NCBI GenBank assembly: GCA_949297145.1
Contig: CASFQO010000007.1
Span: forward strand, 1-56,598
Length of the DNA stretch: 56,598 bases
Direction: 5' to 3'
Origin: an uncultured Alphaproteobacteria bacterium
GTDB taxonomy: Bacteria; Pseudomonadota; Alphaproteobacteria; RF32; CAG-239
In this document: in pieces, positions 1 through 56,598 of the stretch
Layout of the letters: each line of letters begins with the position of its first letter
Position numbering within the stretch: the stretch's first letter is position 1
Program-made: the position numbers and the translations under genes
Notes under the pieces: generated by a model
Database searches by the model: none
Seen by the model: only the letters and a program-made list of their open reading frames with translations
What the model was told of the DNA's origin: nothing

Positions 1-21
1 GCAAGGAGTTGAAAAAAATAC

Positions 22-50
22 TTGATTTATGTTTTTTTATACTATATAAA
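22..50 (+). promoter_or_regulatory. promoter of tRNA-Trp
   Basis: TTGATT (22-27) and TATAAA (45-50) are 17 bases apart, which places the start of transcription about 8 bases before the tRNA. The gene upstream of the window (tuf in most Alphaproteobacteria) may also read through. Confidence 0.5.
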
Positions 51-65
51 TCGGTAAGATTTTGT

Positions 66-141
66 AGGGGTATAGCTCAGTTGGTAGAGCATCGGTCTCC
101 AAAACCGAGTGTCGTGAGTTCGAATCTTACTGCCCCTGCCA
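66..141 (+). tRNA. trnW: tRNA-Trp (anticodon CCA)
   Basis: A full cloverleaf can be folded. The 7-bp acceptor stem pairs AGGGGTA (66-72) with TGCCCCT (131-137) and is followed by discriminator G138 and an encoded CCA. The anticodon stem TCGGT/ACCGA encloses the loop CTCCAAA, giving anticodon CCA for tryptophan; the T arm has GTTCGAAT. In Alphaproteobacteria this gene normally sits just upstream of secE-nusG. Here secE is 12.5 kb away, and the 3' end of the tRNA is shared with a recombinase gene on the other strand, so it is the likely attachment site of the island. Confidence 0.96.
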
Positions 142-1647
142 TATTTGACAAGAGCCTATTTTAGCCAGTTCTAAGATAGGCTTTCTTATTGAAATAACTA
201 TGTTTTTCCCGTCTAATAAAATTTCCGAACAAAGTAATTTTAAAATCTTCTGTTTTTGCTCATTTTTCGGAAAATCCCAAATCTGGTCTGCATGAAAATA
301 TAGGCTAGCCAAGTAGTTAAGCGTTATAAAGTTCTGTTGAGCTATATGATTATAGCCTAAAAGCTGCTCTGCTATTTTTTCTTTTTCTTGGGCTAGTTCT
401 TTTATTTTTTTGCTATGTATATTCCGTGTAATACTAGCTTCGGCATACAGCTCATGCCACCGTTCTTGTTTCGTGTCACATTCAAGCAATTTTCGCTCTA
501 AATATTTTTTATGTTCAAGCTCAATCCTATGGTCTTCATATACTAAATCCTGAAGGCAATGCGTCATCTTTTCTAACACGCCGTTAGGTAGCGATTTAAG
601 CGAGCCTAAGGCCTGTTTTATTTTCTCAATGCCTTTTCCTTCATTTATGTGCGTACCCTTGCATTTCGGGCAAAAAAGGTATTTATAAGCGATTTTTTCT
701 CCGCTTTTCTTTTTTGCCGCATGAATACTGATGTAAGGCGATATCATCGTACCGCATTCTTTGCATTTCATTATTCCTTTGAACAGATGTTCGTGTTTTT
801 GTTCTTTATGATTCATGCGTCCTTCTAAAACTTCTTGGCACCGGTTAAATGTCTTCCAGTCAATTAAAGTTTTATATTGATGTTTGTAATACTCGCCATA
901 ACCGTACATCTCTCCGGCATAAAAGCGATTGCTTAAGATATTTCGTATTGTCTGTTTGTACAATTTTTTGCTTCCGGGCATTGTCAGACCTATTTCCTGT
1001 GCTTTTTTCGTTATCTGTTCTAAGTTATAAATTCCGCTTGCGTATTCTTTGAACAGAGCCGTTATAAGGAACCCCCTGTCAGGGTCAATAATAACATCAC
1101 TGTTACCTTTGCTGTCTTTTACATTTAGGTAACCTACGGGTGCTCTATGAGCCCATTTCCCCTCTTTTCTTATCTGTTTAAGGCTCCGTTTTACGTTATC
1201 CGAAATACAGTCCGTATAGTTTTCAGCCATAACAACAATCATTCTGTAGCAGGCTAAATCAGAACCGTTTGTATCTTTTTCTATGACTTTATTTTCTCGC
1301 GAAAAATGCAGTTCGATTTTTCCGGCTTTTCGTAATTCTTCCAGCACCGGAACTTCTGAAACTCGTCGTTGTAGTCTGTCAACTTTATCGGAAATAATTG
1401 CTATGCGTTGTTTTTGCCGTTTTACCCAGTTAATCATATCATGAAACTGTTTTCTATCCCCCTGTGTTGAACTTTCAATAATCTCAAAAAATTTAATAAT
1501 TTCAATTCCTCTACGCTCGGCGTAGCTTTTTGAATTTTCAATCTGAGCATCTAAAGAGTAGCCATCCTCTTGTTCTCTTGATGAAACTCTTGCCCAAATG
1601 ATACCTTTTGTTGCTGTTGCTTGAAATTTCTTTATCTGTCTTGGCAT
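127..1647 (-). CDS. large serine recombinase (site-specific integrase)
   Basis: 506 residues. The N-terminal resolvase domain has the catalytic serine in RVSSREQ (Ser22) and the DKVDRLQRR arginine motif. A recombinase domain follows (GYLNV through the NRFYAGEMYG region), then a zinc-ribbon-like Cys pair (CKECG ... CPKC) and a C-terminal coiled coil, the usual order in large serine integrases. Such enzymes join attP and attB through a serine-DNA intermediate. The start is ATG with AAGGA upstream. The gene points toward the tRNA and its stop codon lies inside it: the last residues WQGQ are encoded by the tRNA-Trp 3' end. It probably integrates the island, though the exact att core cannot be seen. 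Confidence 0.9.
   Translation of the reverse strand: MPRQIKKFQATATKGIIWARVSSREQEDGYSLDAQIENSKSYAERRGIEIIKFFEIIESSTQGDRKQFHDMINWVKRQKQRIAIISDKVDRLQRRVSEVPVLEELRKAGKIELHFSRENKVIEKDTNGSDLACYRMIVVMAENYTDCISDNVKRSLKQIRKEGKWAHRAPVGYLNVKDSKGNSDVIIDPDRGFLITALFKEYASGIYNLEQITKKAQEIGLTMPGSKKLYKQTIRNILSNRFYAGEMYGYGEYYKHQYKTLIDWKTFNRCQEVLEGRMNHKEQKHEHLFKGIMKCKECGTMISPYISIHAAKKKSGEKIAYKYLFCPKCKGTHINEGKGIEKIKQALGSLKSLPNGVLEKMTHCLQDLVYEDHRIELEHKKYLERKLLECDTKQERWHELYAEASITRNIHSKKIKELAQEKEKIAEQLLGYNHIAQQNFITLNYLASLYFHADQIWDFPKNEQKQKILKLLCSEILLDGKNIVISIRKPILELAKIGSCQIWQGQ
153..190 (+). terminator. terminator after tRNA-Trp
   Basis: AGCCTATTTTAG (153-164) pairs with CTAAGATAGGCT (171-182) over 12 bp with one G-U pair, followed by TTCTTATT. 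It begins 11 bases after the tRNA and also lies within the coding sequence of the recombinase on the other strand. It would stop tRNA transcription from entering the island. Confidence 0.65.
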
Positions 1648-1709
1648 ATTGTTGTTCCTTTTTTTGTCTGTTTTTTTAATTAATGGATTGCTGGTTTCTT
1701 AAAGTCAAT

Positions 1710-1735
1710 GAAGGCCGGAATTTAATCCAGCCTTC
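1710..1735 (-). terminator. hairpin after the short serine recombinase
   Basis: GAAGGCCGG (1710-1718) pairs with CCAGCCTTC (1727-1735) with one wobble pair. The U-run after it on the minus strand is weak, so termination here is uncertain. Confidence 0.35.
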
Positions 1736-1755
1736 ATTTGACAAGGTAGGTGCCC

Positions 1756-2589
1756 TTATTCCTTATTTTCTCGGTTATGTTTCAGACGGATTTGGCATTT
1801 TTTCCAAACATCTTCCTTAACCAACCGCTCATAATAATGGGCGTAAAGTTTTCCGTTATGGCGGAATTGCCCCATATAAAACGGATTTTGCAAAATCCGA
1901 ATTATGGCTTTAGTGCCCAGAGGGTTATTCTTGACAGAAGTTAATCCTGTCTTAAGGCACCAAACAGCAAGTTGTTTAAGACTGTTACCTTCTACAAATT
2001 TTTTAAATATTTCGGCAACCAATAAAGCTTTTTGTACATCGGTATAAATCCACGCCAGCCCATATTTGTTTCGTTGATTCCTGTACCCAATGGGGGCTAG
2101 TCCCGGATAGCGACCTTGTTGGCAACAAATCAATATTTTTTCACGGGTTTCTTCAGAAATCCAGTTACTAAACATTTCCGCATCAGCAGCAAGAAGACGA
2201 AATCTGTGGATGTCTGAAGCCGTAGAATCTTTAGTAAGTACCAGATTGTCTTTAACGGCATGAAGCTGAATTTTTCCTTGCTGTCGGAGTTTGTCTAGTT
2301 CCGGTACCTCATTGAATCTACGTAGGAGCCTGTCTACCTTGGTAAAAACCAGAGCCGTACAGCCGTCACATTTTTTTATATCGTTGATCATTTGCTGAAA
2401 TTCTTTTCGGTTACCGCGTGAAGAACTTTCTTTCAGCGTATAAACCTCAAATTTGTTAATGCCGAGGTTTTTGATATATTTTTGGCATATAGCCAATTGC
2501 TGTTCCGTTGATTCTTCAACGTCCTGTTTGGAGCAGGACACTCTGGTTAGCAAAATAATATGTTTTATTGAATCGTTCAAATTGTTCAT
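1756..2589 (-). CDS. short serine recombinase
   Basis: 277 residues. It has the resolvase catalytic domain (RVSCSKQD with the catalytic serine; KVDRLLRR arginine motif) and a recombinase domain reaching NPFYMGQFRHNGKLY. It ends there, without the zinc ribbon and coiled coil of its 506-residue neighbour. Either it is a naturally short form or it was truncated; a clean stop and a good ribosome binding site (AAGGAT) argue that it is expressed. Its ATG overlaps the stop of the replication gene (ATGA), so translation is probably coupled. Two serine recombinases side by side suggest one for the replicon and one for the island, or nested insertions. Confidence 0.85.
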   Translation of the reverse strand: MNNLNDSIKHIILLTRVSCSKQDVEESTEQQLAICQKYIKNLGINKFEVYTLKESSSRGNRKEFQQMINDIKKCDGCTALVFTKVDRLLRRFNEVPELDKLRQQGKIQLHAVKDNLVLTKDSTASDIHRFRLLAADAEMFSNWISEETREKILICCQQGRYPGLAPIGYRNQRNKYGLAWIYTDVQKALLVAEIFKKFVEGNSLKQLAVWCLKTGLTSVKNNPLGTKAIIRILQNPFYMGQFRHNGKLYAHYYERLVKEDVWKKCQIRLKHNRENKE

Positions 2590-3728
2590 TTTTTTATCCT
2601 TTTAAGTTGAATTATGTTATTTTCTTCTATTATCCTCTGAATTTCTAAATAATGCTTCATGAGCCAATCCTCTCTTGGGGTGATGTCTTTAATTTTCCGC
2701 AGCAAGTCGTAAATTGCAGGTGATAGTGTTTTTCCGGCATGGAAGCGAAATTCTCTCATGCCCATTTCACTTAAGACACTGGTTAGTCCGATGAGTTGCA
2801 GAGCTTTTAAGATTTTGTAGCCGTTGTTAAGTAGCTGCTTGAACAAATCTGCGACATTTTCATTGCAGAGATGGTGTATCAGGCACGCTTGCATAAGTTC
2901 ACCCCAGTAATAAAGGTTAACCTTGCGACAGATTTCACTTTGAAATAGATTTTCAAAAGTCAATTCTGGGACGTTAACCTCTGCTTTATTTAAGGTTTGC
3001 CGAATTGTGTCTGAATTACCGAGCTGAACCTCAAAACGCAGATATTGCTCGTCGGCTAGAGATGTCCAATCAAGTAATTGAGTATTCTCACCTACAGCCC
3101 GGCGTGGGCTAAAATTAGCTTTTCTTATGTCTGCTAACTTATCATAAAGTACGACGTTCTTATGCGTTGTTAAAAAATGCAATGAATGTCCGTCATTACG
3201 GTAAGTTTTGTTGGCAGAGTCTAGGCGTTTGCTTATGTCTGCTTTAGCTAATTCTTGCAGCAGCAATGCAGGCTTTATCTGTACTTTGCAATTTTTGCCA
3301 TAATCGACACGAGTGACTTTTGCCTTTCGGATGCTTTCTGGCGAAACTCTTGCTCCAAGTTCAGATATACGCTTTTGCAAGGTCTTAACGATGGTTTCAA
3401 AATCCTCATCACAAACTTCTTCAAGGTTGTTTGACGGTTGGTTAATCAGTTTCATAGCCGAAAATTCTATTCGCAACATGACGCTATATTCTCCAACGCG
3501 GCGATGAGCAGTTAATGATAATTTAGGATAATAATGTTTCTGCTTTTCAATTGCTGTCGCGTAGCTAGAGCAATTTACCGATTGTGCGTTGCCTAAATTC
3601 CATAAAGTTTCAAGATTGGGCGAAAACCGTTCAGGTTTTGTAATCTTAATGTCTTGGTATGGAATTAGCAGAATGAAGGTGTCGGCAACATTTTTTTTAT
3701 TCGATTTCGTTCTCCTTTCCTGTTTCAA
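2586..3728 (-). CDS. replication initiator, filamentous phage gpII / CRI-like
   Basis: 380 residues. Features fit the phage replication protein CRI family (rolling-circle initiators like filamentous phage gene II): YPKLSLT, then LRIEFSAMKL, then TRVDYGKNC, VVLYDK and LRFEVQL, in the order expected. It would nick the origin of a circular replicon. The start read here is TTG at 3728 inside the preceding 61-codon gene; no later in-frame ATG is close, so the start is uncertain. It is coupled to the short recombinase downstream by an ATGA overlap. I infer that the island was, or can become, an autonomously replicating circle. Family call is from motif memory and needs a profile search. Confidence 0.6.
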   Translation of the reverse strand: MKQERRTKSNKKNVADTFILLIPYQDIKITKPERFSPNLETLWNLGNAQSVNCSSYATAIEKQKHYYPKLSLTAHRRVGEYSVMLRIEFSAMKLINQPSNNLEEVCDEDFETIVKTLQKRISELGARVSPESIRKAKVTRVDYGKNCKVQIKPALLLQELAKADISKRLDSANKTYRNDGHSLHFLTTHKNVVLYDKLADIRKANFSPRRAVGENTQLLDWTSLADEQYLRFEVQLGNSDTIRQTLNKAEVNVPELTFENLFQSEICRKVNLYYWGELMQACLIHHLCNENVADLFKQLLNNGYKILKALQLIGLTSVLSEMGMREFRFHAGKTLSPAIYDLLRKIKDITPREDWLMKHYLEIQRIIEENNIIQLKRIKK

Positions 3729-3882
3729 TTAACGTTTTCAGTTCCGGTGTTTCCTGAACCGTGTCAGACAGCAGCTTAGCAATTTGGAGCAGAGCATCAC
3801 CAGCCTCGATGGCTTCCTCTTCGGAAAGCTCGGGGCAGAAACTGCGAATTTCTTCGTAATATTCTTTAAGGTGTTTGCTCAA
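3697..3882 (-). CDS. small acidic protein upstream of the replication gene
   Basis: 61 residues, no family recognised. It is acidic and mostly helical (SEEEAIEAGDALLQIAKLL). TTG start with AAGGAT seven bases upstream. Its 3' end overlaps the start of the replication gene by 32 bases, so the two are probably translated from one message, together with the short recombinase. A copy-number or replication accessory role is possible but is only a guess from position. Confidence 0.55.
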   Translation of the reverse strand: MSKHLKEYYEEIRSFCPELSEEEAIEAGDALLQIAKLLSDTVQETPELKTLIETGKENEIE

Positions 3883-4052
3883 TTTCCTTATCCTTTGGTT
3901 GCTTGTTTGTAGCCGCTAAGCTGTTGTTATGACAAAAGAATATCAGAAGGCGGCTGCTGTGTCATTTGAAGCGAATTGAAGAAAATCGGATGTTTTTTGA
4001 AAAAATCAGACGTTTTTTTGAACTTTTTAGAAAAATGCAAAAATTCAAAAAA
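3883..4052. other. non-coding stretch upstream of the replication operon, near-direct repeats
   Basis: No gene is visible. Two near-identical blocks stand in tandem: AAATCGGATGTTTTTTGA (3983-4000) and AAATCAGACGTTTTTTTGA (4003-4021). The stretch is A/T-rich and directly upstream of the replication initiator gene, so an origin or an initiator binding region is possible. The evidence is position and the repeat only. Confidence 0.3.
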
Positions 4053-4079
4053 AAATGACCTCAAAGTTTGAGGTCATTT
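4044..4079 (-). terminator. strong terminator of the 260-residue gene
   Basis: AAATGACCTCA (4053-4063) pairs perfectly with TGAGGTCATTT (4069-4079). On the minus strand the hairpin is followed by nine T's. Confidence 0.85.
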
Positions 4080-4097
4080 GGTTGGTGTTTGCTTGCT

Positions 4098-4880
4098 TTA
4101 CTGTTTTGGCGGAATAATATCTTGAATGTGATTCCTGATTGTCCGCTCCGTTGGATATGGTGTGCGGTAGTGGTCAAAGATTCTTCGAATCTCTATTGCC
4201 GCTTGATTTAGAGTGTAACCGGCTTCTTTCATCTTAATGGCCCAGCTCCGGTAATGTTGCTTCAGTTCCAGTTTTCCGCATTTCTGGCATATAGCATCCT
4301 TCAATTGTTCTTCTGCCTTTTCAAAATCAATAGAATCGGCTCTGCACAACACATCCAATTCATCAAATTGGACCGTGATGAAGGTGAATCCTTCTGTACG
4401 AATATATATGCCATTGTCGGTTAATGACACGCAGGTCAGATTTTGGGCGACTATGCTATGTTGCCAGTCAAAATCATAACCGGATAATTCTTTGGGTAAA
4501 AGAACTCGTTTCAACGGTTCCCCTTTATTGTCGCGGATTATTTCCAGCGGGTAGCGGTGGCTAAAGAAAGAAGTCGGTGTGTTCAGTTCAATCCAGTCGT
4601 TGTACGGATATAATGCTTGGTGTCCGTTCTCTTGCGTGACCTTTAAAAAATTGTCATCCAACGAGGAGACATCGTTAATTTCGATTTTGCCGGGAATACC
4701 GTAGAGTTTCAAGAGGCCTGTTTCAATCCAAGAACGCAAAGTAACTTTTGCCGTGTCCATTTCTTCATCTTCGATGTGATGAGGACGTTCTTTATCTAAA
4801 TGATACGGGAGAGGTTTTACATCATCAGCAAAAAATTCAAGTGTTTGCTGCAAACTTAACATTTTCTTTTCTTTTGTCAT
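4098..4880 (-). CDS. uncharacterised island protein with Cys pair
   Basis: 260 residues from the ATG at 4880, chosen because GGAGA stands six bases upstream; an upstream in-frame extension exists but lacks a ribosome binding site. I do not recognise the family. No signal peptide or membrane segment. The C-terminal third has CQKCGKLELKQHY, possibly a metal site or part of a helix-turn-helix region, and a basic helical end (ERTIRNHIQDII) like DNA-binding or conjugation accessory proteins. It has its own promoter and a structured 150-nt leader, and a strong terminator behind it, so it is a separate transcription unit in the island. Confidence 0.6.
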   Translation of the reverse strand: MTKEKKMLSLQQTLEFFADDVKPLPYHLDKERPHHIEDEEMDTAKVTLRSWIETGLLKLYGIPGKIEINDVSSLDDNFLKVTQENGHQALYPYNDWIELNTPTSFFSHRYPLEIIRDNKGEPLKRVLLPKELSGYDFDWQHSIVAQNLTCVSLTDNGIYIRTEGFTFITVQFDELDVLCRADSIDFEKAEEQLKDAICQKCGKLELKQHYRSWAIKMKEAGYTLNQAAIEIRRIFDHYRTPYPTERTIRNHIQDIIPPKQ

Positions 4881-4931
4881 GCGTTTCTCCATGATTATGT
4901 GGTTAAAATAACTACAGCCATAGAGAACCAA

Positions 4932-4979
4932 AAAACATGAGGAATCTAAGCTGTAGAGCCAATGGGTTCATCATGTTTT
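4932..4979 (-). promoter_or_regulatory. leader hairpin before the 260-residue gene
   Basis: AAAACATGA (4932-4940) and TCATGTTTT (4971-4979) are perfect inverted arms of 9 bp around a 30-nt loop. On the minus strand the hairpin ends in a T-run, so it resembles an attenuator between the promoter (5033-5061) and the gene start at 4880. Confidence 0.35.
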
Positions 4980-5032
4980 CTTTTCAAGCAGCAAGACCCG
5001 GAATATGCTTGACCCGGTGGGATTTGTTGGAA

Positions 5033-5061
5033 TCGATATAATAAAAAAATTTCATTGTCAA
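5033..5061 (-). promoter_or_regulatory. promoter of the 260-residue gene
   Basis: On the minus strand TTGACA (5061-5056) and TATCGA (5038-5033) are 17 bases apart; TATATC two bases closer is an alternative -10. Confidence 0.5.
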
Positions 5062-5079
5062 GAGCACTTTTAAAAGAAA

Positions 5080-5115
5080 AAGCAGCCCCGAATAAAAAAA
5101 TATCCGGGGCGGCTT
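5080..5115 (-). terminator. terminator of the autotransporter gene
   Basis: AAGC-A-GCCCCG (5080-5090) pairs with CGGGGC-G-GCTT (5105-5115) apart from one mismatch; on the minus strand it is followed by TTTTTCTTTT. It lies 20 bases after the stop codon. Confidence 0.8.
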
Positions 5116-5134
5116 CGTTTGGACTGTTTAACGC

Positions 5135-7618
5135 TTAAAATTTATACTTGGCGTTAATCAAGCCTGTATGGTCTTGGTAATCCTCACGGAATTTGCCTTC
5201 ATAACCAAGCGAGAGTTCGACATTGTCGTTGACTTCCGCAGTTACACCGGCACCAAATTCCATTCCGAAGCGGTCAAGAGCTTCACCTTCAACAGCATAA
5301 GCTGAACCATTAGCCAAGGTTACGACAGAATTAACGTCATCGTTAAACAGGTCATAAGTCGCGGCAATTCTGGCTTCCGGCTTAATGTTCATACCATTGG
5401 ACAGCTCAAAGTTCTTGCTAACCTTAGCACCAATAACACCGGTCAAAATGTCGCTGTCATTGGCAGATACACGTTGGTCGGCAGAATCTTTATAAGCATC
5501 CTGTTTGATATGAACATAACGCAAGCCAGCTTCCGGCGTAATGCCTAAGCCGTTGATGTTCATATCGTAACCAGTCATTGCCTGTAAGCCAAAAGTTTCG
5601 ACATCGTAGTCAGCTTTGACACCAACTCCGGCGACACTCTTGCTTTCTTCATAATCAGACCAGCCATAGGTCGCAATACCATTTACATACCAGTTGGATG
5701 GTTTATATTCACCATACAAGATGGCAGTATGTGTATCAACATCCGTATCACGCATGAAACCATCAATATCGGTGTTGGTATAAGCGTAACCGATACCAAC
5801 TTTGGTATCATCGGTTACAAACTTCTCGGCACCGAAAGCAATACCTTGAGAATCTGCATCAAAACCCTTCGCCTTGGATGTGTCGTCCAGTTTGGATTTG
5901 TTGAACAAGCCCTGAACCCACATTGCACCACGTTTGAAAATATTATCGCCAGAAGCCATACCTTCGCCACCTGTTGAGATTGAACCACCGGTTAAACGGG
6001 TTGATACGGCACCAAAGACCTGATTAGCTGTTTCTGTCTGTGTCTTTTGAACCATCGGAGCAACTTCCGGAGCAACCGCCGTCAAAGCGTCAACATAGGC
6101 TTTCTGCTCAGCAGCATTTGTGCTGTTGGAAAGCTGTGCCAATTGTTCCGTAACTGCGGCAGCAACCGGAGAGCTGGTTGAAGCACTGACGCTGTCCCAT
6201 GCCTCGGCTGTTCCGGCATTATTGGCAGAACCACCGGCATCAACTACTGCATCTGTGGCAGAACCGACAGAAGTAACATCAAAAGTTCCGTCGCCATTAT
6301 CGATAAATTCATAACGGGAATTTTGGCTCAGGTTGGCAAACTTACCTTCGATTTCTACCGTATCGGAATCTTCACCATTAAATAATTTTAAGGTTGTTGT
6401 TTCACCTTTGGCCAAGGCGGCACCGTTTAAGGTCATATTTAAATTTGTACCGTTTTCGCTGATATTAACGTAATTGGCGTGGATTTTACCATAAGTGTCT
6501 TTATCTGTTACAGTAAAGGCCAAAGTTGAATTATCTTTGAAATGGACACCTTCACCGGAAACGGCTTTTTCACCGCCGGAATGCAAAGTATTTGTTCCTA
6601 TATCAAGCGTTGCGCCTTCGCCGACAATAACGCTGGAAGCGCCGCCGTTGATTTCCTTATCATAAACCATGGTGCCTTTTTTAATTTCAAAAATATCCAA
6701 TCCGCCGATTTCACCGGAAACAGCCTGGCTTAAGGTATGGCTGCCTTCAAAAATCAGGCTGGCAGCTTCAACATCAACATCAATCTTAGCACTGGAATTT
6801 TGAAAATGAATTTTGCCTCGGTCATCACCGTTAATATTGGCACTTAACGTTCCGGCCAGATTAATTTTCGAAGTGTTGTCATTCATTGTTATTGTGGCTT
6901 TATTACCAAAGGTTACAACATCAAGGTCAGAGTTATCTAAATCCGGCTCATCAATTTTGTAATTTTCATAAGCAAATAAGGTTGCTCCCTCTTTAATGTC
7001 CAGAGTTGCATCACCTCTTAATTTAATAGAGGTACCAAAAATAACATTACCATTGTCATAAATGTCATTTGCCGAACTGCCAAGACCTACACCGCCTTTA
7101 ACATTTATTACACCGCCGCTGATATCTGTTGTGCCTCCTGCATAGCTTGTGACGGTGCCTTCGACTTTTTCGGTATCTCTTCCGACAGAACCTATTTGCG
7201 TTTGGCCGTTTGCGTTAATAGTGCCGCCGGTCATGGTAAAACTATTATTCTGGCGAAGTTCCCCTTTATTAAGGTTGATTGTTCCTCCGCTGATGGTTAA
7301 TTTGTTGGTGTCGATATCGCTGTCATTATTTAAATTAAGAACAGCATCTCCACTGATTTCCGTATTGCCTTTAAAAGTGTAAATGGTGGAATCATTTAAA
7401 GATAAGTTTCCACCGTTAACTGTTAAATTTTTTCCGTCAGGATAATTCAGGCTAACGGTAGAACTGTCTTTGGTTGTAACATTGCCACCGGAAATTATTA
7501 CATTGTCAGTGTATTCACTTTCCAGAACTGTGTCTGAATTGATAGTTACGTCCGCATAAGCATTGCCAGACATCGAAAGTGCCACCAATGCCGTTGTCAT
7601 TAATAAAGATTTTCTCAT
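5135..7618 (-). CDS. autotransporter (type Va) with beta-helix passenger
   Basis: 827 residues. Signal peptide at 1-22 (MRKSLLMTTALVALSMSGNA then YA). The passenger, about 24-540, is built of short Asn/Thr/Gly-rich repeats (SGGTINLN, TMTGGTINAN, DISGGVINVKGG) that predict a beta-helix. A linker rich in Ala leads to a C-terminal autotransporter barrel of about 270 residues, which ends in Tyr-Lys-Phe as outer membrane barrels do. The barrel inserts in the outer membrane and exports the passenger to the surface, as adhesin or protective coat. It is the largest cargo of the island. A leader of about 320 nt with many hairpins precedes it and ends in a terminator-like stem 40 bases before the ATG, so regulated expression is likely. 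Confidence 0.9.
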   Translation of the reverse strand: MRKSLLMTTALVALSMSGNAYADVTINSDTVLESEYTDNVIISGGNVTTKDSSTVSLNYPDGKNLTVNGGNLSLNDSTIYTFKGNTEISGDAVLNLNNDSDIDTNKLTISGGTINLNKGELRQNNSFTMTGGTINANGQTQIGSVGRDTEKVEGTVTSYAGGTTDISGGVINVKGGVGLGSSANDIYDNGNVIFGTSIKLRGDATLDIKEGATLFAYENYKIDEPDLDNSDLDVVTFGNKATITMNDNTSKINLAGTLSANINGDDRGKIHFQNSSAKIDVDVEAASLIFEGSHTLSQAVSGEIGGLDIFEIKKGTMVYDKEINGGASSVIVGEGATLDIGTNTLHSGGEKAVSGEGVHFKDNSTLAFTVTDKDTYGKIHANYVNISENGTNLNMTLNGAALAKGETTTLKLFNGEDSDTVEIEGKFANLSQNSRYEFIDNGDGTFDVTSVGSATDAVVDAGGSANNAGTAEAWDSVSASTSSPVAAAVTEQLAQLSNSTNAAEQKAYVDALTAVAPEVAPMVQKTQTETANQVFGAVSTRLTGGSISTGGEGMASGDNIFKRGAMWVQGLFNKSKLDDTSKAKGFDADSQGIAFGAEKFVTDDTKVGIGYAYTNTDIDGFMRDTDVDTHTAILYGEYKPSNWYVNGIATYGWSDYEESKSVAGVGVKADYDVETFGLQAMTGYDMNINGLGITPEAGLRYVHIKQDAYKDSADQRVSANDSDILTGVIGAKVSKNFELSNGMNIKPEARIAATYDLFNDDVNSVVTLANGSAYAVEGEALDRFGMEFGAGVTAEVNDNVELSLGYEGKFREDYQDHTGLINAKYKF

Positions 7619-7654
7619 ATGATTAGAATCCCTTCTTCTTTAATTGCAATTAAA

Positions 7655-7937
7655 AGAAAACCACCTGTACTAGAGGTGGTCGGAGAGTTCATCAATCATA
7701 TAGTCGTAAATGATTCTTTTAACCTTTAGAACCATATTCTTTCAGAGATAGTAATATGGTTCCTGAACATTCGCTAAAAGCTCCCCGACCATATTGCTAT
7801 GTATCGGGGATATATTTACTGTCGGCTATGATGAGTAGCTGACAATATGACGATGTTATATCCAACACCGACGACTATAAGAGCCGATGAAAGCCCCGTA
7901 CCACTAAAGGTACTAAGCCCAGAAAAATTCTGAACCT
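7655..7937 (-). ncRNA. candidate structured leader RNA of the autotransporter gene
   Basis: This gene-free stretch (7619-8043) holds a row of hairpins: 7898-7913 (GTACC/GGTAC), 7820-7844 (9 bp, TGTCGGCTA/TAGCTGACA), 7782-7810 (TCCCCGA/TCGGGGA), 7729-7762 (10 bp perfect, GAACCATATT/AATATGGTTC), 7694-7715 (AATCAT/ATGATT) and 7660-7680 (ACCACCT/AGGTGGT). On the minus strand the last stem is followed by TTTTCTTTT and then, 40 bases on, by the autotransporter ATG. That is the layout of a cis-regulatory RNA with a terminator. I recognise no known riboswitch class. Confidence 0.4.
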
Positions 7938-7943
7938 GAATTT

Positions 7944-7972
7944 ATATTATAAAGCCTTTTGAAGACAATCAA
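7944..7972 (-). promoter_or_regulatory. promoter of the autotransporter leader
   Basis: Minus strand TTGATT (7972-7967) and TAATAT (7949-7944), 17 bases apart, with TATAAT (7951-7946) overlapping. The sequence in front of the -35, TTTTAGCTTGA, recurs in front of the small RNA promoter at 10912-10917. Confidence 0.45.
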
Positions 7973-8043
7973 GCTAAAAGTCAAAAACCCTCTGGAATTT
8001 TTATAAATAAGCCGATATAGTCCTTTTATAAGGGGCTTAACGT

Positions 8044-8793
8044 ATGATAAAAGCATTAATAACATTGCTGTTTCTGACCGGATGCACAGCAATCAAGGTG
8101 CCGGCTGACTTTGTGTATAAAGAGGTTGAAACACGGGATTTTATCCTTGCCAGTTGGCAAAAGGTTACAAATCCGGCGGCTCCTTATAAAATATATATAG
8201 AAGGCGACGGTTATGCTTTTAATGCCCGAGGCAAAGCAACACAAAACCCGACACCTCGCGGAACCTTAGCTCGTGAACTGGCTTTTGGCGACAACAGCCC
8301 GAACGTAATTTACCTTGCCAGACCATGCCAATATATTAAAAGTGCGGTTTGTTCCAAACGTCATTGGACAACTGCCCGTTTCGCGCCAGAAGTAATTAAT
8401 GCAGAATATGACGCAATTAAAAATATTGCCGGCAACAATCCGGTTATTTTAATCGGATTTTCCGGCGGCGCACAGGTTGCCGGATTGGTGACAACAGCCA
8501 AACCGGGGCTGAATGTCAAAAAAATTATAACCATTGCAGGAAATCTTGACCACTTGGCATGGACACAATATCACAATCTGCCGCCACTTAATGAATCAAT
8601 GAATTTGGAAAGCTACCGTCAACAGTTCGCCAAAATTCCACAAATCCACTATGTCGGCAGTAACGATGAAGTCATGCCGCCGGTATTGGCACGCGAATTT
8701 GTCGGAAAAGACGATTTAATTATTGAAGTCAACGGAGCAAGCCATAACGAAGGTTGGGGAAAAATTTATAATAAAGTCTGGAGCGAAAGATGA
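8044..8793 (+). CDS. alpha/beta-hydrolase-like lipoprotein
   Basis: 249 residues. The N-terminus MIKALITLLFLTGC carries a lipobox (LTGC, Cys14), so it is probably a lipid-anchored envelope protein. GFSGGAQ has the form of a serine hydrolase nucleophile elbow, SNDEVMPP supplies a plausible acid and ASHNEGW a catalytic histidine near the C-terminus, the order of an alpha/beta hydrolase. Substrate unknown; esterase or peptidase are both possible. The stop overlaps the start of the Cys-rich peptide gene (ATGA), so the two are one operon. Start ATG follows AGGGGC. Confidence 0.75.
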   Translation: MIKALITLLFLTGCTAIKVPADFVYKEVETRDFILASWQKVTNPAAPYKIYIEGDGYAFNARGKATQNPTPRGTLARELAFGDNSPNVIYLARPCQYIKSAVCSKRHWTTARFAPEVINAEYDAIKNIAGNNPVILIGFSGGAQVAGLVTTAKPGLNVKKIITIAGNLDHLAWTQYHNLPPLNESMNLESYRQQFAKIPQIHYVGSNDEVMPPVLAREFVGKDDLIIEVNGASHNEGWGKIYNKVWSER

Positions 8794-9002
8794 AAAGAGC
8801 CGTATGCTTATTAATTTTCCTGCTTTTATCCGCACCTGTTTTGGCTTCCGATAGTTCAACCGTGGTGATGAATACCAAGACTTATATTTATCATAGCCCA
8901 ACCTGTAAATGGGCAAAACGTTGTACCAAAAACTGTATAAAAACCACCAAAGACAAAGCAAAATCACAAGGTGCCAGACCTTGTAAAGTCTGCGGCGGAT
9001 AA
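8790..9002 (+). CDS. small secreted Cys-rich protein (Ada-like metal-site motif)
   Basis: 70 residues. Signal peptide of about 19 residues (LLIFLLLSAPVLAS). The mature part has YHSPTCKWAKRC and ends GARPCKVCGG. His/Cys followed by a terminal PCKVC is the spacing seen in Ada-type zinc-binding motifs of secreted small proteins and nucleases. It is coupled to the hydrolase upstream by a 4-base overlap, so it probably acts with it in the envelope. Two further cysteines (KRCTKNC) could form a disulfide instead of a metal site. Confidence 0.65.
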   Translation: MKRAVCLLIFLLLSAPVLASDSSTVVMNTKTYIYHSPTCKWAKRCTKNCIKTTKDKAKSQGARPCKVCGG

Positions 9003-9003
9003 A

Positions 9004-9035
9004 CTCATTATATAATCTAAGTTTTATAATGAGTC
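9004..9035. repeat. inverted repeat pair 1 (ACTCATTATA)
   Basis: ACTCATTATA (9004-9013) and TATAATGAGT (9026-9035) are perfect inverted arms around a 12-nt spacer. The architecture recalls recombination sites of tyrosine recombinases, but it could also act as a terminator or an operator. Confidence 0.6.
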
Positions 9036-9083
9036 CTTATTTTTCAAGCGTTGCAAGGCTTTGAGCCTGGACTTTTATTTTAC

Positions 9084-9125
9084 ACTCATTATAATTTATC
9101 ACATAGATTCAATAACATAATGAGT
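9084..9125. repeat. inverted repeat pair 2 (ACTCATTAT)
   Basis: ACTCATTAT (9084-9092) and ATAATGAGT (9117-9125), the same 9-mer as in pair 1, with a 24-nt spacer. It ends 12 bases before the tyrosine recombinase start codon, a position suited to recombinase binding or autoregulation. Confidence 0.6.
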
Positions 9126-9137
9126 TTAAGGTGAAAA

Positions 9138-9737
9138 ATGGCACTTAACAAACAAGCAAAAACCCTCACGCCCAAACAACAGGAACTGGCATTGAGTTAT
9201 CTGAAACGGACAAGATATCCGCTCCGCAACAAAATTATTTTTATGCTTAGTTACAAGGCCGGATTGCGGGCAAAGGAAATAGCAAATCTAAGCTGGCTGA
9301 TGGTTTGCGACTCGCAAGGGCAATTAAGCCGCGAAATTAACCTTATTAATAAGGCATCCAAGGGCAAGCAATCCGGCAGGATTATTCCTTTGCATAAAAA
9401 TTTGGCGGTCTTATTAGCGGAATTGCTAAGCAGACAACAGAAGAATGAGCATTTTAATTTGACGAATCGGATTATTACGACAGAGCGCGACAACAAAACC
9501 AGTCCGCAGGCAATCGTCAATTTCTTTTATAACTTATATAAGGAAATCGGTTTTGAAGGCTGTTCCTCGCATAGCGGCCGCAGAACGTTCATTACCACCG
9601 CGGCTAAAAATATCAGCCTTGCCGGCGGAACCTTAAACGACATCCGTATGCTGGCCGGACATTCCACCCTTGCTACCACCCAACGCTATATTGAATACAA
9701 CACCGATGCCCAGAAGAAACTTATTGAATTAGCATAA
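9138..9737 (+). CDS. minimal tyrosine recombinase (FimB/XerC catalytic-domain type)
   Basis: 199 residues, the size of FimB/FimE; it lacks a separate N-terminal SAM-like DNA-binding domain. Catalytic residues can be placed: Arg in KAGLRAKEI, HSGRR (His-x-x-Arg), LAGHS with the second His, and the nucleophile Tyr in TQRYIEY. It breaks and rejoins DNA through a 3'-phosphotyrosine. Start ATG with AAGGTG. Immediately upstream stand four copies of ACTCATTAT in two inverted pairs, candidates for its binding sites. Proteins of this size often invert a promoter segment or integrate small elements; the island's other recombinases are of the serine type, so this one probably has a separate job. Confidence 0.88.
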   Translation: MALNKQAKTLTPKQQELALSYLKRTRYPLRNKIIFMLSYKAGLRAKEIANLSWLMVCDSQGQLSREINLINKASKGKQSGRIIPLHKNLAVLLAELLSRQQKNEHFNLTNRIITTERDNKTSPQAIVNFFYNLYKEIGFEGCSSHSGRRTFITTAAKNISLAGGTLNDIRMLAGHSTLATTQRYIEYNTDAQKKLIELA

Positions 9738-9783
9738 AATTCTATAAAATATAAACCACGTGGTTAATTTTTTAACTTTATGG

Positions 9784-9824
9784 TTGACATCTATCTTTTT
9801 TCTTTGTACGGTATGTTTATCGTA
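9784..9824 (+). promoter_or_regulatory. promoter and palindromic operator of the XRE regulator
   Basis: TTGACA (9784-9789) is followed after 17 bases by TACGGT (9807-9812). An 18-bp imperfect palindrome, TACGGTA-TGTT-TATCGTA (9807-9824), covers the -10. That is a good place for autorepression by the helix-turn-helix protein encoded 20 bases downstream. Confidence 0.5.
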
Positions 9825-9844
9825 AGATTTTAGGAGATAAACTC

Positions 9845-10222
9845 ATGTATACAGAATTTGGAAAATGGTTGAGAACACTCAGGATATCAATAGGCATTAG
9901 GCTCTACGATATGAGTAAAGCTCTTAGCGTATCTTCTTCCTTTATATCTGCTGTTGAGACGGGTAAGAAAAGTATTCCATTAGATTTTGTAGAAAAAATT
10001 ATTAAAAATTATGATTTAAGTGATGAACAAATTGCTGCTCTTAAAAATGCAGTTAAACTTACGAGAGATGATGAACTTAGGCGTAAGAAATCTATACAGT
10101 TGAAGGTGGATACATCTAAGAGTGATGTCCAAGAATTATTATATTGTTTTGCTCGAAAGGCAGATGAACTGACCGAGGAAGAGAAAAAGGCGATGTGGGA
10201 TATATTGAATAGCGGAGTTTAA
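9845..10222 (+). CDS. XRE-family repressor, ImmR-like
   Basis: 125 residues. The N-terminal 60 hold a Cro/C1-type helix-turn-helix (FGKWLRTLRIS ... SSSFISAVETGKKSIP). The rest is helical with a charged tail. Start ATG follows TAGGAGA. The stop is four bases before the ImmA-like protease gene, the pairing seen in integrative elements and prophages where the protease destroys the repressor to induce excision. A palindrome over its own promoter suggests autoregulation. Function as master regulator of this island is inferred from pairing. Confidence 0.8.
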   Translation: MYTEFGKWLRTLRISIGIRLYDMSKALSVSSSFISAVETGKKSIPLDFVEKIIKNYDLSDEQIAALKNAVKLTRDDELRRKKSIQLKVDTSKSDVQELLYCFARKADELTEEEKKAMWDILNSGV

Positions 10223-10226
10223 TTTG

Positions 10227-10787
10227 ATGAGAAATGGTAAACAAATAAGAAAACCGGGAATTCCTGTAGCTCCTAAGAAAGTTAAGGATGTTCGGTTGGT
10301 AGCTCAGTTAACAAGACTTATTTTCGGAGTTAAGGGTTATTTTTGTGATGTGGTTGGAATTCTTGAAAATTTTGGAACGGGGCATTTTGCAGAATATAAA
10401 TTTGAAATTATTGCCGATAATGATCCTATTTTGAAGGATAAGTGGGCTGTTACAATACCGCACGAAAAGACTATCAGAATAAAAGAGTCTGTATATAACA
10501 ATGCATGTGAAAAAGATGCACAATCTAGATTTACCATTGCTCATGAATTAGGGCATTTGTTTCTCCATCATAAATTTGATGAGGCATTTGCACGTGAAAA
10601 AACATATGGTAATATTGAAACGTGGAGAGATTCTGAATGGCAAGCAGATACATATGCAGCAGAGCTTCTTATGCCTAAGGGTTTAGTTGATGCTTTAAGT
10701 ATTGAAGAGGTATGTGAGAAATGTGGAGTATCTTATTCTGCAGCAGAAACGAGGTTAAGAAAATTGAATACGACAAGTTGGCAATAA
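10227..10787 (+). CDS. ImmA/IrrE family metallopeptidase
   Basis: 186 residues from ATG 10227; TTG 10224 is an alternative start. HELGHLFLHH in AHELGHLF is the HExxH zinc site of the M78 family, and EWQADTYAAELLMP further on supplies the third ligand region, a typical ImmA/IrrE arrangement. In ICEBs1 and related elements ImmA cleaves ImmR. Here the gene follows the XRE repressor by four bases, so the same role is likely. The last part (CEKCGVSYSAAETRL) resembles a degenerate helix-turn-helix that could contact the partner. A hairpin follows, but its U-run is on the other strand. Confidence 0.85.
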   Translation: MRNGKQIRKPGIPVAPKKVKDVRLVAQLTRLIFGVKGYFCDVVGILENFGTGHFAEYKFEIIADNDPILKDKWAVTIPHEKTIRIKESVYNNACEKDAQSRFTIAHELGHLFLHHKFDEAFAREKTYGNIETWRDSEWQADTYAAELLMPKGLVDALSIEEVCEKCGVSYSAAETRLRKLNTTSWQ

Positions 10788-10882
10788 AAAAGGTTGTTAC
10801 ATAATATAACAACCTAACTAAAAGATACATTCCAGAGAAGCCTACTGCTAGACTGTTCCAAAAGGGTACCATTTAAAATCGC
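10784..10882 (-). ncRNA. candidate small RNA of about 100 nt
   Basis: On the minus strand a good promoter (10889-10917) is followed by about 100 non-coding bases. They end in a perfect 9-bp hairpin (AGGTTGTTA/TAACAACCT, 10791-10815) followed by TTTTTTATTG, a complete intrinsic terminator. The transcript runs convergently toward the end of the ImmA-like gene and its 3' end slightly overlaps it. No open reading frame of note. Confidence 0.45.
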
Positions 10883-10888
10883 AAAATT

Positions 10889-10917
10889 ATGTTATTCCTT
10901 TTTGGTTAATTTGTCAA
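10889..10917 (-). promoter_or_regulatory. promoter of the candidate small RNA
   Basis: Minus strand TTGACA (10917-10912), 17-base spacer, TAACAT (10894-10889). Upstream TTTTAGC is shared with the autotransporter leader promoter. Confidence 0.5.
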
Positions 10918-10968
10918 GCTAAAAGACAAAGTTATCAAGTGTAGGCGTAATTTTAGGAGTAAAAGACG

Positions 10969-11106
10969 ATGAAAAAGCATCGTGAAGAGGCTCCTGTTGG
11001 CTATCGTTGGCTTTATACAACTAAGATTCGCCTTAAAAATGGTACAATCTTGTATGCAAAAGACTTCGGTAAGAAAGCATTTTGTTTTCTTGTTGCTGAC
11101 AGATAA
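10969..11106 (+). CDS. 45-residue basic protein
   Basis: Small open reading frame with AGGAG and ATG at good spacing. Residues include VGYRWLYTTKIRLKNG, then ILYAKDFGKKAFCFLV. From memory, short proteins with a G-Y-R-W start and a Y-G-x-K-A-F end are common beside mobile-element genes, with no known function. No signal peptide or membrane segment. It lies 67 bases before the next small gene and probably shares its message. Confidence 0.55.
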   Translation: MKKHREEAPVGYRWLYTTKIRLKNGTILYAKDFGKKAFCFLVADR

Positions 11107-11173
11107 GCTATGGGGATGGGAGGCTAATGTCTCCCTACCTTATTTCTCCTATTAATAAAAAAGGAAATAAAAA

Positions 11174-11320
11174 ATGAGTAAGTGTTCTAAAACTTGTAAA
11201 GTAACCAGTACTAAAGCAGCTTCCGCTGCATCAAAAGTTCTTCGTGATGGTCGCTTTAGCAGTACCAGCAAAACTGCTGCCGGTTCTGCTTTAAGCCAAA
11301 AACCATCAAAGAAAAAATAA
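11174..11320 (+). CDS. 48-residue Lys/Ser/Ala-rich protein
   Basis: ATG with AAGGA upstream. The core SKVLRDGRFSSTSKTAAGSA followed by LSQ recalls a widespread family of short orphan proteins in Proteobacteria (recognised from memory, not searched). Very basic, low in hydrophobic residues, with two cysteines (KCSKTC) at the start. Probably co-transcribed with the 45-residue gene upstream. Function unknown; the composition would suit a nucleic-acid-binding peptide. Confidence 0.6.
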   Translation: MSKCSKTCKVTSTKAASAASKVLRDGRFSSTSKTAAGSALSQKPSKKK

Positions 11321-11349
11321 TATTTTGAAGGAAAGGGGCTTGATGTTTG

Positions 11350-11610
11350 TCAAGCCTCTTTTCCTTTATCTGCTCTTTCAAAAATGGTACCTAAAACTTC
11401 AAGATTTTTAATAGTGCCTTTTAATATCTTATTTTGCATTGCACGGAGCGTATAAAAGTTTTTGCTTTTGTTTGATTCCATTGTTTTGACAATCATTTCA
11501 ACTTCCAGACCAGTATAACAACGCATTATCCGCGTAAACGGATTGCTGAAATGCTTTAGTGCATAATTTAATGCCGTATTGTCCAGACAAATATAAAAGT
11601 CCTTAATCAT
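11350..11610 (-). CDS. 86-residue orphan protein
   Basis: ATG with AAGGAAAT upstream. No family recognised. Mixed helical sequence with basic tail, no signal peptide or membrane segment, two cysteines. It stands alone on the minus strand between a pair of small plus-strand genes and a gene remnant, in the accessory part of the island. Confidence 0.55.
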   Translation of the reverse strand: MIKDFYICLDNTALNYALKHFSNPFTRIMRCYTGLEVEMIVKTMESNKSKNFYTLRAMQNKILKGTIKNLEVLGTIFERADKGKEA

Positions 11611-11657
11611 TTTTATTATTTCCTTTTGCGATTGGTTATATAATAAAAATATTGAGG

Positions 11658-11813
11658 TCAGTTCATTTTTAGAATTTTCTGAATCTGAGGATCGTCTTCC
11701 AAACTTTGAACAATAGGGTACAATTCGGTTAATTCATCGGCGTATTTTTTCCTAAGGTCATAAAGTTTGCGCTGCCACTCAAGGAAAAGACGCTGAAAAG
11801 CGTCTTTTTCTTG
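11658..11813 (-). pseudogene. remnant of a gene, 51 codons without a start
   Basis: An open stretch reads QRLFLEWQRKLYDLRKKYAD, then ELTELYPIVQSLEDDPQIQK, then ILKMN and a stop. It has a protein-like, charged helical composition but no ATG, GTG or TTG between the stop codon at 11814-11816 and the frame, so it looks like the 3' end of a larger gene. A perfect hairpin (11785-11808) cuts through its first codons. Source unknown. Confidence 0.35.
11785..11810. terminator. terminator-like hairpin with GAAA loop
   Basis: AAAAGACGCT (11785-11794) and AGCGTCTTTT (11799-11808) form a perfect 10-bp stem around GAAA, with T-rich sequence on both sides. It could act on either strand. Confidence 0.6.
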
Positions 11814-11815
11814 TT

Positions 11816-11849
11816 ACAAAAAATCCCTTGAAGCAACCGTTCCAAGGGA
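11816..11849 (-). terminator. terminator of the 142-residue gene
   Basis: TCCCTTG (11824-11830) pairs with CAAGGGA (11843-11849); on the minus strand TTTTTT follows. Confidence 0.7.
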
Positions 11850-11860
11850 AAATGTTTAAT

Positions 11861-12289
11861 TTAGAACAATCGAGGTGTATTTTGAGTTAAAAAGGATATC
11901 AATTGATTGATATCAAGGCAAACACCTACGTAATTATGGTGCTCACCAAATCCATATTCGTTATAATCTATAGGAAATTCGGCATTGTACAAAATATTCC
12001 GACCCAAACCAAGATCAGGACTAAACAAAACAAAATTGTTATCATGACAATAAAGACAACGTATCGGCAATGAATATTTTTTGATTAAAGGATTAATTTT
12101 ATCCCAGTGCAAGAAACAAACATTTACAATCGCCCACTCATTCAATTCAAAATCTTCTTGATATGGATATTTGATTATCATAAGCAGAATTCGACGCCGA
12201 GTAGAAAGAATGTTTATATCAAAAGGGCAAACTCCCTTAATTGCTTCAAGCAAATTTTCAATTTGATTAGTAATTTGATTAGTATTCAT
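11861..12289 (-). CDS. 142-residue orphan protein
   Basis: No family recognised. Soluble, no signal peptide, with a Cys pair in RCLYCHDNN and many aromatic residues (NEYGFGEHHNYVG). The last gene of the island before secE, on the opposite strand, with a good terminator but no obvious ribosome binding site at the ATG. Could be an immunity or effector-type cargo, but nothing in the sequence decides this. Confidence 0.55.
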   Translation of the reverse strand: MNTNQITNQIENLLEAIKGVCPFDINILSTRRRILLMIIKYPYQEDFELNEWAIVNVCFLHWDKINPLIKKYSLPIRCLYCHDNNFVLFSPDLGLGRNILYNAEFPIDYNEYGFGEHHNYVGVCLDINQLISFLTQNTPRLF

Positions 12290-12483
12290 AAATATAAGTT
12301 CTAATAGTTAAACAACATAATACAATTTTGCACGCATTATAGTAGAATTTTGCTCAAAGTAAACACTTTTATAATCAACATCGTCCACACCTGTCTAATA
12401 AATCTGCCAATCAAAATAAAAACTCTTAAACGATCTATTTTAGTTTTCCAAGAGATTACCTGCGTAAACAATCAATATATTTA
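12290..12483. other. probable right boundary of the island
   Basis: A/T-rich gene-free sequence between the last island gene and the secE promoter. I searched for a copy of the tRNA-Trp 3' end and found no convincing repeat, so the right att site is not placed. Serine integrases need only a very short identical core, which would not be visible by eye. Confidence 0.3.
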
Positions 12484-12512
12484 TTGACATCTAAAAAAAA
12501 TTTGAATATGTT
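12484..12512 (+). promoter_or_regulatory. promoter of secE-nusG
   Basis: TTGACA (12484-12489), 17 bases, TATGTT (12507-12512). It gives secE-nusG a promoter of their own now that the tRNA-Trp transcript no longer reaches them. Confidence 0.6.
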
Positions 12513-12631
12513 TGGCACATCTGTTAGGATATATGGCAAACTGAACGATACAAAAGAAAAATCTTACAAATCTGAGAGTTGCTATACATTATCCTGCTAA
12601 TTTTTATCAATGTAATTGAAATGGTAGAGCT

Positions 12632-12823
12632 ATGGGAAATACAAGTCCGATACAATTTTTTAGACAAGTTAAACAAGAAGTAAAAAAGGTTACTTGGCCT
12701 TCTAAAAAGGAAGTAATGCGCGCAACCGTGATGGTTTTGGTACTCGTTGCCATTGCATCAGCATTTTTCTTCTGCGTAGACATGATATTTGCCGCAATAG
12801 TTCGTTTAATCTTCAAATATTAG
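12632..12823 (+). CDS. secE: preprotein translocase subunit SecE
   Basis: 63 residues, the short alphaproteobacterial form with one membrane segment (about residues 33-58). The conserved cytoplasmic stretch FFRQVKQEVKKVTWPSKKEV identifies it. SecE clamps the SecY channel in the inner membrane. nusG follows nine bases later, the universal order. In related bacteria tRNA-Trp lies directly upstream; here the island intervenes. Confidence 0.96.
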   Translation: MGNTSPIQFFRQVKQEVKKVTWPSKKEVMRATVMVLVLVAIASAFFFCVDMIFAAIVRLIFKY

Positions 12824-12832
12824 GAGTTTTCA

Positions 12833-13366
12833 ATGACAGCGCGTTGGTATGTTGTAAACGTATATTCCGGTTCAGAAAAGAAAGTTGCTGAATCAATCAG
12901 AGAACAAGCCGTTTTGAAAAAAATGGATGATAGGATTTTAGAAGTATTAGTTCCAACCGAACAAGTCGTTGAAGTTCGCAAAGGAACAAAAGTTAATGCA
13001 GAACACAAATTTTTCCCGGGCTATATTCTGGTAAAAATGGAAATGAGCGATGAAGCATGGCACATTGTTAAAGATACGCCGCGTGTTAGCGGTTTTCTGG
13101 GAAGCCATAATAAACCACAGGCTATCAGCGACGCAGAAGTAAAACGCATCATGACACAAATGGAAGAAGGGATTGATCGTCCGTCGACTGATGTATACTT
13201 TGAAGTTGGTGAACAAGTTCGAGTTACGGATGGACCATTTGCATCATTTGTCGGTGTAGTTGAAGAAGTTGACAATGAAAAATCTCGTGTCAAAGTATCT
13301 GTTTCTATTTTTGGACGCTATACACCAGTAGATTTGGAATTCAGCCAAATAGAAAAAATTGCTTAA
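12833..13366 (+). CDS. nusG: transcription termination/antitermination factor NusG
   Basis: 177 residues. The N-terminal NGN domain opens RWYVVNVYSGSEKKVAESI and contains HKFFPGYILVKM; the C-terminal KOW domain has VRVTDGPFASFVGVVEEVD. NusG binds RNA polymerase, and its KOW domain contacts Rho or ribosomal protein S10. Start ATG with TAGGAG. A strong terminator follows at once, so the operon stops here; the rplK-rplA-rplJ-rplL-rpoBC genes that usually follow are absent from this position. Confidence 0.97.
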   Translation: MTARWYVVNVYSGSEKKVAESIREQAVLKKMDDRILEVLVPTEQVVEVRKGTKVNAEHKFFPGYILVKMEMSDEAWHIVKDTPRVSGFLGSHNKPQAISDAEVKRIMTQMEEGIDRPSTDVYFEVGEQVRVTDGPFASFVGVVEEVDNEKSRVKVSVSIFGRYTPVDLEFSQIEKIA

Positions 13367-13382
13367 AATCCATATTTCAAAT

Positions 13383-13410
13383 AAAGCCCGCTGAAGAGCG
13401 GGTTTTATTT
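13383..13410 (+). terminator. terminator of secE-nusG
   Basis: AAAGCCCGCT/AGCGGGTTTT around GAAG, followed by ATTTTT. Confidence 0.85.
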
Positions 13411-13423
13411 TTCAACATAATCA

Positions 13424-14248
13424 TCAAAATTCCAATAGATTCGTTTGTCCTTTTAACCTATCCTCACAATAAGTTAATATTTCACGACGACACAATGTCG
13501 TATACTCTTCATTCCAAAACTTTCCAAAGTTCTGCAGCAATTTCGAAACTATATTTAAATTTTTCATCAAAACAAACGATGATTGATAAGCTAAGTCATA
13601 AATACAAGCCATATACATCACTGCCTGATCAGCAAAGCTAACAACATTTCGAACATCAACAGACGTATGCGCCATAAAAGCCTTCCACACTAAAGGACTA
13701 GGAACCTTTGCTTGGCTATCTAACAAAGACTTTACAAAGAACAAATTCTCCATCTCTGCAAAATGGCGTGATAACAAATAAAAATTAGCCACCTTATCGG
13801 CATCCCTAACTAAATATGTAATTTTTGAAATTTCTTTCTTAGCATCTACTGATAATTTCTGATAATCTTCATCTTCATAAAGTTTTTCAATCAAATGACC
13901 ATGATGCCGAACAGGAAGAATAACATTGATATCTGAGAATTCAGGAATTTTTGCCAATAACTGGGCACCATATACGCCGTGATCAACGCGCCCACCGTCT
14001 TCATGCAAAAAGACTTCATAAAATCTCCCGATATCATGAAGCAATATCGTCGCTTTCAAACGCATAATTTCTTCTGCAGAACAATTAGCAAAAACCCGTT
14101 CATGTTTTAACAAATAAATTCCAACACCCAAAACCTGATATGAATGTCTCTTTTTCTCATCCATAACTTTTCGAGCATGATCGGTAGCTCCGTTATAATA
14201 TGCAAAATACTCAGCATCAAGCAGAGCTTTAGCTTTTTCAAAATACAT
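13424..14248 (-). CDS. HD-domain phosphohydrolase
   Basis: 274 residues. The metal-binding set of an HD domain is visible: H in KKRHSYQV, LLHDIGRF (His-Asp), PVRHHGHL and RDADKVAN. The GRFYEVFLHEDGG segment resembles HD proteins annotated as nucleotide or deoxynucleotide phosphohydrolases. No sensor or GGDEF partner is attached, and no membrane segment. Substrate cannot be told from the sequence. It is convergent to nusG and separated from rpsU upstream by that gene's terminator. Confidence 0.8.
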   Translation of the reverse strand: MYFEKAKALLDAEYFAYYNGATDHARKVMDEKKRHSYQVLGVGIYLLKHERVFANCSAEEIMRLKATILLHDIGRFYEVFLHEDGGRVDHGVYGAQLLAKIPEFSDINVILPVRHHGHLIEKLYEDEDYQKLSVDAKKEISKITYLVRDADKVANFYLLSRHFAEMENLFFVKSLLDSQAKVPSPLVWKAFMAHTSVDVRNVVSFADQAVMYMACIYDLAYQSSFVLMKNLNIVSKLLQNFGKFWNEEYTTLCRREILTYCEDRLKGQTNLLEF

Positions 14249-14272
14249 ACACCCTCCCTATTCATACAAAAA

Positions 14273-14301
14273 AACGGGAATCCTCTTCAAGGATTCCCGT
14301 T
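14273..14301 (-). terminator. terminator of rpsU
   Basis: AACGGGAATCC (14273-14283) pairs perfectly with GGATTCCCGTT (14291-14301); T's follow on the minus strand. Confidence 0.9.
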
Positions 14302-14317
14302 AAATAAAACAGTCAGA

Positions 14318-14524
14318 TTAGAAACCTTCTGTATCTAAGCGCTTACGCAACTGTTTTCTAGCTCTGCGAATAGCTTCAGCTTGACGACGAGCCTTCTTTT
14401 CGGAATTTTTTTCATGACAACGTCTCAATTTCATTTCACGAAAGATACCTTCGCGTTGCATTTTCTTCTTTAAAATCTTTAAAGACTGAGCCACATCATT
14501 ACCGATAACAGTAACTTGAACCAC
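14318..14524 (-). CDS. rpsU: 30S ribosomal protein S21
   Basis: 68 residues, the usual length. [20 protein letters not shown] followed by [20 protein letters not shown] is a clear S21 signature, and the tail is Arg/Lys-rich. S21 joins the small subunit platform and promotes base pairing of mRNA leaders with 16S rRNA. Monocistronic, with a strong terminator. Confidence 0.96.
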
Positions 14525-14690
14525 TTAAATCACCTCTTTTCTATTCTCTAAAATTAAACGTTATAGAGCCTTATAACACATCTTTTTTAGAATGCAAACA
14601 AAAAATGCATCATAAAAAATAAAATATGTAACAGATTTTTAAGAAGTTATCCTATAAAATCACCCCAAAGATATACTAAAGGATAACACA

Positions 14691-15137
14691 ATGACAGAAA
14701 ATACAACCGAAGAAAAACCAACTCTAGATCCTCACAACGTTTATGAACTCATGGAAAACGACGAAGGAGAAGTTATGGTGCTCATATTTGCCGGAGAGGG
14801 AAAACCTCAAAACCCGACATTTGCACTTTATGAAAAAGAAAAACTAATAGAAATCACACGCAGCAAAAATGATATTATTTTAATAGAGGGGTTACAACCG
14901 GAAGCTATAGAAAAACTAAAAAAGCTCAAAACGCTTTATGTTTGTGAGATGAAATATAATGAAAATCCGGAAGCTGAAAATGAAATTGTCAATGCATACG
15001 CAGCGACAGTAAAAAAAAAACCAAACAACATCCAAGAGCAAAACAACCAAGCGACGCAACCCCAAGAAGAAACTCTCGCCGAAAAAGCCCGCAAAGCAAG
15101 AGAAAATCTCCTAAACAAGAATAACTCCAATCAATAA
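14691..15137 (+). CDS. conserved-looking hypothetical protein, 148 residues
   Basis: No family recognised. Residues 1-95 form a mixed alpha/beta module (VYELMENDEGEVMVLIFAG ... IILIEGLQPEAIEKLKKL) and the rest is a Gln/Asn/Lys-rich, probably disordered tail ending in a short helix (AEKARKARENLL). The absence of a signal peptide suggests a cytoplasmic protein. Start ATG after AAAGGA; terminator right behind the stop. Confidence 0.7.
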   Translation: MTENTTEEKPTLDPHNVYELMENDEGEVMVLIFAGEGKPQNPTFALYEKEKLIEITRSKNDIILIEGLQPEAIEKLKKLKTLYVCEMKYNENPEAENEIVNAYAATVKKKPNNIQEQNNQATQPQEETLAEKARKARENLLNKNNSNQ

Positions 15138-15163
15138 AAGCTCCGTCAAGGAGCTTTTTTTAT
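15138..15163 (+). terminator. terminator of the 148-residue gene
   Basis: AAAAGCTCC-GTCAA-GGAGCTTTTTTT. Confidence 0.9.
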
Positions 15164-15317
15164 AAACAGTAGAGTATCCTATTCACTTAGCTATCAAATT
15201 TTTAAGCATCCCATCATTTTGTGCTCGTCTGTGAATTTTCTATTGTTTTTAATTTTAAATTTTGATAATCTACTCCCAGATTTTTGCAATAATTTATGTA
15301 AAAAAGGAAACTCAAAG

Positions 15318-16619
15318 ATGTTGGATATAAAATTTATTATAGAAAACCCAGAATTAGTAAAAGAAGGTTTAGCTAAAAAAGGCTATACCCAAGACCAAAT
15401 AGACATTGATGGATTGATTGCCTTACACAAAGACGTCAATAAATTAAAAACATCAACACAAGCTTTATCTGAAGAAAAAAACAAATTAAGTAATTCTATA
15501 AAATCCGCATCAGCAGAAGATCGTCCTGCAATTATTGCCAAGAGTAAAGAAATCGGTGAAGAGCTAAAGAAGGAACAGGATTTATTAGCCGAGGAACAAC
15601 AAAAATATGACAACATTATGTGGAGAATGCCGAACTTGCCGAGTCCTGAATCTCCGGTTGGCCCAGACGAAAGCGGTAATGTTGTGGTAAGACGCGTTGG
15701 CGAACCAACCAAATTTGATTTTACTCCTAAAGACCATGTAGAATTAATGGAACTAAACGATTGGTCAGAATTAGAGCGTATTACCAAAGTATCCGGCGCC
15801 AGAACATATGCTATCAAAAATGAATTATCACGCTTGGAATTGGCTATGCATATGATGGTTTTAGATAAATTAACAGAACACGGTTTTACAACCATAACAG
15901 TTCCATCTTTATCAAAACAAAAACCTTTATATGGCATGGGATACCTTCCATTTTCTCAAGATGAAGTATATTATATGCCGGCTGACGACTTATACTTATC
16001 AGGAACGGCAGAGCTCGTTTTGAACTCATTAAGAGCAGATGAAATCTTATCAGAAAATGACCTACCTATATTATATGCCGGATTTTCTCCGTGTTTCCGT
16101 CGTGAAGCCGGGGCTGCCGGAAAAGATACACGTGGTTTAATTCGTGTTCACCAATTCTTGAAAACAGAACAATTTGTCATCTGCAAAAATGATATTGCCG
16201 AAAGTGAGAAGTGGCACAAAACCCTATTAGCCATATCTGAAGAAGTCTTGCAAGATTTAGAGTTGCCTTACCAAGTATTAGAGATTTGTACCGGTGATAT
16301 GGGTGCTCCAAAATATCGTCAATACGACTTAGAAGCATGGACTCCTTCTCAAAATTGCTACAGAGAGACACACTCTTGCTCGAACATTACAGAATGGCAG
16401 GCTCGTCGCACGAACTTAAGATACAGAGATAACAAAGATGGTAAAGTTAAGTTTGTTCATACCTTAAACAATACCGGAATTGCAACCCCTCGTATTCTCG
16501 TTCCGTTCATAGAAAATCACCAACAAGCTGATTATACCGTACGTATTCCGGCCAAATTGCAACCTTATATGAATGGCAAAAAGTTTATTGGCAAAAACGC
16601 TAAAAACAAAGCTGCCTAA
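15318..16619 (+). CDS. serS: seryl-tRNA synthetase
   Basis: 433 residues from the ATG at 15318, where AAAAAGGAAA gives a ribosome binding site; the open frame begins 33 codons earlier without one. MLDIKFIIENPELVKEGLAK starts the typical N-terminal domain, and residues about 30-105 form the antiparallel coiled-coil arm that holds the long arm of tRNA-Ser. Class II motifs: FRREAGAAGKDTRGLIRVHQ (motif 2) and NGTGIATPR-like NNTGIATPRILVPFIEN (motif 3). It charges tRNA-Ser and tRNA-Sec. It heads an apparent operon with the HD hydrolase 18 bases downstream. Confidence 0.97.
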   Translation: MLDIKFIIENPELVKEGLAKKGYTQDQIDIDGLIALHKDVNKLKTSTQALSEEKNKLSNSIKSASAEDRPAIIAKSKEIGEELKKEQDLLAEEQQKYDNIMWRMPNLPSPESPVGPDESGNVVVRRVGEPTKFDFTPKDHVELMELNDWSELERITKVSGARTYAIKNELSRLELAMHMMVLDKLTEHGFTTITVPSLSKQKPLYGMGYLPFSQDEVYYMPADDLYLSGTAELVLNSLRADEILSENDLPILYAGFSPCFRREAGAAGKDTRGLIRVHQFLKTEQFVICKNDIAESEKWHKTLLAISEEVLQDLELPYQVLEICTGDMGAPKYRQYDLEAWTPSQNCYRETHSCSNITEWQARRTNLRYRDNKDGKVKFVHTLNNTGIATPRILVPFIENHQQADYTVRIPAKLQPYMNGKKFIGKNAKNKAA

Positions 16620-16637
16620 ATCACATAAAGGAGAGTT

Positions 16638-17270
16638 ATGAAAAGAATTGATAAAATCATCAATTTCATGCGCGCATTAGAAGAAGTTTGCGTCGTAAAA
16701 AGAGATTTACTCTTATATGAAGGTTCAACCGAAAACGATGCGATGCATATTTTCAAACTCTCCTTTTTAGTTATGCTCATCACCCCCTACTTAAAACAAA
16801 AAGTTGACTATACCAAAATGCTAGAAATGGCCTTGGTTCATGACATAGCAGAAGGTAAAGTCGGTGATTACACTGCTGCCAATCAAATAGCCAATCCCGC
16901 CATAAAAGAAGAAAAAAAGAACAAAGAAGCAGATGCTATTAAAGAGCTGAAAAAATTACTCCCCTATCCTCTTAACCAAAAAATTTATAGTCTTTATCAA
17001 GAATATGAACATAAAAAGACCATAGAAGCGAAAATTGTTTCAGCCTTAGATAAACTAGAGGCAAACCTACAAGCAAACCAATACAAAGACGGCGATGTTC
17101 GTTACTGGGGACTGTGCGAAAATGGCGGTGAATATTACAAAATGGCTTTGCAAAAGAAGCCCCTCATCAAAGAAATCGATGAACCGATTTTAAAAGATTT
17201 AGAAAATGCCATTATTGCATTATCAAAAGAAAATATGAAAAGGTGTGCAGTGCACCCACAAAAAGATTAA
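16638..17270 (+). CDS. HD-domain hydrolase, YfbR/HDDC2-like
   Basis: 210 residues. ENDAMHIFKLSFLV, ALVHDIAEGKVGDYT and the later SALDKLEANLQA give the metal ligands of the YfbR/HDDC2 branch of HD proteins, which dephosphorylate deoxynucleoside 5'-monophosphates. Start ATG after AGGAGAG. Probably in one transcript with serS upstream and the AMMECR1-like gene downstream. Family is fairly clear; the substrate is inferred. Confidence 0.8.
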   Translation: MKRIDKIINFMRALEEVCVVKRDLLLYEGSTENDAMHIFKLSFLVMLITPYLKQKVDYTKMLEMALVHDIAEGKVGDYTAANQIANPAIKEEKKNKEADAIKELKKLLPYPLNQKIYSLYQEYEHKKTIEAKIVSALDKLEANLQANQYKDGDVRYWGLCENGGEYYKMALQKKPLIKEIDEPILKDLENAIIALSKENMKRCAVHPQKD

Positions 17271-17286
17271 AGAAAGTTTATTTCCA

Positions 17287-18378
17287 ATGTTACTGTATGT
17301 AGACAAGAAGAAAGAACGTCAAAAGAAACTTAAACGGATTCTACTGATTATCTGCACAATCTGCATTGTGGCGATAAATTTCATCGATTTTCCGATTGAT
17401 TTAAATCACACAAAGGCGTCTCTACTTAACTACAGAGCTCCAACAACCACGCCCCAGTGGTATACTCAAACAAGCCCTATAACGATTTTATCTTCCTCAC
17501 AAAAAACAAATTATGCCCTTATAATTCCTCAAGAATTAACACGCGAAAATTTAGCTATAATCGCAAAAGCTTTTTCACAAATTCCCTCCACCGCCACACA
17601 AATTTATTTTACCCCAGAAATCACACAGCAAGATGAATTACTTAAATTAGCACAGATTTTTGTTCCATCGCTCAAACTCTCAACAACTTCCGCGCCAATC
17701 ATGGTTTCCTCAAATGAAGGTGAAATACTCGCTTTATTAAACACAAAAGAATATACAATACACTCCCTAAACTACAACACTGCTAAAGACATCTATTCAA
17801 AGCCGGAAGTGCAAACATTCTTAAATACGAATGCTCCCCTTCCACCTATGCCGCAAAACAAGCTGGAACAAGAAAAAGCTAATCTCATCCAGTTAGTCAA
17901 AGACAAAAAAGATATAATTCTAAGCACAATCCCCTCAACATCCTACGCAAAAATAGATTTTCCGATTTCTGCGCAATATATATTGCTAAAAAATACAAAT
18001 GTGTGCCTTTCAAGTTCCGATAAAAAATTCTGTACTCTTAATAACTCATCATCATTAAAAGGAAACATCAAAAGAACTCTCAAAAAATTTACGTCTTCAG
18101 ATAAGCTACAAACCTTATCACTTTTAACATCTTTAGAAGAAATAAAACCAAATAGCCCATTAGCACAAGATGAAGGGTTAATTTTCCGTTTTGGAATTAG
18201 AGAAAAAATTTTGCTCCCACAAGAGATAAAACAATATAACAACAGAAACTCTAATGAAGAACCAAACGTATTTCGCTACATCAAACAACAAGCAGGAATA
18301 AATCCAGACTACAACAATCCTGAGATGAAATTTTACAAATTTAAAACAGTGGAGATAAACATCAATGACAACATATAA
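17287..18378 (+). CDS. membrane-anchored AMMECR1-like protein
   Basis: 363 residues from ATG 17287; a GTG at 17245 would overlap the gene before it. A basic start and one hydrophobic segment (residues about 16-32) form a signal anchor, so the rest should face the periplasm. The C-terminal 120 residues match the pattern of AMMECR1 / AmmeMemoRadiSam protein A: SLKGNIKRTL (in place of LRGCIG), LTSLEEIKP, EGLIFRFGIREKILLPQEI and AGINPDYNNPEMKFYKF. The middle part (ALIIPQELTRENLAIIAKAF) could be a worn MEMO-like domain, but this is weak. Role unknown. Overlaps the M49-like gene by 14 bases. Confidence 0.6.
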   Translation: MLLYVDKKKERQKKLKRILLIICTICIVAINFIDFPIDLNHTKASLLNYRAPTTTPQWYTQTSPITILSSSQKTNYALIIPQELTRENLAIIAKAFSQIPSTATQIYFTPEITQQDELLKLAQIFVPSLKLSTTSAPIMVSSNEGEILALLNTKEYTIHSLNYNTAKDIYSKPEVQTFLNTNAPLPPMPQNKLEQEKANLIQLVKDKKDIILSTIPSTSYAKIDFPISAQYILLKNTNVCLSSSDKKFCTLNNSSSLKGNIKRTLKKFTSSDKLQTLSLLTSLEEIKPNSPLAQDEGLIFRFGIREKILLPQEIKQYNNRNSNEEPNVFRYIKQQAGINPDYNNPEMKFYKFKTVEININDNI

Positions 18379-20083
18379 TGGCTACGAACTAAACTATAGC
18401 ATAGATGAGCTCAAGCAAATGACCACCGAAGAAATGACAGACATCATTCTTCTATCTGAGCAATCCGAACAATATCAAGCGCTGGAAGAAGGCGATAAAA
18501 AAGCCCTCAAACATCTGGTAGCAGCCGCTAAAATCTTAAATGATGTAAGCTTATGGCAAGATAATCCTCATAATATGGCGCTAAAACATACGTTGGAACA
18601 AGCTGCACCTCATGATGAACAAGCAGCTCTTTCCTTAAAAATGTTTAACTCTCTAAATGGCGTTAGTGGCCTCAATGGAATAGATGAAAAGCCTATTACT
18701 ATATTCAAAGGTCTCACCACCCCAGCTGGAAAGAACTTCTATCCCGCCGATTTAAGCATTCCGGAATTTCACCTTATCCTTTTAAAAATGTTCGCTGAAG
18801 GCAAAGACCAAGAAATAGCAAAAATCTTATCAGCTCGCACCATGGTCGTCCGCGAACAAGATGAACTAAAAGCCATAGATTATACCGAATATTTCAAAAA
18901 GGAATTTTCGGCTATGGCAAACGAACTGGAAGTTGCCGCACACTATTGCACAAATGACTTATTCAAAGAGTATTTATCTTGGCAAGCTCAAGCTTTGCTG
19001 CAAAATAACGAAGATATGGATATGCTTGCAGATAAACACTGGGCAATGATGCAAGATACCCCACTTGAATTTACTCTAAGCCGCGAAAATTATGATGATG
19101 AGATGACCTCAACAGTTTTAGAAAACCCAGAATTAGCCCAGTTGATAAAAGAAAGAAACATCGAAGTTATTGCCAAAGATATGCTTGGAGCACGTGTAGG
19201 TATTGTTAATCGCCAAGGAACAGAGCTATTGCTAAAATTCAAAAACACAATGCCGACACTAAGCGGTCTAATGCCATATGCCGATAAATACACACAAACA
19301 ATCAGTGCAAATAAAGAATTAAAGCAAACGATGGTTGATGTAGATTTAGTGAGCCTAACCGGAGATTATGCTCAATGCCGTGGTGGAATAACCGTTGCAC
19401 AAAATCTACCTAATAATGACAAGCTAGCCATTAAAACCGGTGGCGGCAGACGCAATGTTTATCACCGTCAAGTTAGACTAAGCAACGATCCATCAAGAAC
19501 ACAAAAGATGTTAAATGCATTTTTACACCCAGATTTCCATCAATATTATAATCTGGCGGCAGATCATCTTTTCGTTATCGGACACGAAAATGGGCACTCC
19601 TTAGGTCCGAGCAGCGAATACCAAAATGCCCCTGGTATTTGTAAATCCATCATAGAAGAAAACAAAGCCGATACTGTTTCTATTTCTTTTATGCCGGAAT
19701 ATGTTAAACAAGGTATCATCACCGAAACAGAGTTAAAGGAAATCTACACCACATGGATATTCCGTTTATTGCTAAGAGCTAAACCGATTTTCCCAACAGA
19801 AACATACAAGATTGTAGATTTAATCGAGTTTAACACTCTGCTAAGACACAAAGCCATCTTTTTTGATGACAATAATTTGATTCACATTGATTTCGCAAAA
19901 GTAAGTCCGGCAATGTATGATTTATTAACCCAAGTCATCGAGATTCAGCTTTCAAAATCTCCTCAAAAAGCGCGTCAATACATTGAAGAAAATACCATGT
20001 GGAACGACCTGCATGAACACATTGCCGCAACACATAAAAAATTAGGCTTAAAGAAATACAAGAATATTGTAAATTTCTTCTAA
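18365..20083 (+). CDS. M49-like zinc metallopeptidase (dipeptidyl peptidase III family)
   Basis: 572 residues. HENGHS (His407, Glu408, His411) with EENKAD (Glu431/432) fits the HExxGH + E-E-x-(R/K)-A-D pattern of family M49, spaced about 20 residues apart as in bacterial DPP III-like enzymes. No signal peptide, so it is cytoplasmic; it would release dipeptides from the N-terminus of short peptides. ATG with GGAG, overlapping the AMMECR1-like gene, hence translational coupling. Somewhat shorter than eukaryotic DPP III (about 720). Confidence 0.75.
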   Translation: MTTYNGYELNYSIDELKQMTTEEMTDIILLSEQSEQYQALEEGDKKALKHLVAAAKILNDVSLWQDNPHNMALKHTLEQAAPHDEQAALSLKMFNSLNGVSGLNGIDEKPITIFKGLTTPAGKNFYPADLSIPEFHLILLKMFAEGKDQEIAKILSARTMVVREQDELKAIDYTEYFKKEFSAMANELEVAAHYCTNDLFKEYLSWQAQALLQNNEDMDMLADKHWAMMQDTPLEFTLSRENYDDEMTSTVLENPELAQLIKERNIEVIAKDMLGARVGIVNRQGTELLLKFKNTMPTLSGLMPYADKYTQTISANKELKQTMVDVDLVSLTGDYAQCRGGITVAQNLPNNDKLAIKTGGGRRNVYHRQVRLSNDPSRTQKMLNAFLHPDFHQYYNLAADHLFVIGHENGHSLGPSSEYQNAPGICKSIIEENKADTVSISFMPEYVKQGIITETELKEIYTTWIFRLLLRAKPIFPTETYKIVDLIEFNTLLRHKAIFFDDNNLIHIDFAKVSPAMYDLLTQVIEIQLSKSPQKARQYIEENTMWNDLHEHIAATHKKLGLKKYKNIVNFF

Positions 20084-20149
20084 AAAACTTGCGAAACAAT
20101 CTGAAACAAAGTATAGAAGAAATAAAGATGACAACAAGGAGATAAATAA

Positions 20150-20524
20150 ATGTTTGGAAAATTTGTTTACGGCCAATACTCGCTAGCAGTTGCTTTCTGG
20201 AAATTTTCCGTTTTAGGATTGCTTGCTTCAAGTTTTGTAACAAGATTACTTATGATTTTCTTAAAGCAATCTGTTGGTTATGAACCAAGATTTTTACAAA
20301 TTGTCTGGAACAATGTATCACTGTTAAGTATGAACCCAGCCACTTTCACTTGGCTTTGTTTCTACATTGCGGCATTTTTAGGCACATTGACTTATTGTAT
20401 TGTCTGCATCATTGGGATGTGGAACACCTACAAAGAATATGAAAAGAGCAAAGTTTTAGCGATTATATGCATGATGATTGTCTGGGCACTTGTCTATTTC
20501 GCAATCAAATATTCAATGTATTAA
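20150..20524 (+). CDS. small four-segment membrane protein
   Basis: 124 residues with three or four hydrophobic segments (SVLGLLASSFVTRLLMIFL; LCFYIAAFLGTLTYCIVCII; LAIICMMIVWALVYFAI). Family not recognised. ATG with AAGGAG; a perfect terminator follows. Could be the last gene of the serS operon, 66 bases after the peptidase. Confidence 0.7.
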   Translation: MFGKFVYGQYSLAVAFWKFSVLGLLASSFVTRLLMIFLKQSVGYEPRFLQIVWNNVSLLSMNPATFTWLCFYIAAFLGTLTYCIVCIIGMWNTYKEYEKSKVLAIICMMIVWALVYFAIKYSMY

Positions 20525-20541
20525 AATAAAGAAACACAAGC

Positions 20542-20575
20542 ATAAAGCCTCTCAATTGAGAGGCTTTATTTTTTA
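20542..20575 (+). terminator. terminator after the small membrane protein
   Basis: ATAAAGCCTCTCAA (20542-20555) and TTGAGAGGCTTTAT (20556-20569) form a perfect palindrome; TTTTTT follows. Confidence 0.9.
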
Positions 20576-20607
20576 TGCGAATACTTACAATAGAGTTCTT
20601 ACATAAA

Positions 20608-20639
20608 AAAATAAGCGGAGAAGCAAAGCATTTCCCCGC
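20608..20639 (-). terminator. terminator of gyrB
   Basis: GCGG-A-GA (20615-20621) against TC-C-CCGC (20633-20639) with a long loop; minus-strand TTATTTTTTT follows. Confidence 0.6.
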
Positions 20640-20661
20640 ATTAAGCGTTTTCAAAATTCTC

Positions 20662-23115
<2,454 letters not shown>

Positions 23116-23225
23116 TTATAATAAATTTCAAGCACAATTTAATATAGCACTTCCGCAATTTTAACCAAGTAATTTTTACAAAAAAGCCAAGGTTATCCCC
23201 TGTTTTTTGTATAATATCCAATACA

Positions 23226-23251
23226 AAAAAGGAGCATCAAAGCCCCTTTTC
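23226..23251 (-). terminator. terminator of the nrd operon
   Basis: AAAAGG-GC type stem (23226-23234 with 23242-23251) and T-run on the minus strand. Confidence 0.6.
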
Positions 23252-23271
23252 CTTTTCTGCAAAATCTAGAT

Positions 23272-23973
23272 TTATTTTCGCACATCAAAGATAGCAAAAT
23301 TTTCTTTAAAATGCTGCAAAAGCGCCTCATTTTCAACCAATGCCAGGCATTGGCTTTCCGTCGTATCCGTATCAGAAGGAACTTTCCGATATTTTTGCAG
23401 ATAATATTCCTTAACGCCCATATTTTTCAAAGAGTCGGCTATCTCATAAAGATCCTGAACTGTTAAAAACCGTGGGTCACATGTCGTCCGGCATTCAAAG
23501 GAAATACCGGAAGCAATAAGTTCATTTAAGCTTTCTAAAACCTTATCAACATCACCCCAACCACCGGTAACAGTCTTATATTTTTCTTTATCAAATGGCG
23601 CTTTAATATCAAACCCAACCCAATCGACATGCTTTAGCACTTCTCTAAATCTATCAGGACGATATCCCCCCGTATGCATACCAATTTGATATCCTAACGC
23701 TTTGACCTCATCAATCGCCTCAATCAAACCATCTTGCACCAACGGCTCACCACCGGAAAAAACAACCGCATCAAGGATTCCCTTTCTCTGTTTGAGAAAG
23801 TCAACAAACTTCTGCCAAACAATATTTGTTTCCGCATGTACATCTTGAAGATGCGTATTGTGGCAAAAAGGACAACGCCACGGACACCCCTGCATAAAGA
23901 CAACAGCAGCCATCCTATTAGGAAAATCGACGATACTGAATTTCTCAATACCGCCGATTTGAATAGGGTTCAT
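23272..23973 (-). CDS. nrdG: anaerobic ribonucleotide reductase activating protein (radical SAM)
   Basis: 233 residues from ATG 23973. Radical-SAM cluster motif CPWRCPFCHN (Cys32, Cys36, Cys39 counted from a GTG two codons earlier), with SGGEPL for SAM binding. It uses a 4Fe-4S cluster and S-adenosylmethionine to put a glycyl radical on NrdD. Here the target glycine is on the separate 77-residue protein encoded 25 bases upstream, so NrdG would have to act on that protein, alone or bound to NrdD. The longer form (about 230 residues versus 155 in E. coli) is common in nrdD-linked genes of anaerobes. Confidence 0.93.
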   Translation of the reverse strand: MNPIQIGGIEKFSIVDFPNRMAAVVFMQGCPWRCPFCHNTHLQDVHAETNIVWQKFVDFLKQRKGILDAVVFSGGEPLVQDGLIEAIDEVKALGYQIGMHTGGYRPDRFREVLKHVDWVGFDIKAPFDKEKYKTVTGGWGDVDKVLESLNELIASGISFECRTTCDPRFLTVQDLYEIADSLKNMGVKEYYLQKYRKVPSDTDTTESQCLALVENEALLQHFKENFAIFDVRK

Positions 23974-23997
23974 AAACACCCACCACTAAATAAAGGA

Positions 23998-24231
23998 TTA
24001 TTCAGCAGCCAAAGCCATTGTATTCTCAGCTCTGCAAACACATTCACGAGCTTCACAACCTTTAACAGCCTTTTCTTCGCAGAAACATAATCTGCTTTTA
24101 TATTCACCCTTCTTCCCAACGTTAAATTCTGTAGTTGGACGAATATACCCCATTACTCTGGTATAAACTTCACAACGTTGTCTTTCAGAATCATCCAATT
24201 TAACATCATCGATATTAATAATATTGCTCAT
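23998..24231 (-). CDS. separate glycyl-radical protein of NrdD
   Basis: 77 residues, ATG 24231 with AGGGAGA upstream. RCEVYTRVMGYIRPTTEFNV followed by GKKGEY is the C-terminal glycyl-radical loop of NrdD (radical Gly in RVMGYIRP), normally fused to the catalytic chain. Here the catalytic gene ends 28 bases earlier in another frame. This chain also carries a Cys-rich tail (CFCEE ... CEARECVC) that could hold metal. It resembles in principle the spare-part glycyl-radical protein YfiD (GrcA) of pyruvate formate-lyase. Role as a radical subunit is strongly inferred. Confidence 0.88.
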   Translation of the reverse strand: MSNIINIDDVKLDDSERQRCEVYTRVMGYIRPTTEFNVGKKGEYKSRLCFCEEKAVKGCEARECVCRAENTMALAAE

Positions 24232-24259
24232 GTCTCTCCCTTTCATATATTATACTATT

Positions 24260-26320
24260 CTACGCTACTTCTTGCTTTTTTGCAAGCATTTTCAACTTTT
24301 CTGCCTTTTTTTCTTGGTCGCAAATCGGGCAGAATTCATGTTCACCGGCAATATATCCATGTTTTGGACAAACCGAGAATGTCGGTGTAATCGTGATATA
24401 AGGCAAACGGTAATTAGCCAAAACCTTTTTAATAAAGTCACGACAAACCTTTGCCGAAGAGATACGTTGGTTCATATAAAGGTGAAGTACTGTACCCCCG
24501 GTATACTTAGATTGCAATCTTGCTTGCAAATCTAACGCCTCAAATGGGTCATCAGTATAACCTACCGGCAATTGAGAAGAGTTTGTGTAGAACGGTGCAT
24601 CAGGAGTCCCCGCCTGAATAATACCCATATAACGTTTTTTATCTTCTCTTGCAAATCTTGTTGTAGCACCTTCAGCCGGAGTCGCCTCAAGGTTATACAT
24701 ATGACCGGTCTCTTCTTGGAATTTTACTAATCTATCGCGGATAAAGTCTAAGAACTTTTCAGCAAAAGCCTGTCCCCAACTATCTGCAATATTGTGTTCA
24801 TCATTAGTAAAGTTTCTAATCATTTCATTCATACCATTAACACCAATGGTAGAGAAGTGATTACGAAGAGTCCCCAAATATCTCTTAGTAAATGGGAACA
24901 ACCCATTATCAATTAAACGTTGAATAACTTTTCTCTTAATTTCCAAAGAAGTTCTGGAAATATTCATCAATTCATCAACTCTTGCAAACAAGCCTGCTTC
25001 ATTTCCTTTGTATACATAGCCGAGTCTAGCGCAGTTAATGGTAACAACACCGACAGAACCAGTCTGTTCAGCAGAGCCAAACAATCCGTTTCCACGAGCC
25101 AACAATTCTCTCAAATCCAGTTGCAAACGGCAACACATAGAACGAATCTGTCCAGGCTTTAAAGATGAATTCAAGAAGTTTTGGAAATAAGGCAATCCAT
25201 ATTTTGCAGTCATCTCAAACAACAACTCGGTATTTTCATCTTCCCAAGGGAAATCCCATGTCATATTATAAGTTGGGATTGGGAAAGTGAAAGGACGACC
25301 TTTAACATCACCACCCATCATAACCGTGATGTAGGCTTTGTTAATCATAGCCATTTCATCTTTCAGATCGCCATAAGTATAATCCTGTTCAACACCGGCA
25401 ATAATCGGATGCTGGTCGCGCAAATCTTCCGGACAAACCCAGTCAAACGTAAAGTTTGTAAACGGAGTCTGTGAGCCCCAACGAGAAGGAACATTCAAGT
25501 TATAAATTAACTCTTGCATGCATTGCTCAACTTGTTCATAAGATAACTTATCGTTTCTGACATAAGGAGCCAAATAAGTATCAACTGATGAAAAAGCTTG
25601 AGCACCGGCCCATTCGTTTTGCAAAGTTCCCATAAAGTTGACCATCTGCCCAACTGCAGAAGAAAGATGCTTCGGGGCGCCAGCTTCTACTTTACCAGGT
25701 ACGCCGTTAAAACCTTCGCGCAATAAATTTTTCAAAGACCAACCAGCGCAATAAGCAGCCAACATACTCAAATCGTGAATATGAATATCACCGTTTCTAT
25801 GAGCTTCTCCAACTTCCGCCGGATAAACATGTGACAACCAATAATTTGCCGTAACTTTACCGGATACATTCAAAATCAAACCACCGTTAGAATACCCTTG
25901 GTTTGCATTTTCTTTAATTCTCCAGTCCAGATTCTCCAAATATTCGTTAATAGAACTTTCTACATCAATAACGGTCTTACCGTCCCCGCGCATTCTATTT
26001 CTTTTATCACGATATAAGATATAAGATTTTGCTGTCTTAAAGTAATTTGAAGAAATCAAAACTTGCTCAACAACATCTTGGATATCTTCAACAGATGGTA
26101 AAGACTCATCAAACTTATGAGACAAAATTTTCATTACCTGAGCTGTCAAAAGCCAAGCGTCATTGCTGTCAAACTCATTTGTAATTTCACCGGCTCTTAA
26201 AATTGCATTATAGATTTTATCACCGTCAAAATCAGCCAAAGTGCCATCTCTTTTTGTTATACTTTTAAACGGCATTTTATATTTTTTCGCCGTGGGCATT
26301 TGCAACTCGTTATTTGCCAT
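24260..26320 (-). CDS. nrdD: anaerobic ribonucleoside-triphosphate reductase, catalytic chain without the radical loop
   Basis: 686 residues from ATG 26320, where AAGGGA supports the start; the frame runs 43 codons further up without signal. ATP-cone at about 15-100 (ITKRDGTLADFDGDKIYNAI), then the NrdD barrel (QTPFTNFTFDW, SAEQTGSVGVVTINCARLGY). It ends just after the zinc site CPKHGY ... CPICDQE. The glycyl-radical loop that should follow is missing and is encoded by the next gene. It reduces ribonucleotides to deoxyribonucleotides without oxygen. Two NrdR-like boxes upstream suggest repression by NrdR. Confidence 0.95.
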   Translation of the reverse strand: MANNELQMPTAKKYKMPFKSITKRDGTLADFDGDKIYNAILRAGEITNEFDSNDAWLLTAQVMKILSHKFDESLPSVEDIQDVVEQVLISSNYFKTAKSYILYRDKRNRMRGDGKTVIDVESSINEYLENLDWRIKENANQGYSNGGLILNVSGKVTANYWLSHVYPAEVGEAHRNGDIHIHDLSMLAAYCAGWSLKNLLREGFNGVPGKVEAGAPKHLSSAVGQMVNFMGTLQNEWAGAQAFSSVDTYLAPYVRNDKLSYEQVEQCMQELIYNLNVPSRWGSQTPFTNFTFDWVCPEDLRDQHPIIAGVEQDYTYGDLKDEMAMINKAYITVMMGGDVKGRPFTFPIPTYNMTWDFPWEDENTELLFEMTAKYGLPYFQNFLNSSLKPGQIRSMCCRLQLDLRELLARGNGLFGSAEQTGSVGVVTINCARLGYVYKGNEAGLFARVDELMNISRTSLEIKRKVIQRLIDNGLFPFTKRYLGTLRNHFSTIGVNGMNEMIRNFTNDEHNIADSWGQAFAEKFLDFIRDRLVKFQEETGHMYNLEATPAEGATTRFAREDKKRYMGIIQAGTPDAPFYTNSSQLPVGYTDDPFEALDLQARLQSKYTGGTVLHLYMNQRISSAKVCRDFIKKVLANYRLPYITITPTFSVCPKHGYIAGEHEFCPICDQEKKAEKLKMLAKKQEVA

Positions 26321-26381
26321 TTTTTTATTATTCCCTTCTCTCTTAAATATAAAAAGTTCATTTTCCGACTTTATGAGTACC

Positions 26382-26430
26382 CTACTACATATTGTATTAA
26401 AAAACAGTAAAGACACACTAGATATTGTAA
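26382..26430. promoter_or_regulatory. two NrdR-type boxes upstream of nrdD
   Basis: Box A at 26382-26397 (core TACATATTGT) and box B at 26415-26430 (ACACTAGATATTGTAA) match the 16-bp NrdR consensus ACACWATATATWGTGT at about 12 and 13 positions. Their starts are 33 bp apart, three helical turns, the spacing usual for paired NrdR boxes. Confidence 0.7.
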
Positions 26431-26653
26431 AAATACTTTTAAAGTCCAAAATTCAACAACTGTCATCATCATAAAAAAAACATCTTTTTTGACAAGGATT
26501 TCATCCCTCATTTTTTTAAAATTTTCATATCATACTAAAATTAAAACGATTTTTTTTTTTTAAAAGGTCAATAACCCCCCCTCCAATATCTTTAAAGATG
26601 TTACTAACAGCTTTTTAAAATTTTTCTTATCTAATTTTTTTCATTAAAAAAGG
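26431..26653. other. gene-free stretch between nrdD and the HAD gene
   Basis: Besides the NrdR boxes (left) and the promoter at 26654 (right) it holds 11 T's (26550-26560) and about 8 C's (26574-26581), homopolymer tracts prone to slippage. No gene visible. Confidence 0.4.
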
Positions 26654-26682
26654 TTGACCTAAAATATATCAAACGATATGAT
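26654..26682 (+). promoter_or_regulatory. promoter of the HAD hydrolase gene
   Basis: TTGACC (26654-26659), 17 bases, TATGAT (26677-26682). Confidence 0.65.
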
Positions 26683-26715
26683 ATTCGTCAGGTAAAATTT
26701 TAGGGAGTACAAGAA

Positions 26716-27384
26716 TTGCGTAAAACCATAATCTGGGATTTAGATAACACCCTTTATTTTGAAACGGAAGAATACAAAAACAAACTAAATGAGGCCACCG
26801 CTGCGGCTGCCATCAACGAATTCAACGTACCGTTAGATTTCAAAGAAGCCACTGCAAAAGTCAAAGAGTCGTACGCGACATATAGAGACGGATTAGAAAT
26901 ATTCGCCCGCGAATATGGTATTCCACATAAAGAATTATACAAATCCTATCACAACTATAAAAGCGATTTGGTAAAAACCATCTCTCCATATGAAGGATTG
27001 TTAGAAAATTTACAAAGTCTGCAATGCCCGCAATATGTATTTTCAACTTCATCAAAAGACATTTGTGAAAAAATTCTAAAACACATTGGCTTATATGATT
27101 TCTTTAAAGACCGTTTCTTCTCCGTAGAAGATTTTGATGTATATAAAAAGAACGAAAGTTCAGATGTATACAAAAAACTATGTGAGAGAATAGGCGTCAA
27201 ACCGGAAGAATGCATTTTTGTAGACGATAGTTATTCTAACTTAGATTTTGCCAAACAATGCGGTATGACAACTATCCGCATCTACTACGGAAACAATTCT
27301 GCAAAAGATATGCAATTTATAGATTCGGCATATAAAGGAATTGAAGAATGCATTGCCGGTCTCAAAAAAGAATATAATTGTTAA
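26716..27384 (+). CDS. HAD-superfamily hydrolase, pyrimidine 5'-nucleotidase-like
   Basis: 222 residues. DLDNTLY at the N-terminus holds the nucleophile and acid aspartates, FSTSSKD is motif II, and VDDSYSNLDFAK motif IV; a helical cap lies between. The DLDNTLY form and overall size are those of the SDT1/YjjG branch (5'-nucleotidases acting on pyrimidine or non-canonical nucleotides). TTG start with AGGGAG eight bases upstream. Monocistronic with a terminator shared with the convergent gene. Confidence 0.82.
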   Translation: MRKTIIWDLDNTLYFETEEYKNKLNEATAAAAINEFNVPLDFKEATAKVKESYATYRDGLEIFAREYGIPHKELYKSYHNYKSDLVKTISPYEGLLENLQSLQCPQYVFSTSSKDICEKILKHIGLYDFFKDRFFSVEDFDVYKKNESSDVYKKLCERIGVKPEECIFVDDSYSNLDFAKQCGMTTIRIYYGNNSAKDMQFIDSAYKGIEECIAGLKKEYNC

Positions 27385-27387
27385 GAA

Positions 27388-27415
27388 AGAGCCGCTATTT
27401 AGCGGCTTTTATAAT
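27388..27415. terminator. bidirectional terminator
   Basis: AGCCGCTA-TT-TAGCGGCT with T's on the plus strand and A's before it, between two convergent genes. Confidence 0.8.
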
Positions 27416-27418
27416 TCC

Positions 27419-28138
27419 TTATTCTTTATCAAATTTTTCACAAAGTTTATTTTCTAAAATATATTGCTCAGCAGAATCTAATTTTATCTGTTCATCTTCC
27501 ACTTCTTGACGCCACCGCTCCACTTTTTGCTGTAACGTCTGCAAATAAGCCACATTAAGCTCTTTGGCCACAATATCTGCCCGCTGTCCTGGTGCAACAA
27601 CTTTTACCCCAACCGTTTCAAAGAGTCCATCAGCCGTTTTCTTAAACTCTGGCAAAAAATAATCCAACGCTTCAATATAAATTTGCATATGCGTTTTTTC
27701 ATGTTTTAAAGCAACCTCATATAAGCACGAGTCTTTTTCCAAATCCTTCAAAATATAAATTGTCGGCGTATAATACCCAAGATGCGTTTCGATACGTTCA
27801 GGATAAACACACTCATAACCGTGGCTGATTTCGATTTGTCCGACAGACATATTAAAATTAAACCCATCACGAACCTTTGTCAGCCCAATCGGAATAAAGT
27901 CATCAGGAACTTCTCTTCCGTTCTCCTCATATTGTTTGATTGTCTCGCGTCTAAGATATTCTTTACCTTTAGTATAGTTATACCGCAATTTTCCATAAGA
28001 AGACGTTACTTCAACCTGAGGCTTATCAATAACACTTAAACATTCTTCCACATAACGCTGCAAATCATCCGCTGCCACTGAATGAGCATTATTTACCCAA
28101 GCACTCATAAAAATTAAGGCAAAAAAAACTTTTTTCAT
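27419..28138 (-). CDS. secreted protein with an HExxH motif
   Basis: 239 residues. Signal peptide about 1-20 (MKKVFFALIFMSAWVNNAHS). KHEKTHMQIY fits HExxH (His-Glu-x-x-His), with a glutamate a few positions on (EALDYF), so a zinc protease active in the periplasm is possible; family not recognised. The C-terminus is helical (VERWRQEVEDEQIKLDSAEQ). Three cysteines (ECL, YECV, CLYE) could form a disulfide. Divergent from the next secreted protein. Confidence 0.65.
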   Translation of the reverse strand: MKKVFFALIFMSAWVNNAHSVAADDLQRYVEECLSVIDKPQVEVTSSYGKLRYNYTKGKEYLRRETIKQYEENGREVPDDFIPIGLTKVRDGFNFNMSVGQIEISHGYECVYPERIETHLGYYTPTIYILKDLEKDSCLYEVALKHEKTHMQIYIEALDYFLPEFKKTADGLFETVGVKVVAPGQRADIVAKELNVAYLQTLQQKVERWRQEVEDEQIKLDSAEQYILENKLCEKFDKE

Positions 28139-28181
28139 CTATACTCCCTCACAAAACCACACCATTAACGGAGAAGTCTTT

Positions 28182-28979
28182 ATGAAATACATATACACGA
28201 TTAGCATAATCTTGTCCAGTTTTTTTATCTACACCAATGGATGGGCTCAAACTTCTGCGCAACAATATGCTTTTTTCATTCCGGGAGGGGCTTTTCAACA
28301 AAACCAAAAAGTACAAGACATTCGTTTAATGCGCCCACGCTATGCCAAAACTGAAGAAGCAGAAAGTAATGAAGAGGAAACAACAACTTCATCATCGACC
28401 AACACATATTCTCAAGATTTAAGCACTGAAAGCATAAACACAAACGCTCCAACTCCCCAAATTTCAGCAAGAAAGAAGGCTTCTCGTACATCTTCAAGCA
28501 AACGAAAGATTTCAACACTCCCTCTTCCGAACAGAGTCGTAGAGTCCGCCCCCATAAACAATTACCCACAAGCGCCCTCTTCTGCCACAAGAGAAACAAC
28601 CGAAGCCACTACAATCGTCTTTCAAGATGAACAACAAACAAACACCGACAAAAGAACCTCGCAACCTGTTTCTCAAGAAGTCACTCAAAAATTAGAACAA
28701 TATCAGCTAGAAGACAATAGCCAACTTGCCTCTCCTCAAGAAAAGCAGCCCCAAAAATTGCAAATCTCTGACATTGAACAGCTCAAACAAAAGAGTCTCT
28801 CCTCGCTACTCGCAAACATTCCCTATCCGGATTCCAGCCAACCTAAATTTAAGCAGCTATACCCATACTATGGCTTAGAGCTTAGAGTCTATCAACGCCG
28901 AGGCAAATTCCCGTCCAATCGTGAACAAGAGGAAGCTTTAGCCAAAGCTAATTCCATTAAACGCTTTGACGTCAAATAA
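28182..28979 (+). CDS. secreted low-complexity protein
   Basis: 265 residues. Signal peptide of about 22 (IILSSFFIYTNGWA then Q). The middle is Ser/Thr/Gln/Glu-rich and probably unstructured; only the last 45 residues (FKQLYPYYGLELRVYQRRGK) look folded. Not recognised. Divergent to the HExxH protein with 43 bases between their starts, so they may share control. Confidence 0.65.
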   Translation: MKYIYTISIILSSFFIYTNGWAQTSAQQYAFFIPGGAFQQNQKVQDIRLMRPRYAKTEEAESNEEETTTSSSTNTYSQDLSTESINTNAPTPQISARKKASRTSSSKRKISTLPLPNRVVESAPINNYPQAPSSATRETTEATTIVFQDEQQTNTDKRTSQPVSQEVTQKLEQYQLEDNSQLASPQEKQPQKLQISDIEQLKQKSLSSLLANIPYPDSSQPKFKQLYPYYGLELRVYQRRGKFPSNREQEEALAKANSIKRFDVK

Positions 28980-28981
28980 AA

Positions 28982-29014
28982 AAATAAGCAGTCCGCTAAA
29001 AACAAACCGCTTAT
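28982..29014. terminator. terminator between the secreted protein and lepA
   Basis: ATAAGC ... GCTTAT stem with minus-strand TTTTTTTATT; serves lepA and perhaps the convergent gene. Confidence 0.55.
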
Positions 29015-29021
29015 CAAAATA

Positions 29022-30824
29022 TCAATCATCACCGATGCGTAGCGCTTCAATAAAGGCCGACTGAGGCACTTCTACTTTACCAAATTGTCGCATTCTTTGT
29101 TTACCTTTTTTCTGCTTATCTAAAAGTTTACGTTTACGAGTAACATCACCGCCATAACATTTAGCTGTCACATCTTTACGCATAGCTGAAATAGTTTCTC
29201 GTGCTACAACACGACCGCCAATTGCAGCTTGAATCGGAATTTTAAATAAATGCCTTGGAATTAAATCTTTCAATCTCTCACAAATTTGACGCCCTCTAGA
29301 TTCGGCTTCGCTTCTATGACATAAAAACGCCAATGCATCAACAGGTTCCTCATTAATTAAAATCTGCACTTTAACCAAATCTGATTGTTCATAACCAACC
29401 AATTCATAGTCAAAACTAGCATATCCGCTTGTAATGGATTTTAAGCGATCATAGAAATCAAACACAATTTCATTAAGAGGGATTCGATAAACCACCATCG
29501 CTCTGGAACCAACATAAGTTAACTCTTGCTGCAAACCTCGACGCTCCGTACAAAGCTTCAAAACTGCTCCTAAATAAGTATCAGGCACAAGAATTGTCGC
29601 TCTAACCATTGGTTCTTCAATAGAAGTCACTGTTGACAAATCCGGCATATCAGCAGGATTGTGCAACATAATAGTTTCCCCCTTGGTCAAATTAATTTTA
29701 TAGGCCACAGACGGAGCTGTTGTAATAATATCCAAATCAAATTCACGACCAATTCGCTCTTGAATAATCTCCATATGCAACAGCCCTAAGAACCCACATC
29801 TAAAACCGAGTCCCAAAGCCGCTGAATTTTCATTTTGATAATCAATACTGGCATCATTAAGTTTCAATTTTGCCAACGCATCTTTTAAAGCCTCATATTG
29901 GCTGCTATCAACCGGAAAGATAGAACAGAACACCACCGGTATAGACGGTTTAAATCCAGGCAGAGCCTGCTCACAAGGTCTCTTATTATCTGTAATCGTA
30001 TCACCGACGCGACAATCCCCTACGCTTTTAATACTTGCCGTAATATAGCCGACTTCCCCTGCAGAAAGTTCATCGCATTCCTGCATTTTAGGTGTAAAGA
30101 AGCCCAAACGATCAACAGTATAAGTCGCATTATTGCTCATCATACGGATGACTTGTTTTTTACGAAGCACACCATCTTTAATACGTACTAAAATAACAAC
30201 GCCCAAATAAGAATCATACCAACTATCAATCAAAAGCGCTTTCAAAGGTGCATCCACATCACCTTGCGGTGCCGGCAAATGGTGCACAATAGCCTCTAAT
30301 AAATTATCAATTCCAAACCCTGTCTTACCGGAGGTTTCAACCGCATCACTCGCGTCAATCCCTATAACATCTTCAATTTGAGTTTTAACTTTTTCAACAT
30401 CTGCAGAAGGCAAATCAACTTTATTAAGAGCCGGTACAATTTCATGATTATTATCGATTGCCAAATAAACATTAGCCAATGTTTGCGCCTCAACACCTTG
30501 TGTCGCATCAACCACCAACACAGAACCTTCGCAAGCAGCTAACGAGCGAGAAACCTCATAAGAAAAGTCAACGTGTCCCGGAGTATCAATCAGATTAAGC
30601 ATATATTCTTGCCCATCTTTCGCTACATATTTCAAACGAACTGTCTGCGCTTTAATAGTAATACCGCGTTCCCGTTCAATATCCATAGAGTCCAAAACCT
30701 GCTCCGTCATTTCACGCCGTTCCAAACCACCGCAGCGCTCAATAATTCTATCGGCAATCGTAGACTTACCATGGTCAATATGGGCAATAATTGCAAAATT
30801 TCTGATTTTTGCCAAATCCTGCAT
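29022..30824 (-). CDS. lepA: elongation factor 4 (LepA)
   Basis: 600 residues, full length. GTPase signature [13 protein letters not shown], switch [24 protein letters not shown]; then the LepA C-terminal domain ending [10 protein letters not shown]. LepA back-translocates or otherwise assists ribosomes under stress and in 30S assembly. Signal peptidase lepB, often next to it in other bacteria, is not here. Single gene with its own terminator. Confidence 0.97.
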
Positions 30825-30979
30825 AACATTATCCTTAAAAACAATTACAAACTTATATCTGTCATAAAGTAAATTTTAGCGGAACGCAACAGATTTTAAA
30901 CACTTTACTGTTGCAAGTCAGACAAAACTATGCTTAAATAGAACACAATAAAATTATTCTGAACAGCATGGAGGTTGCA

Positions 30980-31417
30980 ATGATTAAATTTATAGACATA
31001 GAATTCGGTTCCAGTCGTTATCAGGAACTGCTAGATTTACGCTATCGCATTTTATTGCAACCGTTGGGATTAAAATTTCTCGATTCTTTTCGTGAGGAAG
31101 AAGCAAGTTTTCTGCATATTGGCTGTATTGATTCTGTAAGTGATAAATTAATCGGCGGCTTAATTATGGTCCCGCTGGATAATGAAGAAATCAGAATCAT
31201 GCAAGTAGCCGTAGATGTTGTCCATCAAGGAGAAGGTATCGGTAAAAAATTAATTGAATATGCTGAAAAAACTGCCAAAGAAATCGGGTACACCACAATG
31301 GTTATGCACGCAATGCTTTCCGTTGTAGGGTTTTATGAAAAGCTTGGATTTAAGCAAGATGGAGATTTATTTGAAGAAAAAGGCATCAACTTCATCCGCA
31401 TGGTCAAAAAGCTGTAA
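30980..31417 (+). CDS. GNAT family acetyltransferase
   Basis: 145 residues from ATG 30980, preceded by GGAGG at good spacing; an ATG four codons earlier is less likely. Acetyl-CoA-binding loop VDVVHQGEGIGKKLIEYAEK (V-x-x-x-x-Q-G-x-G-x-G/K) and the end GFYEKLGFKQDGD. Substrate not known. Followed by a strong terminator. Confidence 0.88.
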   Translation: MIKFIDIEFGSSRYQELLDLRYRILLQPLGLKFLDSFREEEASFLHIGCIDSVSDKLIGGLIMVPLDNEEIRIMQVAVDVVHQGEGIGKKLIEYAEKTAKEIGYTTMVMHAMLSVVGFYEKLGFKQDGDLFEEKGINFIRMVKKL

Positions 31418-31430
31418 GATAAAAATACAA

Positions 31431-31463
31431 AAGAAGCCCTCCAATCTAACTGGAGGGCTTCTT
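31431..31463 (+). terminator. terminator of the GNAT gene
   Basis: AAGAAGCCCTCCA pairs with TGGAGGGCTTCTT, perfect 13 bp. Confidence 0.85.
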
Positions 31464-31477
31464 ATTACAAAAAATAA

Positions 31478-31500
31478 AAGCCGCATTTCGCGGCCTTTAT
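31478..31500 (-). terminator. terminator of the AI-2E family gene
   Basis: AAAGCCGC/GCGGCCTTT with loop ATTTC and T-run on the minus strand. Confidence 0.75.
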
Positions 31501-31502
31501 TT

Positions 31503-32576
31503 TTATTCCAAGTAGAGCGAACTCATCTTATAGCGTTTAATTAAATGACGTAACAAGACACCAATAATAGCCGCCACCGGTACAGCCAACATCAAACCGA
31601 GGAAGCCTAACAAAACACCACCGGCCAATAAAGCAAACATAACCCACACCGGATGCAAGCCAACGTTGTCACCAACCAATTTCGGCGTTAAGAAATTTCC
31701 CTCCAAAAATTGTCCGCTCAAAAAGACCGCTACAACATACATCACATGCGTAATATCATTAAATTGAGCAAACGCCAAAATAATCGCCAGAACAAACCCC
31801 GTGATAGAGCCAACATACGGAATAAAAGAAATAACCCCGGCAATAAAACCAACGAGCAGCCCCAATTCTAAGCCAACCAATTTTAAGCCAATCGAGTAAT
31901 ATAGCCCCAAAATCACACACACGCTCAGTTGACCACGAATAAAACCGGCAATAATTGTATTAATTTCCTGCATACTCTGCATAATGGCTCTTTTAGATTT
32001 CTTCGGCAACAATCCTTCAAATTTTTTAACAAACGTATCCCAATCACGCAGCATATAAAAAGCAACGATTGGCGTAATCAAGATAAGTGAAATTAAATTG
32101 ATAAACGCAAAACCATTGGCGATGAGACCTTGAAACAGCTTACTGGCCAATTTCACCCCATTACCGATATTCCCTTTAATCATATCCTCTAAATTACCGG
32201 CAAACAAATCCGGATAACGTTCTGCCAAATGCTTAAGCGTCGGCCGAATTTTATCTAATAACAAAGCCAAATATTTAGGCGTTGCCTGAATAAGCAATGT
32301 CAGCTGACTTTCAACCATTCCCAAAAACAAAAAGATAGCAGGAATAACCAACAAAATCATCAACACGCAAACCAAAACAGTCGCCCACATCCGAGATATT
32401 TTACATTTTTGCAATTTGACCGCCAACGGATTAAGCAAATAAGCCAACAAAATACCGGCAACAAACGGCATCAACACCGACCGCAGCAAATAAAGAAAGA
32501 AAAAGAACACAAAAAAGATAACAAACCACATATACGGATTAACATAAAAACGACTTTGCACCTTAGTTGATGGCAT
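31503..32576 (-). CDS. AI-2E family transporter (PerM-like)
   Basis: 357 residues from ATG 32576 (AGGAGG seven bases upstream). Seven or eight hydrophobic segments, with the conserved LNPLAVKLQ, FYMLRDWD and GLHPVWVMFALLAGG stretches of the PF01594 family. Exact substrate uncertain; members are described as permeases or Na+/H+ antiporters. The start overlaps the DUF2066 gene by 14 bases, and the DUF2066-PerM pairing is frequent in Alphaproteobacteria. Confidence 0.88.
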   Translation of the reverse strand: MPSTKVQSRFYVNPYMWFVIFFVFFFFLYLLRSVLMPFVAGILLAYLLNPLAVKLQKCKISRMWATVLVCVLMILLVIPAIFLFLGMVESQLTLLIQATPKYLALLLDKIRPTLKHLAERYPDLFAGNLEDMIKGNIGNGVKLASKLFQGLIANGFAFINLISLILITPIVAFYMLRDWDTFVKKFEGLLPKKSKRAIMQSMQEINTIIAGFIRGQLSVCVILGLYYSIGLKLVGLELGLLVGFIAGVISFIPYVGSITGFVLAIILAFAQFNDITHVMYVVAVFLSGQFLEGNFLTPKLVGDNVGLHPVWVMFALLAGGVLLGFLGLMLAVPVAAIIGVLLRHLIKRYKMSSLYLE

Positions 32577-33594
32577 AATATCCTCCTGCATCTCTTAATT
32601 TATATCCGCTTAAAGCCAAATTAGCCTGCAACTTTTCCAATATGCCGCTATAAACAAAGCTAAAATGAACTTTTCCGTTAGCCATAGAAATAACCCGAAC
32701 ATCTTTAACTTGCGGATTTGTCTCCAAAAAATGTTTCAAAGACAGCCACTCGCTTAATTTAGAATACGAATAAACAACCTCCATCTCTTGGCTAATAATT
32801 TCGTCATTGCTCATCATATTTTCAAGGCGTTCCACTTTTTTAATATCCTTAAAATAAGGCAGAACTGCCTCAACTGATTCTTGTGGTGTATTTTCGCCTA
32901 TCACAACTTCTGCAACTTCACGGCTCGGAAAAGTTTTAACATAAATTTTTCCATCTTTTTGCGAATATTTCAGAACATAGATATTTTCAACATTATTAAA
33001 ACCGGCCAGTTCAGCAAATTCTGCATCTGTCATATCATAAATTCTGTTTGCTTCAACAGATGTGATATTGCCCAAATTTTTATCAATATCATGCAAAATA
33101 AGATTACCTTTGCGAATATCGCTTCTCTCCATAAAAGCCTGCCGCCAAAAATTTGCATCACTCCACAAATCCACCGTTCCGTCTTCTTTTTCAAGCAACG
33201 GAATAACCAAAACGGTTTGCTCTTCCCCCACAACCAACGGCAAATTATTTTCTGCCATATAAGCCTTTAAGACATCTTCATTTATTGTAACGCGTAAGTC
33301 AGCAATATACCGAACATCAGACGATTTTTCCATCAAAACCATGACGCCCGCAATAAAATGCTGAATTTGATTATCGTTTAATTTACTTAACTCTTCCACA
33401 CTTTGATTAGTGCTGACACTCATCAAAACTTCGTTTAGAGCATCTCTTCTGGCCTTAGCCATCGCCTGCCGTTTAGCCTCCACCACGTTATCAGCAGTGA
33501 CATCAACATTAACATCAGCTTCAAAAAGAGGTTTAGCCCAAGCCTCTCCGGCCAAAAGCCATACCAACGTCACAACAAAGAAAAATCTACGCAC
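32563..33594 (-). CDS. secreted DUF2066-family protein
   Basis: 343 residues. Signal peptide about 1-20 (FFVVTLVWLLAGEAWA). FEADVNVDVTADNVVEAKRQ followed by AMAKARRDALNEVLM is the hallmark start of DUF2066 proteins. Periplasmic, function unknown. Translationally coupled to the PerM-like permease downstream. Confidence 0.82.
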   Translation of the reverse strand: MRRFFFVVTLVWLLAGEAWAKPLFEADVNVDVTADNVVEAKRQAMAKARRDALNEVLMSVSTNQSVEELSKLNDNQIQHFIAGVMVLMEKSSDVRYIADLRVTINEDVLKAYMAENNLPLVVGEEQTVLVIPLLEKEDGTVDLWSDANFWRQAFMERSDIRKGNLILHDIDKNLGNITSVEANRIYDMTDAEFAELAGFNNVENIYVLKYSQKDGKIYVKTFPSREVAEVVIGENTPQESVEAVLPYFKDIKKVERLENMMSNDEIISQEMEVVYSYSKLSEWLSLKHFLETNPQVKDVRVISMANGKVHFSFVYSGILEKLQANLALSGYKLRDAGGYYAIN

Positions 33595-33732
33595 AGCAAA
33601 ATCTCCTAAATTAATACATTTTAGGTTTATAACGTAAAAGCAGAAAAATCAAACTTTTTTATTGCCTTTTAAAAGGTTATGATATTAACTGGAGAAAAAT
33701 TTTCATATACACATCATAAAAGGACGATAAAA

Positions 33733-34737
33733 ATGAAGATGACCAAATTTCTTGATAGCCTTTTAGAGAGAGCCTCTAAAGAGCTGAAGACGATTGTATT
33801 GCCGGAAGGTGAGGATGAGCGTATTTTGCAAGCAGCTCATGCCATTGCAGAAAGAAAAGCTGCAAAATTGATAATTCTTGGCAATCCGGAAGAAATCAAA
33901 GCATATTTTGATAAAAACAATTGGAACATGGATGGCATTGAACTGTTACAACCGGAAACTTCCGATAAATTAGAAAAATATGCAGACCTGCTTTATGAAT
34001 TGCGCAAAGCCAAAGGAATGACGCCAAATGATGCAAAGAAATTGGCCTTAAACTATAACTACTTTGGCACATTGATGATAAAAGCCGGCGATGCCGACGG
34101 CATGGTATCCGGTGCAAACCATTCTACGGCAGATACCGTCAGACCGGCTCTTCAAATCATCAAATCTGCACACAAAGACCGCAGCGTTTCTTCTGCTTTA
34201 ATTTTGGTTGCAAATGACAAACCGTATATTTTCTCAGATTGCGCTATTATCATTAACCCAAGTGAGCAAGAATTAGCCGATATGGCTTTAGCAAGTTCTG
34301 AAACAGCTATCAAATTTGGCTTATCACCAAAAGTTGCCATGCTTTCATACTCAACCAGAGGTTCAGGTTCCGGCGGTATGGTAGATAAAGTCCGCAATGC
34401 TACCAAACTAGCGCAAGATATGCTATTATTGGATGAATACAAAGGCCTTCCGATATTAATTGATGGAGAAATGCAAGCAGACGCCGCTTTAGACGCCGTT
34501 GTCGCCAAGAAAAAGGCTCCGGATTCCAGAGTCGCCGGTCAAGCAAATGTCTTGATTTTCCCATGCTTGGAAGTTGGCAACATCAGCTATAAATTATTAC
34601 AGCGCCTCTGCGGATGTGAAGCCTATGGTCCAATGTTACAAGGCCTAAATGCTCCGGTAAATGATTTATCTCGTGGTGCATTAACAGAAGATATCGTCGG
34701 TATGATTGCAATTACCGCCATTCAAGCAACAAAATAA
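33733..34737 (+). CDS. pta: phosphate acetyltransferase
   Basis: 334 residues, the short (catalytic-domain) form, from ATG 33733 after AAAGGACG. Motifs: PEGEDERILQAA at the start, GDADGMVSGANHSTADTVRP, SYSTRGSGSGGMVDKV and LIDGEMQADAA. It converts acetyl-CoA and phosphate to acetyl phosphate. ackA follows 24 bases later, so the pair makes acetate and ATP, the usual energy route of fermenters. Confidence 0.97.
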   Translation: MKMTKFLDSLLERASKELKTIVLPEGEDERILQAAHAIAERKAAKLIILGNPEEIKAYFDKNNWNMDGIELLQPETSDKLEKYADLLYELRKAKGMTPNDAKKLALNYNYFGTLMIKAGDADGMVSGANHSTADTVRPALQIIKSAHKDRSVSSALILVANDKPYIFSDCAIIINPSEQELADMALASSETAIKFGLSPKVAMLSYSTRGSGSGGMVDKVRNATKLAQDMLLLDEYKGLPILIDGEMQADAALDAVVAKKKAPDSRVAGQANVLIFPCLEVGNISYKLLQRLCGCEAYGPMLQGLNAPVNDLSRGALTEDIVGMIAITAIQATK

Positions 34738-34761
34738 TCCAACCCGAAAAAGGAAAACGAA

Positions 34762-35946
34762 ATGAAGAAAATTCTTGTATTAAATTCAGGTTCCTCCTCA
34801 TTAAAATACCAATTATTCAATGTTGAAGGTGATAAATATGATGTTGTAGCCAAAGGAAAAGCTGACCGTATCGGTATTAACGGTTCGTTTGTTGAAATTA
34901 AGATTACCGGTGGTGAAAAGAGAACCAGAGAAGTTGCTCTTCCCACTCATAACGAAGCCATTGAGGAAGTAACAAAAGAATTGCTAAATGGTGCATTAAA
35001 TTCAATGGATGAAATTGATGCCGTCGGACACCGTATCGTGCAAGGTGGCGACATTTTCAAAAACTCTGTTTTGGTAACAGATACGGTAATTGACCAGATT
35101 GAAGAATTATCAGAATTAGCTCCGTTACACAATCATGCGCACGTATTAGGCATCAGAGCCGTAAAAAAACTTTTGCCAAACGTTCCGCAAACAGTTGTAT
35201 TTGATACGGCTTTCCATCAAACCATGCCAAAAGAAGCTTTTTTATATGCGCTCCCGATTGAACAATATACAAAATATAAGATTCGCCGCTACGGTTTTCA
35301 TGGCACATCACATGCTTACGTTTCTCAAAAAGCCGCTGAATTAATTGGCAAAAAAGGCAAAATCATCACCTGCCACTTAGGCAATGGCGCATCTATTTCG
35401 GCTGTTGACAATGGTCTTTGCCAAGATACCTCCATGGGCTTCACACCGCTAGCCGGTCTTGTTATGGGCACACGTTGCGGAGATATTGACCCATATATTC
35501 CATTATACATCTGCAAGACCCAAAACAAAACACCGGATGAAGTTAATGAAATTTTGAATAAAAAAAGCGGTATGTATGGCCTGTGCGGATATTCAGACAA
35601 CCGCGATATTGAAACCCTTTATGGTGTAGAAGAAGCCGCAACGGATGCATTAAATACATACGTTCATAGCATCATTCGCTTCATTGGTGCCTACATTGCA
35701 GTGTTAGGTGGCGTTGACGCTATCGTATTTACCGCAGGCATAGGTGAAAATGGTTCTTTAGTAAGAAAATTAGTTGTAGAACGTTTAGCTTACTTAGGCA
35801 TCACGTTAGATGAAGAAGCAAACAGCAAGCGTGGTGACATTACGGAAATCTCCACTAAAGATTCAAAAGTTCGTGTATTCGTTATCCCAACCGATGAAGA
35901 ATACATGATAGCCAAAGATACCATGCACATTGTATTTGGCGCATAA
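34762..35946 (+). CDS. ackA: acetate kinase
   Basis: 394 residues, normal length. LVLNSGSSSLKYQLF at the start, GHRIVQGGD, RRYGFHGTSHAYV and FTAGIGENG are acetate kinase signatures. It transfers phosphate from acetyl phosphate to ADP. Start ATG with AAAGGA; in one operon with pta, ended by a strong hairpin. Confidence 0.98.
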   Translation: MKKILVLNSGSSSLKYQLFNVEGDKYDVVAKGKADRIGINGSFVEIKITGGEKRTREVALPTHNEAIEEVTKELLNGALNSMDEIDAVGHRIVQGGDIFKNSVLVTDTVIDQIEELSELAPLHNHAHVLGIRAVKKLLPNVPQTVVFDTAFHQTMPKEAFLYALPIEQYTKYKIRRYGFHGTSHAYVSQKAAELIGKKGKIITCHLGNGASISAVDNGLCQDTSMGFTPLAGLVMGTRCGDIDPYIPLYICKTQNKTPDEVNEILNKKSGMYGLCGYSDNRDIETLYGVEEAATDALNTYVHSIIRFIGAYIAVLGGVDAIVFTAGIGENGSLVRKLVVERLAYLGITLDEEANSKRGDITEISTKDSKVRVFVIPTDEEYMIAKDTMHIVFGA

Positions 35947-35970
35947 ACAAACTTTATCTATACCCAAACA

Positions 35971-36005
35971 AAAAGGCTCTCTTCATAAGAAGAAAGCCTT
36001 TTTTA
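35971..36005 (+). terminator. terminator of pta-ackA
   Basis: AAAAGGCT ... AGCCTTTT followed by TTATT. Confidence 0.85.
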
Positions 36006-36014
36006 TTAATAACA

Positions 36015-37136
36015 TTAAGCACTGAGTAATCCACGCCATTTAGCCATTTCAGCAACATCGGCATCAAACCCATATCGTTCTTGGTACATCTCAATCAACT
36101 GAGAATTAGCAAGTTTCACTAACTCTTTCTGTGCTGCAGAACAAAGATGATGATAATCCAAATAATACTTAATCATTTCCAAATTACCGGATTGCACAAG
36201 CAACACAACATCATCATCAAGCCAATCGTCATACTTTTGAATTTGAATTTTTAAAAGTTGCGGATATCCAGCTTTAAGAATAGCTTCCACATATCGAGCA
36301 ACCTCCCCCAAAGCAGAAGGATGATTAAGAGAAGAAACTCCTTGAATTTTCTCAATCAGCTCAAATCTCTCCAATTCAAGCAATTTTTCTATAAATTTGA
36401 CATCCACCAACCAATTATCAAAATATTTCAGAATAACTTCGTCCGAACAACGTTCCGCCAAAACATCTTCACAACAAAAGCTATTGTCCTCAATATATTC
36501 TTCCAAAAGTTTTTGATTACCTTTCCAAATCAATAATTCGCTACATTCCAAATAAGGAAAATACGCTCTAACTTCCTCATCTGTTCCAAAATAAACAAGA
36601 GCTTCCTCTTCTTCGTAGGTTAAATCCTCACCTTCTGACAATGCTTGGCGCGCCACTTCCAAACGAGCCAATTGAAGAGAAGGCGGATTATTCACTTCAG
36701 GCTCTGGCATAACCCATTTTGCACGATGAACTTCTGGTGTAACATGGTCGATTTTAGGATTTACCGACTGACACATCTTCTCCTCTGTCATTTTCCGAAT
36801 AATAAACGGCTTCTTAACAACCATTACAGAAGAACAACAACCAAAATGAGATGTTTCCCAGCATGTTCCATCAGAATAAATATAAATCGGAAAATTCATT
36901 TTCTCTTTAAGACAGATAATAGCTTCGCCTAAAGACAAATTTTCATCATCCCAAACAGCCAAACATTCATTTTTAAGACCAGAAGCAGTAAATTTTCCTT
37001 TTACAACCACAATAGCATTCATCTTACCAAAAACAATAGACTTACCAAACGAACCATCAGAGTAGAAATAGAAAGGATACCCGATTTTAGCTCCGATATC
37101 ATTAATTTGTTTTAAAATAGTATTTTTCATACACAT
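36015..37136 (-). CDS. hypothetical protein with an internal N-terminal duplication
   Basis: 373 residues, family not recognised. Residues about 15-110 contain two copies of a module, GYPFYFYSDGSFGKS and FPIYIYSDGTCWETS, each followed by a VVVKG/MVVKK strand. The C-terminal 200 residues are short paired helices (VLAERCSDEVILKYFD; LLVQSGNLEMIKYYLD) that resemble ankyrin-type repeats used in protein binding. No signal peptide. Stands alone between pta-ackA and the OmpA-like gene. No ribosome binding site is clear at either early ATG. Confidence 0.65.
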   Translation of the reverse strand: MCMKNTILKQINDIGAKIGYPFYFYSDGSFGKSIVFGKMNAIVVVKGKFTASGLKNECLAVWDDENLSLGEAIICLKEKMNFPIYIYSDGTCWETSHFGCCSSVMVVKKPFIIRKMTEEKMCQSVNPKIDHVTPEVHRAKWVMPEPEVNNPPSLQLARLEVARQALSEGEDLTYEEEEALVYFGTDEEVRAYFPYLECSELLIWKGNQKLLEEYIEDNSFCCEDVLAERCSDEVILKYFDNWLVDVKFIEKLLELERFELIEKIQGVSSLNHPSALGEVARYVEAILKAGYPQLLKIQIQKYDDWLDDDVVLLVQSGNLEMIKYYLDYHHLCSAAQKELVKLANSQLIEMYQERYGFDADVAEMAKWRGLLSA

Positions 37137-37208
37137 AAGAATTTTAAGTTATACAATAATTTTATTTTGCCAAAACAATAAAATGGGAATCATTTTCCGT
37201 CAACAAAA

Positions 37209-37238
37209 AAGGAGCCGAACCACTAGGTTCAGCCCCTT
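37209..37238 (-). terminator. terminator of the OmpA-like gene
   Basis: AAGGAGCCGAACC/GGTTCAGCCCCTT with ACTA loop, T's after it on the minus strand. Confidence 0.75.
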
Positions 37239-37257
37239 ACTAAAATAACAAAATAGA

Positions 37258-37896
37258 TTAACGGTTAATCAATACAATTTCAACACGACGATTCTGCTCT
37301 CTACCGGCTGCTGTTGCATTAGACGCAATCGGGTTAGAAGAGCCATAACCGTTAGAAACAATACGATTAGCATCAACACCCTTTAGTCTCAAATAATTAG
37401 AGATAGAGTTAGCTCTCATCAAAGAAAGAGAGTTATTGGTAGCGGCACTGCCTGTACTGTCGGTATAGCCGTTAACTTGAACCATTGTCTTGCTATACTC
37501 GTTAATAACTTTAGCAATAGAATTCAAAACCGGTTGGAAACCTGGTTTAATATTAGCATCATTTGAATCAAATGTAATATTACCCGGCATAATCAAATAA
37601 ATTTGTCCGTTAACTTCTTGCACTTGAACACCGGTATTCAACAATTCTTGACGCAATTTACGTGCCTGAACATCCATATAAGCACCAGTTCCGGCACCTG
37701 CAGCGGCACCAACACCAGCACCGATTAACGCACCTTTCTCACCACCGGCCAAAGCCCCGATACCGGCACCGGCCAAAGCCCCAATACCAGTTCCCCAAGC
37801 CGTATTAGAAACTTTACTCTGTCCTGTATATGGATCTGTTGCGCAAGCAGTTAACATAGAAACAGCTAACATACTGCAAATAAGCGTTTTTTTCAT
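37258..37896 (-). CDS. OmpA-family lipoprotein with glycine zipper
   Basis: 212 residues. Lipobox LTAC in the signal (MLTACATDP). Residues about 33-75 form a glycine zipper (GIGALAGAGIGALAGGEKGA). The C-terminal domain has the OmpA/MotB peptidoglycan-binding pattern: NGYTDSTGSAATNNSLSLMR, then NGYGSSNPIA and NRRVEI. Outer membrane, YiaD-like; ties the membrane to murein. Single gene. Confidence 0.92.
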   Translation of the reverse strand: MKKTLICSMLAVSMLTACATDPYTGQSKVSNTAWGTGIGALAGAGIGALAGGEKGALIGAGVGAAAGAGTGAYMDVQARKLRQELLNTGVQVQEVNGQIYLIMPGNITFDSNDANIKPGFQPVLNSIAKVINEYSKTMVQVNGYTDSTGSAATNNSLSLMRANSISNYLRLKGVDANRIVSNGYGSSNPIASNATAAGREQNRRVEIVLINR

Positions 37897-37961
37897 TAAA
37901 TTAACCCCTCAATAAAATTGCTAACACATATAATTTATAGCTTTCAGAGCTTAAAATACTA

Positions 37962-38624
37962 TTAATGTTTAGCCAACTTTTTCAAAACGTAACGAATAAT
38001 AAGCAGCAAATAAAGCGCCCCTAAACCCCAAACTAACCAACTTTTCAATTCTCTGTCGCTAATGGCTTTTGTAATTTCATTAACATTAAGGGCACTTCCG
38101 GCAACTTTAATCCCATCCGTTGGTTTTTCGTGTAAGATATTGACCACATACTGATAATCCGGATTAAGAAAGTCAAAATTCAAGATTAAATCTTCCCCAT
38201 ACGGCACAACTTTTGCGGTAATGGCGTTTGTGGTTTCATCGTTATCCAAATTATAGTGCTGCATCATTGCTTCTTTTGGCACCTCTATCCGAATAGGGTC
38301 ATGCCCGACGTGAGAAACATCCGTTCCCGAAAGTGCTTGCTCTCCTTGGTTATAAAGATACACTTTCGTTAGATACAAATCTTTATATTTCTTCCCCTTG
38401 ACATCCACCGCATACTCATTCGTATTGTTAGAAGAAATCAATTTCACCGTATTAGTCTGATATCGTAAAATAGGTCTACTGATATAAAATTGATAATAAC
38501 CGAGAGCCATCGCTGAAACCGCTAAAATAAACGCGCCCGTCGGACTGGTCCAAAAATCCCAAATATCACCAAATAGAGTTCTAAAAAAACGTTTTTCTTC
38601 TTTTTTCTCACGATGTGTAAACAT
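37962..38624 (-). CDS. two-segment membrane protein, unrecognised
   Basis: 220 residues from ATG 38624; AAGGAGGT stands upstream and overlaps an alternative GTG. One membrane segment at about 29-47 and a second at the C-terminus (WLVWGLGALYLLLIIRYVL), with a soluble domain of about 140 residues between, probably outside the cytoplasm. Function not recognised. It lies upstream of the OmpA-like gene but has 65 bases between. Confidence 0.65.
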   Translation of the reverse strand: MFTHREKKEEKRFFRTLFGDIWDFWTSPTGAFILAVSAMALGYYQFYISRPILRYQTNTVKLISSNNTNEYAVDVKGKKYKDLYLTKVYLYNQGEQALSGTDVSHVGHDPIRIEVPKEAMMQHYNLDNDETTNAITAKVVPYGEDLILNFDFLNPDYQYVVNILHEKPTDGIKVAGSALNVNEITKAISDRELKSWLVWGLGALYLLLIIRYVLKKLAKH

Positions 38625-38681
38625 AAGCACCTCCTTAAATCGTTATAAACATATCCTCTAAAACTCAGATTTAAAGAGCAA

Positions 38682-38705
38682 AAGGGCCCGCCAAAGCGAG
38701 CCCTT
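38682..38705 (-). terminator. terminator of typA
   Basis: AAGGGCCCGC pairs with GCGAGCCCTT around CAAA. Confidence 0.65.
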
Positions 38706-38726
38706 ACAAACAACATCAAAAATAAA

Positions 38727-40544
38727 TTAAAGAGTTGCATCATTTCTTGAACGTTTACGCAAAATCGGATCCAAAATTTTCTTACGCAAACGCAAAGATT
38801 TCGGTGTAACTTCCAAAAGCTCATCTTGCTGAATATAAGACAAAGCCTGTTCCAAAGACATTTTACGCGGCGGAATCAAATCAATAGCTTCATCTTTACC
38901 GGCAGCACGAATATTTGTCAGCTGTTTAGATTTAGTCGGATTAACTTCCAAATCATTAGATTTTGTATGTTCACCGATAATCATACCTACATAAACCGGA
39001 CTATTGTGTTCAATAAACATCGGTCCTCTGTCTTGCAATTTCCACAAAGAATAAGCAACCGCCGTACCGTTTTCACTTGAAATAAGCACACCGTTACGAT
39101 GGCTTTCAATTTCCCCTTTAAAAGGTTCATAAGCATAGAAAATACGGTTCATAACACCGGTTCCGCGTGTATCTGTCAAAAATTCGGAGTGATAACCGAT
39201 AAGGCCTCTTGAAGGAGCGTGGAAAATCAAACGTGTTTTATTACCAACCTGAGATGGAATCATTTCCAATAGTTCTGCTTTACGCTGACTTAATTTCTCC
39301 ACAACCGTACCGGAAAATTCATCATCAACATCAATAACAACTTCTTCCACCGGCTCAAGCAAATTACCGTTTTCATCTTTATGGAACAATACTTTCGGAC
39401 GAGAGATAGAAAGTTCAAATCCCTCACGACGCATTGTTTCAATCAAAACACCGAGTTGAAGTTCGCCACGACCGGCAACTTCAAAAGAATCTGTTGTATC
39501 TGTACGAGAGATTTTAAGAGCAATATTGCATTCAGCCTCTTTCTGCAATCTATCCCAAATCATACGAGAAGTAACTTTATCACCCTCACGACCGGCCAAA
39601 GGTGAATCATTAACCGAGAATGTCATAGCCAATGTTGGCGGGTCAATCGGTTGAGCCTCAATAGCTTCCATAACTTCCGGTGCACAAATCGTATCAGCAA
39701 CTGTCCCTTTAACAACACCAGCAACAGCAACAATATCACCGGCATGAGCCTCATTAAGAGCCACTCTTTCCAAACCTTTATAAGCCATAATTTTAGTAAT
39801 ACGTGTACGCTCAACTTCGCCCTTGTCGTTAATAACTTTAACGGCATCATTAACGCGCAATATACCGCTATGGATTTTTCCGGTTAAAATACGGCCTACA
39901 AACTTATCAGCTTCCAAAGTTGTTGCCAACATAGAAAACGGCTTATCTTTTTCGCAAATTGGCTCCGGAACATATGACAAAATAAGTTCAAACAGAGGTT
40001 TCAAATCTTTCTTCTCATCTGTTAATTCTTTAACTGCCCAGCCATTACGCCCTGATGCATACAAAACCGGAAAATCAAGTTGTTCATCAGTTGCATTCAG
40101 GCTAACAAACAAATCAAATATTTCGTTTAAAACTTCATCCGGTCTCGCATCTGGTTTATCCGCTTTATTAATAACAACAATTGGCTTAAGTCCGATTTTC
40201 AAAGCTTTTCCCAACACAAACTTAGTCTGCGGCATCGGACCTTCTGAAGCATCAACCAACAGAACCACACCATCCACCATAGAAAGAATACGCTCAACTT
40301 CACCGCCAAAATCAGCGTGTCCCGGTGTGTCTACAATATTAATATGTGTTCCGTTCCAATCAACAGCCGTACATTTAGAAAGAATAGTAATACCTCTTTC
40401 ACGTTCCAAATCATTACTATCCATCACACAATCAGCGACTTTCTGATTCTCTCTAAAAGTACCGCTTTGGCGCAAAAGACCATCCACAAGTGTTGTTTTA
40501 CCATGGTCAACGTGCGCAATAATAGCAATATTTCTAATATCCAT
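38727..40544 (-). CDS. typA: ribosome-associated GTPase TypA/BipA
   Basis: 605 residues. [35 protein letters not shown] and NKADKPDAR are the translational GTPase motifs; the C-terminus has the TypA-specific [20 protein letters not shown] and the end of BipA. It acts on ribosomes in stress and 50S assembly. Single gene. Confidence 0.97.
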
Positions 40545-40654
40545 GCTCTTAATATTCCTTAAAAAACGTCAAAAAACATAAGGGGAAAATCCGATATAAT
40601 TGCCCTCTTTATAACAAAAAAAATTTAAATAGCAAGCCCCTGGACGAAAAAAAC

Positions 40655-41671
40655 TTATGCTCTTTTCCCATATTGAACCAATTTATTACGCACAAACCCT
40701 CGTAATGAAACCTCCGGTCTTGCCCCATAATGTCCAACAATTTCAGAAGCCGCAATACTACCAATCATCGCACACGTTCCCAAACTGCGCCCTCTGGACA
40801 TACCATATAAAAATCCTGCGGCATATAAATCTCCGGCACCGGTAGAATCAACAACTTCATCAACTTTTTCCGCTTCCACAAAAATTTTGATTCTATTTTT
40901 AACCACAACCGAACCTCTGGCATCTCTGGTAATAGCTGATAATTCAACAATATTTTTCAGCAAATCCAAGGATTCCATAAAATCTGTTTTATCAAATAAA
41001 GCCAATAGCTCTGCCTCATTTGCAAACAAAATATCTACATGATTTTTAACAAACTCAACAATTTCCTCACGATGCCTTTCCACACACGCCGCATCAGAAA
41101 GCGTAAACGCAACTTGACGATTATGATGATGAGCTAAATCCGCCGCTTTTTTAACAGCTTGCTTAGATAGTTCATTATCCCACAAATATCCCTCTAAAAA
41201 AATGACATTAGAAACTTTAATCAATTCTTCATCAATATCATCTTCCGTCAAACGGCTAGAAGCTCCCAAATAAGTAAACATCGAACGAGTAGCATCCGGC
41301 GTAACCAAAACGATACTACGCCCCGTAGCAGGTCCTTCCCAAAGCGGTTCTGTAAAGTAATCAATACCGGCACCGGCTACTTGTCTTTTAAAAACTTGTC
41401 CTAATTCATCATCATGAACTTTACCGATAAAAGCACAATCAGCCCCCAGCGAAGCCAATCCTGCCACTGTATTTGCGGCCGAACCGCCGGACACTTCACC
41501 TTCCGGAATAATATCATTATAAATTTCTCCGGCCTCACGTGCCCCAAGCAAAGTCATACTACCTTTACTTAAATTTCTTTCCGTCAAAAAGCCATCGCCA
41601 ACCTTAGCCAAAACATCAACGATAGCATTGCCGATACCTAACACGTCATAAATAATCTCTTCTTTATTCAT
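40655..41671 (-). CDS. PfkB-family sugar/nucleoside kinase (adenosine kinase-like)
   Basis: 338 residues. SGGSAANTVAGLASLG (PfkB signature 1) and DSTGAGDLYAAGFL (signature 2 with the catalytic Asp in GAGD). Best fits the adenosine kinase branch found in many Alphaproteobacteria, from general form only; ribokinase-like substrates cannot be excluded. Confidence 0.87.
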   Translation of the reverse strand: MNKEEIIYDVLGIGNAIVDVLAKVGDGFLTERNLSKGSMTLLGAREAGEIYNDIIPEGEVSGGSAANTVAGLASLGADCAFIGKVHDDELGQVFKRQVAGAGIDYFTEPLWEGPATGRSIVLVTPDATRSMFTYLGASSRLTEDDIDEELIKVSNVIFLEGYLWDNELSKQAVKKAADLAHHHNRQVAFTLSDAACVERHREEIVEFVKNHVDILFANEAELLALFDKTDFMESLDLLKNIVELSAITRDARGSVVVKNRIKIFVEAEKVDEVVDSTGAGDLYAAGFLYGMSRGRSLGTCAMIGSIAASEIVGHYGARPEVSLRGFVRNKLVQYGKRA

Positions 41672-41692
41672 CTAAAACCTCTAAAACAATTA

Positions 41693-42211
41693 TCAAAGTT
41701 TGAAAACCACACCTAAAACCGCCGAAAGAATAATATAAAAAATCGGACTTTTTTTAATAAAATAAACCATTAAAAAGAACGCCGCCCCAAATAAAGCCGA
41801 CGCCCAATCCGTAACACTCAATTTACAAAGTTCAAACCCCGCCAATAAAATGAGTGCCACCACCGCCGGCCTAATGGACGCCATAACTTCATTAACCCAA
41901 GGATTATCTTTGTAATGATTAAGCAATTTAGAAACCCAAATAACAATAATAACAGAAGGCAAGACAAGCCCGAATGTAGCCACAATTCCGCCCCATACGC
42001 CTGCCGCTTGAAAACCGGCATAAGTTGCCATATTCACCCCAACCGGTCCGGGAGTTGACTGCGATACGGCAATCATATTTGTTAATTCTTCTGCCGTAAA
42101 CCAATCATATTTTTTCGTCAAATCAAATAAAAACGGGATTGTCACCATTCCGCCCCCAATGGCAAACAAACCTATTTTAAAAAATTCCCAAAACAACAAT
42201 CCGTAAATCAC
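41693..42211 (-). CDS. chromate transporter domain protein (second half of a split ChrA)
   Basis: 172 residues from a GTG at 42211 with AAGGAT upstream; starting further up would overlap the partner. FFKIGLFAIGGGMVTIPFLF and SQSTPGPVGVNMATYAGF are the CHR-domain signature. Six hydrophobic segments. Pairs of single-domain CHR proteins act together as a chromate/anion exporter. The two genes are separated by one base. Confidence 0.88.
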   Translation of the reverse strand: MIYGLLFWEFFKIGLFAIGGGMVTIPFLFDLTKKYDWFTAEELTNMIAVSQSTPGPVGVNMATYAGFQAAGVWGGIVATFGLVLPSVIIVIWVSKLLNHYKDNPWVNEVMASIRPAVVALILLAGFELCKLSVTDWASALFGAAFFLMVYFIKKSPIFYIILSAVLGVVFKL

Positions 42212-42212
42212 T

Positions 42213-42746
42213 TTATTTATCCTTAAGACGCTTAATAAGACCAGCTCCTGCCGCCAATAACACAACCGTAACAGCTGAAAGATGAATACAAAACAAAAGA
42301 AATAGAATTGCTACAAATAGCCCCAAATGAAATTTAGTGGCAACAGCCTTTTTAAAAAGCAACAGAACTTCTTTTAGGATAAGAGCGATAACCCCTACCC
42401 TAATTCCGGCAAAAGCATGTACCACAACTTGATTATCTGCAAGCGTATTTAAGATGCCTGCCAAGATCATAATAACCACCAACGACGGCAAAACAATAGC
42501 AAACGTAGCAATCGTCGCCCCCATAACCTTTTTTATTTTATAGCCGGTAAAAGTAGCCACATTAACAGCAATCACCCCCGGTGTACATTGCCCAATAGAA
42601 TAATAGTCAATCAATTCGTTTTCTGTAATATATTTTCTCTTTTCGATGAGTTCTTGCCGAAATAACGGCATCATCGCATAGCCGCCGCCAAACGTAAACA
42701 AGCCAATCTTAAAAAAAGAAACAAAAATTTTCCAAAGTTCAGACAT
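42213..42746 (-). CDS. chromate transporter domain protein (first half)
   Basis: 177 residues. FFKIGLFTFGGGYAMMPLFR and SIGQCTPGVIAVNVATFTGY are again the CHR signature, about half of a full ChrA. Operon with the second half downstream. The physiological substrate in a gut organism may not be chromate. Confidence 0.88.
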   Translation of the reverse strand: MSELWKIFVSFFKIGLFTFGGGYAMMPLFRQELIEKRKYITENELIDYYSIGQCTPGVIAVNVATFTGYKIKKVMGATIATFAIVLPSLVVIMILAGILNTLADNQVVVHAFAGIRVGVIALILKEVLLLFKKAVATKFHLGLFVAILFLLFCIHLSAVTVVLLAAGAGLIKRLKDK

Positions 42747-42773
42747 TGATATTCTTCTAACGCTGTTTATATA
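42746..42773 (+). promoter_or_regulatory. candidate promoter of pntAA
   Basis: TTGATA (42746-42751), 16 bases, TATATA (42768-42773), between the divergent ChrA and pntAA starts. Confidence 0.35.
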
Positions 42774-42818
42774 CCGAACAGATAATACAAAAAAAATTCT
42801 TAAAATAAAGGTTTTTTT

Positions 42819-43817
42819 ATGATTATAGGTTCAATAAAAGAAAAAGACAAATCAGAAACGCGAGTTTCTCTCACTCCTTCAAGCGTAAACAAGCTCAAAA
42901 ATGAAGGTCACACGATTTTACTGGAAAAGAATTATGGAACTAACGCTGGTTTTACGGATAAAGAATATCTTAAAGCCGGAGCAATTATTTCAAAATCAAC
43001 CGAAGAAATTTGCACCCAAGGCGATATTATTTCTCAAATTTCCCCCCCAGATATTTCCCTTTTAAGCCTGCAAAATAAAGAACAACTTATAATAGCAGAT
43101 TTTAAGAACACCTCAGAATATCCTCAACTACCAAACACAACATATTTACACTTAGAAAAAGTACCACGCACTTCCGTAGCACAAAGTATAGATATTCAAA
43201 GCACACAAGCAACCATCCGCGGTTATGCTGCAGCCATATTCTCTCTGGCGCACGCAAACCGCATAGCTCCCCAACTAATGACCGGAGCCGCCACAACAAG
43301 AGCCAGTACAGCGCTAATTATCGGCGCAAGCATCACCGGATTACAAGCCGCCGCTGTTCTAAAAAGACAAGGATGCCTTGTAACAATAGCAGACGTCAAT
43401 GACAAAGCCAAAGAACTGGCCAACTCAATCGGTGTAAATTTCATAAAGACTGACAAAACAGAACCTATAAAAAACATATTAAAAGACAAAAACTTTATTA
43501 TAACAGCGGCCTCCTCACAAACCGGAGAATCTCCGCAAATTATCCAAGCTGAAGAATTAAGAGACATTTCTGCTAACACAATCATTTTTGACACAACCCT
43601 AAATAATGTCAGCATCACTCTCGATTCTAAAAAAACAAAAACTTATAAATTTTACCGCAACATTTTAGCAGAACGTCTATTTCCTCAAACATCTTCCGAA
43701 CTATGGGCCAGCAGCATCCTGAATCTTCTGAAAATCATCATAACCCAAAATAACACCTATAACTTCAGCGCACCATATATTATCCCAACACTAACCGGCA
43801 ATCACAAAACCGCCTAA
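42819..43817 (+). CDS. pntAA: NAD(P) transhydrogenase subunit alpha 1 (PntAA)
   Basis: 332 residues, short for the family (about 370-380). GSIKEKDKSETRVSLTPSSV at the start, KVPRTSVAQSIDIQSTQATI (usual form RxPRAQSMD.SSQANxAG) and the NAD fold TALIIGASITGLQAAAVLKR. The NAD-binding subunit (dI) of the proton-translocating transhydrogenase. Two genes with the membrane and NADP subunits follow. The divergence in length and the altered RxPRAQS motif may change activity, but the full operon makes this call sound. Confidence 0.85.
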   Translation: MIIGSIKEKDKSETRVSLTPSSVNKLKNEGHTILLEKNYGTNAGFTDKEYLKAGAIISKSTEEICTQGDIISQISPPDISLLSLQNKEQLIIADFKNTSEYPQLPNTTYLHLEKVPRTSVAQSIDIQSTQATIRGYAAAIFSLAHANRIAPQLMTGAATTRASTALIIGASITGLQAAAVLKRQGCLVTIADVNDKAKELANSIGVNFIKTDKTEPIKNILKDKNFIITAASSQTGESPQIIQAEELRDISANTIIFDTTLNNVSITLDSKKTKTYKFYRNILAERLFPQTSSELWASSILNLLKIIITQNNTYNFSAPYIIPTLTGNHKTA

Positions 43818-43827
43818 AGGAGACACC

Positions 43828-44115
43828 ATGGATTTTTACATAATAGATATACTGATTTTATCCTGTTTTATCGGTTATTTTGCAATTTGGAACGTCACCC
43901 CTTTGCTCCATTCTCCTTTAATGAGTGTAACCAATGCCATCTCAGGAATTGTCATTTTGGGAGCCTTGCAAAACCTAAACCAATCCGAAAGCTTAATCAC
44001 GACAACTTTGTTATTACTGGCCATTTTCTTCGCAGCAATCAATATTTTTGGGGGCTTCCATATATCTGCCCGAATGCTGCATATGTTCAAACGTAAGGAT
44101 AAAACAAATGATTAG
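43828..44115 (+). CDS. pntAB: NAD(P) transhydrogenase subunit alpha 2 (PntAB)
   Basis: 95 residues, three hydrophobic segments; WNVTPLLHSPLMSVTNAISG is the conserved membrane segment of the dII domain and FGGFHISARMLHMFK the typical end. Membrane part that carries protons. ATG with AAAGGAG; it overlaps pntB by 8 bases. Confidence 0.92.
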   Translation: MDFYIIDILILSCFIGYFAIWNVTPLLHSPLMSVTNAISGIVILGALQNLNQSESLITTTLLLLAIFFAAINIFGGFHISARMLHMFKRKDKTND

Positions 44116-45451
44116 TACCCTAAACATCATCGTATATTCTCTTTTTATCATATCTATCAGCCGTCTATCTTCAGCCCGTACCGCTTATAAAGGCAACCTG
44201 CTTGCCATCACGGGAATGGGGATTGCCGTCATCATGGGACTTCTTTGCTTAAATAGTCCCAAACAATTATACGCCATCATCACATTATGTATCGGTGGAC
44301 TAATAGGAATTATCGGCTCAAAAAAGACCTCTATGCCGCAATTACCGCAAATGGTCGCCTTATTAAACGGATTCGGGGGCCTGTCATCAGGATTAATCGG
44401 CCTTAGTGAAACATTTAACATCCCTCACCCCACTCTGTGGCAAATTTTCATTATTTTTGCAGGATGCATAACTTTTAGCGGTTCTGTTGCAGGCTTCCTA
44501 AAACTTGCCGGATTGGTAAAGATTCGCGAAACCGAAACCTTACATTCCGTGAGCCTAATTCTATTCATATTAACCCTCATCGGCGGAATTTATGCTTATA
44601 ATGGCGAAACAGAATACATCATCGGTTTTGCCATATTAACATCTTTATTGGGTTTTTGTTTCATTTTACCAATAGGCGGAGCCGATATGCCAATCATCAT
44701 CTCCTCCCTAAACGGATTATCCGGCTGGTGCACAACCTTAGTCGGATTAAGCATTCAAAACAGCCTATTGATTATTGTTGGCACCCTAATTGGGGCAAGC
44801 GGCAGTATTTTAACATACATTATGACCAAAGCGATGAACAGACATTTACTAAAAGTTATTTTCACCCCGATTACCCCCAACAAAGAAATCCCATCCGCTC
44901 ATCCCGAACAAGACATCCATAAAGGCACCCCGCAAGATGCAGCTTTTCTGATGGAAAATGCACATAAAGTCATCATTGTGCCGGGATTCGGTATGGCTGC
45001 CGCCGGAGCTCAATATGAACTGGGCAATCTTGCTAAAATACTCATTCAAAAATATCACGTAGACGTTAAGTTTGGTATTCATCCCGTCGCCGGAAGGATG
45101 CCCGGTCATATGAATGTATTACTCGCTGAGGCAGATATTTCGCCAAACCTAATTTTTGGAATAGACGAGATAAATCAAGAGTTTAAAACAGCAGATGTGG
45201 TTTATGTCATTGGTGCCAACGATACCACCAACCCACTTGCTAAAACAAAAAAAGACAGTACCATTTATCAAATGCCGATATTAGAAGTTGAAGAGGCCAA
45301 AAGGATTTTATTTGTAAAACGTTCTCTAGCTCCCGGATACGCCGGCGAGGACAATCCTTTATTTTACAACGAAAAAACTTTAATGCTGTTGGGAGATGCC
45401 AAAGAAATCACTAAGGAAATCATAACCAACCTGGAAAGTAACAACTCTTAA
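44108..45451 (+). CDS. pntB: NAD(P) transhydrogenase subunit beta (PntB)
   Basis: 447 residues from ATG 44108, which overlaps the stop of pntAB. Eight or nine membrane helices followed by the NADP-binding dIII domain: IIVPGFGMAAAGAQYELGNL, HPVAGRMPGHMNVLLAEA and GYAGEDNPLFY. With PntAA/AB it makes NADPH from NADH and the proton gradient. Confidence 0.95.
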   Translation: MISTLNIIVYSLFIISISRLSSARTAYKGNLLAITGMGIAVIMGLLCLNSPKQLYAIITLCIGGLIGIIGSKKTSMPQLPQMVALLNGFGGLSSGLIGLSETFNIPHPTLWQIFIIFAGCITFSGSVAGFLKLAGLVKIRETETLHSVSLILFILTLIGGIYAYNGETEYIIGFAILTSLLGFCFILPIGGADMPIIISSLNGLSGWCTTLVGLSIQNSLLIIVGTLIGASGSILTYIMTKAMNRHLLKVIFTPITPNKEIPSAHPEQDIHKGTPQDAAFLMENAHKVIIVPGFGMAAAGAQYELGNLAKILIQKYHVDVKFGIHPVAGRMPGHMNVLLAEADISPNLIFGIDEINQEFKTADVVYVIGANDTTNPLAKTKKDSTIYQMPILEVEEAKRILFVKRSLAPGYAGEDNPLFYNEKTLMLLGDAKEITKEIITNLESNNS

Positions 45452-45454
45452 AAT

Positions 45455-46051
45455 CTAATCTTTAACAGCCAAATACGACATTCCGGCCAAATATGTGTTA
45501 AACAAGATTCTGACCACATACTTCTTTTCCAACGCCACAAACTCTTTTTCTGATGTCAGTAACGAGCTTAAAGCAAACACTGTTACAAACAAAACCTGCG
45601 TAGAAACTTCTCGTTCTTTTTGTGGAACTTTAATAAAGAGTTTTTTAAGATTACGCTCCAACAACAATAATATTTTCACAATCCGCCGCAAATAAAAGAC
45701 GTCATATCCGTCTGCGGCATTTTGAAAATGAATATTATAAAGTGCAAACCAAAGATTTTTATTTTCTAGCACAAACTGAACAAATTTATCCAAAAGTTTA
45801 TTAAGGTTAAGATAAACATCAGACCCCATTTCAGCAGAAGTTAAAACCTTATATAATTCATCCAGTGTTTGAGCATTTTCCTCCATAAACAAGTTGTCCA
45901 TGCTCTTAAACTGGTTATAGATTGTCCCCACCGAATAACCGGAATAATCAGCCAATTTTCTGGCCGTTAAGAATTCAAATCCTTTATCTATCAAAAGTTC
46001 TCTAGCTTTTAAGATAAGATCCGCTCTGATTTCTTCTTTTGTTTTGGTCAT
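45455..46051 (-). CDS. TetR-family transcription regulator
   Basis: 198 residues from ATG 46051; a TTG twelve codons upstream is less likely. The N-terminal helix-turn-helix is ARKLADYSGYSVGTIYNQFK, typical of TetR. The C-terminal ligand domain is not specific. It is convergent with pntB and divergent from the murein-peptide gene mpl; what it controls is not evident. Confidence 0.87.
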   Translation of the reverse strand: MTKTKEEIRADLILKARELLIDKGFEFLTARKLADYSGYSVGTIYNQFKSMDNLFMEENAQTLDELYKVLTSAEMGSDVYLNLNKLLDKFVQFVLENKNLWFALYNIHFQNAADGYDVFYLRRIVKILLLLERNLKKLFIKVPQKEREVSTQVLFVTVFALSSLLTSEKEFVALEKKYVVRILFNTYLAGMSYLAVKD

Positions 46052-46191
46052 ATTATTTATCCGAGTAAATTTGTATCTTTGTGCCAAGAATAAAATATTT
46101 TATAACACTGTTCAAGCATTTTTTTATAAAAAAGTTAACCTTTACAAATTAAACTATGCCCAACTAAAATCTAGCAAAAAAGGAAAAGAAA

Positions 46192-47556
46192 ATGGCAAAA
46201 ATAGGATTCTGTGCAATTTCCGGCAGTGGCATGAGCGCCTTAGCTCAAATATCCAAATATCAGGGTAATGATGTCTATGGTTCAGATAGAAGCTTTGATC
46301 AAGGCAAAGACCAACAAAATAAACACGCTTTAGAAGAATTAGGCATAAAGATTTATCCGCAAGACGGTTCCATGCTAGATAAAGATTTCAGCGTATTATA
46401 TGCCTCCACAGCTGTTGAAGACACAATTCCGGATATTAAACGCGCCCATGAATTAAATATCCCCATAAAACGCCGCTCCGATTTATTAGCGGATATTTTT
46501 GCATCTTTCCCTAAAAGAATAGCTGTCGGTGGAACCAGCGGAAAATCCACCGTAACCGCCATGATTGGCTATATTTTAGATAAAGCCGGACGAAAACCAT
46601 TGGTCATAAACGGAGCTCTGCTGAAAAACTATGAAAATCAAAAAGGTATCCCCAATGTCATCTTAAATAAGGGAGATTACTGTGTTATAGAAGCAGATGA
46701 GAGCGACGGCTCCATAGAAAAATACACACCCAGTGTATCTGTTATTAACAATATCACCCTAGACCATAAGTCTATCACAGAATTGCAAGCCTTTTTCAAA
46801 AACTTCGCCCAAAAAGCTGAACTTGGCGCCGTTATCAACAAAGATTGCAAAAATAGCCAAGTATTACAAGATGCGAACAATCATGTTTTAAGTTTCAGCA
46901 TCAAAGACGCCACGGCAGATTTTTATGCCTCCAATATTACTCCGATAGCAGACGGAACAACTTACACCTATCAAAATAAGACCTATAAGTTAAATTTAAT
47001 CGGAGCCTTCAATGTGGCTAATGCGATGTGCGCAGCCGCTTGTTGCTCATTGCTGGGCATCAGCGGAAACAAATCTTGTAAAATTTTAGAAACATTTTTA
47101 GGCACCAAACGCCGCTTAGAAGTATTAGGCCAAACCCACCAAATAACCGTTATAGATGACTTTGCTCATAATCCAGACAAGGTAAATGCCTCCATATCTG
47201 CCTTAAAAAGCTATCCTGGACGTGTCATTGTCATGTTTCAACCCCACGGATTCTCGCCCATGAGATTAATGGGAAAAGGGATTATGGAAAGCTTTGCCAA
47301 ACACATGGATAAAGAAGATATACTTCTGGTACCGGAAATTTTCTTTGCCGGAGGCACCGTAAAACGCGACATTTCGTCCAAAGATTTGGTTGAATATGCA
47401 CAGTCCAAAGGTGTCAATGCCCATTACTTTGCCACCAGAGACGAGCTAAAAGAACACATTTTAAAAATAGCCCAACCGCAAGATAGAATTGTTCTCATGG
47501 GTGCAAGAGATAACACCATAACCACCATGGGTTATGAACTTTTGGAGAAGTTATAA
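46192..47556 (+). CDS. mpl: murein peptide ligase Mpl-like (Mur ligase)
   Basis: 454 residues, the length of Mpl. N-terminal Rossmann part GFCAISGSGMSALAQISKYQ, ATP loop GGTSGKST (113-120), EADESDGS, and the C-terminal domain DDFAHNPDKV with RPHGFSPxRL-like QPHGFSPMRL. Mpl joins recovered L-Ala-gamma-D-Glu-mDap tripeptide to UDP-MurNAc. MurC is the alternative, but ldcA, which makes that tripeptide from tetrapeptide, follows directly with overlapping stop and start, which favours recycling. Confidence 0.8.
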   Translation: MAKIGFCAISGSGMSALAQISKYQGNDVYGSDRSFDQGKDQQNKHALEELGIKIYPQDGSMLDKDFSVLYASTAVEDTIPDIKRAHELNIPIKRRSDLLADIFASFPKRIAVGGTSGKSTVTAMIGYILDKAGRKPLVINGALLKNYENQKGIPNVILNKGDYCVIEADESDGSIEKYTPSVSVINNITLDHKSITELQAFFKNFAQKAELGAVINKDCKNSQVLQDANNHVLSFSIKDATADFYASNITPIADGTTYTYQNKTYKLNLIGAFNVANAMCAAACCSLLGISGNKSCKILETFLGTKRRLEVLGQTHQITVIDDFAHNPDKVNASISALKSYPGRVIVMFQPHGFSPMRLMGKGIMESFAKHMDKEDILLVPEIFFAGGTVKRDISSKDLVEYAQSKGVNAHYFATRDELKEHILKIAQPQDRIVLMGARDNTITTMGYELLEKL

Positions 47557-48446
47557 TGAGTATCTTAAAAAAAGGAGACACAATCGGTTTTGCTGCCACC
47601 TCCTCCGGATTAGAAGGACGAGACCCAACACCTGCCATCAATTACTTTGAGAACGTCTTAAATCTAAAAGTAAAACAAGCACCCAACCTAAGCAAAGCCT
47701 ATAGGTATATGGCCGGCACCGATGAAGAACGAGCTCAAGCCCTTCTTGAGATGTATCAAGATAAAGAAATAAAAGCCATCTTTACCATCCGTGGAGCCGG
47801 AGGTTCTTCGCGAATGCTCTCATTACTCAACTATGACCTTATTAATCAAAACCCCAAACCTCTTTTCGGCTTAAGTGACGTGACAAGTGTTCAAAATGCC
47901 ATCATAGCAAAAACAAATAACGCTTGCTATACAGGGTTTCTCCCTTTATATAACATCAGCGACAACGGTATAAACGAAGAAATGGCTCATCATCTGAAAG
48001 CCACATTATTTGAAGACAAGCACGCTATCCAATCTGGAGAAGCCGTTATTGAAGGAGAAACTGAAGGCAACATCATCGGCGGATGCCTCCGCTCATTTTT
48101 ATACTTGGCGGGAACAAAATATATGCCTGATTTCAAAGATAAAATTTTACTATTGGAAGACAAAGGCGAAAAAACATTTAATGTAGACTTAATGTTTAAC
48201 CAGTTAAAACAACAAAAAAATTTTGATAAATTAAAAGGAATTATTTTAGGACAATTTACAAATTGCCCAATTGTTGACGATTTTGATGGAACAATAGAGG
48301 ATGACATCAACGATTTCATTAAAGACCTAAGAATCCCCGTTATCAAGAACTTCAATTATGGGCATATTCAAAATAGTCACATCATTCCGCTAGGGCTCCC
48401 CGTCAAACTTCGCGCAACAAATTATGTATGCTCTCTCACATGGTAA
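47556..48446 (+). CDS. ldcA: LD-carboxypeptidase (muramoyltetrapeptide carboxypeptidase)
   Basis: 296 residues, family S66. Nucleophile in GLSDVTSVQNAI, preceded by IRGAGGSSRML; the glutamate is in LLLLEDKGE and the histidine in NYGHIQNS, the expected Ser-Glu-His order. It removes the last D-Ala from murein tetrapeptides in the cytoplasm. Overlaps mpl by one base; they form a recycling pair. The 3' end overlaps the next gene, on the other strand, by 11 bases. Confidence 0.92.
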   Translation: MSILKKGDTIGFAATSSGLEGRDPTPAINYFENVLNLKVKQAPNLSKAYRYMAGTDEERAQALLEMYQDKEIKAIFTIRGAGGSSRMLSLLNYDLINQNPKPLFGLSDVTSVQNAIIAKTNNACYTGFLPLYNISDNGINEEMAHHLKATLFEDKHAIQSGEAVIEGETEGNIIGGCLRSFLYLAGTKYMPDFKDKILLLEDKGEKTFNVDLMFNQLKQQKNFDKLKGIILGQFTNCPIVDDFDGTIEDDINDFIKDLRIPVIKNFNYGHIQNSHIIPLGLPVKLRATNYVCSLTW

Positions 48447-49116
48447 AAAATTGAAGGCACTCCGCAACATAATGCATGCTTAACTTATAAACTGCCAGAC
48501 AATACCTCTGCACATTAACCCATCCGCCATTATTAAAAGCTAAAACAGCCGAGCACATAAACAAGTTAGCACCGGGCAAAAACAACCAACAAAAAGGAAA
48601 ACCAACCTCATGAAAGTCCGGCTGCTCGCCATGTATCTGCACCAAAATACTTTCCACATGATAGGCAAAAAAATACCCTAAAATGCAATTTACGATTAGC
48701 CCATCCGGTATTTTTTCAGAAAAGAACGTAATTCCCAGCATCATAAAAAACAAAAACAGCGGAAAGAAATAAGGAGATATGGTAATTAACCAATTCCCTT
48801 TTCCCTTAAAGCCCATAGCTCCGCCGGATTCGTCCATATTCAAATGAATATGAACCACTTTATGAAATGTCAAAAGCGCAAAAAAAGTATGTGTCAACTC
48901 GTGCGCCAAAATCTGCATCGAAACATTAGAGCGCGCAGAAGCAACAATTTTCAGAGCTAAATAAAGAAAAGCACCACCCAAGAAAGCAAAAAAGCGTAAA
49001 TTTCCCAGTTGTAAATAATGAAGAGCTTGCACCAATGCTGGCAAAGAAACCAGCATGAACAAAGCCACCGGCCATTTTAATAGTCCAAGAATAAGATCCA
49101 ACCATCGCGCTATCAT
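48436..49116 (-). CDS. M50-like membrane metalloprotease
   Basis: 226 residues, five or six hydrophobic segments. HELTH in ILAHELTHTFFALLT is an HExxH motif within a membrane helix, like site-2 proteases (M50B). The glycine-rich loop GGAMGFKGKGNWLITISPYF is also typical. It could cut a membrane protein, but the usual third ligand cannot be placed securely, so activity is uncertain. Confidence 0.75.
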   Translation of the reverse strand: MIARWLDLILGLLKWPVALFMLVSLPALVQALHYLQLGNLRFFAFLGGAFLYLALKIVASARSNVSMQILAHELTHTFFALLTFHKVVHIHLNMDESGGAMGFKGKGNWLITISPYFFPLFLFFMMLGITFFSEKIPDGLIVNCILGYFFAYHVESILVQIHGEQPDFHEVGFPFCWLFLPGANLFMCSAVLAFNNGGWVNVQRYCLAVYKLSMHYVAECLQFFTM

Positions 49117-49273
49117 ATTTCCCTCACAACAACTTTTCCCCTAGACTAAATATTTATGCCTATTTTTGCAAACAAAATTTTACCCCACTGGAAATATCGC
49201 CCACAAAGATTATATCAAAACCAAAATAAAAAGAAACCACTCATTTGTATTAACCCTAACGAAAGGAAAAAAC

Positions 49274-49615
49274 ATGCCAGAAAATAAGGAAGAAATAGAA
49301 GTGAAAGAATATAACAACTGTTGCTGCGAATGTTGCCATTGCAAAAGAATTTTTATGCACGCCGTTATTATATTGCTCGTTTTCATAGCCGGTATCATGG
49401 TTGGAAATTGCCGCCCTTGCTATTACCCAAGCAATTATTATGACGCTATGCAGCCCCAAAAACACCATAATCAGGCTAAACAACACAAAATGCACCGAGG
49501 CATGCATCAAATAAAACCGACGCCTGCTCAACCTATTTCATCAAATACACCTCAACAAATAATGTCCCCAACTCAAAGCGGAGATTTTATTATTGAAGTT
49601 GACCCAGGATACTAA
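49274..49615 (+). CDS. Cys-rich single-pass membrane protein
   Basis: 113 residues from ATG 49274 after GAAAGGA. The N-terminus has a Cys cluster (NNCCCECCHCKRIF) directly before a membrane segment (VIILLVFIAGIMVGNC). The rest is His/Gln/Pro-rich (QPQKHHNQAKQHKMHRGMHQ), probably metal-binding or disordered. Not recognised. Terminator follows. Confidence 0.65.
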   Translation: MPENKEEIEVKEYNNCCCECCHCKRIFMHAVIILLVFIAGIMVGNCRPCYYPSNYYDAMQPQKHHNQAKQHKMHRGMHQIKPTPAQPISSNTPQQIMSPTQSGDFIIEVDPGY

Positions 49616-49624
49616 ACAACAAAC

Positions 49625-49648
49625 AAAAGGCAGGACAACCTGCCTTTT
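49625..49648 (+). terminator. terminator after the Cys-rich gene
   Basis: AAAAGGCAGG/CCTGCCTTTT around ACAA, perfect. Confidence 0.9.
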
Positions 49649-49701
49649 ACTAACTTCAAAAATAGACATGAAATTTAAATAAAATTTATTACAAAAAAAT
49701 A

Positions 49702-49730
49702 TTGACAAAAACGAAGTTTTTTGCAATATT
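49702..49730 (+). promoter_or_regulatory. promoter of the acetyltransferase leader
   Basis: TTGACA (49702-49707), 17 bases, AATATT (49725-49730) with TGC in front as an extended -10. Confidence 0.5.
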
Positions 49731-49763
49731 AATTCAGAATTAACCAACTACAAATTAGCAAGA

Positions 49764-49820
49764 ATGATTGATTTAATAAAAATATCTCTGCGTCTGCGCA
49801 GACTGACATTGCGACGATGA
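49764..49820 (+). CDS. Arg/Leu-rich leader peptide (candidate attenuator)
   Basis: An 18-codon frame, MIDLIKISLRLRRLTLRR, with six Arg and five Leu codons, ATG 49764, stop 49818-49820. Its ribosome binding site is weak. Right after it come a nested hairpin and a terminator, then the acetyltransferase start. That is the layout of ribosome-mediated attenuation; the last codons fall in the 5' arm of the first hairpin, so a stalled ribosome would change folding. Confidence 0.45.
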   Translation: MIDLIKISLRLRRLTLRR

Positions 49821-49877
49821 CTTATCAACGCATCGATAAGTTAGTCGCAAGGTTTGAGTTTTCTCAAATCTTTTTTT
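49809..49877 (+). terminator. leader hairpins and terminator before the acetyltransferase
   Basis: TTGCGAC (49809-49815) pairs with GTCGCAA (49844-49850), and inside it ACTTATC (49820-49826) with GATAAGT (49835-49841). Then TTTGAG-TTTT-CTCAAA (49853-49868) is followed by TCTTTTTTT, an intrinsic terminator. CTCTGCGT (49786-49793) can also pair with ACGCAGAG (49898-49905), which contains the ribosome binding site of the next gene. Confidence 0.6.
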
Positions 49878-49912
49878 ATAGCAGATTTCACCCATAAACG
49901 CAGAGGATACCC

Positions 49913-50686
49913 ATGAATAAAAAACATTTAGTAGTCAAAAAACTTGATATTAACAATTTACCGGATGTTATGAAACTCCAAGAAAAAATCATCCAAGGTT
50001 TACATCCGGATGAACAACATTTTATTTTACACAGAACTGAAGAAGACTATATGAAATCTCTAAACGGCAAAAGTTCCAATATGCTGGGCGTTTTTGACGA
50101 AGACACCTTAATTGCACAAACCGTATATTGTATGCCGCAAAATAACGAAAACAGAGATATGCCGGAGTTCAAACCGGAAATAGAAAACAAAGACCTCGTG
50201 CTGTATGAAGCCATTTTAGTAGATCCGGCTTATAGAGGTTCAAGCCTCATGAAAAAGATGTTGGAATACATAGAAAATCATGCGATTGATAACGGCAGAA
50301 CACACTCCATCATTCAAATTGCCGTAGATAATCCTGCAAGTTGGATAAATGCACTGCACCATGGTATGTCTATCACCAAAGTAGATTTAGATCCAAGCGA
50401 TGGGGTAAAAGTTATCTATCTTGAAAAGAAAATCACCCACAAACCAAATAGTGAAAATGAGATTTCACAATCATCCAATAGCTACAGTATGTATTTGGGA
50501 GATAATATTCACACCAAAATTCCGACGTTATTCAATAAAATGCAGTACCTTATTCAAAAGGGTTACCATGGCACAAGCTTGAATAAAGAAACAAAATGCC
50601 TCATTTGGGAAAAACAAGGCAGCAACAGAAGTAATGTTCTGGATTTCAATTTATTCTGGCAAAATAAAAAAGTTAGCTCTTTATAA
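49913..50686 (+). CDS. GNAT family acetyltransferase
   Basis: 257 residues. Acetyl-CoA motif VDPAYRGSSLMKKMLEYIEN and NPASWINALHHGMSITKV identify GNAT; a C-terminal extension of about 100 residues has no recognised domain. ATG after GAGGA. Its message starts about 180 bases upstream behind a leader peptide and terminator, so expression probably depends on charged Arg- or Leu-tRNA, or on ribosome speed. That suggests a link to amino-acid status, but the substrate is unknown. Confidence 0.85.
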   Translation: MNKKHLVVKKLDINNLPDVMKLQEKIIQGLHPDEQHFILHRTEEDYMKSLNGKSSNMLGVFDEDTLIAQTVYCMPQNNENRDMPEFKPEIENKDLVLYEAILVDPAYRGSSLMKKMLEYIENHAIDNGRTHSIIQIAVDNPASWINALHHGMSITKVDLDPSDGVKVIYLEKKITHKPNSENEISQSSNSYSMYLGDNIHTKIPTLFNKMQYLIQKGYHGTSLNKETKCLIWEKQGSNRSNVLDFNLFWQNKKVSSL

Positions 50687-50700
50687 AAGAGCTATTTTTT
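50674..50700 (+). terminator. terminator of the GNAT gene
   Basis: TAGCTCTTT/AAAGAGCTA with TATA loop and TTTTTT; the stem starts within the last codons. Confidence 0.8.
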
Positions 50701-51543
50701 TGCTTTCCCCAAGTAATACCATTCCGTATGAACAGGCGCCTGCAAATTTGGTAACAGAATATAACCGTCAAATGGGGCAAATAAACTTTCTCCGTCATCA
50801 TAACGAGCAATTTCTTCACCTTGAGCAATAGGATCCAAATGTTTATAATTACGACAAAGTCTTCCTTCTCTGGTTTTTAAAACATAACTATCCATTTGAA
50901 TATGCTTTTTAGGATGAAAAGAAGGCATCGGCACATCAATCATTTCAAGCGCAGCTAACGTATTAACAATAGCCCGATAAGCCAACTCAATAGCTTCCGG
51001 AGCTTTATGATACCCACATTCAAGTGTTGTTGCCGTATTGCCATAGGCATGAGCACAATGCTCTGTTGAAAAATCTTGAATAGCATCTTGCTTGCTATAA
51101 ATTTCCGGCCACCCCTCCAACACAAAATCAACATCTAACGCGTCTATCAATTTTCGATTATATTCATCGGGATAATCACAAAAAGCAAACGGCACATCTC
51201 CGACGCAATGTGTAGAGTGTAAATCCAACGTAACTCTGTGGCTTTGGATTAAAGGACAAATTTCATTAGCCAATTTTTGCTCATAGGTACAAGGATTTTC
51301 ATGCATCACCATAACACGATTGAGGTTTTCATCAATACTGCGCACATCTTTCTTATACGCCTCCGGATTACAAATCGGCACCAAAGTTAAGCGCCCTTTT
51401 TGTAACTGCAGCTTTCCCTCATTTAGCTCCTTTATAATTTTAAGACTGGCGTTTGTCCCTGCCGTTTCGTTTCCATGTACAGCCGCCAAAATCAACAAAT
51501 TAAGACCGGCTTTACCAGAATCAAACTCATATTTGGTAATCAT
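50692..51543 (-). CDS. AstE/AspA-family deacylase
   Basis: 283 residues. Zinc ligands in VHGNETAG (His-Glu) and TLDLHSTHCVGD (His), with ECGYH as the catalytic Glu region. The family includes succinylglutamate desuccinylase and aspartoacylase, which split N-acyl amino acids. Preceded, with a 4-base overlap, by a small gene, in a two-gene operon. Which N-acyl substrate it uses cannot be told. Confidence 0.83.
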   Translation of the reverse strand: MITKYEFDSGKAGLNLLILAAVHGNETAGTNASLKIIKELNEGKLQLQKGRLTLVPICNPEAYKKDVRSIDENLNRVMVMHENPCTYEQKLANEICPLIQSHRVTLDLHSTHCVGDVPFAFCDYPDEYNRKLIDALDVDFVLEGWPEIYSKQDAIQDFSTEHCAHAYGNTATTLECGYHKAPEAIELAYRAIVNTLAALEMIDVPMPSFHPKKHIQMDSYVLKTREGRLCRNYKHLDPIAQGEEIARYDDGESLFAPFDGYILLPNLQAPVHTEWYYLGKAKK

Positions 51544-51899
51544 GCAATTTTTTCCTCTCCCAAAACTTCAATAAATTTTTTATATCTCTCCGCAAACTTA
51601 TTTTCATATTTACAGGCAATTTCCACTAACGATTTTTGCTCTTTAAAACGATTAATCAACGTATCATCTGTTTTAACGGTAAGAGTTTCCGTTGCCTCAT
51701 CATAATCAAGATACAGTCTGATTAACTGAGCATGAAGATAATACCCCATAATTTCATCATAATACATTTTCGGCAATTTAAAACGCACGACAAGTTGCGT
51801 TGTTTCATTATTCAAACACCGAGCCACCGTAGACTGACGAATAAACTCCATAATCAAAATCGGAGAAAAAGGCACCTCAGTTTCATCTGTATCAGCCAT
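51540..51899 (-). CDS. hypothetical protein in operon with the deacylase
   Basis: 119 residues, no family recognised. Soluble, acidic, mixed alpha/beta (LYLDYDEATETLTVKTDD). It ends with a 4-base overlap on the AstE/AspA-like gene, so the two are probably made together. Confidence 0.65.
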   Translation of the reverse strand: MADTDETEVPFSPILIMEFIRQSTVARCLNNETTQLVVRFKLPKMYYDEIMGYYLHAQLIRLYLDYDEATETLTVKTDDTLINRFKEQKSLVEIACKYENKFAERYKKFIEVLGEEKIA

Positions 51900-52115
51900 A
51901 ATATCCTATCCACATCAAAAATTCCGTTTATAAAGCGTATAATATCCTCATAACTCCAGTTTACAAGCAAAAACATAGATTTTCACTTAAAACTTTCCGC
52001 ATACAACTGCAAAAATAAAATATTTTCTGTTTATATCTTCTGTTTAAGATTATCAAACAAACAAAATCTCCCCTTATACTAATCAAAACAAGGGGTTCAC
52101 AGGAGAATTATTAAA
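51900..52115. other. gene-free stretch between divergent genes
   Basis: Divergent promoter region for the hypothetical-deacylase operon and the NSS transporter. A/T-rich; no structured RNA or repeat recognised. Confidence 0.4.
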
Positions 52116-53531
52116 ATGAAAAAAGAAAACTTCAACACCAGATGGGGATTTATATTAGCGGCAGCGGGATCAGCCATCGGCTTAGGTAACATCTGGCGTT
52201 TTCCTTATTTAGTTGGTCAATATGGCGGCTTAAGCTTCATCATATTATACTTTTTAATCATTTTACTCATCTGCAACCCCCTCATGGTTTCGGAAATAGC
52301 TCTGGGCAGAACCTCAAAAAGCAATTTTGTAGATGCCTATAAGATTATTGGTGAAAAAATAGGCATGAAACACCTAAAAATATGGTCATTTTTCGGCGGA
52401 TGGACTGCGTTCATAGGTGTAACCATGATTATTTCATTTTATTTTCTAGTTGCAGGCTGGGTTTTGTTCTATTTACTGGAATCTCTAACTGGTAATTTAA
52501 TTCACACTGCACCAGAAAATCTACCTGCCGAATTTGAAGCCCTAAGCCAAAATTTCTCCACTCAATACACTTGCGGACTGATTTTTCTATTCATCACTGC
52601 CATGATAGTTATAGCCGGAGTAAAACAAGGTATCGAAAAGTCTGGACTAATTTTAATGCCGCTTCTTTTTCTCATTTTCATCATTTTATCCATACAATCC
52701 ATCTTTCTTGACGGCGCTTCGGACGGTGTAAAATTTCTACTAACTCCTGATATAAAATATTTAGGATTCACAGAAACAGGTTTCAAATGGAGTGTATTGT
52801 TTGAAACATTTCTGGCAGCACTCGGCCAAGCCTTTTTATCTCTATCCCTCGGATTTGGAATTTTATTGGTCTATGGCTCATACTTATCACCCAAAGAAAA
52901 CTTATTTCAATCCGTCCGCAATATTGAAGTTTTTGATACTCTAGCTGCCGTTTTAAGCGCAGTCATAATAATTCCGGCTGTTTTTGCCGTAGGTTTACCG
53001 CCATCATCCGGTCCGGGATTAACATTTATTTCTCTTCCTGTTGTTTTCCAACAATTATCCGGAGGGCAATTCTGGGCCATTGCCTTTTATCTGCTTTTAA
53101 CATTAGCAACCATAACTTCAACCATTTCCATTTTTGAAGCCCTGACAAATTTATTTATGGATAAATTAAAGCTCCAACGTTTCAACGCCGTATTATTGGT
53201 TATGCTGATTTCGGGGCTCGGATTCACGGCAGTAACAATGTCATATTCAGGCATTTGGGATATTAAAATTCTGGGACGCAATATTTTTGAACTCTTTGAC
53301 TGGCTATCATCAACCTTCACCGCCGCCATTGTCTCCATGACAATAGCTCTATTCGTAGGTTACTCTGCAATGAAAACCATCATCCACAACATTCGTCGCT
53401 CGGCAACCGTTACTTCGGCCTTCACGCGTTATTTTCTGATAACTCTACGTGTTTTTGCACCATTAAGTATTGGATTGCTGCTTATTTTAGCCATCGGCAA
53501 CACCTTAAGTGTTTACTTATTTCAAAACTAA
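52116..53531 (+). CDS. sodium-dependent transporter, NSS family
   Basis: 471 residues, 11 or 12 membrane helices. WGFILAAAGSAIGLGNIWRF then PYL in helix 1 is the NSS (LeuT-like) signature, including Na+ and substrate-binding backbone positions. NSS members take up amino acids, neurotransmitter-like amines or tryptophan with Na+. Exact substrate unknown. ATG after AGGAGAA. Confidence 0.93.
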   Translation: MKKENFNTRWGFILAAAGSAIGLGNIWRFPYLVGQYGGLSFIILYFLIILLICNPLMVSEIALGRTSKSNFVDAYKIIGEKIGMKHLKIWSFFGGWTAFIGVTMIISFYFLVAGWVLFYLLESLTGNLIHTAPENLPAEFEALSQNFSTQYTCGLIFLFITAMIVIAGVKQGIEKSGLILMPLLFLIFIILSIQSIFLDGASDGVKFLLTPDIKYLGFTETGFKWSVLFETFLAALGQAFLSLSLGFGILLVYGSYLSPKENLFQSVRNIEVFDTLAAVLSAVIIIPAVFAVGLPPSSGPGLTFISLPVVFQQLSGGQFWAIAFYLLLTLATITSTISIFEALTNLFMDKLKLQRFNAVLLVMLISGLGFTAVTMSYSGIWDIKILGRNIFELFDWLSSTFTAAIVSMTIALFVGYSAMKTIIHNIRRSATVTSAFTRYFLITLRVFAPLSIGLLLILAIGNTLSVYLFQN

Positions 53532-53534
53532 AAA

Positions 53535-53558
53535 AGGAGCTATATCCTTATAGCTCCT
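53535..53558. terminator. bidirectional hairpin between NSS gene and trpS
   Basis: AGGAGCTATA/TATAGCTCCT around TCCT, perfect 10 bp; T-runs are modest. Confidence 0.65.
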
Positions 53559-53583
53559 CACTTTAAAAATAAGATTGATAAAC

Positions 53584-54642
53584 TTATTTACCAAAACCAC
53601 CGTCTTTAAAGTAATTAATGCCCATAGCCGTTTTAACTTCACTTAAAGTTTGTGCAGCAACTTCTCTTGCTTTAATACTTCCTTGATGCAACATATCAAA
53701 AATCTGCGGCAAGTCTTGAGCCAAAAGCTCTCTTCTTTCACGAATAGGCTTCAATTCGGCTTGTAAAACTTCATTCAAGAACTTTTTAACCACACCATCA
53801 CCCAAACCACCGCGACGATAATGCTCTTTCATTTCATCCAAGTTTTGATATGCCGGTAAAAATTCTTGGAAATACTCATCTTTACAAAAAGCATCCAAAT
53901 AAATAAAGACCGGATTATTTTCGGTATGTCCCGGATCTTCCACATGCAGATGCGTCGGATCGGTAAACATACTCTGAACTTTTTTCTTAATATCATTTGA
54001 AGAATCAGACAAATAAATGCAATTTCCGATAGATTTACTCATTTTAGCCGCACCATCAATCCCCGGCAACCGAGAGCATACGGAATTTTCCGGCAAAACA
54101 GCGGTTGGTTCAACCAAAACCGGTTTATATTGAGTATTAAACGAACGAACAATTTCACGAGTTTGCTCAATCATAGGCAGTTGGTCTTCTCCCACCGGAA
54201 CAATATTCGCCTTAAAAGCGGTAATATCTGCCGCCTGACTAATCGGATATGTAAAAAAGCCAACTGGAATACTTTGCTTGAACCCTCTTAATTGAATTTC
54301 ATTTTTAACAGTTGGATTCCTCTGCAATCTGGAAACAGTCACCAAATTCATATAATAAAAAGACAATTCACACAGTTCCGGAATTTGCGATTGAATAAAG
54401 ATTGTAGACTTTTTCGGGTCCAAACCGCACGCCAAATAATCCAACGCCACTTCAGAAATATTATTTCTAACCTTATTGATATTATCGGCATTATCGGTTA
54501 AAGCCTGTGCATCAGCAATCATAATATAGATATTATGATATTTACCGCTATTTTGCAATTCAACACGACGTTTCAAAGATCCAACGTAGTGCCCCAAATG
54601 TAATTTACCAGTCGGGCGATCCCCCGTTAAAATAACATCCAT
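53584..54642 (-). CDS. trpS: tryptophanyl-tRNA synthetase
   Basis: 352 residues from ATG 54642 with AAAGGAA upstream; the frame continues 25 codons further without a signal. [20 protein letters not shown] contains the HIGH-like motif, and [11 protein letters not shown] the KMSKS loop. Class I enzyme that charges tRNA-Trp (its substrate gene is at the left end of this window). Single gene, no sign of a T-box or trp attenuator ahead of it. Confidence 0.97.
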
Positions 54643-54897
54643 TTCAAATTCCTTTCGTTTTGGCGCCACGCTACCACAGAGAAGCAACGTTGTCAATACA
54701 GTTAAACCTGTGCACAACTATACAGGTAATAACAACGAGATCAAACTGCTTATAAAGGCATACAAACTAATTTCACCCTACTATGGTAAAAAAACAACCT
54801 AGCATTAAGATTTTCAGAAGAAATAAGCCCTCTGTATCTTAACAAAAAAAGCGGCAAGTCTAATACTTGCCACTTCTGATAATTTTTTCGAAAAGAA
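54643..54897. other. gene-free stretch between trpS and a hypothetical gene
   Basis: A/T-rich. CGGCAAGTCTAATACTTGCCACTT near 54851-54875 holds a GGCAAGT/ACTTGCC hairpin that may end the hypothetical gene on the minus strand. Nothing else seen. Confidence 0.4.
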
Positions 54898-55521
54898 TTA
54901 AGAATAAAAAGCAATGTCTTTATCTAACTCTTCAAATGAAATTTTTCGATTATAGGTTTCAAGAGTATGAAAATTACTGTCGCACAACTGATAAGCATAT
55001 AAATCTCTATCATTTACCATATGAAAAAGTAGTCTCAAACAGCGATTAACCTTACAAGAACAGATACCTCCCAAAGGTTCTTCCTCTATGATTGACGGAT
55101 GAACATAGCCATATACACAACTTGCATTGCCATATCCAATTCTCACAAAATAGCCATGATAAAACCAAACGTTACCATCGCCCCTATCATAAATTTCCGT
55201 TCCATCAATAAACCTTTCCAGAGAATGTGTCTTAAGATCCCTATCGTCAATTATCTCACCCAGTAACTTTTCAAAAAAACGAATAGCATTTTCACGAAAC
55301 AAAATATTCCGCGTTTCACCAAGTTCCAAAAAGTCATATGAAACCACCGGACATCGCTTAAACTGTCTTCTATTATTATATAAATCTAGACGTTTTTGCA
55401 TTTCCGCATGATAAGAGGCTACACGACTTTTCATTTGTTCCATTGTTTCTGGTTTTAGCTTCTTGAACAGGCTAAAAATTCCCACTAACAACAGAACAAC
55501 ACAAAAATAAAAATAAAACAT
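54898..55521 (-). CDS. hypothetical protein with one membrane anchor
   Basis: 207 residues. The first 20 (FYFYFCVVLLLVGIFSLFKK) are a membrane anchor or uncleaved signal. A coiled-coil-like stretch follows, then a domain with EIYDRGDGNVWFYHGYFVRI and a Cys pair (GGICSCKVNRC). Family not recognised. A consensus promoter lies 77 bases upstream. Confidence 0.65.
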   Translation of the reverse strand: MFYFYFCVVLLLVGIFSLFKKLKPETMEQMKSRVASYHAEMQKRLDLYNNRRQFKRCPVVSYDFLELGETRNILFRENAIRFFEKLLGEIIDDRDLKTHSLERFIDGTEIYDRGDGNVWFYHGYFVRIGYGNASCVYGYVHPSIIEEEPLGGICSCKVNRCLRLLFHMVNDRDLYAYQLCDSNFHTLETYNRKISFEELDKDIAFYS

Positions 55522-55597
55522 ATAACACCGGAATATTTTCTGAGGCTTTTATGACCGGATCCTCAAGGTTTAACAAAATAATAAGAAATCAAACCGA

Positions 55598-55625
55598 TTA
55601 TAAAAAAAAATACTTTTTTTGTCAA
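55598..55625 (-). promoter_or_regulatory. near-consensus promoter of the hypothetical gene
   Basis: Minus strand TTGACA (55625-55620), 16 bases, TATAAT (55603-55598). Both hexamers are perfect. Confidence 0.7.
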
Positions 55626-55736
55626 TATTTTTCAATTTCACCTTTCGAACAACAAAGCACTTGCCTTTTTCGCCACAAAATCCTATAAAGAAATTCTAAA
55701 ATTAACAATTATGTCCAACAATTAAATTCAACTATT

Positions 55737-56036
55737 ATGGAACCGTGGCAAAATATAATTTGCATCTATTTCGGCATAGAAATACTTTTATGCCTCTACA
55801 CACTTTTTAAGTATAACAAAGTGCAGAAACTATGTAAACAGAGCAAAGATTTCTCCCCGTTAAAAAAATTATTCTTTCAATTTATCCTATTATTCCTCCT
55901 GATATTAGCTGCCCTAGTGCTGCATCTCAGTTACTTAATGGGATCTATTTCATCTTCGTGGCCCATCTTAGTTGTTCTAGGATTAATGATAACAAGCATT
56001 TTCTCTTCAACAATCAAGACCACCAAAAAACAGTAA
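55737..56036 (+). CDS. small membrane protein
   Basis: 99 residues with three hydrophobic segments (IICIYFGIEILLCLYTLF; FILLFLLILAALVLHLSYLM; WPILVVLGLMITSIFSS). Not recognised; the ATG lacks a clear ribosome binding site. Terminator follows. Confidence 0.55.
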   Translation: MEPWQNIICIYFGIEILLCLYTLFKYNKVQKLCKQSKDFSPLKKLFFQFILLFLLILAALVLHLSYLMGSISSSWPILVVLGLMITSIFSSTIKTTKKQ

Positions 56037-56048
56037 GTACCCATACAA

Positions 56049-56085
56049 AAAAGCTCAACCTCAAAAGAGATTGAGCTTTTATTTT
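56049..56085. terminator. bidirectional terminator
   Basis: AAAAGCTCAA/TTGAGCTTTT with inner CTC-AAAA-GAG, then ATTTTTT; sits between convergent genes. Confidence 0.85.
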
Positions 56086-56098
56086 TTGCCTGTTAATC

Positions 56099-56284
56099 TT
56101 ACGATTTTTGCACCATATCGTATGCCGCATAAATGGCCGACAAACCGACAATAATATAAACAATTCGTTCCAACATTGGCGCAAAACCTAAAAGCATATT
56201 AACTAAATTAAAATTAGCAACGCCAACCAATCCCCAGTTAATACCCCCGACTATTGTTAAAATAAGAGCTATTTTGCCTAACAT
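56099..56284 (-). CDS. DUF378-family small membrane protein
   Basis: 61 residues. ALILTIVGGINWGLVGVANF is the family hallmark (IGxINWGLVG) and the second segment (IVYIIVGLSAIYAAYDM) is also typical. Two helices; function unknown. ATG with GGAGAGG. Confidence 0.88.
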   Translation of the reverse strand: MLGKIALILTIVGGINWGLVGVANFNLVNMLLGFAPMLERIVYIIVGLSAIYAAYDMVQKS

Positions 56285-56466
56285 ATTACCTCTCCTAAAA
56301 TATCATAACAATTTTTATGTATTAATGATAAAAAATTTTTCAAGCTATCCTTTTGACTTAAAAAAGGCACCTATTTCACACTAAACATAGAGAATTGCTC
56401 AACTCAGATAAATTAAGAAAAGACCATTCAACCTCCGCCCTCTCTTAATACATTAGCGATAGATAT
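56285..56466. other. gene-free stretch next to the IS end
   Basis: A/T-rich, no gene. It contains the boundary between the chromosome and the IS200/IS605-like element to the right. Confidence 0.35.
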
Positions 56467-56484
56467 CCCCGGGTAAACCCGGGG
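56467..56484. repeat. subterminal hairpin of an IS200/IS605-like element
   Basis: CCCCGGG-TAAA-CCCGGGG, a perfect 7-bp hairpin, 33 bases beyond the transposase stop. IS200/IS605 elements are cut at sites next to such hairpins rather than at inverted repeats. Confidence 0.55.
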
Positions 56485-56491
56485 TTCTTGG

Positions 56492-56516
56492 AAAGGCACC
56501 ATTAAGGTGCCTTTCT
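56492..56516 (-). terminator. terminator of the IS transposase gene
   Basis: AAAGGCACC-ATTAA-GGTGCCTTT hairpin just after the stop codon; its T-run is better on the plus strand (TTTC), so direction is uncertain. Confidence 0.6.
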
Positions 56517-56598
56517 TTACAACTCCAAATGGAGTTGACCTAAATCCCTTTGTCCTTGATACTTTACATAATTTTTAATTACTTCTTCATTCGCACCA
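56517..56598 (-). mobile_element. 3' end of an IS200/IS605-like TnpA gene (cut by the window edge)
   Basis: The last 26 codons read GANEEVIKNYVKYQGQRDLG and QLHLEL, then stop. This resembles the C-terminal helix of IS200-type transposases (pattern V-T-x-E-x-I-x-x-Y-I-x-x-Q). With the GC-rich hairpin behind it the identification is reasonable, but only the tail is visible. Confidence 0.55.

Follow-up and report, generated by a model that had tools for sequence, protein, structure and literature searches.

A probable two-chain class III ribonucleotide reductase with its radical loop on a separate 77-residue protein

The class III (anaerobic) ribonucleotide reductase (RNR) encoded in the window, the whole stretch of 56,598 nucleotides analysed here from a gut-type bacterium, is probably a functional two-chain enzyme, consisting of a 686-residue core and a free 77-residue protein that carries the radical loop. 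We put the probability of this reading at roughly 85%. The genes are arranged on the minus strand, on which all the features below are located, in the order nrdD core, small gene and nrdG2. The core gene (24260..26320), defined by its open reading frame, encodes an ATP-cone, a catalytic barrel and a zinc sub-site, and lacks the radical loop. In the Pfam search, its product matched positions 1–534 of the 562 positions of PF13597 (NRDD) with 591.7 bits, and the ATP-cone (PF03477) was found N-terminal to this match. The score against NF006126 of NCBIfam was 1112 bits. A finger-loop motif, MCCR (25127..25138), was read from the sequence and contains the presumed thiyl Cys; it belongs to the double-Cys, Met-containing type in the motif classes of PMC9669993, as given in its section 9. 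The last motif ahead of the stop is a zinc-type motif, CPKHGYIAGEHEFCPIC (24320..24370), which was identified from the sequence and by alignment with fused homologues. It has the form CPKH..CPIC, and metal binding by it is predicted. From this alignment, the window core stops 19 residues past the zinc-type Cys pair, and the loop begins as a new protein. The radical Gly loop, which is usually found at the C-terminus of the same NrdD chain, is therefore absent from the core and located in the separate gene.

The small gene (23998..24231) encodes 77 aa, or 82 aa if counted from an upstream ATG, and was assigned by its open reading frame, its PF13597 match and its maintenance as a gene of its own in relatives. 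It is preceded by the Shine-Dalgarno sequence GAAAGGGAG (24236..24244). The product matched PF13597 at positions 531–561 (E-value 4.5e-7, over the cut-off), and alignments located the radical loop RVMGYIRP at 24136..24159, with Gly28 (codon 24148–24150) as the presumed radical residue. This Gly is invariant in an alignment of 15 sequences. The core and the small gene are in different frames, and the codon of the radical Arg begins 100 nt past the core stop. A dedicated NrdG activase of the radical SAM type, encoded by nrdG2 (23272..23979; TIGR02495, 201 bits, above the cut-off; PF04055), adjoins the small gene. The earlier note had described a catalytic chain that ends just after its zinc site, and an RVMGYIRP loop encoded by its own gene between nrdD and nrdG, in another frame and with its own ribosome site. 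The open reading frames and the end of the NRDD match at 534/562 bear out this description. The same note placed the radical on a separate 77-aa protein, and the separate gene is real, but the protein is not a whole glycyl radical domain: because the zinc sub-site is on the large chain, the small chain consists of the radical loop and a C-terminal tail only. The added Cys-rich tail that the note described is present in the window's genus, but the alignment showed that it is not conserved beyond the genus. A conserved -AAE tail (24001–24009 in the window) forms the C-terminus of the family's small proteins and of those from several viral contigs. In the window's genome (87% complete, 16 contigs), exactly two PF13597 pieces were found, the core and the small gene, so that the second intact nrdD considered in the earlier note was not present in this assembly.

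The small gene is under purifying selection. Its dN/dS among 18 loci of the genus had a median of 0.071 and a maximum of 0.197, calculated from 132 of the 153 pairs after those with dS of 0.1 or less, or with saturation, were left out. GAAAGGG was found upstream of its ATG in all 18 loci, and GAAAGGGAG in 17 of them; the stop codon of the core and the spacing vary among these loci, whereas the ribosome site and the ATG of the small gene are kept. In an 87% complete genome of 16 contigs, a frameshift from sequencing or assembly might be suspected, or an nrdD in decay, and the genus does contain a decayed solo loop (L061). However, the same split was observed on complete plasmids and in assemblies made independently for members of the genus, family, class and phylum. 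Together with the differing stops and spacing, the low dN/dS and the conserved ribosome site, this leaves such an explanation with practically no chance of being correct.

Synthesis of a single polypeptide by a programmed frameshift or stop read-through was also considered, as core and loop share a frame, interrupted by a single stop, in 6 of the 18 genus loci. A gene expressed in this way is expected to have a constant frame relation at the junction, which was absent from the 103 split loci scored; the loop frame relative to the core stop was distributed over the three classes as 46, 32 and 25. For this count and the Cys count described below, 26 of 129 split rows were left out as shorter duplicates or N-containing. 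The scattered frames argue against recoding that joins core and loop, as do the variable intergenic stretch and stop codon next to a kept ribosome site and ATG, and the small gene is away from the core in some genomes and alone on many contigs. Recoding is thus very improbable. Frameshift, decay and read-through were all rejected on the dN/dS values, the kept ribosome site and the scattered frames. Three apparent exceptions were also discarded. Some genus members seemed to be fused by a shared open frame, but a stop lies between core and loop in each of them; an apparent loop-NrdG fusion in G023 spans a run of N; and the Massilia locus L147, where a single open frame spans the core tail and the loop, was not counted, because this frame has only 234 aa and the core there must be interrupted or differently framed.

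In the first sample of the window's family, NrdD was split in 22 of the 22 genomes having nrdD, and such uniformity is not due to chance. An NRDD match was obtained in 147 of the 153 family genomes, and among the matches listed for these 147 no core reaches the radical loop. The earlier note had proposed a survey of relatives, in which fused NrdD would point to an error here. The split was found throughout the family genomes examined, and also in the class and phylum. With the selection on the small gene, this gives good support to the two-chain class III reductase that the note envisaged. An even draw of the class gave NRDD matches in 35 of 289 genomes, 25 split and 10 fused, scored on checked loci with the exception of G091, for which the match listing and the closely related G211 were used. 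An even draw of the phylum gave matches in 58 of 398 genomes, 15 split, 41 fused and 2 weak partial matches, scored from match positions and in part checked on loci; four matching genomes are common to both draws. Proportions of split and fused forms are given only from these even PF13597 draws, because the loci L071–L150 (at least 80) and L218–L297 were found by similarity to the loop, and such sampling favours split forms. The sample of relatives consists largely of metagenome bins, some of which are incomplete, and it is from genomes of this kind that the lack of other RNRs, described below, was read.

The split is located on plasmids in Cupriavidus necator H16 (pHG1), Sulfuricystis multivorans, Shinella zoogloeoides and Bradyrhizobium japonicum, and was also found in Paracoccus denitrificans, Sutterella wadsworthensis, Rhodopseudomonas faecalis and Rugamonas rubra. 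The genomes of the Sutterella wadsworthensis and Parasutterella secunda loci (G758, G762) have a second, fused NrdD besides the split one.

Several genomes appear to depend on the split enzyme. The large-subunit domain of class I/II RNRs (PF02867) had no match in 8 of 15 genus genomes, and 7 of these 8 have the split NrdD. Three of them (G005, G009 and G010) are 99–100% complete, and the split enzyme must therefore work there, while the window's own genome has one class I/II match. The plasmid pHG1 of C. necator H16 contains exactly one core and one small gene, in the set core, 66-aa 'nrdD' and nrdG. According to the accessible part of PMC2864759, which cites Siedow 1999, NrdDG of C. necator is essential for complete denitrification, and NrdDG of C. 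metallidurans is given there as Rmet_5137 and Rmet_5139, with one number between. In G599 and G296 the small gene is apart from the core and adjoins a radical SAM gene of the nrdG type; in G126 it is on another contig, where its two neighbours tested were not nrdG.

Some relatives have a Gly_radical protein (13 of 153 genomes in the family and 4 of 24 in a smaller set), which makes it conceivable that the small protein works for a different glycyl radical enzyme and that the core is a pseudo-enzyme. However, no Gly_radical match was found in the window's genome, the small gene matches the loop of NrdD and not Gly_radical, the core retains its motifs, and some genomes have no other RNR match. 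We therefore consider this reading highly implausible. Two-chain function, as judged from the sequences, is strongly supported.

The phylogenetic analysis favours one old fission followed by several re-fusions. The tree of 82 cores groups the split forms with six fused ones in a single clade (95/94 support); a clade of six fused cores and an outgroup, also fused, lie beside it. This topology requires a minimum of five changes between the split and fused states, and the tree of 116 rows six. The trees were built from 116 of 141 selected cores and then from 82, after near-duplicate, partial, N-containing and long-branch rows were dropped; the positions of long branches are uncertain, according to a warning from the tree program. 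A Cys within 4 residues before the aromatic residue of the loop, mostly in the form ERQxCE, is present in all 103 split loci scored. It is kept in the fused L122, L136, L152 and L217 (scored) and L313 (by inspection), with L216 outside the scoring, and is absent from the fused sister clade. Fused homologues of that clade have the radical loop within a few residues downstream of the zinc-type Cys pair. The six fused members inside the split clade are best read as re-fusions, and their occurrence in several lineages indicates that separation is not always favoured. Split cores from bins titled Actinobacteria, Elusimicrobia and Acidobacteria (L126, L129 and L134) were placed among proteobacterial cores on the tree, by either gene transfer or mis-binning. 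The alphaproteobacterial NrdD at positions 3–1679 of L136 ends in two near-identical tandem radical loops, possibly an assembly artefact.

Small radical genes were also found without a core. Extra copies are located on other contigs in G020, G021, G025 (three copies), G096, G113, G308 and others, and in genus g3 at least three NRDD matches were present in 21 of 26 genomes among the matches listed, some of which are broken cores. The solo copy of G020 adjoins a ClpA-like gene, that of G021 a phage integrase and a reverse transcriptase (a prophage), and one of the three in G025 a relaxase; solo copies in related loci adjoin a gyrase/topoisomerase IV gene (L082) and an ftsZ gene (L085). A decayed solo radical gene with stops lies at about 320–710 of L061 (contig C195 of G016), in the window's genus. 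In a scan of viral contigs (80 loci, L218–L297), 76 had the loop without a core on the whole contig and 4 had a core, although the viral records lack a stated completeness of at least 90% and the rest of the virus could hold one. Phage-type genes, including integrase, endolysin, DNA polymerase, primase, baseplate, head-tail adaptor and tape measure genes, were neighbours at six of seven viral loci, and the other locus had only unknown phage families. At L227 and L058, a viral or prophage solo gene lies beside an integrase with a reverse transcriptase upstream, which we would guess to be of the diversity-generating kind; L227 also has an endolysin match. Plasmids of Allochromatium vinosum (102 kb) and A. 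tepidum (176 kb) carry the loop without a core; the Allochromatium solo genes (L181, 4486–4695; L215, 2460–2645) have no annotated nrdG nearby. No clear solo gene was found in the isolated-phage collection, where the match in phage ANMV-1 was rejected, being annotated as an anaerobic ribonucleoside triphosphate reductase, and another match, H31, is in an unannotated record. A search of PHROGs with the small protein gave one weak match, to phrog_4132, an unknown family. Viruses might use the solo gene for repair, to supply additional radical carriers while DNA is being made, or to redirect the host enzyme. The occurrence of this tiny radical protein alone in viruses, plasmids and other bacteria suggests an exchangeable part.

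Other glycyl radical enzymes in the same family are split as well. A distant class III lineage, 23–25% identical to the window core and with an MGCR finger loop, is split in four genomes. In G181 (L151) and G644 (L209), core and loop are in frame with one TAG between them, and in G839 (L363) and G840 (L362) they overlap in another frame. Among the 13 family genomes with a Gly_radical match, pyruvate formate-lyase (PFL) is split in seven (G003, G772, G775, G880, G774, G195 and G773; loci L341, L345, L346 and L348–L351), four have a fused PFL, as scored from the match listing and, for two of them, read on the loci, and two have a different fused PFL-like enzyme. The split PFL core has a Cys-rich end, ..LDCGCCEGTCK, and is followed by a gene of about 80 aa. 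The one small protein of these that was scanned was identified as GrcA3 by NCBIfam (161.8 bits; cut-off 158). At one locus, L341, a gene of the radical SAM type, judged by its motif only, follows the split PFL pair.

In the two-chain NrdD, the core would provide the ATP-cone, barrel, finger-loop cysteines and zinc sub-site, and the 77-aa protein the radical loop. NrdG2 would abstract a hydrogen from Gly28 of the free small protein, and the loaded loop would dock via the mouth of the barrel beside the finger-loop Cys, in the manner of the C-terminal loop of fused NrdD, and start the reduction of ribonucleoside triphosphates. With no covalent bond between loop and core, cleavage by oxygen at the glycine would ruin only the small protein, and a fresh one, from the same operon, an unlinked gene, or a prophage or plasmid copy, could re-arm the core. 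We infer this replacement after oxygen damage from the chemistry in the available part of PMC8683613 and from the solo copies. It is also possible, but rather unlikely, that a neutral fission produced a permanent two-subunit enzyme whose chains assemble once, the small one having no role in exchange or repair. Much of the data is explained equally well in that way. The split genes are adjacent in nearly all loci scored, the window's genome has one small gene only, and several re-fusions are seen on the tree. However, the core-less copies on 76 of 80 viral contigs and on two whole plasmids, the extra copies elsewhere in relatives, and the division of other glycyl radical enzymes in this bacterial family at an equivalent position all speak against a permanent heterodimer. 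Returning to the exchangeable small protein, we tentatively propose, at a little less than even odds, that the class III radical loop became a tradable, consumable subunit by one old fission. Cells would keep unlinked extras, and phages and plasmids would carry the loop alone to arm or re-arm the host reductase when replicating their own DNA. With an equivalent division made separately in the second class III lineage and in the PFL of the family, detachment of the part most fragile to oxygen would then be a repeated strategy among glycyl radical enzymes.

Class III RNR is described, in the portions of the literature available to us, as one catalytic chain plus NrdG, whereas a large clade that includes model denitrifiers builds this enzyme from two genes, the shorter of which is annotated as 'nrdD', as 'hypothetical protein' or not at all. 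If nrdD and nrdG alone were expressed from such organisms, the radical residue would be missing. A separable radical carrier would also allow activation, docking and oxygen damage to be measured apart. The authors of the YfiD repair study raised the possibility, in PMC8683613, of spare parts for further enzymes of the glycyl radical type, and the small NrdD radical genes are direct candidates for these. No description of a split NrdD or a split PFL was found in the literature searched, of which subscription papers are mostly outside the coverage.

The closest known system is the fused class III RNR (NrdD/NrdG) of the PRK08270/NF006126 type, with solved structures from P. copri (8p23) and T. 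maritima (4coi). The window's enzyme shares with it the ATP-cone, barrel, finger-loop Cys, zinc-type motif, radical loop sequence and NrdG partner, but differs in that loop and tail are a separate protein and that the split forms have the extra pre-loop Cys. In the glycyl radical domain of P. copri, as described in the available part of PMC11226230, the zinc site is followed by the buried loop and then the tail, and the cut in the window thus falls inside this domain. The earlier note had likened the locus to PFL and YfiD. The likeness holds for the way of working: YfiD/GrcA (TIGR04365) and Y06I of phage T4 are likewise small free proteins with a radical glycine, and viral carriage is also shared, Y06I being a viral-borne spare part according to PMC8683613. 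Membership of that family was not borne out. The small protein matches the NrdD loop family PF13597, its only Pfam match at E up to 1, and PF01228 was not found in this search; the four NCBIfam matches are NrdD models, none of them GrcA, and the small chain was above the cut-off of no model. In addition, YfiD supplements an enzyme that retains its own radical domain, whereas the window core ends at NRDD position 534 without a loop, and the small protein would thus be primarily an indispensable subunit and only secondarily a spare part. GrcA3 (NF038360), a free radical domain of about 80 aa beside a truncated PFL in the same bacterial family, has a similar arrangement, but it belongs to the PFL family and the window's small chain to NrdD. 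An RNR in two chains is also known from the split class II enzyme NrdJa/NrdJb of Pseudomonas and others (PMC9669993 and PMC4860495, in the parts available); this is another class with a B12 radical, and its split detaches no radical-bearing loop. Phage RNR genes, nrdD among them, are found in pieces as here, split by introns, inteins and endonucleases (PMC3653736). This literature match for a split nrdD was rejected as a precedent, because the cases in the accessible part of that paper are interruptions within the gene for one enzyme, and not a stand-alone radical part.
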